Assembly: GCA_035772405.1 (NCBI GenBank)
Contig: JAYKKM010000263.1
Location: forward strand, 2,046,501 to 2,110,500
Direction: 5' to 3'
From: Chrysogorgia sp. JL179-B06
Lineage: Eukaryota > Cnidaria > Anthozoa > Scleralcyonacea > Chrysogorgiidae
Length of the DNA: 64,000 bases
Positions 1 to 64,000 of the stretch are shown here, in pieces (the first letter of the stretch is position 1; each line of letters opens with the position of its first letter). Position numbers and translations under genes: made by a program. The notes beneath the pieces were generated by a model. That model saw only the letters and a list, made by a program, of their open reading frames with translations, had not been told where the DNA came from and ran no database searches.

Positions 1-195
1 TTCGAACCACGAGCCCCACTCGACTCACGACCTGAAATAAAGTTCATATCAGTATCACGTGTAACATCACTTGACATAGTCTTGTTACGAGCGACACCCT
101 CACCCACAGCAGCCCCATGACTAGACACCTCACTCTGTATCCTACTAGCTGACACACGTCTCATAGACTCCAAACCATGCGACACATCGTCTATT
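1..195 (-). other. unidentified open frame running off the window edge
   Basis: The minus strand is open from about 217 to the window edge and reads a Ser/Arg/Val-rich polypeptide with no motif I recognise. Its first codons lie in the neighbouring hairpin element. It could be an exon or chance. No function is proposed. Confidence 0.2.
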
Positions 196-413
196 AGTAG
201 TCTCGAAAGTGGGGCTAACGGCGAACTTTTTCCATTTGAATGTCTCAACTTCTCTGGAGAGCTAAGCACTTTTTCCGTTTTTGGATTCAACATATTTGCT
301 CGAGAGATATATGTGGAATCTAAAAACGAAAAAAGTGCTTCGTTATCCAGAGAAAAAAGTTGAGACATGAAAAAATGGAAAAATGCGCCGGTAGCCCCAC
401 TTTCTATACTACT
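196..413. mobile_element. hairpin MITE with AGTGGGGCTA ends
   Basis: The two halves are near-complementary over about 85 bases each (for example AAAGTGGGGCTA at the left and TAGCCCCACTTT at the right), so the unit folds into one long hairpin. The match extends outward to AGTAGT and ACTACT. I see no clean target-site duplication. The element interrupts the LINE fragment that follows. Confidence 0.7.
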
Positions 414-414
414 G

Positions 415-688
415 ACCTGTCCAAGGATGATGAAACTTCTTGGATAAACCACGTTTTACTGCTGGTTGTGATAAAAGACCTTATTAGGTTTTGAAGTCGT
501 TGCAAGCTGTTACTGCAACCGATAGATAATTCACCCCAGGCTGTGTTCGTATAATTTAGAACTGGTTCCACAAGACAGTTGTATACGCACCGCTTCGCTG
601 CCTTGATAGTGAGGCAAGATCGTATCCGTGTCAGTAGACCCAGGCGCCTGTTTAGTTTTTGTGGGTACCACGTTGGTGGCGTAACCAC
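415..688 (-). pseudogene. LINE reverse transcriptase C-terminal fragment
   Basis: About 85 residues resemble the end of the reverse transcriptase ORF of jockey/CR1-like LINEs. The order is a LGLLTRIRSC-like segment, then YNCLVEPVLNYTNTAWG (the 'palm/thumb' stretch with L-x-Y and a W), then LQRLQN. The catalytic domain is absent and the frame is cut by the adjacent MITE, so this is a dead fragment. It is from a different family than the LINE at 1815-2766. Confidence 0.7.
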
Positions 689-1810
689 TATGCTATGGCG
701 TTGAGGATTTGAGGGTTTGATTTAGAGGTTCGACATCGAAATTACAACTGCGCAACTCAGCCTTTTCGGAAATCGTCAGCAATATTCGCAACCATCCGCC
801 GGGGGCATCGTGTCCTGTTCATTATACGTACTAGAGAATTTCGCCAAATCTTATCTTTTTGAAAACCTTTTGTGGTTTATTTGCAAGGTAAATTCTCTCC
901 AAGATGAGAGAAACACAGATGAGAGATCATTGATCAATCATCAAGACGGAATGGACAGCTTTCGAAGAACAGGGAAATATTATATTTATGCTGTGTTGAC
1001 ATTTACAGTATCTCGTGAAACTTGATCATCCTGATTATGTTTATGTGGTGATATAATTTACTGTAATGCATGGCATGTATAAATGTTGCCCTTTTAATTT
1101 TTGTATGGGCATTTGTACATTTGAGTAGTGTAATTGTAAACACGTAACACGTTTATAGACCTACATATGTTAGTTCTGGCTTCCACTTAGTGTTTCTGTG
1201 TAAACACTTTTGTCCTTGGAATAGAACTGCACATGCGACGCCGGTTCCATATATATTTAAGCTACTCTTGTGATTGTTGAAGTGCTTTCTGAAGGACATT
1301 ATAGTTGAACATACATTTTATTACATGTCTTACAAATAATCATTATGTAAAAGTAATATATGTGCGATCAAAGTATTACCTTTATCAACAAATTTACAAA
1401 TCTGGCAACACACTAATTGGGCATACACCAGGAGAGCATTTATAGGTGTATTTTTTAAATTGGGACAATAAAATAGGATTCTGGACATATAAATTAAACA
1501 GCTTTATTCTTATGGGACTGAACCTGAGAGACTTTTTTGAATATTATTATCTTGTAATCTGTTATAAATAGGGCTTCGCTTTTATAACTTGTGTCATTTT
1601 GATAAAGGAGCAGGGTCCTGAAACGTTAAAAACCAAGCAAATTTGTTCATAGTGTTTTTTTGAAGGTGCGGTATATTGATGTTTATAAACCTGAAGAAGA
1701 TATATATGCCGTAGAATCCGTTTATATGCCCTAGGATTATACAACTTACTTACTTACTTGGGCTTAATTAACCGGTGGAGGTTAATAACCGGGAGAGATT
1801 ATATATAAAC

Positions 1811-1814
<4 letters not shown>
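689..1814. other. non-coding, nothing recognised
   Basis: The ORFs here are short and without recognisable domains. I see no RNA gene or clear terminal repeats. Confidence 0.5.
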
Positions 1815-1841
<27 letters not shown>

Positions 1842-2766
1842 TCTTTATTGAAGTGTCAATGTATTTAGCCTATACAGACTAATTGGGGACACTGTGTAGA
1901 CTATTTGAGAAAAAGGTAAAAACTACATGCAATTCTACACTAATCCTATGCATGTATTCTATCATATATTCTATAAATCCTATGCATGTATTCTATAATT
2001 TGTGTACAATACTAAGATTAACCCTATATAACCCTATATAAACATTTATCAATTATAATAAAATATAAAATTATGAGATGAATCCAGTGAGTGAGATCTT
2101 GTTTTCTTATATTATTTCTAAAAGAGTTCAGAGTAGGTAGGTCCCTCATTTTACTGCTTAATTTTGACCATAAAAATGGCCCTAAATACCTAACTGAATG
2201 TTTTCCATGACGAACAGTATTGAAGCATGGAATTTCAAAGTCACTGTCCTTAGCAAATATATGTTGTCCTTAATCCTGAACAGATCCGAAACGTTTCCAG
2301 GTGCAAGTCCATATTTAACTTTGTACATAAATATCATAATATCTTGTAGTCGTCTGTTGTATAGCGTTGGCAATTTTGCACGTTCTAGAAGTTCCTCGTA
2401 CGTCTCCGAACTCGATCCATATACTGCCCTCAGAGCTCGTTCCTGTATACGCTCCAGCTTTTTGCTGTCCGTTGATTTACAAAAATGCCACACCAGATGG
2501 CAGTAAGTTAGGTGAGGCAAGATGAACGACTTGTATAGCACTGACTTAGCACTGCATGGTATCATCTTTCGGAGACGCATAAGGACTCCCACTTTTTGAC
2601 TGGCCTTTGTACATTTGTCACTGATATGGCTGGTGAAATTCAGATTTTCGTCAATATGCACTCTTATCTGATTTCCTGATGTCTTCGCCGTCAATGTTCA
2701 AAGATACATCTCTTTTCTCCATATCCAGTTTCCTTGGGTTGACGGTTAGAAATTGAAACTTATCTG
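1815..2766 (-). pseudogene. CR1/L2-like LINE, 3' part of reverse transcriptase ORF and tail
   Basis: The minus-strand frame runs from DKFQFLTVNPRKLD through HIDENLNFTSHISDKC, SQKVGVLMRLRK and ILPHLTYCHLVWHFCKS to ERIQERALRAVY. This is the conserved C-terminal part of CR1/L2-type LINE reverse transcriptases. A frameshift near 2694 has removed the expected LLG before VHIDENL. A 3' UTR and an (ATT)n tail follow at 1815-1845, typical of such LINEs. The ORF stops abruptly at 2766, where CACTGCAAAAAATG begins, and continues in frame beyond 34014. It was therefore split by a large insertion. Confidence 0.85.
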
Positions 2767-3310
2767 CACTGCAAAAAATGAAAAACTAGGCAAGATATTT
2801 ATTCTTATTTTAAGATTTTAAATCTTAATTCAAGATTTTATATCTTGATTCAAGATTTTATTTCTTGTTTCAAGAAAAGAGATCTTGATTAGAAATCAAA
2901 GAAATGACCAATTTTCGTATAGTAAGATTTTATATCTAGGTTCAAGATTTTATTTCTTGTTTCAAGAAAAAAGATCTTGATTAGAAATCAAGAAATGATC
3001 GATTTTCTTGTTTTAAGATTTTATATCTAATTTCAAGATTTTATTTCTTGTTTTAAGAAAAAAGATTTTTATTAGAAGAGAAGAAATCAGGACAAATTTT
3101 CTTGTTTCAAGATTTAAAATCTTGCTTTAAGGAAAACCAGATCCTACAATACATATTTTAAATCTTAATTCAAGAACAATTATCTTCATTGGAAACAAGT
3201 TGTAATAGTTTTTCTTGTTTTAAGATTGTATTTCCAGCCTTTTTAAATGAAATCTTGTTTTAAGATGTTGATTTAAGAAAAATTATTTTCTACAGATTTC
3301 TTCTTTGAAT
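2767..3310. repeat. left subterminal array of element A
   Basis: Degenerate repeats of TTCAAGATTTTATTTCTTG and TAAGATTTTA motifs occur in both orientations, starting right after the CACTGCAAAAAATG end. Confidence 0.8.
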
Positions 3311-3980
3311 GAAATCTTGTTTCGCAATTGTAAATCTTTATTTGAGAGTAAATATATTTACTGGAAAAAGGGGTAATACTCTAGGAGCCATTTTTGCTTT
3401 TTCAAATGTGGGCTGTTTTGGTCCCAACAGGAGCAAAAATAGAACACTAGAGCTGTTTTGTTATATCACGGGCTATTCTGGTCCCATTTTTAGTGCTGTT
3501 TTGGCTAAGTACAAGGCCAAATTGAGACATAGTTCTAAATCCCATTGGATAAGGTTATGTATTTTTACGATATGTGATGTTTTGGTCCAAACAGGAGATT
3601 TTTGGCCTTGTTTTTTCAATCAGGAAAATGTTTCTTGAAATATTCTTATATAGAAGATCTTTTCTTAAAATAAGAAAAATAAATAAATAAAATAAATATT
3701 TTTAGGTTCTTACATTGGTTAAGTTTTAGATTAAATCTTATTCCAGATTAAAATAGTCATTGAAGTATATTAAAACGAGAAAAATAATTTGTCATTTATT
3801 CTACTTGGGGGACCAATCGTAGGGTCTTACCTCCGCTCCCCCGACCGCCCTCCCCCGACCTAACAAGGCGTTACAAGGCGCGAGTGTTTGACTTGACGAC
3901 TGGTTTGACATGGAGTTGTTTGGATTCGACGTTTTGGCGAGTTTATTTACCAAGAAACTATAAAGATGGATTCTATATCA
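3311..3980. other. interior of element A, non-coding
   Basis: Some further TAAGA motifs lie near 3640-3780. The 109-codon open frame here resembles nothing I know. The left end of the nested HECT-integrase transposon follows. Confidence 0.5.
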
Positions 3981-4131
3981 TATGAGGGGTGATTTCCGCC
4001 AAAATTCAACTTTACATTATGCAATTAACAAAGGCATTTCGTATTCTATTATGCTGTTTCGTATTTCATTATGCTGTTTTTCATTATGCTTACGTCATGG
4101 CCTGCATGACTCTCAGTAACACGTTTTAGCC
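3981..4131. repeat. left terminal inverted repeat of the HECT-integrase transposon
   Basis: It matches the complement of 29017-29299 from the outer TATGAGGGG to the inner ACGTTTTAGCC. This copy has about two units of the 20-bp CGTATTCTATTATGCTGTTT repeat; the right copy has about nine. Confidence 0.9.
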
Positions 4132-4211
4132 TTTTGAGGAAGTACGGAAATTACTGGTATGCGAGGGCCGAGTGAAGAGCCTGGGTACGAGGTTGGGTTG
4201 CCGTTAATTGT

Positions 4212-4524
4212 GGGTCTTACTACATCCCGGGCGTTCTTTGTCAGCGCCCGCGAGCACTCGTCTTCTGGACGATCCTTTTATTAGTATTAAGGAAACCCAA
4301 CCCCAACACAACAAAATATCCTAACCCTAACCCCCCGCCTAACGGTTTAGGGTTAGTAAACTAATTAGGCGGGGGTTAGGGTTAGAAAACCCGTTAGGCG
4401 GGGGGTTAGGGTTAGGATCTTTTGTTGTGTTGGGGTTGGGTTTCCTTAATACTAATAAAAGGATCGTCCAGAAGACGAGTGCTCGCGGGCGCTGACAAAG
4501 AACGCCCGGGATGTAGTAAGACCC
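4212..4524. mobile_element. MULE-type hairpin MITE with telomere-like loop
   Basis: Long arms start GGGTCTTACTACATCCCGGG and pair with the right end. A perfect 9-bp duplication, GTTAATTGT, lies on both sides (4203-4211 and 4525-4533). Nine-bp duplications with long terminal repeats suggest Mutator-like elements. The loop holds several GGGTTAGGGTTAG blocks, the metazoan telomere motif, between GGCGGGG tracts. Confidence 0.85.
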
Positions 4525-4541
4525 GTTAATTGTGTAAATCA

Positions 4542-4590
4542 AAATGGCGAACAGAGACGAAGGAAACATAAGTCGTGCCATGAGTTTACT
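4542..4590 (+). CDS. possible 5' exon of the HECT gene
   Basis: An ATG opens a short frame (MANRDEGN, then AMSLL) followed by a GTATGA donor-like site. It lies just upstream of a SINE and of the first sure HECT-gene exon, but the splice phase to that exon does not fit cleanly. This is a guess at the start of the gene. Confidence 0.25.
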
Positions 4591-4614
4591 ACGTATGATT
4601 TTTATTTTGAGTCG

Positions 4615-4817
4615 ATCACGCAGGATAAGGTTGCCTATTTATCCGAGCCAGAGGCTCATGTTTTAAGCGCTCGACTATTCAGTTTATCACTCTTAGGTGA
4701 ACGGAAAATCCAACTGATAGGGATTCCGAGGGCCTACGATTTAAGGTCGTTTTCCGAGAAGACCCGAAAGTCTTACCATTTGCTGGTGTTATTGCAAAGG
4801 CAGCACCTTCTCCTCAA

Positions 4818-4851
<34 letters not shown>

Positions 4852-4912
4852 GGTTTGAACACGGGTCTCCCAGCTCATAAACATGTGTGGTAACCACTAG
4901 ACCACAACAGCT
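4615..4912 (-). mobile_element. tRNA-derived SINE
   Basis: Read on the minus strand, the head has a pol III A box (GTGGTCTAGTGGTTACC) and a B box (GTGTTCAAACCC). It is followed by a body starting GGAGAAGGTGCTGCCTTTGC, which I remember as a repeat common in coral genomes. No clear target duplication is seen. It sits in the 5' region of the HECT gene. Confidence 0.75.
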
Positions 4913-4993
4913 GGTAACAGCTGAAGCTGCGGCCGTGTTAACTCAAAATTCACCAGAAAACAGAGGAAATACGTCTTCAAATAGCGGTGGTAG

Positions 4994-8419
<3,426 letters not shown>

Positions 8420-8438
8420 GTACGTTCATGGAACACTA

Positions 8439-8785
8439 CACTCTTAAAACAAGTGTGTAGCTACTACACACCTTTTTTGTCCCCAAAACTACACACCTTC
8501 AGGCGTGTTACTGTTACACACCAAAGGTGTGTTGTTGTTACACAGGTGTGTTACTACTACACACAAAAAGGTGTGTTACTACAGCACACAGAAGGTGTGT
8601 AATTGCACCAAAGGTGTGTAGCAGTAACACACCTTTTGGTGTGTAATTTACTTGTCCCCAAAACTACACACCTTAACATGTGTTTTTCAAAAAGGTGTGT
8701 TTTTTGACACGCAATGTGTGTTAGTATAACACACCTGTGGTGTGTTACTATAACACACTTTCACAAGGTGTGTTATACTTGCTAT
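8439..8785. repeat. left subterminal array of element B
   Basis: Many copies of AAGGTGTGT, ACACACCTTT and GTGTGTTACTA occur in both orientations, starting at the CACTCTTAAAAC end. Confidence 0.85.
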
Positions 8786-8946
8786 ACTGAACAAATCACT
8801 TTTCTGCAAGAAATTAAACAATAATATACTTTACATATTTATTACATTAAAAAGGTGAAATACATAACTAACTTTCTATAAAACATAATTTCCATAAAAC
8901 AATATTATAATATCTACGAACTATAAAAATAAAAACTTCAAAGATC

Positions 8947-10312
8947 TTAAACAAGATATTTACTTGTAAAGTGTTTGACCTCTGTCAACATAGAACTATA
9001 TTTACTACCACGACAGTCACTTGAATTAACACAACGCAAACCGACATCTTGGAGAAACAACAAAGAACTATACAAACAATTAGGATACGAAACATGGAAA
9101 ACATAATAGCATGCAATCAAATTAAATAACGCATCTAATAAAAAGTTTGTGGGACACTCGTAAATTGCATCGTCTTCACCACAAATAAATATCTGCTTCG
9201 TATCTTGTGGAGTGCCAGTACAAACAATGCGAAACTCCACCAACTTTGATTTGAATAGTTTGTACGCAGGAGTAGTTTGCTAAAAAATAAATGTTTAATT
9301 TAGCATTTGACACAACTTCAATAAGTTCTACAGTATTTGTTTTACACTGCACTTTCGATCCACGAGCTCAGGTATATATATATATATATTATATAATCTA
9401 TATTTATACAATAACCTGTTCACTACGCTCGTTCTCATTGGTTGTTGCCCATGATCTATTAAAGGACAGATGCACGGATCACGTCAGCCGACTGCTTTTA
9501 TCTTTTTTCATGCCCCAGAAAGTGGCAAAGACCTAATAAGCCTTTTGAATGGTTTGATTTCAATTTTTACTGTATAAAACAAATAGATTCCATTTTTCAG
9601 TTATAGATGTACAGAGGACGCCAGAACGTGGTAAGAGCATCAGTGACCCACTCGACTACATCTTGTGGGCCACTTTTTTGTTCTTACCACGTTCTGACAT
9701 CATCTGTGCATCTATAACTGAAAAATGACAGACAACGGCAAAATGGAATCTATTTGTTAAATATATCCCTCGGTCTCATAAATAACATATATCCCTCAGT
9801 CTCGGTATATAACCCTTACATATATACCTGAGCTAACTGGACTAAACTATGTATGTACTAAGGATTTATGGTGAAGGAAAATTTCGAGTGTTGAAATATA
9901 TACATGTTAAGACCAAACCGGGACCAGCTCGGCAACGGCTTCCATAGCTCAGTGGTCAGAGCACTGCACTAGCATCGCAGGTTCAATTCCAACTGGAAGG
10001 CCTTGAAGTTGCATTTTTCACAACTGGTCCCGGTTTGGTCTTAAAATGTATATATTTCATTTTCAACACTCGAAATTTTCCTTCTAGTCAAAAATATGTT
10101 TTCAAAGTTAAACTTACATCCTGATATGTTATTATTTTCTCAGTGTTCTTCCCCTTTTTCATTCTTTTTTCAATGATGGCAATGGCTGAAACAATGTCAT
10201 TGTTGTTGAGTTTTTCAGTCGATTTCAATAAAGACTTCAGACCATCCATTATTCTTTTTGGTGCTTCTTTAACCTTTTCTTTTCCCAATATTCTTTGCAG
10301 TTCCTCTTTGAC
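8947..10312 (-). CDS. second gene of EnSpm-like element B, two 3' exons
   Basis: Two minus-strand exons are supported: 10312-10118, with acceptor TTTTTAG and donor GATGTAAGT, and 9279-8947, with acceptor TTTTTTAG and ending in TAA. Phase 0 is kept between them. The first encodes a Lys-rich helical stretch (VKEELQRILGKEKVKEAPKR). The second encodes VEFRIVCTGTPQDTK, then FLLDALFNLIACYYVFHVSYP, resembling the C-terminus of partner proteins found beside this transposase type. The 5' exons upstream (10313-11050) are not identifiable. The intron contains two hairpin MITEs. The gene is divergent from the transposase; its function is unknown. Confidence 0.55.
9579..9758. mobile_element. hairpin MITE
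   Basis: AACAAATAGATTCCATTTTT at the left pairs with the right end, and the inner arms (TTATAGATG, CAGAACGTGGTAAGA) are also complementary. It lies in the intron of the minus-strand gene. Confidence 0.75.
9873..10085. mobile_element. hairpin MITE carrying a tRNA-like sequence in its loop
   Basis: Arms of about 60 bases (GAAGGAAAATTTCGAGTGTT to AAGACCAAACCGGGACCAG and the complement) enclose a tRNA-like stretch at 9937-10002. That stretch has an A box (TAGCTCAGTGG), an AGC-type anticodon loop, a shortened variable region and a B box (GGTTCAATTCC). A second, partial copy is at 47254-47404. Confidence 0.8.
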
Positions 10313-10719
10313 CTAAAAATAAAAAAATATGTTTTAAAAATTTCAGTTCACAAAAAAGCTATTAATTTCTCATTTTTACTGCATATATAACAAGAGCCTG
10401 ACTGCGAATTTTTTGAAAGGCTGATGTGAAACTCAAATAAAAATAAAGGGCCTGGTTTTGGGCAGTATACAGTAGTAGTCAAAAGGTTAATTCCAATTTC
10501 CATGAAATTAGAAGAACCAAAACCAGTATTCTTACAATTGGATTTGGTGAAGAAATGGTTAATCCATTCACACCTGAACCAAATTTAATATAATATAATT
10601 TTTGACATGATACCGTAAATGTTCAAATTTATGTCTGCGGCACTTATTTTTCCCACTGATACGGTAGGGAGTGCTAAAGCAAGTAGTTTATATAATAGCA
10701 GAGAGTTTAATTAAAGAGA

Positions 10720-10740
10720 CACTACACCCTAAAACAAGTG
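10720..10740 (+). repeat. internal copy of the element B end sequence
   Basis: CACTACACCCTAAAACAAGTG nearly repeats the left end context CACTACACTCTTAAAACAAG (8434). It lies between the two divergent genes of element B, in the presumed shared promoter region (10313-11165), which otherwise shows no recognised gene. Confidence 0.6.
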
Positions 10741-11165
10741 TTGCTTAAATGAAAGTTGTTTGTCACCTTACACGAGAATGGGTATTAGTTTTATCCTACT
10801 GCAGTCTTTTTAGTTTCAGTGAAATCTGGCTTTGTTATCGTATTTTTGGGAAATCGAAGGTCGCCATGTTTGTTCTGATTGCGGGCAAATGCGGTCGTTT
10901 CCATTAATTTTTGTCATCATTGAGTGATAGAAACACTATACAAAGAAACCCTTCACAATAGCATGACAATAACATGGTTTTAGTCTATTGCGCAGGATCT
11001 CTATTCACACTATCGTGAAGGATTTCATAGTGTTTATCACTCCATGAGACCATGACATCAAAAATTAACGGTAGCAACCGTATTCGCCTTCAACCTCGTA
11101 TTCAGGGTCTCATCTCCTATCGCCGCCAGCAACCTTGTGTTGACAGTGGCATAAGAGGCCATATT

Positions 11166-12814
11166 ATGGCGAGGTTTCAATGCAATTTTGGCAATTTTAC
11201 CTGTCGTCAAAGAGACCAAGAATCCCAGTTTTTCAGACATTTGTTGAACTTTCATTCAAACGAACCAAACTTTCAGATCTTTTGTAGCCAGTCAAGTTGC
11301 AATAGATCCTTTACAAAAGTTCGAAACTTACAAAAACATTGGCTGCGAGAACATGCCAACAATCTGGATGCAGAACATGATGTTGATGAAGATAATCACC
11401 TAGAACCCGGAGAAAACATTGAAGAGGAGTTTAATGAAGACTCTGCAAGAAGGCATTTACAGTTAAATACTGCAAAGTTTCTTTTGGCTACAAAGGAAGG
11501 CGCTGGTATTACTCAAACGACGTTGGATTCTGTCAAACAATCCACACAGATTTTACTTGGAGAGTACTGTGACATATTAAAAAAGGTCTTGGAAGCAAAA
11601 ATACGTGATGTTCACCATGATTTCGAGTTTTCTCAAGATATGGATGACTTATTTGACTCAACTAATCTGTTTAGTGGTCTAGACACTGAATATAAACAGA
11701 GGGAATACTACCTAAATAATTTTAATCTTGTGGTAAGTGATCTATATTATAATATCAGAAATTATTAAATAAATCATGTATATCTTATAAGCAAAAAGCG
11801 TTCGCTTGCTTGCACACCATCACATATGTGACACCAAGTGCACACATGAACTTGGACATTGGCGGCGTAGTTGAAGCAAAAGGATATAGGGAAGACAAAT
11901 TATCCCTGGCATTCAGTGACCCCATCTTTATAATGGTATTAGTATTGGGGTTTTCAACACCCTTCTGATTAGGGTCTTGGTTAGGATCCAGGGGGTTGGG
12001 ATTATAGTTTTTAATGATTTGATGCTCCCAAAGAGCATCACAGGTGACAGGTGCACAATTTCCTCAAAGTGAATAATTGTATTATTTTGTTGACAGAGAT
12101 ACAGGTACAGTAAAACATGACATGTTTTGTGCCAGTTTACTTATTGTCATATTAATTGCATAATGCCATTATGCATCCTGAGCAACATTACTTGAGCCTA
12201 ATGCTATTATAACTGATGTATTATGACTCATGTCCATTCTATAAAATTAATCATCTGGTGTAGACAATTATATTATGCATGTACTGTCTGGTATACATAT
12301 TTCTTGTAGTAATCATATTTTATATTTCCCATAATACAGGAACCAACTAAAGTAGCATTGGGAAGAAGGTGGAAATATGTGACGCAAAAAGGCAGGAGAC
12401 CGTTAAAGCGAGTAACTGAGTATGGATATTACGTCCCACTGTTAAAAAACCTTAAGGTTCGTTGGATGAATGAATAACTTTTATATTATAAATAATAAAT
12501 ATAATTTTTAATTTAAGTTGTGATGATTTGAAATGTAATGGTATATCAATATCAAACATATATATATATATATATATATTGTCAGTGTTGTCAAATTGGT
12601 TTATAGGCACTTCTTCAAAATCCAAATGTCCTTGAGGAATTGGACAATGTTCACCAGTCACAAGATGGTTTCTTGCGTGATGTTAATGATGGGGAATACT
12701 TCAGAAATCACCCGATTTTTTCTGAAAGTCCATGTGCTCTACAGATTCTTGGTTACTTCGATGATTTGGAAATTGCAAATCCCCTTGGCTCAAAAGCTAA
12801 AATTCATAAAATCA
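11166..12814 (+). CDS. EnSpm-like transposase, exons 1-3
   Basis: Exon 1 (11166-11732) starts at MARFQCNFGNFTC; an in-frame ATG at 11052 is possible but the family usually starts at the zinc finger. It holds two C2H2-like units (FQCNFGNFTC with HLLNFH, and FCSQSSCNRSF with HWLREH), then an acidic linker. Exon 2 is 12340-12456 (GRRWKYVTQKGRRP) and exon 3 is 12607-12814 (FRNHPIFSESPC, GYFDDLEIANPLGSKAK). Splice phases connect through to exon 4 at 19964. Intron 3 (12815-19963) was enlarged by the ISL2EU-like element and a MITE. The product should bind and cut the element's ends in the nucleus. It is probably inactive because of a frameshift in exon 6. Confidence 0.8.
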
Positions 12815-12862
12815 GTAAGAATCACAATTATCTATCTACTATTATTATTATTATTATTATTA

Positions 12863-13371
12863 TTTAAACAAAGCTTTAAAATATGTCGAAACCATGGTGA
12901 AATGGTAAATATAGTTCTTACAAGAACTCAGGGATAGATTTACTGGGGGGTGCACACCCCCTAGCCTTGTCCAGAGGGGGTGCAGGGGGGGAAGAACTGT
13001 TCAAAAGCATGCACTACTAATATAATTATTATACACAATAATATGTATAATTAATGTATAATCACATTTACCAAAATCTATCAATGGCGTAATGTTGGAG
13101 CAAAGGATAGGAAAGAGCATCGTGCTTATTTATTTTAAAAGCCTATTTATTTCTCTATCTTTAAACAGTTCTTCTAAGAATTAATTTCTCTTTCCTATCC
13201 TTTGCTCCAACAGTACGCCATTGATAGATTTTGGTAAATGTGATTATATAATATTATACATATTATCGTGTATAATAATTATATTAGTAGTGCATGATTT
13301 TGAACAGTTCTTGTAAGAACTATATTTACCATTTCACCATGGTTTCGACGTATTTTAAAGCTTTGTTTAAA
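12863..13371. mobile_element. hairpin MITE in transposase intron 3
   Basis: Left TTTAAACAAAGCTTTAAAAT and its complement at the right start long arms (CCATGGTGAAATGG, CACATTTACCAAAATC, GGAGCAAAGGATAGGAAAGAG all pair). The left arm has an extra G-rich insert of about 80 bases (12930-13005). Both sides border ATT microsatellites. 13372-13659 holds nothing else recognisable. Confidence 0.8.
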
Positions 13372-13659
13372 TCTATTACCACGACAAAATCGTTGTTCTA
13401 TTATTATTACATGTATTATTATTATTATTATTATTGTCATTAAAACAAGTGAGCAGTTGGGATTCTGGTAACTAGGTGGGTCCATCTAGGTGTCCTGGGC
13501 CAATCTCCCATGGAATATTTTGGATTTCTACAGAACACATTATTTTGTTATTATTAACCTAATAATTGAAGTTAACAAGACTTATTGGGGTACATCGCCT
13601 TAAGTGGGTAAATCGACCGGTATAAAAGCTTGGGGTCTTACCTAATATTTAAACGCTGA

Positions 13660-14813
13660 CAATGGACAATTTGCATTATAGCAATGCATCATGGGTAAAA
13701 TGGTAGCGCTTCATTTGCAGGGGAAATGGCCGCAACGAAGTGAGCATTTTGCTTGTGAAAATAATTGATTATTTTAAGCACATTGTCTGTAGCGCAGAAG
13801 AATTTCGAAATGGGCAATGTAGTTAGGGGATTATAAAGTACGTTGTGTACCAAACACAGCGAAATCACAGCAGAAATGGACGAGAAAATTGCTATAGATC
13901 TATTGAAGGAGCGAAGAATATGGCAATAAATATGTTCCTGAAGGGAGGTTCTTCTCGACGTTTACAGGTGAGTAAGCTTAGTGAACAACGGATAGCTCAC
14001 CATTTTACCTCACAGACATGTGTGTGTTGTTGTTTTATTACGATCTTGTATTTGCTGAATCATCAAGTGTTCTATAATGATTTTTTCGTTTGTTGAAATT
14101 GACAAACTTTGACCATGATGTCTGTCACTTGTTCGATAAGCATGTCCTCTGAAGACAATGTTTTTAAATTGTTTTTAAATTGTTTTGGCGCGAAAATAAA
14201 CCGGTTTTATCGGTAACGGCTCTGGCACTTTGTAAAAACACCAAAGAGAAAGCACTTTTGCCTGGGTTTCTGCTGTTGTTTTGCTTTTCTGTTTCGTTTG
14301 TTGTGGTCGGTTCATATCCTCTCAAATAAACCAGTAGGTTCTAGAACTAGTGTAGACTGTAAATATAAATTCATAACTCTAAATTCGTTAAAAACGTTGA
14401 AAATTTACCGAGTTTTGTTGCTGTGTTGTAGGCGACAAGCTTTTAAAACAGTGACTTGGAAATTAATATAATTTTAGGCTAGCCTGAGTCACCCGAGTGT
14501 AAACTATTTTTCGACTTAAAAATTCGAATCTATTCATAGGATAATATATATAGTAGACTAGTGCATTGTTTAAAATATAATCTTGTTTTAAATCTTGATA
14601 GTTATATTAAAATTTTTAGGTAGGTAACTGTATATACACATAGAGTAAATTTGTAAATAGTCAATTGTAAAATATATAATTATATAAAAGCATATCAGTA
14701 ACATAAATATAATTGTAAATAAGAAATAGGTTTTAGTATTAATTTATATAATGGACAATGAACCGGGTCCTTCAATGGAGTCAGACAAAGAATTGCCAAC
14801 TTTAAGAGGCGGG
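13660..14813 (+). repeat. left terminal inverted repeat with promoter-proximal exon and start codon
   Basis: It extends from the outer tip through a putative 5' exon (donor CAGGTGAGT at 13968), an intron, an acceptor (TTTTAG near 14735) and the first 21 codons of the transposase. Sequence diverges from the other arm exactly after GGCGGG at 14813. Confidence 0.9.
13845..13967 (+). other. putative 5' exon inside the inverted repeat
   Basis: An open frame starting MYQTQRNHS ends at a strong donor (TTTACAG|GTGAGTAAG). The same exon is present in mirror image at 18963-19085. It probably supplies the 5' leader of both element genes; whether it is translated is unknown. Confidence 0.5.
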
Positions 14814-16235
14814 GGATTAACTACGTGTTCAGAAAGGAAGAGAAAAGGAGGTGGAACCTCTTGCTGTATTCCTACATGTGATAGCAACACAAAACGAAAT
14901 CCAGAGCTTTCATTTTACCAATTTCCAACTGATAAAAAGCTAAGAAAGATGTGGTTGCATTGGGTTGGTAGAGCTAACTTCGTACCAAATAAGTATCACA
15001 AAGTTTGTTCCAGACATTTTGAGGGTGGGAAGAAGACTTGTCTTCATAACATTCCAACCATTGTACCTAAATTAATATTGCCAAGACCAACAAAGCCTAG
15101 ACCAACATCAAAATGTAGGGATAGAGCCATTAAAAAACAGGACAATCATAGTCAGATGAAAGAAGAAAGTGCACCATTGGAAGACATGCAACAACACAGG
15201 ATCTCAGAACTTGAGCATTTAGTTAAGACTCTTCAACAGAAAAACCAAGAGCAAGAAGAAGAGATTTGTAGTCTTAAGAAAATGGTTCAGCAAAAAACTT
15301 TCTCTGTAGAACGGTTTAAAAGCAGAGATAGTGATTTTGAGTTCTACACTGGGTTCTGTGATTACAGCACATTTAAGGCATTTTATGATTATCTTTGTCC
15401 TGCTTGTGAAAGGTTACAGTACATTGGATCTTGCAACAGTACAACACAAACAGTAACATGGCAGAAGTGTGGACCAAAGCGGTTGTTATCCTCGGAGGAA
15501 GAGCTATTCTTGTGCCTTTCAAGACTTCGATTGGGTTTGCTGGAAAGAGATTTAGCAAACAGATTCAACTTGTCTGCATCCCAGGTGTCAAGAATTTGGG
15601 TTACATGGCTTGACTTCTTGTACAGGAGATTACGATCCATCCCCATCTGGCCCTCGCAAAATTATGTAAGGGAAACAATGCCAAAAAGTTTTAAAGAAAA
15701 TTATCCAAATACTAGGGTCATAATTGATTGTACAGAATTATTTATAGAAATACCCTCTCAACCAAGAAGTCAAAGTGCTACTTTTTCAACGTACAAACAC
15801 CATAACACTGGCAAAGGTCTGGTTGGTATTTCTCCCAGAGGTGACTTAACATTTGTCTCAGAACTCTATGCTGGAAACACTTCAGATAAACAATTGACCA
15901 ACGACTGTGGAGTTCTGAAGTTACTGGAACCAGGTGATGAGATAATGGCCGATAGAGGGTTTGGTATCGAAGACGATTTACCAGCTGATGTCTCATTAAA
16001 CTTACCTCCCTTCCTTGGTGAGCAGAAACAATTTTCTGAAGAGGATGAAGTCAAAACGAGAAGGATTGCCAAACACCGTATACACGTTGAACGAGCTATT
16101 CAGAGAATAAAGAGCTTTCGCATTCTCCAGCATAACTTACCAATTTCAATGGCTGCTGACATGAACAAGATTTGGGTTATTTGCTGTTATCTAACTTTGT
16201 TCTCCAGACCATTGATCCAGCAACATGAAGAGTGA
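14751..16235 (+). CDS. THAP-domain DDE transposase (ISL2EU-like)
   Basis: 494 codons, intact. Residues 1-21 are encoded by the inverted repeat. A THAP C2CH zinc finger follows at about 38-100 (CCIPTC, FYQFPTD, WLHWVGR, VCSRHF) and is expected to bind the element's ends. A coiled coil (LEHLVKTLQQKNQEQEEE) and an HTH-like region (LFLCLSRLRLGLLERDLANR) come next. The DDE_4-type nuclease is at about 325-475, with D in VIIDCTELFIE, D in IMADRGFG and E in HVERAIQRIKSFR. All three acidic residues are present. The reaction is cut-and-paste transposition in the nucleus. It converges with the YqaJ gene and the two stops are 330 bp apart. Confidence 0.93.
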   Translation: MDNEPGPSMESDKELPTLRGGGLTTCSERKRKGGGTSCCIPTCDSNTKRNPELSFYQFPTDKKLRKMWLHWVGRANFVPNKYHKVCSRHFEGGKKTCLHNIPTIVPKLILPRPTKPRPTSKCRDRAIKKQDNHSQMKEESAPLEDMQQHRISELEHLVKTLQQKNQEQEEEICSLKKMVQQKTFSVERFKSRDSDFEFYTGFCDYSTFKAFYDYLCPACERLQYIGSCNSTTQTVTWQKCGPKRLLSSEEELFLCLSRLRLGLLERDLANRFNLSASQVSRIWVTWLDFLYRRLRSIPIWPSQNYVRETMPKSFKENYPNTRVIIDCTELFIEIPSQPRSQSATFSTYKHHNTGKGLVGISPRGDLTFVSELYAGNTSDKQLTNDCGVLKLLEPGDEIMADRGFGIEDDLPADVSLNLPPFLGEQKQFSEEDEVKTRRIAKHRIHVERAIQRIKSFRILQHNLPISMAADMNKIWVICCYLTLFSRPLIQQHEE

Positions 16236-16568
16236 TAGTCTTCAATATTAATAAGTACAAATATTGTTCATGGTACACATTGGTGTAAATGAAAGGTTAC
16301 AGGCCATAATGTTTTTTGTGGTACTTAAAGTACTGTAGACAGCACTAATTATATGTACCTGTATTTTGGTTTTTGTCAAGATATATACATATATGTTATT
16401 ATCTAATTAGATCAGAAAACGGCTGTTTACATTATACTGTGTTCAGAATTTTTAATATGGTACAACATACTGTACTTTATCAATAATAATAAGTTCATTT
16501 ACTGAACAATTTTGTTTCGGATCAGTGTTTCATTCTTTAACATTGTTAATGATTTTACATCACTATAA
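16236..16568. other. 3' intergenic space between the two convergent element genes
   Basis: AT-rich, no gene. It should hold the 3' ends of both transcripts. I cannot place a unique polyadenylation signal. Confidence 0.6.
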
Positions 16569-18179
16569 TTAAACAAGATTTATTAAATAATCAAAATAAA
16601 AAGCAGTTAATTGAGGCAAAGTACTCTCTTCCCATTCAAGTTCATTAAAGTGTAGCCTCTCAACATGAACATCACTTATTGTGTAAACAACAAAATCTAA
16701 GAAAATCAACTGGCAAATTGCCATAACTCCTTGTGATTGATAAAAATAAATATGTTTCTTTTTAAGAGAAGGCTTGCCATTTACAAGCTCTAAGCAAAAG
16801 GATTTATCACCACAGGCTTCCATAATACTAATATCTGCTTTGGATGCTGGACATTTCACCTCCACAGCTCCATAGACTGATGGTTCTCTTTCATCAGAAA
16901 TTAAAGCATCAGGGCTTGATCCAAGCCATGGCCACTTCGGATTAACAACTAAACCACAGGCAGAACAAACATCTACATGTTGGTTGAGCTCTTCTTTATG
17001 CTCATAGTATCTTAGTAAAGCAGCCTGTTCATTTTCAGTTCCCCACTGACAACTTGCACTTTTTGTTTGGCATGGTTTGGTGATTCTGTTTACTATACTC
17101 TTTGGATAGATTGACTTTCTTCTCTTCATTACAAAGCCAAACATTGATGAAGTCAACCGACATTTTCTTTGATCATACCATTCCTTGCATTCACTTTGTT
17201 TACGTGTATTCTTTTCAAGTTCTTTGCATGTCTCATTGTCTACAAGTAACATATCTTTAATAAAATTAATGTATTTTTCTTCTTTAGGAACTGTAGCACA
17301 ATCTAATCCTTCATTTAATTTTGAAAGTATGTGACACCTTACATTTGTTGAATCTAGTTTATCACCCACTCGCTCTGCCTTTACAATTCTCTTCCTTGAT
17401 GGCAATTCATCAACATTAAATTCACATGGAACACAACCCGTATCAGTTAATTGGTCAATTAAATGGCATTTACTTGAATTTCCTGCTCTTTCTAACCCAG
17501 CTTTAAGACGTTGCAGGTCACTTTTGTAAACCTTTTCAGATGTTGAACAATAAGCATCCCTTTTACCTTCTAGCACATGACGTTTGTACCCTTTTTTGTC
17601 CTTTTCATAAGTGTCTTGTGGAAAAATGAGATCTTCAAACAGTACTGCATCCTGTGTGTGTGATCTTTTTGGGACATGCCACTGTTGAAGTTCCTGAGTG
17701 CATGTCTTGTCATCAAGTATCTCAGTCAGTCCAAGCTCAATGTAGTCTAACAACTGAAACAAAAGGGCTGCTACATGTTTGCAACGACCTCCAGCACCAG
17801 CAGGACAGTAGCATTTTGCAAAAACAAGATCTCCAGAGGTTTGGTCCAGGTGAACATAAACCAGGTATTGTTTTTTTCGCATTTGAGCACTTACTTGGCA
17901 ACGTACAAGGAAATGAACTGCTTCACTCCCTTTCTTCACATTTGGTTTGACTTGAATATGTGTTGTATACCCAGCCTTAAAAAGTCGATATCCACTTTTC
18001 TTGTGTTTAAATGCTTCAGCAGGCTTGCAATCAGGTGTTTTTTCAGATTGAAGGACTAAATGCTCTTCTAATTTTTTGTATGAAAATTCTGGAATATCTT
18101 TTAAGCTCTTTGTCCACCCGCCTCTTAAAGTTGGCAATTCTTTGTCTGACTCCATTGAAGGACCCGGTTCATTGTCCAT
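16569..18179 (-). CDS. SWIM zinc finger and YqaJ-type nuclease (ISL2EU partner protein)
   Basis: 536 codons, intact. Residues 1-21 are identical to those of the transposase because the start lies in the inverted repeat, which ends at 18117. A SWIM finger lies near 118-145 (KCYCPAGAGGRCKHVAALLF: C-x-C then C-x-H). The C-terminal half is a YqaJ-like PD-(D/E)xK exonuclease: LTSSMFGFVMKRR, CQWGTENEQAALLRY, PWLGSSPDALI, and AVEVKCPAS with the E-x-K. YqaJ is the phage lambda-exonuclease-like family. In this element it probably processes DNA ends during transposition, but its role is inferred. Confidence 0.93.
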   Translation of the reverse strand: MDNEPGPSMESDKELPTLRGGWTKSLKDIPEFSYKKLEEHLVLQSEKTPDCKPAEAFKHKKSGYRLFKAGYTTHIQVKPNVKKGSEAVHFLVRCQVSAQMRKKQYLVYVHLDQTSGDLVFAKCYCPAGAGGRCKHVAALLFQLLDYIELGLTEILDDKTCTQELQQWHVPKRSHTQDAVLFEDLIFPQDTYEKDKKGYKRHVLEGKRDAYCSTSEKVYKSDLQRLKAGLERAGNSSKCHLIDQLTDTGCVPCEFNVDELPSRKRIVKAERVGDKLDSTNVRCHILSKLNEGLDCATVPKEEKYINFIKDMLLVDNETCKELEKNTRKQSECKEWYDQRKCRLTSSMFGFVMKRRKSIYPKSIVNRITKPCQTKSASCQWGTENEQAALLRYYEHKEELNQHVDVCSACGLVVNPKWPWLGSSPDALISDEREPSVYGAVEVKCPASKADISIMEACGDKSFCLELVNGKPSLKKKHIYFYQSQGVMAICQLIFLDFVVYTISDVHVERLHFNELEWEESTLPQLTAFYFDYLINLV

Positions 18180-19270
18180 TATATAAATTAATACTAAAAC
18201 CTATTTCTTATTTACAATTATATTTATGTTACTGATATGCTTTTATATAATTATATATTTTACAATTGACTATTTACAAATTTACTCTATGTGTATATAC
18301 AGTTACCTACCTAAAAATTTTAATATAACTATCAAGATTTAAAACAAGATTATATTTTAAACAATGCACTAGTCTACTATATATATTATCCTATGAATAG
18401 ATTCGAATTTTTAAGTCGAAAAATAGTTTACACTCGGGTGACTCAGGCTAGCCTAAAATTATATTAATTTCCAAGTCACTGTTTTAAAAGCTTGTCGCCT
18501 ACAACACAGCAACAAAACTCGGTAAATTTTCAACGTTTTTAACGAATTTAGAGTTATGAATTTATATTTACAGTCTACACTAGTTCTAGAACCTACTGGT
18601 TTATTTGAGAGGATATGAACCGACCACAACAAACGAAACAGAAAAGCAAAACAACAGCAGAAACCCAGGCAAAAGTGCTTTCTCTTTGGTGTTTTTACAA
18701 AGTGCCAGAGCCGTTACCGATAAAACCGGTTTATTTTCGCGCCAAAACAATTTAAAAACAATTTAAAAACATTGTCTTCAGAGGACATGCTTATCGAACA
18801 AGTGACAGACATCATGGTCAAAGTTTGTCAATTTCAACAAACGAAAAAATCATTATAGAACACTTGATGATTCAGCAAATACAAGATCGTAATAAAACAA
18901 CAACACACACATGTCTGTGAGGTAAAATGGTGAGCTATCCGTTGTTCACTAAGCTTACTCACCTGTAAACGTCGAGAAGAACCTCCCTTCAGGAACATAT
19001 TTATTGCCATATTCTTCGCTCCTTCAATAGATCTATAGCAATTTTCTCGTCCATTTCTGCTGTGATTTCGCTGTGTTTGGTACACAACGTACTTTATAAT
19101 CCCCTAACTACATTGCCCATTTCGAAATTCTTCTGCGCTACAGACAATGTGCTTAAAATAATCAATTATTTTCACAAGCAAAATGCTCACTTCGTTGCGG
19201 CCATTTCCCCTGCAAATGAAGCGCTACCATTTTACCCATGATGCATTGCTATAATGCAAATTGTCCATTG
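18117..19270 (-). repeat. right terminal inverted repeat of the ISL2EU-like element
   Basis: Mirror image of 13660-14813. It holds the same putative 5' exon (18963-19085), intron and start codon, and drives the YqaJ gene leftward. 19271-19963 beyond it is the rest of transposase intron 3, with no gene seen. Confidence 0.9.
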
Positions 19271-19963
19271 AGTCAGTCAAGCTAGTCGCCAGTCGTACCT
19301 GCATACCCACACGGATCGGCTTCCCGTCAGGAAAGGATTGAAGGGAAGGAATCAGTCTTTGGCTCAGCCGGGTGAGTACCAATTGTTCTTGTTGGGTTTT
19401 TTCGTATCATAGTATAATATTCATAATTATATTTCCCCTGTCATACATGGGTCCGTTGGTTTGGGTGGATGACTACAGGAGGTTCCTCGCAGGTTTGGCA
19501 ACCTTGCTTATCATAGGGGCCAGCGAGAGGTCCTCGCAGGTTGCAATCCTTGCTGTTAGCCTGTTATAGAACAATCTAAATTTAAGAGTGACCCATATTT
19601 ATACAACTGGTTACACTGCATCTGGGACAGTACAGGATTGCATCTGTCAATGATTTCACCACAAGGTTTTAAACTAAACAAACTTCTGACTGTGACAATA
19701 TTCACTAGCCTGTGTTGTTTGTGTCTTGTGCGAAGTAGTACTTCAATTCACCTTGTTATTATTAGGTATCACAAGATTAGTAGATTTTTATTACATGTTT
19801 TAAAATAAGTTGTGTCGGTAGGACATGGTTAGTAACTTAATACCATGTTTCCATGATGCTATACAATCAACATTTTTGAGGTTCATGGAACTTTCTTTAG
19901 TCATATTTTATTATTCACAGCATTTTTTTGTCTTTAACAAAAAACTGTTTTCATTTACTGTAG

Positions 19964-21646
19964 GTGTATTCTACTATTGTCTTGGTAATATCCAACCGGT
20001 GTATAGATCTAAGATACACACTATGCAATTGATTGCTATTTGCAAAACAAATGATTTAAAGCGATATGGTGTTTCACAAATTTTATCACCATTTGTTGAA
20101 GATGTTAATGAGCTCACAAAAGTGAGTTCTAAATTAAAAATCCATTGTTATAGACTGATTTAAATTAGTTTATTTTGAGAATAATTTGAACTTGAAGATA
20201 TTTAACCAGATATTTGTCAGGGATTTTGGTGAATCAATTACTTTGGAATGGAATGTGCAGTAATCACTTTCAGCTTGTAGAGACATGATTTTGTGTGATT
20301 TTCAACCATAATTAGTCTGTACCACTATAATCAGCCTGTAGTATAATTTTTGGTGAATCATGTGCCGGTATAATAAATATTTTAATTTTATAGTATTAGT
20401 TAAGTTAGAAATTCAGAGCAGTTGTTTAATAGCTTAAAACTTTTCCCTTTTCAGGATTCAGGATATCAATTCAATGTTGCTGGCCAGATGAGAAATTTCC
20501 GAGGAAGTGTTGTGTTATGGACTGGTGACACCCTTGGAAGTAATCTAATAAGTGGTTTTAAGGAAGGTGTTGGTGGAGCACTAAGAATTTGTCGACATTG
20601 CTTGGGAACAAGAGAAGAAACAGATGTCAAGGTATATATATTTATATATAATATATATAAATGTAAAATTTCCTATGGGCTAATTATATAATTATAGTGA
20701 GATTTTAACCTACAGGTAGATCTGGCCCTGTCGAGTTTGTTCTCCAAAATTCCGAGGGACTTGCTATGGCACTCAAACCCCCTCTATCTGGTGGTGATAC
20801 TGAAGAACCAAATTAAAAAAAATGTTTTATTCATATTAATTACATAAATATATTTTAATTTTCTAGTTTCGTGCTGCTGATTTTCAAGAAAGAAATTTAA
20901 CTTGTCATATTAAACGTTGTGCTATGATTGAAGATCAAAGTAATTCATCCTAAAGTCCGTACCCGACTTTCGACTACCTATGGCATCAATATGCTTAGTG
21001 TCTTGCAATCCATACGATATTTTGATGTATGTCAGTGTTTCCCTCAAGACATCATGCATATCCTTTTCGAAGGAATTGTTCCATACGAAACTAAGCTGAT
21101 GTTAAAGTACCTTATTGATGAAATACGATGTTTCACTCTGAAGCAATTCAATGAACTATTAGAATCTTTTGAATTTGGCTACATGAATGCGAGTAACAGA
21201 CCATCACCAATAAATAGAGAGACACTGAACAATGTAAGGGATGCTAAGCTTAAACAGAGTGGTAAGTACACGTGATGTACTGTAAGTGTTCACAAACTGT
21301 TGGAATATTATTATTAATTTTATTCTTTATAAGCTTCTCAGATGTGGTGCTTGTTTCGCTATTTGCCTTTGATGTTGGGTGACAAAATTGATGAAGATTT
21401 GGAACACTGGCTTTGCCTGAGAAAACTATGGAATATTACGCAAATTTGCACATCTCCAAAAATTCATATTGACGATATTGCCTATTTACAAGTTTTGATT
21501 GATGAGCATCACAGATTGTTCAAACGGATATATCCTACTGCATCAATCATCCCAAAGCTTCATTACCTGGTACATATTCCAGATGACATAAGAAGGTAAC
21601 AATATACATTGGGTTTCACCATACCTGCATGTGTAAAGTATTTTAA

Positions 21647-21686
<40 letters not shown>

Positions 21687-22831
21687 TATATACAGTATAT
21701 ATATATATACAGTATATATATATTATATGTATATTATATATTTATGTATATATATATATATATATAATATTAATTGAAATACTTAACACACACACACACA
21801 AATAAATAAATAATCAACCTGTCTGAACTAATATATATATATATAATATATATATATATTGGTTCAGACTGGTTGATTATGTCCCATGTTTGTGGGTCGC
21901 AGGCATGTGCATCCCTCCAGATTATTCCACTTGCTCCTCAACTCCAGCAACCTACACCTCCCTCTCCCAAATGGAATATTGCCAGCAATGCAGCCTGATG
22001 GAAAATGAGCAGCCTGATTCAGTAGACAATTGCCCAGACCATTATATATTTTTAATAATATATTTGAATTCCAAATGTTGTAATCAATTTTTTTAGATTT
22101 GGTCCACCAAGGAATATGTGGACAATGCGCTTTGAAGCCAAGCATTCGTATTTTAAAAGGATAGTTTCAAAGAATTTTATAAATATTCCCAAAACCATGT
22201 CCTTTAGACACCAGAGGTAAGTGCACCAGTGGTTATATTATAATATACTTTATATAATTTATTTAACAAGTTGTGAGATCTACATAATACTGTAGGTTTT
22301 ACCAATATTTTAATCTTGAAAGTCATATGACTTCAGCCTGCCCCAAAACAACTCAAAACATCTTCCTATGCCTCTAAAATATAAACCAAAAGCCAACTGC
22401 ATTTCTTCTACTGGACTGGTTTCATCTGCAAATATTGGAACAGAGACCCCCGGTATTTAGTGTCATATATTTATTGTCATATAATATAACTAAGTAAACT
22501 TGTTTATTTAATTAGAAACATGTGCTGGAATCTTGTATTTACACCAGGACAAACAACAACACACTATTTATATCAAGGTGACAAGGTTGGACCAGGTAAA
22601 GTATTATTTACAATTATATGGTGTAGATGCATTAGAAGTATTTTAGAAAATGTTACCATTACTGTAGTAGAAGAAGAACCAGGGGGCTAATCGTCTTACT
22701 TGCAGCGGGTGACTGACTGAGAGTGAGTCAATTTATTATTATACAGTATTATATAACAAGTAATATTTGGCATTTGACTCGTATATACTATTATACAGTA
22801 TATATATACTTTTAGCGGGTGACTGACTGAG

Positions 22832-22889
<58 letters not shown>

Positions 22890-23633
22890 CTCAGTCAGTC
22901 ACCCGCTAAAAGTAAGACGATATATATATATAAAACTGCACCTTTTTTACCAACCATCATTTGTCGTTTTCATCTACATGTATGCTTCGACTCAGCCAGT
23001 CACCAGCTGGCAGTAAGACAATTACATATTATACTCATATTATTTTTATACTCATTTGCTACCTCATTTTGTATTCAATATCCTGTTGTAGGTGAATGTG
23101 ATGTTGATTTGACTCAGCATGCCCAAGCTGAACTCCTCTACAAAGCCGCAGGTCTGCAAATCAGACCAGAAACCTTTTCTGGAAATATGTATGTACTGTA
23201 TATTATAGAATGCTATTTTGAAATGTGGATACTCTGTATATGTATAGATACAGTATATACATGTATGTACAGTAAATGTAAAACAATCTTCTTGTTTACC
23301 AACAGAGTGCGGTGGGTTACTATTCATGGTATCCAGTTTCGACCGGAATGTGTAGTAAGACTTGAAGAAATGAACTTGGCTGAAAATAACTACCCACGAT
23401 ATGGGCAAGTGGATGAAATCATTGTTTGGGATGATGAGAAATTTTTTGTTGTTTGTATTCTTGATGTTGTGGAGTTTACTGAACATTGGATGGCATATGA
23501 GGTTCAGAGAACAGAAAGGAAAGATATTTTGGCATATTCAGATTTACCCTCCCATGGAGTTCTAAACATTGTAATGAGAGCATCCAAGTGTTATGTTGTA
23601 GAAAAAGATACTACCAGTATTGAACTTGTTTAA
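19964..23633 (+). CDS. EnSpm-like transposase, exons 4-11
   Basis: Exons are 19964-20121, 20455-20631, 20867-21261, 21334-21595, 22097-22216, 22516-22595, 23092-23188 and 23306-23633, all GT-AG and in phase except as noted. Exon 4 completes FYYCLGNIQPVYRSKIHTMQ. Exon 5 has VLWTGDTLGSNLISGFKE and the CRHC pair. Exon 6 has FPQDIMHILFEGIVPYETK. Exon 7 ends with PKLHYLVHIPDDIR. Exon 8 has MWTMRFEAKHSYFKR. The acidic residues in WTGD, PQD and RFEAKH are candidates for an RNase-H-type D-D-E centre. Exon 6 needs a 1-nt shift near 20935 (after AMIEDQ) to avoid a stop, so the copy is probably dead or misassembled there. Introns hold only TA-rich palindromes and a MITE. Confidence 0.82.
21630..21884. 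repeat. two AT-rich palindromes in transposase intron 7
   Basis: GTAAAGTATTTTAATTAATA pairs with the sequence ending AATACTTAAC around a long TA core. Directly after it AATCAACC...CTGAAC pairs with GTTCAGAC...GTTGATT around a second TA core. Confidence 0.8.
22697..23021. mobile_element. AT-core MITE with TCGTCTTACT ends
   Basis: CGTCTTACTTGCAGCGGGTG at the left and CACCAGCTGGCAGTAAGACA at the right are inverted. An inner perfect palindrome (TTTTAGCGGGTGACTGACTG plus complement around (TA)n) lies at 22812-22915. It is in intron 9 of the transposase. Confidence 0.75.
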
Positions 23634-23639
23634 GTTTAT

Positions 23640-25090
23640 TATAAGGAATTGTAAGTATACATGTAAATCATTAAAATCAACTGTATTTAATTGATAATTT
23701 TAATTATAGTGTTATTATTTACTATATAAACATATTGTAACAGTGATCTGGTAGGGGGTGCTGAGCTAGCAAAATGAGATCAGGCCTGCGGTGTGGGCAC
23801 GACCGAGGCAGGGCGAAGCGCTGCTGAGGGAGCTACGGCAGGGGTTTGGTGATACGGCCCACGGCAGGGTCCAGGATTGAAGACTTGCTTGTAATTTGGA
23901 TTGTCTATTATATGTTATCATGCTATTATCTTATTTTGTCTCTATTTTATTTTTGTTTGACAATTGCCTTGCCAAATCCAAAAAAATAGATTTGAAAAAG
24001 GCAATTGACACCCCCCTTGTAAATCCATCACTGCAAAATATAGCCACATGAGGTATATACTTCATACAGAAGGGGTTTCAACTTCATACCCAGAGCATTT
24101 TGCCTCCATAGTGGAATGTCTGAGAAAATGGCCCTGGGATTGGCTGGTCGATTATTTAATCTTATATAATCATAGTATAATCATATGCATGGTTGGAAGA
24201 ACAAATGATTATAAATTAAATTTGCAACCTGTATTAAGCGGTCACTCCAGAGGAATATAAGGGAGTAGTGTGTGTATATAATATGTGTATATTTAATAGA
24301 TAATTACTGAGGCCAACGGCATTATTGAATATATTGCAGGCCCGAAGCTAGCTGCAATATATTCAATAATGCCGTTTGGCCGAACTAATTAAAACAGCCT
24401 GAAATCGTTGATATAATGCAGACAGAGAATAATGGCATTTGTTAAGGGTCAGTAATTATAATAGAATACATTGCCATTGGTTTAGTGATCTTCATGATCA
24501 CAAACTGTATGAAATTATAATCCATTTTGAACATTTTATGTGTCGATTTTCTTATCTACTTAAGTTCGACGTTTGTCTTTACGAATAAATACATGTTAGT
24601 CACAAGATTCTAAACATGTTTGATTCGAAACGCCAGTGAATGAAAATCCGGCTTAAGTTATTCATTCTAATTTGTCCACAGTATTAACGCATCAATGAAC
24701 TGTGTGTGGGCGAACAAGATACTTATTATAATTATATTGAGCACGATAAACAACTTGAACATCATGGACCAAAGTGTAAACTTGTTGCAAGTCTCTGTCG
24801 TAGTCCAGCCGTGCATGCAAAAACGGAGCAAGAGAGGGACTTTGAGAAAGTCTAACTAAAGTGCTGCGTGCACCGCGTTGCTTTAATCCCGCGTTTCAAA
24901 TTGATACTGATTTCGCTTCTTTGTCTTAACACAAAACTAATATTGTCAAATACTTATTCAACTAAGTTAATACATAACTTAACAGTCCTATAGATTTAAG
25001 TAGAGGTTAACGAAGGCTATGCAATTCTTCATCACAGAAAGTAATCAAACGGCCGAGTATTAATTTATTGATTTGTTGTCGCATATTAAT
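23640..25090. other. 3' non-coding part of element B
   Basis: No gene recognised. Contains a GC-rich stretch at 23755-23880 and the hairpin at 24311-24382. Confidence 0.5.
24311..24382. repeat. 72-bp hairpin
   Basis: GGCCAACGGCATTATTGAAT and its near-complement form arms of about 29 bp around GCCCGAAGCTAG. Confidence 0.85.
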
Positions 25091-25117
25091 GCATAGAAGA
25101 CGCACCAGAAAAGGCGT

Positions 25118-25470
25118 GTAAAATCATTAACATGTGTAATTTTAAGGTGTGTAAAATTGCCAAGGTGTGTAAAATTTTGAAGGTGTGCTATTTGCAAAGG
25201 TGTGTTCTTTACTTTAAATCTGTCAAAATTACACGTCTTTAGAAAAAAGATGTGTTATGACAACACACCATAAAGTGTGTGTAATTTTACACGCCTTGTC
25301 AAATTACACTATGTGTAGTTTAACACGCCTAGGTGTGTAAATTAACACGTCAGGTGTGTTATTCAACACACTACGCGTGTTTTTTTCAAAAATGGTGTGT
25401 AGTTACCAGTCCGAGGTGTGTAGCTACTACACACCTGTGTGTGTAAATTAACACACTCGTTTTAAGAGTG
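25118..25470. repeat. right subterminal array of element B
   Basis: Motifs such as AAGGTGTGTAAAATT and AACACACC in both orientations end at GTTTTAAGAGTG. Mirror of the array at 8439-8785. Confidence 0.85.
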
Positions 25471-25697
25471 TACCATGAATGTAAAACCTGTGAAGTTACA
25501 TGTAACCAACACCTAACTCGTTCGTAATTACATGTTCGTTGCAAAGTTCATAATGTTGGTTACAAACACTTATTCAGTTATTGTTATGCAGTAACTGTGA
25601 AGTCTTTGATTATAAATGCATTTTTATAAGCGAAGCCCAAGACAAATTTTCAATTGATAAAAATATTCAACAATCGAAACCTGTTTCTCTTTTGTAG

Positions 25698-25930
25698 ATG
25701 GCGCAGGGTTACCAGATCTATGCTGCTTTTGGAGCGCCACAAATATGTTACCACCTCGGTCAGAGATGCTGAATGTCACATTTGACAAAGAAGGTAGCAT
25801 GGTGTTGCCCATGGCTGAATGCTGCTTTCTGAGTTTGGTTTTGCCTGTAAAACATGCCACTTTTGAAGATTTTACAAGTAATATGGATTTGGCCTTGAAA
25901 TATGGCTCGCATGGGTTCACTTTCTCCTAG
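25698..25930 (+). CDS. HECT-domain gene, last exon with the catalytic cysteine
   Basis: The acceptor CTTTTGTAG joins in phase to the donor at 8419 (NE joined to DGAGLPDLCCFW). The exon encodes the HECT C-lobe: LPMAECCFLSLVLP matches the family motif around the thioester cysteine, here the second Cys (25823-25825), and the end is MDLALKYGSHGFTF then stop. The usual Thr before the cysteine is itself Cys. The distance to the previous exon, 17.3 kb, is due to element B. Confidence 0.85.
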
Positions 25931-26388
25931 AGCTCTTCGGAACAGACAATGACAGACATGCATTTTAATTTTCGCCTACTGTATTTAATACATTGTGTTT
26001 GGAAGGGAATTGTTTTCGTTAGATGGTGCTATAGGAATACACTAAATGTCGTTCTTGTTTTTGTTATTTTAGGGTTGTAGTTAACAATAAATTTCCCAAA
26101 ACAATTTTCAAGGTTTAATTTAAAAAATAGCTGACATATCATAATTGAAACTTACAACAAACCCAGCAGGCAGAACCAAACATGGAGTTTATAGTCATAC
26201 TTGAAGCATGTTATAGACTGTGGTCGTCATAGCAGCAGCCTGCCCCATGAGCAATATAACATATCTTTCTGCTAACAGCAATAACTCAAAGGGAACAATA
26301 GACATATCACCGAATTTAGTACATATATGTTTGTCAGGTCAAGAGCTGGGAAAAAGCAACTCTCGCTCTCTTCCAGTACTTACTGTTT

Positions 26389-27333
26389 TTACATTCTTTC
26401 GGTAATAAACTGCAGAACTTCCATATAAATATCCACACCATGATAGGCAGAAGGACGATTTGGATTAATATTTTGTTGAAGCTCAAGCCATGTATTTTCA
26501 TTCAATGGTATACCATTGTTTGTGGAACTTCTACATGAACACTCTCCTCTTCTGTCGCGATTGGACCTTCCCAATCAATTCCAAAATGTTCTGGGTTTAT
26601 CTACATAAATGTATACACATATATACTGTCTTAAATATACTGCATAGGTAAAAGAATCTGTAATGAGTAGTAACTAATTATATTGCGTTCGTAAAGCCTG
26701 CCGCAAACGAAAGCAACTAGATGAGTTAATCACTTCAATAGGTTGTTAGCTCACTTTATTACAAATGTTGTTCTGATATTATTTACCTCATTGTTAAACT
26801 CATGAGCGACTGTTCCACCTGAGCTTCTATTTCTTAGCATCCCATTTATCCAAAGCTGCTCTGGACTTTGGTTTCCTTCTGTGCTGATAGGTGCACTGCT
26901 ATGCCCAGCTTTAAATATGTCCAAACTTTCATTTATTCTCTTTTCATATACAAAATGAAGAGCAGCTAAGTGACACTCATTGGAAGCATCCAGAATACCA
27001 GACTCTTCCATGTGGTAAAATAGATAATAAAACAAAGTTGTGCAACCAGAAAACACGTCCCTCCATAACCTCTCGATCCTCTGATTGTGTACGCTACGCC
27101 CAGTAATGTGACTTCCCCTGTTAGGCCCACGCAATGGGTGGGTCAACATATACCAGGCAACATAAATATTCTCGCCCCCTTTGTAGGATCTGACTCGTGA
27201 AGGTAGGCCAAACTGAGCAACCGCTTGCTGGAAGTGACCGAAAACTGTGGTAGCTCTGTTATTGGTGGAACAGCACAAAAAAACAATCATACGTGAAAAT
27301 CCATCAATTCCACCATGAATCACAAATCTCCAT
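26389..27333 (-). CDS. HTH-integrase gene, 3' exons (DDE catalytic core)
   Basis: Exon 2 (27333-26763) joins exon 1 in phase to give [19 protein letters not shown]. It covers most of the retroviral-type integrase core: [13 protein letters not shown] at the second catalytic position, [16 protein letters not shown] with the third acid, and [12 protein letters not shown]. The second position, normally S-D-x-G-x-E-N in this group, is S-Y here, so the catalytic Asp is lost. Exon 3 (26600 to 26389) gives HFGIDWEGP and then needs a 1-nt shift near 26515 to continue as [10 protein letters not shown]. The gene was an integrase of the transposon and is now probably inactive. Confidence 0.8.
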
Positions 27334-28244
27334 CTATAATCATAATGAAGTGAAATGATAAGAGAAAGTATGTGCCTGTTATACGATTGTAACTTCCCCC
27401 ACTGAGAAATGTTTGGAGCAAACCATGATCTCCACCAGCAAAAACCCTTGGTGTAGACTGTAGATGATGGAACAAGGATAGTGTCAAAATGCCCAAAATC
27501 GCCATGTTTATCTTAACTTTATTTGCCTAAGCGCACTGTCCAGTTACTCTCCGGTAAATCATTAAGCTCAGTGTTCATGCACATCAGGAATGGAAATCTT
27601 TTATATCTGTTTGGATGCTATGCCTATCTTCTCACCGCGTATTGCTTTGTTTCTTCATTGTATGGTGATTGTCTCGTGTTTGTTTAAGGACAGTAGGCAA
27701 CACTAGTTTTGCTATTGAAAGCATCAGATTTTTGTTTATTTTGCTTTAGCTCAAATCAAAAATATGCTACCGCCAAAACTTTGACTCCTTATGTTTAAAG
27801 ATGATTGTTTTATATGGATACTTTTTCTATACAAAGTGGATTTATAATGAAAATAAAATGTTATAGGTAAAATATGCTAGTATGACCGAAGATTGGTTTT
27901 GCAGAAGAAGCTTCTTATCCAATCACAGCACATTTCACCAGAAGTAGCACTTGCCATAATAATTATACAGTAATAAGATATTTATTATTTTATTATACAA
28001 TCAGTATGTAGTCAGAGCCAGAGGATACAGTGCTGACCACCTAAGTAAAATAATTGTACTTCGTCGCATATTGAAAATAATCAAACAATGCGCAAACAGA
28101 CTTTGTATATATTTGAAATAAGCCCCTTCTCTATTAAGACCCCCCCCCCCACCTCAAAAAAGTTTGAAAAAATAAGCCCCCCAGGAGCCTAATAGAGAAA
28201 TTATAGTATACCGCTTCAATGTCATGAACAAATAAGCAATTTAC

Positions 28245-28948
28245 CTGATCAATTTATGGTTGCCATCAATGTGCCAAAGTGCTAAAGGAGATGGAACTGA
28301 ATAGCACCTATGATTAATCACATTCAACTCTAGTGCGCGTATAAGAGTTCCCTCCGGATCTACGCGACGCATTGACTCACGGACTCTTCCTTGTTGAACC
28401 CTGTGACCTCGAGCAGCAAGGTAACCTGTCATTCTTTTATATCCAGTGTAAGGCAGAGTTCTTAATATTTCCCTAACCGTCGAGTCCAGCTCCTCCACAG
28501 TTACATTTGCATATGTCCCCCTTATTGATATACCAAAGTGCTGTAATCGTCGCTCGACTGTACGCTCACTTACACCGAGTACGGCTGCGATTTGCTCAAT
28601 GGTAAACCGTCTCTCCACAAGAAAGCTCAACTGTTCGTAAGGAAGACTAAACCTTGGTCTTCCTCGATTGCCTGTGAAAATAACTTCGGTCTCGACGCTA
28701 ATATCTTCTGAGCTGTCTATTGAAGTTAAATTAATCAAAGCTTCGGCAAGAAGATCGATAACATGACGATCTATAAAACCGCACTGATAGTATCTTGTTA
28801 CGACACCAAATAGCCATTCTAGTCTAAAGAGAGCATTTTCTCGGCATTCATCTTCTCCACCGCGCGCTTCGACTTGATGTAAAATGTTTAAAATACAACA
28901 TCTAATGCGATTTCTTATAAACTGCCGTCCTTCCAAACCATCGGCCAT
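28245..28948 (-). CDS. HTH-integrase gene, exon 1 (DNA-binding region)
   Basis: Starts at MADGLEGRQFIRNRIRCC. Near residues 95-140 is a bipartite helix-turn-helix: LVERRFTIEQIAAVLGVSER then TVERRLQHFGIS. A GYKRMTGYLAARGHRVQQGR segment follows. The exon ends at LWHIDGNHKLIR, which holds the first catalytic Asp, with donor CAG|GTAAAT. Together with 27333-26389 it makes a single integrase-type protein of about 460 residues. It converges on the HECT gene. An intron of about 0.9 kb (27334-28244) has no other gene. Confidence 0.85.
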
Positions 28949-29016
28949 GTTTACACCATGTTTATAAATATATCTTATTTTAACTTAGTTCCAGTTTTGC
29001 GCGGTCGTGTGTGCTA

Positions 29017-29299
29017 GGCTAAAACGTGTTACTGAGAGTCATGCAGGCCATGATGTAAGCATAATGAAAAACAGCAAAATGAAATACGAAACAGCATAAT
29101 AGAATACGAAACAGCATAATAGAATACGAAACAGCATAATAGAATACGAAACAGCATAACAGAATACGAAACAGCATAATAGAAACCAAACAGCATAATG
29201 AAATGCAAAATAGCATAATGAAATACGAAACAACACAACGAAATGCCTTTGTTAATTGCATAATGTAAAGTTGAATTTTGACGGAAATCACCCCTCATA
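29017..29299. repeat. right terminal inverted repeat of the HECT-integrase transposon, minisatellite-expanded
   Basis: Contains about nine tandem 20-bp units (AATACGAAACAGCATAATAG) at 29045-29230 and ends CCCCTCATA, followed by the ATATCA duplication. The multi-Cys/Phe frames on the minus strand are products of the repeat. Confidence 0.9.
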
Positions 29300-29309
29300 A
29301 TATCAACGG

Positions 29310-29849
29310 TAATAACGTTTGTTAGACTTATATGGAACAATAAATAATAATATTATTCAACTTTCTGTTGGCAGTTTCTGGTTCAACTTATGCTTCCTGC
29401 CTTCCTTCGGCGTTCGCATGCGAAAGAAGCTAGGGTTCAATAGATATAGCATTATGTAATACGCCTGGCTTTGTATTTGTATAGATTTATTGTATTAACA
29501 TGCGTTTTCATTTATCGTTAAGATATTTTGTTCTGAGCTGTTTGAATCTTTCATGCCGATGTCAAGGAAGACGAGGTAATATGTCATGATAAAACCTTTG
29601 AATTTGTTTTGCTTTTGCATTGGTCATCGCTGATTTCCCTCTACTTAACGTCGTAAGAATCCGTTAAGATTCTCGCTTGTAAGTTGTATTTTTATATGAG
29701 AGAGTATATGTTAGTATGTTACTTGTGCTTTTGATGATTATAATTTCCATAAGTTGCGTATTGATGTTGCGAGCTTTCAAGATGGCGGCTGCGACTCTTC
29801 ACAACAGCTTTGAAATAATAGTTTTCTATAGAGAAATAATGGTATAATT
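29310..29849. other. interior of element A, nothing recognised
   Basis: No supported gene or repeat. Confidence 0.5.
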
Positions 29850-30067
29850 AATACCCGTCCACTTTTGAAACTGCATTTAAAGGCAGCAATACAAACCAGG
29901 TTGCTCTAAAATCTCTTTAAATATAATGTCGAAAACCATTTCAATTTGATAACAATCAACAAATACACACAATATAAACCTTCTACATTAAATTTAAAGA
30001 GATTTTAGAGCAACCTGGTTTGTATTTCTGCCTTAAATGCAGTTTAATGCAAAAGTGGACGGGTATT
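29850..30067. mobile_element. hairpin MITE with AATACCCGTCCAC ends
   Basis: AATACCCGTCCACTTTTG at the left pairs with the right end, and the inner arms (CAGGTTGCTCTAAAATCTCT) pair perfectly. The flanks carry copies of AAATAATAGTTTTCTA. Confidence 0.8.
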
Positions 30068-30509
30068 CTAAATTTGCTCCGAAATAATAGTTTTCTAGTG
30101 AAACAATAGTTTTCTAGTGAAATACAGTAATAATTGAAGTAATGAGTATTTTATAATTGATTTTTTCAGATCTGTGTGCCTCAATTGGCCAAAGCAAGGG
30201 TGACAGTTATAATTTACCTGTGTGTTGATAGTAAAATGTGAACATGAAGAAATAATTGCTCAATAACAACCGTGGTCCTTGTCAAGCGATTAATTGACCT
30301 TAGTTTGCTCACATGCCACAAAAAGCATTGCTCCAGCTGCCGTTGTCAGACTGTTAATGGTCATTTACCCAACTCTGCATTGGTTTTACAGTAGAAGTAA
30401 GTGAATGTTTGTATTAAGTGAGTGTTTGTATTTTTTATAAAATAATTTGCCATATTTATCCAGCTCTGCAGCTAATGTTTCAGATGTAAGCATGCATGAG
30501 GTTATGTAT

Positions 30510-30880
30510 TGTATCAGTCAAATCCAACCGTGCCCATGCCGGACACTGCCAGGTATTTGATACGTTGATGATACTGTAGCCTAAGGTCTACAGCCTACAG
30601 TAGACAAATTTAGCAGTGTGACATACAGTACCTACTACCTAGGACGTAAATACTGCAGTATTTATATAATAATTTGATATTTGAAAACACTGAAAATTGC
30701 TGTTGTTGCTTTCATGTTTCCCCTGGGGCTAGGGATTTGCCACAGATTTTTGGCCCCACTGCAGGGCATTTGCACCTGCATTTCATCGCCACTGTGGGGA
30801 ATTAGCATCATTTTTGAAAAAATGTCAAATGCCCAGGGGTTGGCCTGGGGGGATGGGCATGCTTGGATTTGACTGATACA
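30510..30880. mobile_element. MITE with TGTATCAGTCAAATCCAA ends
   Basis: About 30-bp inverted ends. The interior has several degenerate CCCCAGGG / GGCATTTGCA motifs. 30068-30509 and 30881-31944 hold no recognised gene. A short open stretch after TTGCAG at 31683 (NMFHPNCQDRGFP) might be an exon remnant. Confidence 0.65.
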
Positions 30881-31944
30881 TAAACATGAGGATATATGAT
30901 ATCGCAATTTGCATTTTCAGACAATTTTCTTAGCATTGTTCTATATAAAAGTAATAGAAAATGGCCTGGGCACTCTATATAACTTGCTGCAAACACAGTC
31001 AAGTGAATTTGTGAGAATTTTAAAGTACAGCATACTTTGATAAACACTCAGCTTAGTTCATGCAGCTCATGCTCTTGCAATTACTTTAACATTCTACTAA
31101 ACACACTCTTGTGTTTGCACCAGGTTGTGTAAATACTAAATAAAGGTGCCCTTTTCAGTTTATGGTCTTTTCATCTCGAGGCCTTTAGTCTGTACGTAAA
31201 GGAAAAGTGTTAAAACAATGATCAAAATGGCAGTTTCTTGAGTCATTAATTAATTGTGTCCTGTTGGGCCAAGGCTGGTTTGTTTGAACACAATTGGTGG
31301 ATGCTTTTCAACAATGAATGATGACTAACAAAAATTATAACAAAACAAACAACTGTTGTTCAATTCAATCAATACATTTATTGCTTGCAACCGCAGTCGT
31401 GTACACTGCTTATTGAACAACTGTCTCTGAAGTTTATTTGCATGATGTATTTGCATGTTATTGAAGGTGCATAAGCAATTGCAACATTTCTAAAGAGCCC
31501 AAACAACCTTCACTTTGCTGTAAATCCACCCCACAGATGTTGACCTTCTCTGTCATCCAAGCAACTCACCGCAGCACCAAACTATTTTGTGTTCCTTTCT
31601 CGGAACCTTTTACTTAATGGATTTTGACTACCCTGCAAACTGGCTGATCTCCTTGTCTTTGTTACAAACAATTGTTTTGCAGATAACATGTTTCACCCAA
31701 ACTGCCAAGATCGAGGATTTCCCAAAGCACTGAAGGAGTTAGATGAGTACAATGAACGATAGATTTTGTCTGTTTTAAGCTTTGGGATTTTTAATATTTT
31801 TGGCTAAGTTGTCACCATAATGCCAGGCCAATTAAAATGTTTAGTGTAAACTTACTACTGTATATATAATTCAAAATTGACCTTACTGAAATAGATGGTG
31901 ATTTGTATGTTTAACAACAATTCATGGCATGCAGAAATATTATT

Positions 31945-32080
31945 TATTGGATTCCTCTGAGCCCAATATTACAAAATATTTAAGTCAATAATTCAATATT
32001 GGGCGAGACCAAAGGTAGAGCCTAATATTGCAAATCGAGACTTAAATATTTTGTAACATTGGGCGAAGATAAATCCAATA
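31945..32080. mobile_element. hairpin MITE, TATTGGATT ends
   Basis: GCCCAATATTACAAAATATT near the left pairs with AAATATTTTGTAACATTGGG near the right. Confidence 0.7.
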
Positions 32081-32917
32081 GGTGTTTTATTATATCGAAC
32101 AAAATATCTTAACACAAACATGGTTCGAATTAACGGTGTGCACTATGCAATTTTCGCATCGTTTTGGCCCAAACAGCAAAAGTTGCACATCATTTTTCAA
32201 AACGATGTGCAGAAAGAAAATAGTCTCAGTATTGAACACAAACAAATAGTTCTGACAAACTATAAGTTAAGTTAAAAGTCCTATTTCCCAAAGGTGGGAA
32301 AATTGTGTGTTGAATTTAAAATTGTAAGGAGAAGCTATAATAGATTGACGTCGACGCCATTTTTTTCATGTCTGCTCTAAAGTTCCCTGGGAACGAGTTA
32401 CTTTCCCGCACAGGCCCGCGCAATTTCCAGGAGCTGCTCGCACATAATGGTGGCCGAAATTTGATCTCTGTCGCGCATTTTAGTGATTTTATAAACTTTC
32501 CAATCTCTTAAACCAACAGAGGCAACGGCAACCAAAAGTATCGCACGCCTAGCCTAGAATTCCTTCAGGCATTCAACTTCTTGCACACCATTATTTAGCT
32601 TATATTGAGAAGGGCCGCCTGGACGTCATGTTTTCGGGGGGGAAATGCACATCGTTTTTACTCAGCTAATTGTAAACTCTAACATGTTTCTTCGCACGTT
32701 TCAAAAATATTAATGTTGTAGAATGGATCAATGGAAGGCATTGTTTATGTTTGCACAATGAACAATGTCTAGCATTTAAGGTCGCAAAACATTATAGTTA
32801 TATGTACAGCCACTATTTTTTTCGGTGAAGGCTAAAAGGGATGACTGAAAAGGATCTTCACATTTTCCAAAACTACTAATCTCAATCCTAACCTTGATCC
32901 TAACATTAACCCTACAG

Positions 32918-33401
32918 GGTCCGAATTAGCGCTCCAAAACAGCTGCGCGTTTTTCTTTAGTGTCACAATGTAGCGTAGCGTCTTACAACGTTGCGTAGCG
33001 TCTTACAACGTTGCGTAACATTTTACAATGTAGCGTAACGTCTTACATTTACAACGTAGCGTAACGTCTTACAACGTAGCATAACGTCTTTCCACGTAGC
33101 GTAACGTCTTACAACTTTACGTAGCGTCGTACAACGTTGTGTAGCGTCTTACACCGTTGCGTAGCGTCTTACAACTTATAGCGTAACGTTTTACAAAGTA
33201 GCGCAACGCCTTAAAACGTAGCGTAACGTCTTTCCACGTAGCGTAACGTCTTACAACGTAGCCTAACGTTTTATCACTTGCGTTCCATCCACGGTGAACA
33301 TGGTTACTTCAAATCAGCTTCGCAATTCTCAGAAAAATCACTTCGCAGATTTTCGAAATTTTCAAAATCGCTTCGCGATTTGCGAAGAGCTAATTCGAAC
33401 C
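32918..33401. mobile_element. short-TIR element filled with a 16-20 bp minisatellite
   Basis: GGTCCGAATTAGCGCT and AGAGCTAATTCGAACC are imperfect inverted ends. Between about 32960 and 33280 runs a minisatellite of ACGTAGCGTAACGTCTTACA. A related end, GGTTCGAATTAAC, at 32112 may mark a longer version. Confidence 0.65.
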
Positions 33402-33619
33402 TTGCCAACCTAACAAAAAATAAAGACCAGACAAAAACAGAAAGGTCCTTTTGAGTCATCTCTTTTAGCCACCCCCATCTTTTTCAATATCGTCAATTAT
33501 TGTGGATTTTCTCTAATTAAATACTCTAATTTATACCATGAAAATTGAATACACATTTAATATAAATACTCTATTTTATACAATGAAAATTGTTCCGAGT
33601 TTGTCCATTTTGGGTGCAT

Positions 33620-34014
33620 GGTAAGATTTTCTTTATTTAACAAGATTATTTTTCTTAACCTAAGAAATATTTTCTTACCAAGAAAAAATATTTTGTGTAT
33701 GGGACAAAAAGTAAAAATATCTTGGCAAGATTTTATTTCTTATTTGACAAGATTTTATTTCTTAATTTAAGAAATATTTTCTTACTAAGAAAAATATCTT
33801 ATGTATGGGACAAAAAGTAAAAATATCTTGGTAAGATTATTTTTCTTATTTGACAAGATTTTTTTTCTTAATTTAAGAAAAATAATCTAATTGGCAAAAT
33901 CTTATTAAGAAAAATTATCTTATGTATGGGACAAGATAATATGTTTTATTTTAAGATATATTGTCTTAAAACAATTTTTTTTTTCTTAAAACAAGAATTT
34001 CATTTTTTGCAGTG
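33620..34014. repeat. right subterminal array of element A
   Basis: Three higher-order units of about 105 bases contain ATGTATGGGACAAAAAGTAA and TCTTAATTTAAGAAAAA. The array ends at TTTTTTGCAGTG. Confidence 0.8.
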
Positions 34015-34016
34015 TG

Positions 34017-34115
34017 TATTAGCCAGTAGGAAATTGTTCTTGTAAATGATGCCCTGTATCATATAGCAAAACCTGCTATACACGTTATGTAGCAGCCTCA
34101 AAATGATTTGTCAGT
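34017..34115 (-). pseudogene. LINE reverse transcriptase, upstream part cut off by element A
   Basis: On the minus strand the frame KNNFLLANT runs up to the insertion and continues as DKFQF at 2766 once one TG is removed. The same motif order (NNFLLAN-DKFQ) is standard for this LINE type. Further upstream the frame is not recognisable. Confidence 0.6.
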
Positions 34116-34120
34116 AGTGA

Positions 34121-34747
34121 GATACAGAATGTTGCTGTAACTTTTTATCTATTATTTACTTTTATTCTCTGATTTTTTGTTATTTTTGTTAGGAAAGGTG
34201 CTGATGGCAAACAATGATGGGCTTATATCTGTGTGGGCTTAATTACCTATATTTAATCAGAAGGTATTTTCTGTTAAAACATGGGGCAATAACTAGGGGG
34301 CTTATATGCGGGATTGTATGGTATTTTATGATTGGGTAAGTTGATGCAGTCTCACTGTATTAGGGGGAAATGTTAGGGATTGAACATGTGTCAGCTCACT
34401 TGCGACAATGCATTAAGCAGGCAAAGGGCATGTCATCCTGAAATTATGGGTTAAACAAGTACTGATATAATTTAGATAATACATAATGTTGCATGCTCTG
34501 TTGCTACACAAGTTAATTACCATTGGAATAAATATGACATGTGTTAATTAATATTATGATAGCAATAGGGGTCTTCCAGTGGAGTAAAATATTTATCAAT
34601 AATTATCAGTGTATGCATGCACCATTGATCATCCACAACCTATAGGGATGTGGTGAATTATTTCAGATATTTTAACATTTTTGGATATTGTGAGAGTGCA
34701 ATCATTATGAACCATAGCTGACATAATACTGACAATAAGTTAATTAT
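34121..34747. other. nothing recognised
   Basis: AT-rich, no supported gene. Confidence 0.5.
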
Positions 34748-35230
34748 TTAAAGTGCCCCTAACCTCAAAGTTTTTTATTGTCTTATTTGGAAGAACTTTT
34801 AAAATGATAAAGTAACTTCTTTTGAAGATTTTCACTTCTTTGCTTTCTTTTTTAGATATATCAGTTTGTTTGATATGCAAATATCTGGAATTTCGTCACA
34901 CATGCATGAGTTATCAGAGAATGTTATATATCTTTGCGTTAATGCAATAAAAACACTAAAGCGTGAATAGCACGCGTGTGCGTTTCTCCCACAACACCAC
35001 AAACTTCTTGATTTTAAAGGATTTCGTTCGAGAATAAAAGAGATATACACATTTCTCCAATAAGTCATTATGCATGTGTGACGAAATTCCAGACATTTGC
35101 ATATCAAACAAACTGATATATCTCAAAAAGAAAGCAAAGAAACGAAAATCTTCAAAAGAAGTTACTTTATCATTTTAAAAGTTCTTCCAAACAAGACAAT
35201 AAAACATTTTGAGGTTATGGGCACTTTAAA
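34748..35230. mobile_element. hairpin MITE with TTTAAAGTGCCC ends
   Basis: Arms of about 170 bases pair (ACTTCTTTTGAAGATTTT, CAGTTTGTTTGATATGCAAA, CACACATGCAT). Decayed relatives are at 35400-35690 and 38561-38740. Confidence 0.85.
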
Positions 35231-35399
35231 TCATAAACAATTGGTGTCTTACGGAGCTATATGTGACAAGTTAATTCTTTCTTAGTGACCGATGGTAGTA
35301 CTAACACCAGAAGACTTAAAGTGTTTATATATATACAGTGAAAATTTCAGTTTGAAATAAACTCTCCTACTTGAAAGAACTATAGAATTAATTATAAAG

Positions 35400-35690
35400 A
35401 TTGGCATTTATAACTCTTCCATTATGATAATCTCACTTTGATATTTAGATATTAAGATTTGTTTGATATGTAAATCAGAGGTGTAGCCAATAGGGGGGCT
35501 GGAGGGCCTCGCAAAATTCCTGGCCCCCCTGAGAAAATTTGTACTCTTGGGTCTTCATTTTGCTCAGTTAGGCTGCCCCCTAGGTTTTTCCTGGCCCCTC
35601 TTTACAGAAAATCCTGGCTACGCCTCTGATGTAAATGTCCTCACTTTGACATCACGCTGCATAATGACAAATGAAAGCCTGAATAACATA
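35400..35690. mobile_element. decayed relative of the TTTAAAGTGCCC MITE, split by a hAT MITE
   Basis: TTTGTTTGATATGTAAAT before the insertion and TGACATCACGCTGCATAATG after it resemble parts of the 34748-35230 arms. Confidence 0.5.
35476..35628. mobile_element. hAT-type MITE with 8-bp target duplication
   Basis: Ends CAGAGGTGTAGCCA and TGGCTACGCCTCTG. A perfect 8-bp duplication, ATGTAAAT, lies at 35468-35475 and 35629-35636. Both are typical of hAT elements. Confidence 0.9.
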
Positions 35691-35867
35691 CTCGGGCATA
35701 TTTGCAAAACTATCTTTGTAACTGATTGCTAACAGCATCAAAAAACAGAAAACGGGTTTACCTTTTGACGCCAATTAAAATTTACGAATTTATCATCCGC
35801 CGACGATACTGTATCTTTTGAACACTGCATTTTATGAACGTTTTGAACACAAATCTTCATTCGCCGT

Positions 35868-36026
35868 AATTTCACTTTGTTACCAAGGCAACAAAAAGGT
35901 GCCGTTGATGCATATATAAATATAAACAAATAAACCCGATTCTAGTTTGCCTACCCTGCCAAGCATCCCCGTGAAAAGGGACTAAACGCCGGTCTATATT
36001 AACACCCTCGCCCTGCCGGGCGAGGG
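35868..36026. mobile_element. tandem-repeat/hairpin-end element, short copy
   Basis: Shares GGGACTAAACGCCGGTC and ATATTA-CACCCTCGCCC with 41640-41735 and 60920-60960. It ends in the compact hairpin CCCTCGCCCTGCCGGGCGAG. Confidence 0.6.
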
Positions 36027-36176
36027 TATAAGTACGATACATTGTAGGCCAGTTTCGAACGAGTGAAAAGATTTTCGACATTTCTGTGTAACCCGATATG
36101 TATGCAATAATGCGGTGCACATATGTTTGCAGCAACTAAAAGTATGTGACGTGTAGATTAAAACTATTACCGAGTG

Positions 36177-36667
36177 AGCGGTTTCACATAAAAATGTTCA
36201 TCAGATACTCCACCGGGGACAGCCGTTCCTCACGTCGTAAGCCACAAATTACTGAACTTGTTAAGGCATTGTAAGCAGTAAATTATTGGATTGTAACCGA
36301 CAACAAAACAACAAAGATCCTAAATCTAACCCCCCCTCCCGCCTATTTACTAAAGACTCAATTATGGGAGAAGAGGACGGGGATCAGTTGGGTCGTGTCT
36401 TAAAGCTCTTTAGGCGTGGGCTTAGGGTTAGGATCTTTGTTGTTTTGGGGTCGAATAATTTACTGCTTACAATGCCTTATCAAATCCAGTAATTTGTGGC
36501 TTACAAGTCTAAACATCATCAACGATCCTTTATAGTTCCAGTTATTGTACTACATTTGTAGTTATACGGTAATTTATATATTTTAAAATCTATACCATCT
36601 TGGCAAGAAATATACTCCGCCTGGGGTATCTGGTTTTGTTTTCAAGAACTTTTTATGCGAAACCGCT
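36177..36667. mobile_element. MITE with AGCGGTTTC ends containing a second MITE
   Basis: The outer ends AGCGGTTTCACATAAAAATG and GAACTTTTTATGCGAAACCG are inverted and the match extends inward. Nested at 36237-36504 is a hairpin with GTAAGCCACAAATTACTG ends and arms holding AACAAAGATCCTAA / TTAGGATCTTTGTTG. Confidence 0.75.
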
Positions 36668-36672
36668 GATAT

Positions 36673-38560
36673 ATCACTGACTCGGCCTCCCTCAACGTCC
36701 GTGGAAGAGTTATCCCCGATTGGAAACAGTTAGGTAAATATTGTCAGTGTCGTCACAGAAATACTCAATTTGAAAATAAATACTATGCGCAAACACGTTT
36801 AAAATTTCAGATTTATGCTAAATTAATTTTAATTTGAAATTTGTGGTTGTACGCATGCGCACAAGGAAATCATTGGAGGTTACTTGAAGGGGTTGCCTAA
36901 ATATTATCACTGTTGTGACAAACACTTAATTTTAAACTAAAGAGCATCCGAATTTACCCGAAATGGGATATATTAGTTATGCGCATGTTTATGTATGGCA
37001 ATGCGCTATCCCACATGTCGAATTGTTCGTGTCACTGTTTATTATGAGGAGGTCGAGATGTTTTGTTATGCCGATCTGAGCAGCCAGATTTGGTATCGCA
37101 AGCGACTGTGGTGGATCCATGCTTAACGTGCTACGTTATAACACTGCATAGCTTTTTACAAGTGCTTCTCACATTTGGTGGGAGTTTCATATTGCTGCTT
37201 TTAGGTTATTTCAAACGGGTTTTTCGTATTACTGGTAGGTTGTACCAGCAGGTGAGTTGTTTGGGTACCGCACCATGGTCAGCGCGAAATCTTGAGGTCT
37301 TGAACGTCTCAAAAATCGGACTGAGCCTTGTGTTATCTTCGAGAGCGTATATTTGTTGACAAATCTCAAAAATCTTTGTCTTTTGGACAAGGTTTATATT
37401 GTTCGTTATAAATGTTTTATTCCGTATATAAATTAATTTATTCCGTTAACAACGGTTTATTTCGGAGTTGGGGCAGCGTTATTTGTGACAGCGGCTTATC
37501 TCACCGTGAATGCAGTAGGTACCCAGTTTAAAATATATGCGTGTTTGTAAAAATATCAAGATACGTTTTGTTTGTAAATAGGAACCTCGTATTATACATG
37601 TTTCAGCACATCTGTCGTCTTGTTTATGTGTGTGAATGGCTTATGAAATGGTTAGTTTGTATTCAGACAAGATTATCGACTGGCGGGTTTGTTTTCCCTT
37701 CGGAAGAAATATATTTGCTTGTAATTGTAGTTTAATTACACGGGCCTAATTAATGATCTTTAAAACGGGTCATTGTGCTTGGCGGTTCTCAAAAAAACGA
37801 AAACCGACATGAAAAACCGGTTTTTGTCGGCTATCTTAAATCCGTTTAATCGAGTCACGATTGATCTTTTTCCGCTAGCAAAATACAGACGAAAAACGGA
37901 CTGCGAAAAATATCAAGGTATATTTCAGTTGTTTCTTATTTCTGTGCAAAAGAACTGAATGAAATACAGAATTTTCCAACACAAAGAAACGAAAATCCTG
38001 TTTCGTCAATGTAGACATAATATTTAAGCATGCGTCAAAACGTATTTAAAGTTTTAATCAAAGCACTGTTATTAAAAAAACAGTTAAAGTTATTAATAAT
38101 ATAATAGTAATACTATTCAATCTTTTATAATAAGTATAATTGAATACATGAAATTAAAAACTGCGCGACTTTTCTTTTCTAGTTATGTTTTTGAGGCTGT
38201 TAAACCGCATCCCTTTAAGAACACAATCATCATTATCTGTGCCACATTTATCGACTCTTTCCCATAGTGGAAGTTAAAGCAGTAATGGTTGCACAACCAC
38301 AGCTTGAGCTGCGCAATTATTGTTGGCTCCTATTTCACACGACAAATTTTATCGAAAAACGTACAAAAAAGCTTGTGCGATTTTCTCCCTCGATTTGATT
38401 AAAACCAATTTCGGGGTGTTCACATTGTGCTTATATGGTTCACAGCCAATCTATATAGAATCAAGTTAAAAATAATACAAAAATAAGTGCCGGTATGTGA
38501 AATACAAAGTGAAACTACATGAACCACATACATGGTTAAAAACAAACCAACTTTTTACAA
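36673..38560. other. no recognised gene
   Basis: A 98-codon frame at 37063-37359 ends near a donor-like CAGGTGAGT and includes a hydrophobic stretch (FGGSFILLLLGYF). I do not recognise it. Confidence 0.4.
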
Positions 38561-38740
38561 CTTTTCCGAATAAATCATTACGCATGTGTGACGTCACTCG
38601 TGTTTAATGTACATATCAAACAAATTTAAATATTAAAAAGCAACAAATAAACGAAACTAAAAATTGTTACTCTGTCATTCTAACAAGTTTCCCCCAACTC
38701 TACTTTCCAAACATTTTATTTCTTCTTTTTAAATAAAGTA
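38561..38740. repeat. one-arm remnant of the TTTAAAGTGCCC MITE
   Basis: TCATTACGCATGTGTGACGT, ATATCAAACAAATT and GTTACTCTGTCATTCTAACA follow the order of the right arm of 34748-35230. Confidence 0.55.
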
Positions 38741-39313
38741 GTCTCTTTGATTTTTTTTCGACAACTCTGATGTCCGTTGGCCAATTCAATATTATCAAAA
38801 AGCAGTGGCAACAGCTTTAGAGCACATTTTACTGGGTCTTTAGGTAAGGTCCTGCTGCCACATTTAGGAGGTTTAAACCATCATGCATCTTTAATTAATA
38901 CAGGATAATTACAAAGCAATGAATACTTACAAATCTAACAGAATTTGTTTCAATAAAGAAAATCATTTACAAATACCACAAATTAATTGCACAGCAAGTA
39001 ATATGTGAACAATGTACACAATAGGTTGTAGTTAAGGTGATTATAATTAAAATTACTTACAAATTCCACAACGTCTTGTTTTGACATTGGTGCTAGCCAA
39101 CTGGAGAACTTCTATCTGGCAAGACCTACAAGTACATAATGAAAAAAGCAAAATTATTTTAACACTTCAATCTTGATGAGTTGTCATGCTTTTCTGGAGT
39201 ACTGTGGGGATTCCACCACTTTTTTCGCCAGGGTTACGGTGTTGCTCTGACCAAATGCAGGGAGCGCTGCCCAGCCCTGTCAAAAATCAAATGTGGTTGA
39301 ATCAAACGTTGTG

Positions 39314-39391
39314 TAGCCTCCTCCGGAGGAGCAACTCTGTGTCTGCTTACTTCTTTAAGTAAGAAGACACAGTTGCCTGCGGAAGAGGCTA
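39314..39391. mobile_element. 78-bp MITE with TAGCCTC ends and 9-bp duplication
   Basis: TAGCCTCCTCCGGAGG and CCTGCGGAAGAGGCTA are inverted. AACGTTGTG is duplicated at 39305-39313 and 39392-39400. The tips and duplication length match those of the 10.2-kb RecQ element at 49746-59954. 38741-39304 and 39401-40485 hold no recognised gene. Confidence 0.9.
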
Positions 39392-40485
39392 AACGTTGTG
39401 GGTGATACTATCAAAATTGACACATGTCATTGAACATTTATATATTCGTTTATATTGTGAAACTAATTGTAGACAATGTTATATGTCAATTTTTTACTTT
39501 CATGACCAGTGGCCACACCCATTTGACTTTGAGAAATCTCCGCTTCTGAAATTTGGAAAACGTCATAACAAAATTATAGAAAGATTGGCATTATAGTCAT
39601 TGCTCTTAGCCCTTCTCCAAATCTTTCACTCTTACTCCTCATGAGAGGAGCACCTGGACCTGGGGTGGGAAAGTAGGTTTTGTCAATGAATAGATTACTT
39701 ACGCGGGGTACCCAAAGCTGTGTTTTGATATCGAGCGGATAAACAAGATCGAAAGACCACTACAACATATTGTTTCTAAAATTCCGCGGTATGTGAAAAC
39801 GGCCTTGCGAATTGTCAGCGATAGTTCTAAAGCAACTTTGTTAAAAGTTTAAAAGCCAAATCTTTGGTAAACGATTTTGATCCAACGAATAAAGGACGTC
39901 CAGTCACAATTACATTCGTCGCGATCTACGATCTCCTACTTCCTTAACGTAAGTCACAGGAAAGACACGGGACTAACCCTTGTAGACCTTGTAATCGTTA
40001 CTAAATACCTTCAAATATTCTTTCGTTTGACTAGCTGAAACATGATATCTTATTTACCTTTCACTACTTGTATTTTTAAATTTCAAATTTGTTATCCTAC
40101 TTTGACCGTTTGTAATCTAAAAACTGTTTAATAATTTGGCAAAACACAGTAAACAATTCCGCTTTCAATTTTCCTTCACTTGAAATACGAGATTGTCGCG
40201 AAAAATCGGTGACTGTTTTAAAATCGACTGTCTTTGACAAGGTGACAGAATAAAGTAAGAGCTTTGAGCAATTCAGTTTAACCAAATGTTCAAATACACC
40301 CTTTAATATAATGGCCTAAAGGTTGAACACCACGTTGAAATAATGTGACATTCGTCAAAAACTATCCTTTCGATGAGATGGTTTTCCGACAAAGATTTGA
40401 TTTTTTTCTGCTAAGCGCTTGTTTAATGAACAATAACTTCAGGCGTGCAGCCGTTTATACCACTTTATCAATCGTGCCATTGCCA

Positions 40486-40830
40486 CACTGTAAAAACTGA
40501 TTGGTTAAAATAACAAAAAAAAAAGTCGTTCTGAATGAGTGAGAACCAGTTAAAAATTGGTCATTTCAACCAATTGATATTATGGTCGAAATGACCAAAA
40601 ATCACAGTAACTAGTAAACAGTACAGTATTACCTTGGTTACAGTAACCAATATGAATTGGTTAGTACCAATATATAATGGTCCAATAAAACATTGGTCAC
40701 TGTAACTATTAAATATTGGTTAATTTAACCAATATTCTTGCTATAGTAAGCAATATCAATTTTAAGTTGGTAAAAATTTAAATCATGGTAGTTTCAACCA
40801 ATTTGGATATTGGTCAAATTGGATTAATCA
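40486..40830. mobile_element. orphan EnSpm-like end with TTGGTTA array
   Basis: CACTGTAAAAACTGATTGG starts a stretch of about 340 bases of TTGGTTA/TAACCAA motifs in both orientations, the same layout as the ends of elements A and B but with a third motif. I found no matching right end in the window. Confidence 0.55.
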
Positions 40831-41049
40831 ACCTTAATGTACTGTTAACTACGAGCTATTATGCAAAAAAGTCTACAAAGCATTTTATGACAAATACTAG
40901 AAATACGAATTCGCAATAATCCCCTCGCCGCCTTCCCCCCCCCCCCTACGGGAATTTCTCCATCCATAGTGCCCAGACCTCGCACGCCGTGGCCGTGTAT
41001 TTCTGTTTTGCAAAAATTCACAATTTCCAAAAGCCCGTTTCGTCGAAGA

Positions 41050-41735
41050 AATGTTTGAACGTTATCTCGGCCAATATTTAACCGATTTAAACTGTGAAAA
41101 CAGATTTGGAATTAGCGAGTCAACATACATAACATACACGTTTACTATATTACGAGAACGTGAGTACCCTTCGTAAAAACGGTTTATGTACTTCGAAATT
41201 AGTCGATTATAAACTGGTCACTTCATCGTATATTATTTTGAACGTTATCTCGATCAATATTTAACCGTTTTCAATTCTGAAAACAGATTTGGAATTAGCG
41301 AGTCAAAATACATAACATATGTGTCCACTATATTACGAGAACGTGAATGCCCTTCGTAAAAATGGTTTATGTACTTAGAAATTAGTCCGGGCTTGGTCGG
41401 CTATAATAATCTCGATCAATATATAACCGTTTTCAATTCTGAAAACAGATTTGGAATTAGCGAGTCAAAATACATACTCGGACACGGATTTCTATTTCCT
41501 CAAAAAACTGTCTCTTGTGACGGTTCAATTTAATCTGAGTATCTAGTTACCAGTGCCACATTTTCCGATGCCGCGCATGAGGACGGTTGATCATATATAT
41601 ATATATATATATACCTATAAACAGATCCTAGTTCTAGGTATGGCTTGGATCTCGCGTGATAAGGGACTAAACGCCGGTCGATATTAGCACCCTCGCCCTC
41701 AGGCCTTCGGCCGGCGCTTCGCGCCGGGCGAGGGG
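41050..41735. mobile_element. tandem-repeat element with 3' GC-rich hairpin
   Basis: About 2.4 units of a roughly 185-bp repeat (key words CAGATTTGGAATTAGCGAGT and AGAACGTGA-TACCCTTCGTA) are followed by a unique part with a (TA)n tract. It ends GGGACTAAACGCCGGTCG and then a CCCTCGCC...GGGCGAGGG hairpin. The organisation resembles Helentron-related or 'pearl'-like elements; that class is inferred. Confidence 0.6.
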
Positions 41736-41759
41736 ACAATGTATTGAATAATCTAGGTT

Positions 41760-42540
41760 TCCTTCAACAAAATTCTAAACACATGTATACTAGCAGACTA
41801 GCTTAATACTTAAAAAGGTAAATAACAATTTTGAAAGACTTAAATTTGATGACAAGCATTCCTTCGGTGATGAGGGATAAGAAATGTATCTCCTTCAATG
41901 TCCCAGTTGACAACAATTTAGGGAAAGAACATTGCTACACTTTCAAACCAATATCTTCTTCATTATCATCCTAAAATAAAAATATATGATTTAGTATGCA
42001 AGGAAGATTGATTCTACATAGTGAACAGTTTATAGGGTAACCATGCAGGTAATTGATAAGAGATGGTGTGTAATGCAACTCTCGTTTAGAGTGAAAACCA
42101 GTTAAGTTTTCTATTGCACACTGAGGTTACCACCACTCTTATACATACTGTATCTCTTAAGAAGAAGATGAACTATAATGGGGTCAACACAGAGTGGGTA
42201 TCTCCCCAAACTTAAAAGTGTAAACAAATGGGGTCGCGACTCGCCACTAATTTATTGTGGGTATCTCTCCAAGAATAAAATTAAGTTAAGAAAGAAGTTA
42301 CAGATATTAGTTAAATTCAGAGAAGTAGTGCTGTAAATCCAACATCTTCCCAAGGTTTAAAAACTTACGGATTCACAATTTCAAACACACTAAAACTAAA
42401 GTTGTATATATGTTTAATTTATATTCAGCTCACTCCCCCCTTAGGGGATCCTTAGCTACAGGTATATTATATTTACAAATTTACCTGATCATTTTCCTAA
42501 CCATATTTATCCTAACACACCCTATCGAACCGCAGAACCC
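41760..42540. other. nothing recognised
   Basis: No supported gene or repeat. Confidence 0.4.
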
Positions 42541-42556
42541 GACAATATTGTTGGTC

Positions 42557-43074
42557 ACTCCTGTTTTAGTTTATATTTGTGTTTGGTACTTTGATATTGG
42601 CAGTTTGATATTGATCACTCAAATTTGCTTTATAAACTTTTTTAATTGCCATTAATTTTTTCGTTTTTAGTGCATGGTTTAATGGCATGTTAAAAATGTT
42701 GTTACAATACATTGTCTATTCACTTACCCGAGTTTAAATTATGCTATTTTAAATGACATATCTCTGGCAGTGTGGCGATGCAAGAAGGGGACGTGCTCTG
42801 CTATATCAACCCATGTTATTTCCGTGCTCGTGTTGAGCTTTACTATTGTATATCTGTGCCACGATGGTAATTACGCCCCATCCCAAACGTAGACCTATTT
42901 TTCACTCGTGTTTTAGTTTATATTTTGTGTTTGGTACTTAAAGGCAGTTTGATATTTATCACTCAAATTTGCTTTATTAACTTTTCAAATTCCCATTTAT
43001 TTTTTCGTTTTTAGTGCATGGTTTAATGGCATGTTAAAAATGTTGTTACAATACATTGTATATTCACTTACCAC
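42557..43074. repeat. direct duplication of about 180 bp, period about 350
   Basis: 42557-42730 and 42908-43074 share GTTTTAGTTTATATT, GCAGTTTGATATT, CACTCAAATTTGCTTTAT and GTGCATGGTTTAATGGCATG. 43075-43680 has no recognised gene. Confidence 0.8.
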
Positions 43075-43688
43075 TGGCTGTGGGGCTGGTGAAGAATCGG
43101 ATTCCGCAAAGTAGGACCAACGATCCCTATATTTTTTCCTGCATGCGGAGCGCGTACGCCAACACCTTACGCGCTCTCTGACTCTTGTTGCTCTAAAGAA
43201 AAAGAGACGAATAGATCATTAGAAAGAACTCTGCACAGTCATTTTATATTACGTCAACATAATTTGACGAGGTCACATCTCACTTGCATTTTGGAGAAAC
43301 AAACCTTTCTAGAACATCAAACACAAAGCTGAAATCATAAAATATTTTGGTATTCAACTATTCACTTCATGTAGAATATATAGCAGGAATATCGTATCAG
43401 TTGAAGTTATCCATGGCGCCCGAAGGTGACATAATCTCGACCCAAAAGTTTATCCATATAAATCGATCTTAGTAAAAGAACTTCTATTTTCTATCCATGA
43501 TATACGTTAACCCTTGCTTGACCGAGGTATGATGAACTCGTTGAAATTCTATAAACAGAATTGAAAAGGTCAGCCACATGCCACAAGCCGTTTTTTCCTC
43601 GGTATTGTGAATTAAACTTGGCTTAAACAGTATGAGCGTACACGTGGCGCGTTTCTTTGACAATTGAACGTGGTGTATACTGCTGCAA

Positions 43689-43765
43689 ACTCTCTCTCTG
43701 ATATACTTCTCACTCTTTCTGATATACTTCTCACTCTCTCTGATATACTTCTCACTCTCTCCGAT
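43689..43765. repeat. 24-bp minisatellite
   Basis: Three to four copies of CTCTCTCTGATATACTTCTC. The Ser-Glu-Arg repeat frame read from it is an artefact. 43771-44570 has no recognised gene. Confidence 0.85.
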
Positions 43766-44584
43766 ATATCATAAATTACTATATAAAATAAAGAAAATAA
43801 CTGCATAGCTTACCATTGCAGCCATACCGCCAGCCCAGAGATATTGAACTAAGAGAACTCTGAAAGATAAGTGACGGTTTTCATAGCTAATCCTGCACGT
43901 GACATTCAAAATGACCAACCAAACTTCTCTTTAAAATCTCAAGGGAATATAATTAGGATAAAAACCGAGCGCGTAGCGCGACGTCTTGAATTTCAATAAA
44001 AGGTCGAGCACGAGGTTTTTAAGTTGTTTACAGACCTACAACACCCATTTTCTCTTCTTCCTAAGAGGTTTTGGAGCGCTTTATTTTTATTGTCTATGAC
44101 AAAGTAAATAATAAGCGGTGATAAGAATGTTTAGACAATGATGTTCGTTGTACTTGTATGAATGTTTTGTTTGATGCTTTGAAAATGTTTAATAAGCCTT
44201 CACGGGTAATTTTATAGCAGTGGTAACGAAGTGAATCATTTGCAGTCAGGAAATTCTGACTCGGATATATTTGTTACTCAATCAAGTTGTCCTTGATGAG
44301 AAAGTAACTTCAGTGATGACTTCAATATTGAAGATGTGTTCGGTATTCCGCCGAATGCAGACTTATCGGATATTATATATAAGTCAGAGATTGACCAGGC
44401 GGGAAGCGTAACTTTGTTAAGAATATTAAAGCCCAGCACAAAACACGTAGAAAAGGCATAACATTTTAATTAGATGATGCTAAGAAAGTGAGGCACTGTT
44501 TCATTAAGTATGTGTATTATAGTAGCAGAAAATAGGCTAACTTTATCATCGACAGCAGAATATACCGACTGTTGATTTTCTGCC

Positions 44585-45839
44585 TATTTTTACCTTTAAC
44601 GTAGCAGGCATTGGTGGTCTGAGCGGCCTATTGGAGGTAGGTGCTGTACATCATCGTAGACATCGGACATGTTGGTCAGAATCTGATCCAGGATATTGGC
44701 ACCTAGTTGGTGCCTTCCCATGTTTTCGTAGATTAAAGCGCCTGCAGAGTTGACTCGAGTTCATTTGATTAAAATCCCCAGCAACAATCACTCCTGCTGA
44801 TGGATATTCTGCAGAATGGAGTGCAGACCATTAGTGAGATATTTAAGCATTTCCCCCTCACTCCCAGCACTTTGACTGCTGAAGGGTCTTGGAATCCTAG
44901 TTGGTTTGAGTATTAGCCACAGAACTTCTTTCCCTTCTTCCTCTACATTGCATAAGTGTGAGCTCGGTATATAATTATTTACATAGGCTAACACACTACC
45001 TCCCAGGTGTGGTCTGTCACGTCGATATGAGGTGTAGCTTTTGTTAATTGAAACAGCAGAATCTGGAATGTACGACGTTAACCACGATTCTGTGATAACC
45101 ATTGATGGATTATTTACTGCCATAATACCACACAATTCGGTTATCTAGTTCGAAATATATGGCAAGCATTTGTAACAAAGATGGATGGTGCCGACTGAAC
45201 GACTGGTATTTGAGTTATGTTAATTTGGATGTAGTTTTTTTGGAACATGATATCTCCGCGCGATGGTATAGTAGTTACATTTCTTAACTTGTTCGTATGC
45301 TGTGGTTGTAAATAGGCCAGGCTTCGAATTTTACTAAAGGAACTCTGTGCGCTTTGATGCACATTAAATTATGATTAGCCCCTCGGGCAAAGCTAGATGA
45401 CACATGCCTTCGACTTTGTAGATTGTTAGAACCTGTTATTTTACAGTTTTAGCCTCACTGCTTTTCCAGCTCAAGTTCGACGGGTTTGTAGCATCCCTAG
45501 ATCTTTAAATACCAGGTGGACATTTTTAGGTAACATATATTTACGTTTTAAATTGAACATCTGTTGTCTTGAATATTTAAACATTGTTGTGGTGGATAAG
45601 TTTGAATTGACGTTCAGATTTGTAACAACGTTTCCTCGCAATTGTGGTCCCAGGTTTCTTTCGATATCCATAGACATAGCTAAATCCATAGTATATGGGC
45701 TATATCGCCTGCCAGGAAGCGCCATCGTCAGTAGTCCGTGTTTAGGAAGCTTGTGTATAGGCAACTTCAGTTGGAAATTTCGTTGTGCTTCGGTTCTTTT
45801 GTAACCCACTCTGAGTTTAACAAGAGTAAAACGGCTCAA
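44585..45839 (-). pseudogene. LINE 5' half: ORF start and APE endonuclease remnant
   Basis: The minus strand carries, in order, a basic N-terminal region (SRQQMFNLKRK), then ITESWLTSYIPD, SYRRDRPHLGGSVLAYVNNY and EEGKEVLWLILKPTRIPRPF, then VIVAGDFN and finally GRSDH in another frame. These are the hallmarks of an AP-endonuclease domain of CR1/L2-like LINEs. Frameshifts and the loss of everything downstream show it is dead. Confidence 0.8.
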
Positions 45840-46620
45840 TATCGCTTAGCAGCATGTTAGAAGTTACCAATTGGATGATATTCCGAAGGCAAACCTCCTT
45901 AGGAGTCGGAACATATCTAATTTCAGGTAAAAATACAGTAATTGAATGGAGCACGAATAAAGTACAAGCAGCCATTATGGCGTTACATAATTATTGTTTA
46001 TTTCGCCCATATAGTATTTATTTACATTGTTAGTTGATGTTGTAATTTATTAGGGCTAGAGGTCTACTAGAAACCTTTACAGGCTTTTTAATTAAGACCC
46101 CTAGATTACATTATATTTATTAGTTGATTTGTCTGTGGTCAGTTCAAAGTTTCAAAAATAGAAAGAAGAATAAGCTATAAAAATGATAAAAAGTTAAAAT
46201 ATAAAGATATTAACTAGATAGTATAAGATAAGAAAGCCTATATGGTTAGTCTGTTCCAAACCATGTATATTTTACATATATTATTATTACCACATATACA
46301 TAAGTATCGTAAACATATATATCCGTATAGATGTACATATATAACACAATGCAATTATAAATACAAGTACATATATACTGCAATCATCAAAAAATAATTA
46401 ATGACATGGCATCGATTATTTTACTAGTTTTCATTAGTTAATAAGAAGTATTTTTTCTTTTTCTTTTGAAGATGGCATAGGATTTGATATTTTTAAATTT
46501 AATATGTTTAAATTTAATAATACATGATATGATAATGCAGTTCGTTTATACCAGCATGGGACCCACCACAAAGAAGCCAACATTGCAATATTTTGGCAAA
46601 ACATAAACAAACAAACAACG
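45840..46620. other. nothing recognised
   Basis: AT-rich, no gene seen. Confidence 0.4.
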
Positions 46621-46624
46621 TATT

Positions 46625-47160
46625 AAACCCGTATTCGCATCATGTAATACATTTCATTCCATCTCTAGAATTGATTAAGAAAAATAGGTTACTCATGTCG
46701 TGTCATCTTGTAATAAAATAAAATGAGTAATGGCAGTGCTGGGATTCGAACCCAGCCATCGAAATGGCTGCAGCCACTATACCAATTCGTTAAATAGAAT
46801 GCAGAATAGCTCATGTGACAATGCTATATGGTATACTATGAGTTTATTCTGCGTTTACATAACATATAAACCCGTATTCGCATCATATGTCATACATTTC
46901 ATTCCACATCTAGGATAATTAAGAAAGTGAAAATTTACGATAATCGTGCAATAAAATAAGTAGTGGTAGCGGTGGGAATCGAACCGACGCCATCGAAATG
47001 TATGTTGCCTTAAACCAGCGCCTTAGACAAGTCGGCCACGCTACCAATTTGAAAAATCTTAACTACAGTGTACTTCTCGTGACAATGCTATGGTTTAGCG
47101 TGAGTTATTTCTGCGTTTACACTTCATATTTCATTTCATTCGATCTCTAAAATTAACAAC
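46625..47160. repeat. tandem repeat of about 240 bp containing tRNA-like sequences
   Basis: CCGTATTCGCATCAT, CATACATTTCATTCCA, GACAATGCTAT and TCTGCGTTTACA recur two to three times. Each unit holds a minus-strand tRNA-like stretch; the first (about 46730-46790) keeps only the T arm and acceptor (GGGTTCGAATCCCAGC). Confidence 0.7.
46965..47045 (-). tRNA. tRNA-Leu(AAG)-like sequence, probably a pseudogene
   Basis: It starts GGTAGCGTGGCCGACTTGTC (acceptor and D arm), has GCGCTGGTTTAAGGC with an AAG anticodon, and ends with a T arm GTCGGTTCGATTCCCAC and a matching acceptor CGCTACC. The 3' side of the anticodon stem does not pair. Either a degenerate tRNA or a tRNA-derived repeat. Confidence 0.5.
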
Positions 47161-47253
47161 ACGCCAGCTAGGCGTTGACTCGGGATACTTGGGCTAGTGG
47201 GCAAATTCAGCTATTTGAGTACAATACAGCTAATTCAATTAAGGATTTATGGT

Positions 47254-47404
47254 GAAGGGAAATTTCGAGTGTTGGAATACATACATTTGAAGACCAAACC
47301 GGGACCAGTTGCTCTCTCTCGGCAACGGCTTCCGTAGCTCAGTGGTCAGAGCACTGCACTAGCATCGCAGGGTCTCGGGTTCAATTCCAGCCGGAAGGCC
47401 TTGA
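47254..47404. mobile_element. partial copy of the tRNA-carrying MITE
   Basis: The left arm (GAAATTTCGAGTGTTGG variant, AAGACCAAACCGGGACCAG) and the tRNA-Ala-like loop (47327-47400) are present. The variable region is complete (GGGTCTCGGGTTC) and A and B boxes are intact. The right arm is replaced by the 185-bp satellite. Confidence 0.75.
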
Positions 47405-47700
47405 AGTTGCATCAATATATAACCGTTTTCAATTCTGAAAACAGATTTGGAATTAGCGAGTCAAAATACATAACATATGTGTCTACTATATTATGAGAAC
47501 GTGAATACCCTTCGTAAAAATATGGTTTATGTACTTAGAAATTGGTCGGCTATTAGCCGGTCACTTCGTCGTATATTATTTTGAATATCTCGATCAATAT
47601 ATAACCGTTCAATTCTGAAAACAGATTTGGAATTAGCGAGTCAAAATACATACTCGGACTCGGATTTCTATTTCCTCAAAACTGTCTCTTTTGGAAAAAA
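47405..47700. repeat. second locus of the ~185-bp satellite
   Basis: About 1.5 units sharing CAGATTTGGAATTAGCGAGT with 41050-41490, followed by the same CTCGGATTTCTATTTCCTCA unique part. 47730-47775 resembles the complement of 60500-60560 (CAACCTCGTCCCCAGGGCCT). Confidence 0.75.
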
Positions 47701-47775
47701 CCTTTGAATCATGTGACGGTTCAATTTAAATATTAATTCAACCTCGTCCCCAGGGCCTTCGCGGGGAAGATGGCA

Positions 47776-49074
47776 AAGGCTGAACCTCGTGACAAAATAT
47801 TCCACTATATGTGGAAAATTTTCCCACTAGTTTGTCTGTGTAATCATGAGACTCAGTACTAGTGAGATGTTTTTCACTTTTCCCCTATACGAAGTATGAA
47901 CATCGAGCGTGTGACTGTCGCATTAACTAACTTTACCCTGAGACCTGGCTTATGGAATACATGATTCATCCTCTTATTCTCACTTCCACAAAGACGATAA
48001 ATATCCAGTAAGTGTTCCGGCGTTCCACTGATCTATTACCCTGGGTGCCACTTGGGGATAAGAGTAGAATATTTTACTGTTGCAGAATTATAGTTTAAGT
48101 ATTTTAAGGCTTTTTTCTCTTTTCGAATCAGACCGATTTTTGTATCACGAGAAGAAAAGGACACGGGAAGCCTTCGGAGAGCAATTTTTAGTTGTTTAGC
48201 CCAAAAACGTATGGAAAAACGGAATTTACGAGTTCGAGTATCGATGGTAGCAAACCAACAAGATGACAACATTTTGATAGGCGAAAGTCGTTCTAACACA
48301 CAAATCTGAAAACTATAAAATATGTTTGAGGTTGTGAACTGCCGGAAAAGAGGCAACACTAATTTGAACATTGGTGGTAAGTCTTTGAAATTGTGATCGT
48401 ATTTGTGAAACCTATTGTGAAATATATTTGAATGTTAATGGCGTTTATTTCGCTGTAAACAAATAATGAATGCCCAAATTAGAAAACATAAACTCAGAAA
48501 ATAATTCTGGTGTACCCTTTGGCCTTAGTGAATAGTGTTCAACCAGGCATATGTATATATTGTGATAGTGGTTATTTTAAAATTAAAAATCAAAGCTTTG
48601 TTTGACGTCCCTAGACGAGCCATGCAGTTTAAATCTTTATCCATGTTCTGTAGTCTGGTAGGAACCATTCTTTGCTGATGGTTGAAGAGGATAGGGTTAT
48701 TGTGCTTCTCTCTGATTCAGACAGATCCTATATGGTTTCCTTCCCAAGATGCCACATTCTGACCGTACATACTATAGTACTTGGTGATGATCTTGATTTG
48801 ATCAAGCCATAAACATGGTTTTCAGTCAAGCACATGGTTATCATCAAGCTCTGTAAACAATGTTGACAGGTTGATGGCGCAATATTATTAACGAATAGTG
48901 CTGCTGGCAAAATGTATTCTACTTGAGTTTCACTAATATCACATGTGGAGTGGCTATTACACATTACAGTTTGAGGATGAATGTTATGTGAATAGCTTAT
49001 ATACATGTAGCTGCTGTACAGCAGTATAGTAGAATGAATTGATCGTGTAATTATTTGCATTGTGTATACAGGGC
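47776..49074. other. no recognised coding region
   Basis: The longest frames (for example 48036-48371 on the minus strand) resemble nothing known to me. Confidence 0.4.
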
Positions 49075-49141
49075 CCCCATTGATACCAGCTTTTAGCTGA
49101 AGGGTTTACCCTGGTAAAATAAAATTACATTCATTCATTCA
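49075..49141 (+). repeat. LINE-like 3' tail
   Basis: GGTTTACCCTGGTAAAATAA followed by a (CATT)n run is the typical 3' terminus of L2/CR1-type LINEs. No ORF remains upstream that I can identify. Confidence 0.5.
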
Positions 49142-49745
49142 TTGGTGGTTTCCTTTAGTGGAGGTTCAAAAAGGGAACTTATTTAATAACTATTACCATG
49201 CAGCTTGTAATTTCAAGGATTAAAATATGAAACAAAATCCAAACATTCACATTATGTAAATCAAATTACTGCAGAAAGGAAAAATATATGCTATTTTTTA
49301 TTATATGAAATTAATTGTTTTGTGCCTAAACCTGTTTAAGATATGAGGGAAAAAATAATGGATTTGGCCTGGTTGATCAGTATGGCTAAGAAATAGATTA
49401 AAGTTTCAATATTAACCAGCAATGGTTTAGGTTTAGTATATAGAATCAAAATACACATGACAAAATACACATGAGTTATTAAAAATGTTTCTTTAATCAA
49501 ATCATGGACAAAGTTTATGACACAGTACAATTATTCTATATAAAGCCACTATTAGTTGTCTTACTGTTTCACCTTCAAATTCGTTCCTTCTTTTTTACGC
49601 CTTGTAACACAACAACAAATATTGATCAAAATGACATCATTTATACATGACATGGCGTCCACTATAAACCAAAAATATAAGTGCAGCCTATCCACATTTC
49701 ACGTCATGAACTCGACTGTAAATATTCAACAATCGTGGTATTAAG

Positions 49746-49830
49746 TAGCCTCCTTCGCAGACGTTCTTTGTGGGCCGTGTATGCCCGCCCCCCACTAACG
49801 TCTGCTCAACCGAGCGATACATTCCATTCC
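49746..49830 (+). repeat. left terminal inverted repeat
   Basis: Complement of 59870-59954. It contains an inner inverted pair GCAGACGTT...AACGTCTGC. Confidence 0.92.
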
Positions 49831-49919
49831 GACAGTTTAACCAATCAAAGCTAACCTTCCCAAATCAGGAAGCTCGCCCTTGACCTTGGCCGCTCTTGAA
49901 TATATTTTCCCGGCAAAAG

Positions 49920-52064
49920 ATGGCGGATCTCGAGTTGGCGTTCAAAAGAGTATGCGAGAAGTTTCAGATAAAGGCGCTCAATCCTTGTCAACGAAAAGCG
50001 ATTATTCATATAGTTGAGAAAAAAACTGTGTTCGTTAATCTTTCAACTGGGTTTGGTAAATCTATGATTTACCAAGCATTACCATTAATTGTGGATACCA
50101 TCTCCAAAGCGTCGGGGCACATTGTTGTGGTTGTTTCTCCGCTTATTAATCTCATGCAAGAGCAAGTTCTTTATTTACGTGATGTTGGAATTTCTTCAGT
50201 TTGTTTGAGTAAGATCAAAGATGAAGAAACAAGAGATATAGAAGAAGGGAACTTCTCTGTTGTTTATGCAACGCCTGAAGCATTAATCAAGAATGAACGT
50301 TGGCGAAAAATGCTGTCGAGCAGCGTTTATACATCGAAGATGTGTGCGATTGCAGTGGATGAAGCTCATGTCATCAAGCAGTGGTAAGTAATGACACAAA
50401 TAAAGAAACCAACCTGTTTACGTACATCAAACTACAAATATTGTGGTTTATTAAATAAATTTTGATTGCATTGTGATTGTTGATTGTGTTGTGTTAAATA
50501 AAGTTTATTAAATTATTCTCATTTTAAACTCAGCAATTGTTTATCATCATATTGTTTTACTTTATTATTTGAGTTTTCTTTAAATTCCATCCCATCGAAT
50601 GTATAATACAATACAAATTTTCTCCTTGTTAACATTTATATTTTATTTTTTAGGGGAACCTCAAATAACACAAACAAAGCAGTATTTCGAGAGTGTTATT
50701 CTCGCTTGCATGAACTAAGAGCTCTTGCTCCATTGGTGAATGTTTTGGCCCTCACTGCAACAGCTACAAGATATACAATAAATACAATGTTGGAAGTTTT
50801 AATGCTTAAAGAACCCTTTGTGATATACGAGAGCCCAGACAAACCAAACATTGCATATTCAGTACTTTACATTAGCAAGGATAAAAGTGTAGAGCACTGT
50901 TTCAAATGGCTGAGCGACGAACTTATTGAACTTGGTACCAATACAACACGTACTATAATTTACTGCCAAACCATAAAGCAATGCACAGTTATTTACACAA
51001 CAATCAAAGCAATGCTTGGCAAGAATCTTTTTATAGGTGAAACAAAAGATTACAAAAATGTCCTACTTGAAATGTTACATTCTTGTACACCTGATGATAA
51101 TAAGGCGACAATTTGTACTTCATTTCAGGATGAAGCATCAGGAATACGAGTTTTGGTAGCAACCATTGCCTTTGGTATGGGTGTTGACTGCAAGGGTGTC
51201 TATCGGATAATTAATTTTGGGCCTTCAAAGAACGTTGAGTCCTACATTCAAGAAAGTGGACGAGCAGGAAGGGATGGGAAGCAAAGTGTTGCATATATAA
51301 TTTACCATGGCTTGCTCCTAAATCATGTGGGAAAAGACATCAAACAGTATGTTAATACATTGAACTGCAGGCGAAAAATGTTACTAAGTCACTTTGATAC
51401 CTCTTCACAAGTGAAGTGTCCTAAGCAATTGCACTTATGTTGTGATACTTACTGTGCTAGTAAGTGTGAATGTGGAGCTCCTGATTGTGGAAAATTGACA
51501 AAATATCCAGCTCATATAATGCCAGACAGTAAAACAGCTAATTCTAGATGTTCAACTAGACAAGTCCTGCCTAATCAAAAGCATGTCCTGCAGACAAAAT
51601 TGATTTTGTATTACAAGTTGTTGGTTCATGATATGATCAGTAAATCTGCAAATATGAAAACTTTGATGGACATCAAATTTTTGCTTGGCTTTTCAGAGCA
51701 ACAAATATCTCAAGTGTTGGATAACTGTGACAAACTTTTTTCCATTGAAGACATTTTAACTTATGTGGAGATATGGGACATTAAACATGCTCGTGAGATA
51801 CTCCATATGATTGGTCAAACATTTGAAGATTGTGAAATACCATACCCTAGTCAAAGTGAGGGCTTTGATGAACATGATGATGACGACATATGTCTTGGGG
51901 ATTGGAGTGTGTTACTTGATGATGATGAGCTGTTTGACCAAGCAATGGAAAATTTATCTTTATCCTTACTTTCTGTTTCAATGAATATGTCTGCTGATGA
52001 AACAATTGATGGTGTTTACCTACCTGAGGCTGCAACTAATGCACTTGAAAACTTGATGCTTTGA
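49920..52064 (+). CDS. RecQ-type DNA helicase
   Basis: Two exons, 49920-50383 and 50654-52064, joined in phase at a Trp codon (VIKQW-GTSN). The ATG at 49920 is the first in frame. About 624 residues, uninterrupted. Superfamily 2 motifs are complete: I GFGKS, II DEAH, III LTATAT, IV TRTIIYCQ, V ATIAFGMGVD, VI QESGRAGRDG. A Cys-rich zinc region follows (LCCDTYCASKCECGAPDC) as in RecQ; no HRDC domain is visible. It should unwind DNA with ATP in the nucleus. As cargo of a transposon with 9-bp duplications it may help excision or repair of the element; that role is inferred. Confidence 0.92.
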
Positions 52065-52386
52065 CCAAGGTTGATTTAGTATAATTTTTACTTTATTATT
52101 ATCTTACAGTACAGGAACTAAAATTACAGTATGCCAGGGTTCGTACCAACTTGAATGTCCTTGAAAATATGTAAATTTGAAACAAAATTCAAGGCCTTGA
52201 AAGTCCTTCATAATTTATTGTTTACAGGGTATGGTACTCTAATTTTACCAAATGATTTTGCAATATATAAGGCCAACAAGTATAATTGTCAATATCTAAG
52301 TTGTAAATTCACACAAAGCTCTGAACTCACCATCATTCCAAGCACTATCATTCAAAAATTAATGTCAAGTATTTATAAAGGGGAAA

Positions 52387-52660
52387 ATTTCATGATAATT
52401 ATATTCATGATTATATTCCTGATATTCAATGGAACATTCTGACAAGTACAGTAACTTAAAATATCTTCTCAGCAATATTGATGTCAAAGTTACCAGACAT
52501 GATACCATGTTACCAGACTGGTTTGCCATGCCTGGTATGATGTCATGTCCTGTAACTTATAGACAACAAAAAGTCCATGAAGATGAAGTTTTCTACTGAG
52601 AAGATATATTACAATACTTGTCATAATGTTCCAAATAATTATCATGAATACTGTATAATG
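52387..52660. mobile_element. hairpin MITE between the two convergent genes
   Basis: AAATATCTTCTCAG and CTGAGAAGATATAT, GGAACATT-TGACAAGTA and its complement, and CATGATAATTAT on both sides form long imperfect arms. Confidence 0.65.
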
Positions 52661-52805
52661 AAATTACATGTTCCTGTTCTGAAGGATAATTTAATTGTTT
52701 TATTGTTGAGCATGATAGGTAGAATTATACTGTACTTATATTGAATTGTACTGTACTGTACTATTCAAATTGGCCAGATGATCTCGTTCAAACTTTGGGA
52801 AATGG

Positions 52806-53853
52806 TTATACTGCCTGCTTGTGTGGACATACATCAGTGCTCACTGCTCGGTCGACCAGTTCCTTTAAATCTTTTTCCACTGAACTTTGGGTGTGCATTC
52901 CTGACCTGGATACTCTATTGATATACTTATCAATATTGTCAGTTATAGAACGTGCACCAGCTTCTGCATGACATATACGAGATACTGCCTTTTCAGTGAT
53001 GTTTGGCCCAAGGTTTTTGATTGCTTGCTTTAAAAAGTGATTACTATGTTCAACATCAAGGTCTACTGCAATATTTCTACCTGCTCCTCCAGTTGTATTT
53101 ACACTTCTGTTCCACATAAATCTTTCGCTGTCCCGAGGTGAAAGAAGGGATTCAACAAGGAATGCTTGATAGAGACATTCCAAAGCATATTTGGTGCTGT
53201 GTTGGCCATCAGCTTTACATAGAAGTAGAAGATACTTGTACTGCCTTACAACTCTTGCTCCATCCCCCTCCTTCACTGCATCCAAAAAGTTCATGAAAAA
53301 AAGACCATCTTCTAGTAAAGCAGTTGTAACTGTAAATGTCATCTTCAGGTGTTGATTTTGGAGTTTGTTCATGTGGAATTGGCGGAGGTTTGTGGGTCAA
53401 CTCGTGTGCCTGCCTACTCTTGCCATCATACTTGAATGAACGTGGGCAACCAACAAATCTACAGGGAAATCTTTTTCCATTCCCCTGTTCTTGTATGGAA
53501 ATGCTACAAGTAAGTGCCTTGTCAATGGAATCATTATTACCAACCAACTTGTCAACAATTTGTGCTGATGCTTTGTGCAAGTACTGCTGTTTGGTAAGTT
53601 TGCTTTGACCTGACATGTTTTCAGGCAAAGGAAAGTTGTTGGGTTGATCCAATTTACTTGCAAATCCAAGCACTGCCATCGCTGCAGCTATCACTCTTGA
53701 CCTGACAACAACAAGAAGAAGAAAATCTCTGTCTGCCCTGTATGCTAATTTTGGATCAGCTTTGACATTTCTACGGTTGATCAGTGTACGATCTGAGTAG
53801 AGCGTACAATTATCATTATCAGACTTTCCCGAAAAAAATCGTTTGAATATCAT
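52806..53853 (-). pseudogene. DUF6589-like transposon protein, 3' exon
   Basis: Starts after a TTTTCAACAG acceptor. It has a C2H2 finger (FPCRFVGCPRSF then RQAHELTH) and continues with YKYLLLLCKADGQHSTKYAL, SPRDSERFMWNRSVN, DLDVEHSNHFLKQAIKNLG and a C-terminal ISRSGMHT-like end (RVSRSGMHT). These are the most conserved blocks of DUF6589 proteins as I recall them. Reading through requires a 1-nt shift near 53315, just after PEDDIYSYNC. The C-terminal half is otherwise open. Probably the transposase candidate of the element; that is inferred. Confidence 0.75.
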
Positions 53854-53930
53854 CTGTTGAAAAGAAAATTGTTTGTCAATATACTAACAGACATTTTGAT
53901 TCTTCACCTTTGTCCAATCTTTATGTAATA

Positions 53931-54030
53931 GATAAAATACTCGCGTCAGATCTGTATGGGCATTTACAATGGCAAGTGCGTAGCACGAGCCATTGTAAAT
54001 CCCATACAGATCTGACGCGAGTATTTTATC
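53931..54030. mobile_element. 100-bp hairpin MITE
   Basis: GATAAAATACTCGCGTCAGA and its complement form nearly perfect 43-bp arms around a 15-base loop. Confidence 0.85.
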
Positions 54031-54833
54031 GTACTTGTAAAATGAACCAATGAATGATGCTATAGGCTTAATTAGTATTCATAACTTTGTTAAAGATCGT
54101 CTTAACCAGTATTCAATCTTTATTGAGCTTTACAAAGCTATACATGTGACCAAAATACCATGCTGTGATTGTGGCTTTAGGCCTCATTAATTATTCATGA
54201 ATTTCACAAGGGTATTTATAAATGCATTTATATTTATATTTGTAAATGCCCATAAATATCAGCTGCTCATATTTTAACTAGTACATGTTGTATTTCCACT
54301 ATCATAGCATTGGAAATTTAATAAAAACATCCATTGCTAGTAATGATATTTAGGTTTATATAACTTTCTATTTCACATTTGGTCAAATGGTTTTTGTTTT
54401 TTATGTTATGTGGATTTGGGCTACAGGTATTTCTTAGTAGGGTTCAGGGCTGTATAGTGGAGTATATTTAAGTGCCACTGCAGGTTGTGACACTTAGGGG
54501 GCATTACCCCTGGAAAATTTTTGGAATCTCTGAAATGCCAACCACTGAGTCTATTGATATTATTAATTTATATTATATATTACAATCTGTCGTATTTGCG
54601 TAATTGTTAAATTTATTGAAAAAAATTGACTGGAGTAAAATAATGCCATCATTGGCAGTGCCGTGGCACTTGCTACGGCCCTGCGGTTGATGTAAAAGTG
54701 ATGGATGAGGGTCAGCAAAAGCATGTAGATGTAATTTTATTGTTCACAGTAAGCGTTTGGTGGGAGTGCAAGCCTTCATTTGGCATGTATATCTTAGATG
54801 ACATGAAAGCTATAGTATGTAGCTGCAACTTAC

Positions 54834-55065
54834 ACTCAGAATCTTCAATCCAGTATGCCATTCACCAAGTTGTTAAGTCATGCCTTCAAGTCGGCTTTCA
54901 GGTGTATACCCGTTGGAAAGCGATCCTATTACATTTACAGCCCTTTCAACTGTCAACTGATCACCAGCAAACAGTTGGCCATCATATGTACCATCCGCTT
55001 TCTTTGGAATGTAGGAGTGAAAATGTTGTAATATTGCTAACATGTCAGCATTCTCATTTTCATTT
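54834..55065 (-). pseudogene. DUF6589-like protein, internal exon with a stop codon
   Basis: The acceptor ATATTTAG and a GTAAGTTG donor bound a frame reading ADMLAILQHFHSYIPKKADG, then FAGDQLTVERAVN, then QLGEWHTGLKILS. GDQLT-ER and L-EWH are diagnostic of this family. A TAA interrupts between EGMT and QLGEW. Confidence 0.75.
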
Positions 55066-55509
55066 CTAAATATAACACCCAGAGGAACCTATATGGGAAA
55101 CATATAATATTCCAAAGTTTTATTGACTGCTAAAGCTTGCAGCAATTGTTTACATGAGATTCTTTGTTTTACCTTAAAGTTAGTTTTTAACCGAAATAAG
55201 TTATAAAAATGCCAGGATGGGAATCAGTTGTATGTTCTGCGATCAATGTTCTGCCTAGCCTGCGTAGCCGGCGTTTTTTTAGGGAGGCGGAATGCGAGCG
55301 AGTCAGAATGCGGGCGAAGAGGGAGGGAAAAACCGCCTGCCGCAAAACTAGGGGTATTTGCATTACGCCTCCAACGACAATTATCCTAATCTGATTAAAA
55401 ACAACCAATCGTATGACTGTTTTGTAATATGAGCACTTGCATGGATTCATAACAATAATAGTAAAAGTTCAGGTGCGAATCTGTCAAACTCACTTTTGCG
55501 TGCAACAAA

Positions 55510-55835
55510 TGCAAACCCCAAAGAAAAAGGCCAGTAACGGAAAAAAACAAAACGTTGCAAGTGCCAGCGATTTCTGTAGATTGTGCAATTGTCACATTAT
55601 TCTGAACGGGTTTGTAAACCGTGTGCGCGAAAAATACGGAATGTCCACGGAATTGTACAATTTTTATATTAAAACCCGTCTAGACGCAAATCCTTCGCAA
55701 GACCCAGCAGATAAAGAGGACACAAGCAGCAAGTTAGCAACTATTCTGGCACCGCAAGATATAAGCGATTATTACCGTCCACTGTTTGTTCACCAAAAGT
55801 TTACCAAAAGCGCTTTTTATCTTCCTGAAATTTAA
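55510..55835 (+). pseudogene. N-terminal exon of the second (zinc-binding) transposon gene, truncated
   Basis: MQTPKKKASNGKK leads to DFCRLCNCHI, a CxxC unit like the LRCFLCN start of the related gene at 59724, then a truncated helical region ending LFVHQKFTKSAFYLPEI. The partner CxxC is missing. Confidence 0.6.
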
Positions 55836-55974
55836 AGGCAATATGTGTATTTATTTTTATGTACTACTGCATACATTTATGAAGTGTAATTATGACTGCT
55901 GATTTTATCAAACACGGCAATCAATTCTCGTTGACTCTCTCATTGAATGTACTCTCATCAACTTCTTCATGTAA

Positions 55975-56360
55975 CCAGCTTCCAGCTTATATATTGATCA
56001 GAGTCACTGAGAGCCAACGATATATTGGCGCGTTGTATTTGAACGCGAGTCTCTCGGAAAGTTCCACGGCATTGAATCCCATTGACTTCATACATCTCCG
56101 CTATCTGGCCTGAAATTATATTCGTGACAGATGACCAGAATAGACGAAGCAGTATCCTTCTCCAATCGTTTGAGCATTTCTTGCCTTGCGAGGACAAAAA
56201 TTGTGAAAATCATGCTCTTACCAAAACCGGTTGGTAAAACCGCGAGAACACCGTTACCTAAAAGAAGTTCCTCTACAGCAACTTCTTGTTGTTCTTTCAG
56301 AATAATTTCTCGTCGAGTATTTCGCAAAATAAGTTTCCAACGCTTTAACCATACATTCTT
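55975..56360 (-). pseudogene. RecQ helicase first exon, broken
   Basis: LRNTRREIILKEQQEVAVEE is followed by VLAVLPTGFGKSMIF (motif I) and SSILVIC. The frame then shifts near 56120 to SGQIAEMYEVNGIQ. Helicase motifs II-VI are absent. Confidence 0.8.
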
Positions 56361-56870
56361 TCATGTAGTGGCCGTTGACTAATATTTCAATTTGATTGAT
56401 TGTATTTGACACCTCTTGAAATATTAACCAATCAGTATTTTCCGTTCACCAGTGGACGGATAATGCAAATACCCATAGTTTTGCGGCAGGCGGTTTTTCC
56501 CTCTCCCTCCGCCCGCATTCCGCCTCGCCCGCATTCCGCCTTGCCTGAAGCTCGCTTGCTCGACCCCAAACCCCTAAAAAACCGCCGGCTACGCCGGCTA
56601 TGTTCTGCCAAGATTCTGATAGAGATTGTGTCAAAACTTAAAACTTATGCAATGCAGTTTATATAATTATATATATAATTACAAACATTACAGTAATGTA
56701 ATGGTTTGTGATTTTTACAGAAATAAAAATGAAAACTTGGATACATTTAGCCATGTGAATACGTTAGAAGTCCACTGTTTAATATATACTCAGATAATTT
56801 TAAATGCATAACAACATAATTATGTATAATTATAATAATTATAAAAAATACTGTAAGTAAATATATGTAC

Positions 56871-57429
56871 CTTTGTTGACTTCTGAGACATTTCCTTACT
56901 ATAAGTATGAGGAATGTGGTAAATACAGACATCCTTAAGTGGACAAAAGGCATCAAAATACTCAACCAAAATCCTTAATACCAAAATGATGTAGTTAAAC
57001 CGTTGCTTTTTCATATCATTATGTGAAGGCAAAAATTTTAGGTTAGATACTTTAGAAATATCTTCTTTTTGTCCTTTACTTGTATAAGAATTACCAGATA
57101 CTCTGTTTGTTACCATGCGGTGATTGATTCAGTGAATGTCCCTATTTTGATTAGCCATTGTCATGTCCTTTGTTTTAATTTCCATGTCAATGTTATCAAA
57201 GGCAATAGTAAATCCTGGGTGATGGTTTGTTGTCTGATGCTTTAGTTCTTCTTGTGCATTATTTTTCTCTGCTGCATGATTTGCTTCGCATCCCTCTGTA
57301 CAGTCAGCAGAACAATTATGAACACTTGTGCTGATATCCTCTAGATGCTGTATGTTGCAGTTCTCCTTAGTTATAATGTCCTTAGCAGTATGAAGCTCCG
57401 CATCAAAATCTTTCCCAAGGGTGTGTGCA
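56871..57429 (-). pseudogene. DUF6589-like protein, internal exon with a stop codon
   Basis: The frame reads GFTIAFDNIDMEIKTKDMT, ANQNRDIH-stop-INHRMVTNRVSG, then FLPSHNDMKKQRFNYIILV and CIYHIPHTYSKEM. The stop (TGA near 57131) stands where the family has Trp, so a single G-to-A change explains it. The donor AAAG|GTACAT is at 56870. Confidence 0.75.
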
Positions 57430-57629
57430 CTGATTTGAGCATGTCAGACGCATCTTACTAAATCTTTGAAGGGTTGACTAAAATAAATCATAAATAATTT
57501 ATTATAATTATTAAAACATGATGCCCTTATAAGTTATAACCCAAGAGGTGTACATTTACAAGTCAAATTATAAATAAACAACTACAATATTTACATGTAT
57601 ACATTGTTTATTTAGTTGTTTAATCGTAC

Positions 57630-59724
57630 GCAGCCAGTGGCATTCATATGCGCGTTTCTTTGCTTTAACAAAATTGATCCAGCTAGCGCAACACTCGGAA
57701 GCCATCGTGCTTCTTTAGTACTGCGGGACAAGGCAACTGTCATCAAGAAGGCATAAAAGACTGGCGTTCTAGTCTGCCATTCCTCGCATAGTGATTGCAC
57801 TGAATAGTTAACCAATTCACCTTTTCCAGTTTTCCTTAGTATGGATGGGGTTTTCCTCGAGCAAATCCCACTCACCTCGTTAGAGACTGTACGAAGAATG
57901 TTTTCTACAACAAACTTTAATATGGGATTACATTTCATGACTGCATTCGCTATTCTCTTAGGTTGTCCGTGAATTAGAGCCTTTCCAAGGGCCTCATAAT
58001 CTAATGACAATGTCTTGTTAACAGTTCTGCTCGGATATTCTACATATATCTTCACCTTTGCTGTTGAAACTGGGGAACACGGTACAGTTAAGGTTGGTAT
58101 GGTACTGGTAGAAGATGGTATTATCCGACTCCCTTGAATAGGGCTAGAAGTCAATGGGTATGCAAAAGATGTATTCTGAGCGACGGGTGGCGGAAAATCA
58201 CCAAATTGCATATGATCTCTGGACAATGTTAATGAGCCAAAGGCGTTGAAACCCACTTGATATCTCTGATGACCATGAAATTGCGGTAAATATAATCCAG
58301 AATTATTTCCATAAGATGTACAAGTCGTAGTGGGATTGGAAAAATCCAATGATTTAGCTAAGCCAACGCGCTGATTTATTGCGGACGATGTTAGTTTTTC
58401 AGGTGGTCGAGCAGAATTGCTCTGGTCCATATCTGAATTTTTCCGCATCCTTTTGACTCTTAAATTTCCATCTTTAGTAAAATCGTTCTTAATTTCTTCC
58501 TTCGCATCTTCTAAATTCTTTATCTTTTTTTCTAGTCGCAGCAACCGTCTATAGCATGTCTTAAAGCATATGAACAGATCGTTCCCAGAGGACAAGGGCC
58601 GCGGAACCGGGGGGGCACTGGGGGCAGATGCCCCCCACTTTTCAAAAAATTGATAAATGTGCCCTTTTCCTGAAAGAAAAATGCCCTTTTCCTGAAAGAA
58701 AAATGCCCTTCCGGATTGTAATTTTATAAATGTGCTGGTTATAAGGTTTACTGCCTATACTGGGAAGAATTAATGTGCCCTTTTCACAGAAGCATGAGTA
58801 TGACATTGCTATTTGCTGTAGAAAAGAGTGACTGCCGTTGCCCGAGGCACAAGGGATCAAGGGCGCAACGACCCCCCTTTTGGAGGCACGAGGGAAAATT
58901 TTGGAGGTCAAAAGTTACTTTTACAGCACTATTTTGATTTTTTTTAACTTGAATTATATAAAGCTCCAAATTTATAAAATTTGCAAAAGGGTTTGTCACG
59001 ATCTTGTTACGTTGTTCACGATCTTGTTTCAATTTCTCCGCCGATGTGGCCGAGGGCTCGGGACTGACAAATTTCCGTGCGCGACCGGAAGGCTCTGGGA
59101 ACAAGATTGCTGCACGGCCATCATGTTTTATACGAATTTTTCGAGCACGATGCCACTTGAGGTTAATATGGATAAAAGAAAACTGTGCCCACCTAATTTA
59201 CACTTCCAAATTACCAAACGTTTTCTCAAACAATATTAAAATGCAAGTCTAATCTCATTTGGACCAAATGTTTCTTAAAAATAAGACTTTCGTTTTTGCT
59301 CAAGTGTCCTCAAAATGCAGGAAATGCCGTTTTAGAGACCCAAATTTCAAAATTGTTTTGTGAAAACGACCCCCTTTCAAAAATCCTGGTTGCGCGCTTG
59401 CAAGGGTGACGTAAAATAATTATTAATGAAATATATATGATAAAGTTCAACTGTTTCTGATTTATAAACAAAATAAAGCAAATGGAAGGTACAACGTTTT
59501 AAATAATACAAATATTTTTAAAATAACCAAGGTGCCCCTTTTTGGCGGTGCCCCCCCACTTTTCAAGTTCTTCCCCGGCCTCTGCCAGAGGAGTAGATAT
59601 TGACATCGACATCAATTGCCGTTTTGATAAGACCTTTCAGGTCTACTGATGTTTTCCCAAAAATTTTAATTCTTTCATTATTTGGTGGAGCGCTGTTACA
59701 AAGAAAACATCGCAAATCTCCAGA
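57630..59724 (-). pseudogene. DUF6589-like protein, 5' exon split by a hAT-like element
   Basis: After the acceptor AAAATAG at 59725 the frame reads SGDLRCFLCNSAPPNNERIK, then AIDVDVNIYSSG. It breaks at 59585 and resumes at 58592 as NDLFICFKTCYRRLLRLEKK and continues to 57630 (KFVVENILRTVSNEV, SILLKQRNAHMNATGC). Removing the insert and one 8-bp copy restores one frame with two CxxC pairs, probably a zinc-binding module. The insertion alone inactivates the gene. Confidence 0.78.
58593..59584. mobile_element. hAT-like element inserted in a coding exon
   Basis: 992 bp. Ends CAAGGGCCGCGGAACC and GGTT-like complement CTTCCCCGGCCTCTG are imperfect inverted repeats. An 8-bp duplication, CCAGAGGA, is at 58585-58592 and 59585-59592. 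No transposase of its own. The inside repeats TTTTCCTGAAAGAAAAATGC and CCCCACTTTTCAA. Confidence 0.85.
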
Positions 59725-59869
59725 CTATTTTTTGTGGTGTTTTATCCATTCCTGAGCTTACATACTGAAAATAAAATAATAATTTTTCGCGGGAAATTCA
59801 TTGTTTACTTCTTACTTTGCCCCCCTGTGAACAATTTAAGCAAATCTGATTGGTTCCTCAAACACAAAG

Positions 59870-59954
59870 GGAATGGAATGTATCGCTCGGTTGAGCAGAC
59901 GTTAGTGGGGGGCGGGCATACACGGCCCACAAAGAACGTCTGCGAAGGAGGCTA
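59870..59954 (-). repeat. right terminal inverted repeat of the RecQ transposon
   Basis: Mirror of 49746-49830, followed by the GGTATTAAG duplication. Confidence 0.92.
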
Positions 59955-59963
59955 GGTATTAAG

Positions 59964-60449
59964 CAGTTCCTTATCAATCATCGCCGTTTGTTTATAGTGT
60001 ATAGATTGTGGCAGTGCTGTCGGCCGGCTTCGAAAGTTCGTCAAAATATGAACTTATTTACTTACGATTCAATTTTTATCCACATTTTAAAGTTTTCTGT
60101 AGTTTCATGATGTACCCTGTCAAAATGGGTTTGCTTTGTTTACCTATTTCGTGGTTATATGCAAAAACTACGATTCCACAACAGTAAAATATAGCGATAC
60201 TGAACCGAAGTGGGGCTGGCCGCAGCTCAAAACTTCCGGCTTCAATTTCGGTGGCGCTCAAACAAAGGATGATCTATCCAGTCCTCTTACATAGATCGGT
60301 GGTTTTTCTTTGGAGTTTCAAACAGATCACTAACATGCTCATTTCATTATCTCCTGTGTATGTTTAGTTTGCTTTCCCACACAATTTAATTATTGACCAA
60401 TAGAGACAGTTGAGCATTTAATTCAATTAAATGCTACAACCAATCAACG
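59964..60449. other. nothing recognised
   Basis: No supported gene. Confidence 0.4.
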
Positions 60450-60469
60450 GAAGTTTTGGTCCAGCCTTT

Positions 60470-60627
60470 GCCAGGGCCTTCGCTCGCCCACTCGGCTCGC
60501 CTCGCCCGCCATCTTGCCTCGCACCGCGAAGGCCCTGGGGACGAGGTTGATATTAATTCAAATGTTGAGTATCTAGTTACCAGGACCAAATTTTCCGATG
60601 TCGCGCAGACAGCCGTTGATGTATGTA

Positions 60628-60674
<47 letters not shown>

Positions 60675-60853
60675 TATATAATAAATATAAATATTAATAA
60701 ATATAAATATTATTATTATTAATAAATATATATATATATTTATTAATATATTAATATATATATATTTATTATTTATTATTATATAATATATATATATAAT
60801 ATATATATATATATATTTATATATATTATATATATATATAATGCGTAATACGC

Positions 60854-60886
<33 letters not shown>

Positions 60887-60960
60887 GATCCGAGATCAGG
60901 ACCGCTTGTATCTCGCGTGATAAGGGACTAAACGCCGGTCGATATTAGCACCCTTCCAGT
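60470..60960. mobile_element. tandem-repeat/hairpin-end element, copy with expanded (AT)n
   Basis: Shares GAGTATCTAGTTACCAG, ATTTTCCGATG, GTATCTCGCGTGATAAGGGA and CTAAACGCCGGTCGATATTA with 41535-41700. The TA-rich core is about 260 bases here, against about 20 at 41590. Truncated before the terminal hairpin. Confidence 0.65.
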
Positions 60961-61099
60961 ATTGCTTAGCTACGATTTTAGTCCGTTAAAAAATAATAAA
61001 CTTACCGCCATGTCACTGTCGTTGTCTTGAACTCGTCTGTTGTAGTTCATACACAATGACCGAAGTCTTCGCCATGGCACGCGCTTCAACAAAGGTTAT

Positions 61100-61285
61100 T
61101 CAGACTCTACATGGACAGAAATTTCTGCCCTTTCCTCGAAGACAGTGGTCACGACATTTGCACGTAGTTATGTTATCTATGTTACTAGGAAATCCAGCGA
61201 ACTGTTCTACTTGACTGATTTTCCAAATCTTCAAGCGTGAAGCTTTCTTCCAATCCACCCCTTCGTCTAAGCATGGTCTAAGTAA
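61100..61285 (-). other. Cys-rich C-terminal open frame, unidentified
   Basis: The minus strand reads LDEGVDWKKASRLKIWKI, then TTCKCRDHCLRGKGRNFCPC and a stop. The C-x-C-x3-C...C-x-C pattern suggests a metal-binding tail, as found at the end of some transposon proteins, but I do not recognise the family. Its upstream part is displaced by the MITE at 61286-61944. Confidence 0.4.
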
Positions 61286-61944
61286 GGGACCGGTCATAAA
61301 GTAACTGCTAGGGTGGGCCGGAGGGAATTTGGATGGGTCATGAAATTATTTTCATCAATTCGGGTGGGTCATTAAGTATTTTTTGTGCAATATAGCCAAT
61401 TTTCACTCAAAATAAGAAACAAAATTTATTATTTATTTTAAAATTTATAAATCCTGTTATTGTTAATAGTTTTCATGATTATCTTAAACTGGCTGAGTCA
61501 CCAAAATTTTTAAAACATTCCAAAAAATATTTTTAAATAAAAAAAACTTCGGCAGTGAGATAATCATGAAAATTATCTCTTTGTGTTTCTCTGAGGATGA
61601 TTCTGTAATAGAGTTAATCTATGAAGGTATGGTGGTATTGCAATTAAGGTACTTCAAATATTACATTCTTCTATTGCAAATCAATTTTACCAAAACATTG
61701 GTGAGTAAATATGTGACTAATCTATTGGTTTTCGTTTATGGAGAAAGTGACTGTTGGTTTGTTCGCACTGATTGACATAGATGTATAACAGGTTTGGTCA
61801 TGAAACGTTTTCAATAATCTGTGATGGGCCATGAAATTTTGTCGAGTTTCTTAGGATGGGCTACCAAATTATTTTTGCAAAAGTCATTTTTCGCTCTTCC
61901 CCCCCCCCCCCCCCCCCCCCAGCAGTTACTTTATGACCGGTCCC
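61286..61944. mobile_element. Harbinger-like MITE with TAA duplication
   Basis: Inverted ends GGGACCGGTCATAAAGTAAC are flanked by TAA on both sides (61283-61285 and 61945-61947). A 3-bp TAA/TTA duplication is typical of PIF/Harbinger. The inside has a C20 run and repeats of GGGTGGGTCAT-like words. 61948-62369 holds nothing recognised. Confidence 0.75.
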
Positions 61945-62369
61945 TAACATGAGTCCAGTACTGAGATGTAAACAAAACCTATTTCCGGTGGAGCCCCCAC
62001 TTGGCACATGTTTGCCGTAGAACATTCGTAAAGTCACTTACTACAAATATAAATAAATATGTAGAAACGGCAAATACAGAAATGCTTATTTAACTACATT
62101 TATGCAGTATATTACGGTGGTCCATATAATAATTTCAGTCCACAAATATATTTTGAAACCTCGCAGCATACGATTGATATTTCGAAATCCCGAATAACGT
62201 CGTTTGCCTTTTGGAAAGTATCTACATATACGTTGATCACAAAATCGAATTTACTGGTCCAGGATTGAACGCTCTTCTCCACGTGCGCCGTGCGCGTTAC
62301 CAAATACTAAATATTTACATATTTTGAATTAATGTGGTAGGTTTACGAACGTTTTACGACTGTTTAACG

Positions 62370-63883
62370 ACGACGTAAGCACGTCATGTTAGGATACATA
62401 TAGAGGTTTGAGTGTATATATGTTGTGTCATATTGTGGTGTGTCATATTGTGGTTTATGGTGGTTTACGGTGGTTCCTGTGGTAGCTCTTGGTGGTTCAT
62501 GGTAGTTTACGGTGGTTTGTGGTGGTTTACAGTGGTTCATGGTGGTTTACGGTGGTGACAATGAAAGATCTACACGCAAAAACTGTAAATATCGCTATTA
62601 AATAGCTTTAACGAACTCAGTCAAAAACCTAGCGGTAAAAATATAAATAATCCATAGGCAGTCCTTGGTGTTTCGCACCCTAAATATAAGTTTCATATTA
62701 TTAAACACACGTGCTACTCAGGCTGGTAAGCTGGCGGCGTTTGAAAGTACTCCAAAAAAGATAACCAAACGAACTTCCACACCTAGCTCAAGTAGGATTA
62801 AGAAATTCCAGATTTACGGCTACACATCAGTGTGGGAAAATGGTTGCGCCACAGGTTGCATTCAATTCAGAAAAAACAGATGGCCAGGGTTAAAGATTGG
62901 CATGAACCCGAGTCCTCACGTCATACGGCTATCCGATTTGAATTAATATTTAACAATTAAAACAACATCAACAATATATGCCAATGCAAGAAATAATACC
63001 AGCATATAAAACCATCACAAACCACCGTAAATGCGAACAATCACGATAAACCACTGTAAACCACCACAAACCACCAAGAGTTACCATAGAACCGCAGCAA
63101 ACCACCGTAAACTACCAAGAATCACCACTAACCACCAAGAGCCACCATGAACCACCGTAAACCACCAATTCACCACAAACCATCGTAAACCACCACAAAC
63201 GATCGTAAACCACCACAAACTACCGTAAACTACCAAGAACCACCACGAACCACCACCTTAAACCACCACCTTAAACCACCACAAACCACCTTAAACTACC
63301 ACAAACCACCGTAAACTACCACAAACCACCACAAACAACCATGAACCACCGAAAACCACCATGAACAACCGCAAACCACCATGAACAACCATAAACCACC
63401 GTAAACCACCAAACTACCATGAACCACCACAAACCACCAAGAACAACCATACACTACCGTAAACCACCACGAACCACCAAGAGCTACCACGAACCACCAC
63501 AAACCACCTTAAACCACCAAGAACAACCATGAACCACCGTAAACCACCACGACCAACCACAAACCACCATGAACCACCGCAAACCACTGCAGACCACCGT
63601 AAACCACCGTGAACCACCAAGAACAACCATAAACCACCGTAAACTACCACGAACCACCACAAACCACCGTAAACCACCAAGAACAGCCATAAACCACCAA
63701 GAACAACCATAAACCATCATGAACCACCGCAAACCATCGTAAAACACCAAGAAGAACCATGAACCACCGCAAACCACTAGAAACCACCACGAACCACCAC
63801 AAACCTCTATATGACACAATATATACACCTAAACCACTATATGCACCCTAACATAACGTACTTACCCACGACGAACATGTTAC
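62370..63883. mobile_element. inverted element filled with a ~10-bp minisatellite
   Basis: CGACGTAAGCACGTCATGTT with a CATATAG-GGTTT segment at the left pairs with the right end (62370-62450 and 63800-63883). Next to each end is the same minisatellite in opposite orientation: GGTGGTTTACGGTGGTTC at 62445-62560 and its complement (ACCACC-TAAACCACCACAA) at 63010-63800. The unique middle has a 93-codon frame (62665-62946, SRIKKFQIYGYTSVWENG) that I do not recognise. The Trp/Gly/Val-rich frames on the minus strand are repeat artefacts. Confidence 0.7.
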
Positions 63884-64000
63884 CGCTGGGTTAGTGGTGT
63901 TGGTGGGCTCAATATGGTAATTTAAATCCTCGAGTGTTCTTCACTGAAAATATATGATGTGGCTGGCAAGTATCTTGATATTATATACGCTCACAATCCT

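What the first reader, a model, noticed from the sequence alone, without database searches (positions are those of the whole stretch)
49746..59954. A 9-bp-duplication transposon carrying RecQ helicase and a DUF6589-like protein
Well-defined ends (TAGCCTCCTTCGCAGACG), GGTATTAAG on both sides and two convergent genes define a family. No known transposase is present, so the DUF6589-like protein, with CxxC pairs, a C2H2 finger and conserved GDQLT-ER and EWH blocks, is the best candidate for a new transposase. The RecQ gene is intact while the partner is broken.
Basis: partly seen in the sequence, partly recalled or inferred. Interest (0 to 1): 0.9.

Follow-up and report, generated by a model that had tools for sequence, protein, structure and literature searches.

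The report
Coral-type AcademH jumping gene with RecQ
This is a cut-and-paste jumping gene in what looks like a cnidarian genome, carrying a helicase and a broken transposase; it fits a lineage already described (AcademH), and what it adds is a likely job, as that lineage's transposase, for a protein family listed as of unknown function.

Summary
49746-59954 is a 10.2-kb element with perfect 85-bp inverted repeats and a 9-bp duplication (GGTATTAAG), an uninterrupted two-exon RecQ-type helicase gene, and a convergent, broken DUF6589 gene. The window holds two more TAGCC...GGCTA elements with exact 9-bp duplications: one of 1.3 kb nested inside this one, with its own RecQ fragment, and one of 78 bp. 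Random sequence gives about 0.003 such pairs per window. Named relatives of both proteins are mostly cnidarian, and three contig lengths are shared between DUF6589 and RecQ hits. A model of a DUF6589 relative has a split RNase-H fold with conserved D, D and E in the catalytic places; the best structural matches are Hermes (hAT), P element and IS256-family transposases. So DUF6589 is very probably the transposase. I could read only citing passages, not the AcademH paper, and no Academ sequence could be compared. Verdict: new family of a known kind; the new part is the link DUF6589 = Academ-type transposase, with a fold.

The parts
49737..49745 (.). left target-site duplication GGTATTAAG
49746..49830 (+). 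left 85-bp terminal inverted repeat (TAGCCTCCTTCGCAGACG...)
   Evidence: 85/85 identical to the right end
49920..50383 (+). RecQ-type helicase, exon 1 (DEAD domain, Walker A, DEAH box)
   Evidence: Pfam DEAD E 3.7e-17; splice check
50654..52064 (+). RecQ-type helicase, exon 2 (Helicase_C, motif GRAGRDG, Cys-rich tail)
   Evidence: Helicase_C E 1.1e-16; RecQ_Zn_bind only weak, E 0.012, below its cut-off; 624 aa in all, aligned full length with 4 cnidarian relatives
52809..53883 (-). C-terminal part of the DUF6589 gene, in two reading frames; holds the C2H2 finger and the block with the presumed catalytic Glu
   Evidence: Pfam PF20231 E 2.1e-21 and 0.0012
54831..55088 (-). exon (approximate limits) with GDQLT-ER and EWH blocks (presumed second Asp), one in-frame stop
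   Evidence: translation; conserved in relatives
56865..57443 (-). exon(s) (approximate limits) with the FDNID block (presumed first Asp), with in-frame stops
   Evidence: translation; block conserved
57612..58584 (-). N-terminal exon of the DUF6589 gene (380-aa open frame listed as 57612-58754; the true exon ends at the insertion)
58593..59584 (.). ~1-kb insertion in the N-terminal exon, hAT-like (8-bp duplication CCAGAGGA, ends CAAGGGCCG / CAGAGGCCG)
   Evidence: sequence; hAT assignment rests on 8-bp TSD and ends, recalled
59593..59724 (-). start of the DUF6589 gene: Cys-rich N-terminal segment
   Evidence: translation; joined with the next segment it matches N-termini of relatives, 74% identity to P0020 over 98 aa
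59870..59954 (-). right 85-bp terminal inverted repeat
59955..59963 (.). right target-site duplication GGTATTAAG
55256..56600 (-). nested element of the same kind: TAGCC...GGCTA ends, 9-bp duplication TGTTCTGCC (55247-55255 and 56601-56609), RecQ fragment 56091-56360 on -, small Cys-containing ORF on + (about 55500-55832)
   Evidence: DEAD domain E 7.6e-06 (26.2 bits, cut-off 26); blastp to cnidarian RecQ P0094 E 2.7e-07
39314..39391 (.). 78-bp miniature element with TAGCC...GGCTA ends and 9-bp duplication AACGTTGTG (39305-39313 and 39392-39400)
   Evidence: sequence

Best explanation
A family of AcademH-type DNA transposons in a probably cnidarian genome. The DUF6589 gene encodes the DDE transposase: it binds the 85-bp TIRs, pairs the ends, cuts them with a two-metal RNase-H-like active site (FDNID Asp, GDQL Asp, NIPLDLxxE Glu) and joins them to target DNA with a 9-bp stagger, which host repair turns into the 9-bp duplication. 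The RecQ helicase is an accessory enzyme that probably unwinds DNA during excision or repair. This copy has a broken transposase gene and, if it moves, must be served in trans. Shown: ends, TSDs, gene content, conservation, predicted fold. Inferred: catalysis, helicase role, trans-mobilisation, and identity with AcademH.
Confidence: 0.85

Rival explanations
1. A new superfamily, distinct from Academ, that independently combines a RecQ helicase, 9-bp TSDs and a DUF6589 transposase.
For: No Academ sequence was compared. Pfam still calls PF20231 a family of unknown function, and 0 papers of the library hold the term DUF6589. RecQ is also found in other DNA transposons (KolobokH; a red-algal Kolobok).
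Against: Helicase, animal host and 9-bp TSD all match what is printed about AcademH.
Confidence: 0.1
2. [quoted passage not shown]
For: PMC9587614 passages and section 10; a complete C2H2 finger between H520 and E808 in 5 of 9 long relatives, an incomplete one in 2.
Against: TSD is 9 bp, not TTAA; ends are TA..TA, not RR..YY; C/DxxH is not met: the residue three before the conserved H is G, A, E or V in 9 of 9 long relatives; KolobokH was reported only from fungi.
Confidence: 0.02
3. A divergent Mutator (MULE) or hAT-like element; RecQ and DUF6589 are passengers and the true transposase is supplied by another family.
For: 9-bp TSDs occur in MULEs (table passage); elements without their own transposase exist.
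Against: DUF6589 has the predicted fold and conserved acids of a DDE transposase; contig lengths suggest DUF6589 and RecQ travel together; no hAT or MULE Pfam domain in the 10 window pieces and 8 relatives scanned.
Confidence: 0.03

Closest known systems
AcademH (Academ superfamily; Kojima 2020, Mob DNA 11:15, not held here)
   Same: DNA transposon with a helicase gene; animals and fungi; 9-10-bp TSD; RecQ reported in Academ
AcademX
   Same: Sister lineage within Academ
   Different: Nuclease instead of helicase, and 3-4-bp TSDs; the TSD here is 9 bp and no nuclease domain was found in the pieces scanned
KolobokH
   Same: DDE transposon with RecQ; Kolobok has a finger between second D and E
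   Different: TTAA TSD, RR..YY ends, C/DxxH, only in fungi
hAT (Hermes), P element, IS256 family (ISCth4)
   Same: Predicted fold: RNase-H core split by a large helical insert before the last catalytic Glu
   Different: No sequence similarity found; 8-bp TSD for hAT and P and no helicase gene (recalled)

Membership tests
AcademH | encodes a (RecQ-type) helicase | tested here: met
   literature
AcademH | 9- or 10-bp TSD | tested here: met
   main element 9 bp. The other two also have exact 9-bp TSDs, but the scan looked only for 9-bp matches, so their length was selected for
AcademH | found in animals or fungi | tested here: met
AcademH | DDE transposase homologous to Academ transposases | not testable with these tools
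   no Academ sequence reachable; paper not held
DDE (RNase-H-like) transposases | RNase-H-like fold with D, D, E in catalytic positions | tested here: met
   AF2 model of relative P0001, structural matches and conservation; Foldseek alone not significant, second model unusable
AcademX | 3-4-bp TSD | tested here: not met
   9 bp
Kolobok | TTAA target-site duplication | tested here: not met
   GGTATTAAG, TGTTCTGCC, AACGTTGTG
Kolobok | C/DxxH between second D and E | tested here: not met
   position -3 from the conserved His is G (4), A (2), E (2) or V (1) in the 9 long relatives
MuDR/MULE | MULE transposase domain | tested here: inconclusive
   no MULE match up to E 1 in the 10 window pieces or 8 relatives; distant homology not excluded

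The most novel reading that the evidence does not exclude
DUF6589 transposases with a linked RecQ gene and TAGCC...GGCTA ends form a separate superfamily, distinct from Academ, whose transposase belongs to the hAT/P/IS256 structural group but lacks the C/DxxH signature.
Probability: 0.1. Interest if true: 0.7.

Novelty: new member of a known kind. Interest (0 to 1): 0.33.

Why it matters
It gives a probable function (Academ-type DDE transposase) and a predicted fold to DUF6589, a Pfam family listed as of unknown function, and so would let cnidarian and other gene models now called 'uncharacterized' or 'WRN-like' be re-annotated as transposon genes. It also gives one window with a full-size copy, a nested relative and a miniature with the same end motif, useful for defining ends and TSD length.

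Tried and rejected
The genome search on the window's own assembly did not complete in any of nine tries, so copy number and other insertions in this genome are unknown. Scans of viral contigs (RecQ; P0001) and of prokaryote genomes (P0001) gave no relative. PDB sequence search with the A1 profile gave zinc-finger proteins at the top and nothing credible besides. The hemichordate model was unusable and was not used for a fold search. Absence of other families in the structure list is not evidence against them (note). NCBIfam gave RecQ for relative P0094 and nothing credible for two DUF6589 relatives. The string PF20231 is in four papers on unrelated subjects, judged by listing and abstracts; they were not opened. 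A contig-length script held one RecQ length typed by mistake (13965), giving 4 matches; it was corrected, giving 3. Hit P0010 (no PF20231 annotation) was left out of the alignments.

Literature: searches (10 of 10 used). Papers seen only as passages: PMC9587614 (plus its section 10), PMC10045372, PMC12730594, PMC3627910, PMC10799480, PMC12210899, PMC8290104, PMC9970103, PMC6446971. Not held: the AcademH paper and two others asked for by id, a review by Kojima and a 2011 paper on catalytic domains. Catalytic residue numbers of Hermes and P element, 8-bp TSDs of hAT and P, and the name ISL2EU are recalled.

Full report
What is there. The element spans 49746-59954, 10,209 bp. Its ends are perfect 85-bp inverted repeats and it is flanked by GGTATTAAG on both sides. 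From the left runs a RecQ-type helicase gene: exons 49920-50383 and 50654-52064 with a GT-AG intron, 624 aa without interruption, DEAD and Helicase_C domains, aligned full length with four cnidarian relatives of 623-634 aa, with the DEAH box and the motif GRAGRDG. From the right runs the DUF6589 gene. Its parts are the C-terminal region 52809-53883 (Pfam PF20231), the GDQLT/EWH exon, the FDNID exon(s) and an N-terminal Cys-rich exon. It is broken by in-frame stops, a frame change and a ~1-kb insertion with an 8-bp duplication.

Two more elements of the same kind. A scan of TAGCC...GGCTA pairs 20-20000 bp apart with 9-bp flanks matching at up to one mismatch returned three, all exact: the main element, 55256-56600 (TSD TGTTCTGCC) and 39314-39391 (TSD AACGTTGTG). 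Random sequence gave 0.0033 exact pairs per window over 300 simulated windows. The scan looked for 9-bp flanks only. The nested element carries a RecQ fragment (DEAD E 7.6e-06; blastp E 2.7e-07 to Stylophora RecQ P0094) reading inward from its right end, and a small ORF reading inward from its left end that has a TPKK motif and a CxxC pair but no significant match to DUF6589 N-termini (best E 0.78). So two different families of this kind lie one inside the other.

Relatives. The DUF6589 search scored 7,992 candidates and gave 10 hits. The tenth, from Nematostella, has no PF20231 annotation and was left out of the alignments. The profile search gave 80; many are 320-420 aa, and of these the ones printed (P0018-P0024) begin at or near the protein's N-terminus. 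The RecQ search scored 7,997 candidates, 6,740 at E <= 0.001, with 120 listed; the listed rows that name an organism are cnidarian (Montipora, Stylophora, Oculina, Actinostola, Porites, Paramuricea). The window's genome is therefore probably cnidarian; the tools did not name it.

Linkage elsewhere. I compared the 87 contig lengths given for DUF6589 hits with the 120 for the listed RecQ hits. Three are shared: 594823 (both proteins from Stylophora pistillata), 353949 and 8133. Jittered lengths gave 0.35 shared in all, 0.019 above 8 kb (3 seen) and 0.00075 above 100 kb (2 seen) (correcting). This is good evidence of shared contigs, not direct proof of shared elements.

What it is. The published description that fits is AcademH. 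[quoted passage not shown] The title of the AcademH paper names animals and fungi (reference lists). A 2013 paper mentions 'RecQ Helicase in Academ' (PMC3627910, passage). The AcademH paper itself is not held, so homology of DUF6589 to its transposase is inferred from matching gene content, host range and TSD. Kolobok does not fit by TSD and signature although KolobokH also has RecQ.

How it most likely works. Inferred from the families: the Cys-rich N-terminus and the C2H2 finger help DNA binding, the DUF6589 core cuts and joins the ends with a 9-bp stagger, and RecQ unwinds DNA during excision or repair. The copy here keeps perfect TIRs and an uninterrupted helicase beside a damaged transposase gene and a nested element whose own ends have diverged (89-93% complementary). 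That would fit movement in trans after damage, but one copy cannot show it.

Novelty. No paper of the library searched held the term DUF6589, so the link DUF6589 = Academ-type transposase with a fold model was not found there under that name; it may be in Repbase or in papers not held.

One search recounted the conserved residues; the earlier wording gave the second Asp for the 9 long relatives only and called the zinc finger present in most of them, now 5 of 9 complete.

Noticed in passing
13660-19270: An element with 1154-bp inverted repeats, 100% complementary, and two convergent genes, THAP-DDE_Tnp_4 transposase and YqaJ/SWIM nuclease, whose open frames begin with the same 28 residues because the repeats run into both; looks like ISL2EU (recalled).
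   Followed up: partly
26754-28984: Two neighbouring open frames on the minus strand with an integrase core (rva_4) and an HTH domain; probably another mobile element.
   Followed up: no
58593-59584: ~1-kb hAT-like non-autonomous insertion with 8-bp duplication CCAGAGGA inside the DUF6589 gene; no long inverted repeat found in it.
   Followed up: partly
53923-54286: Palindromic stretch inside a non-coding part of the element with a perfect 30-bp inverted repeat 53931-53960/54001-54030; origin unknown.
   Followed up: no
47328-47400: A tRNA-Ala (AGC) gene call about 2.3 kb outside the element.
   Followed up: no
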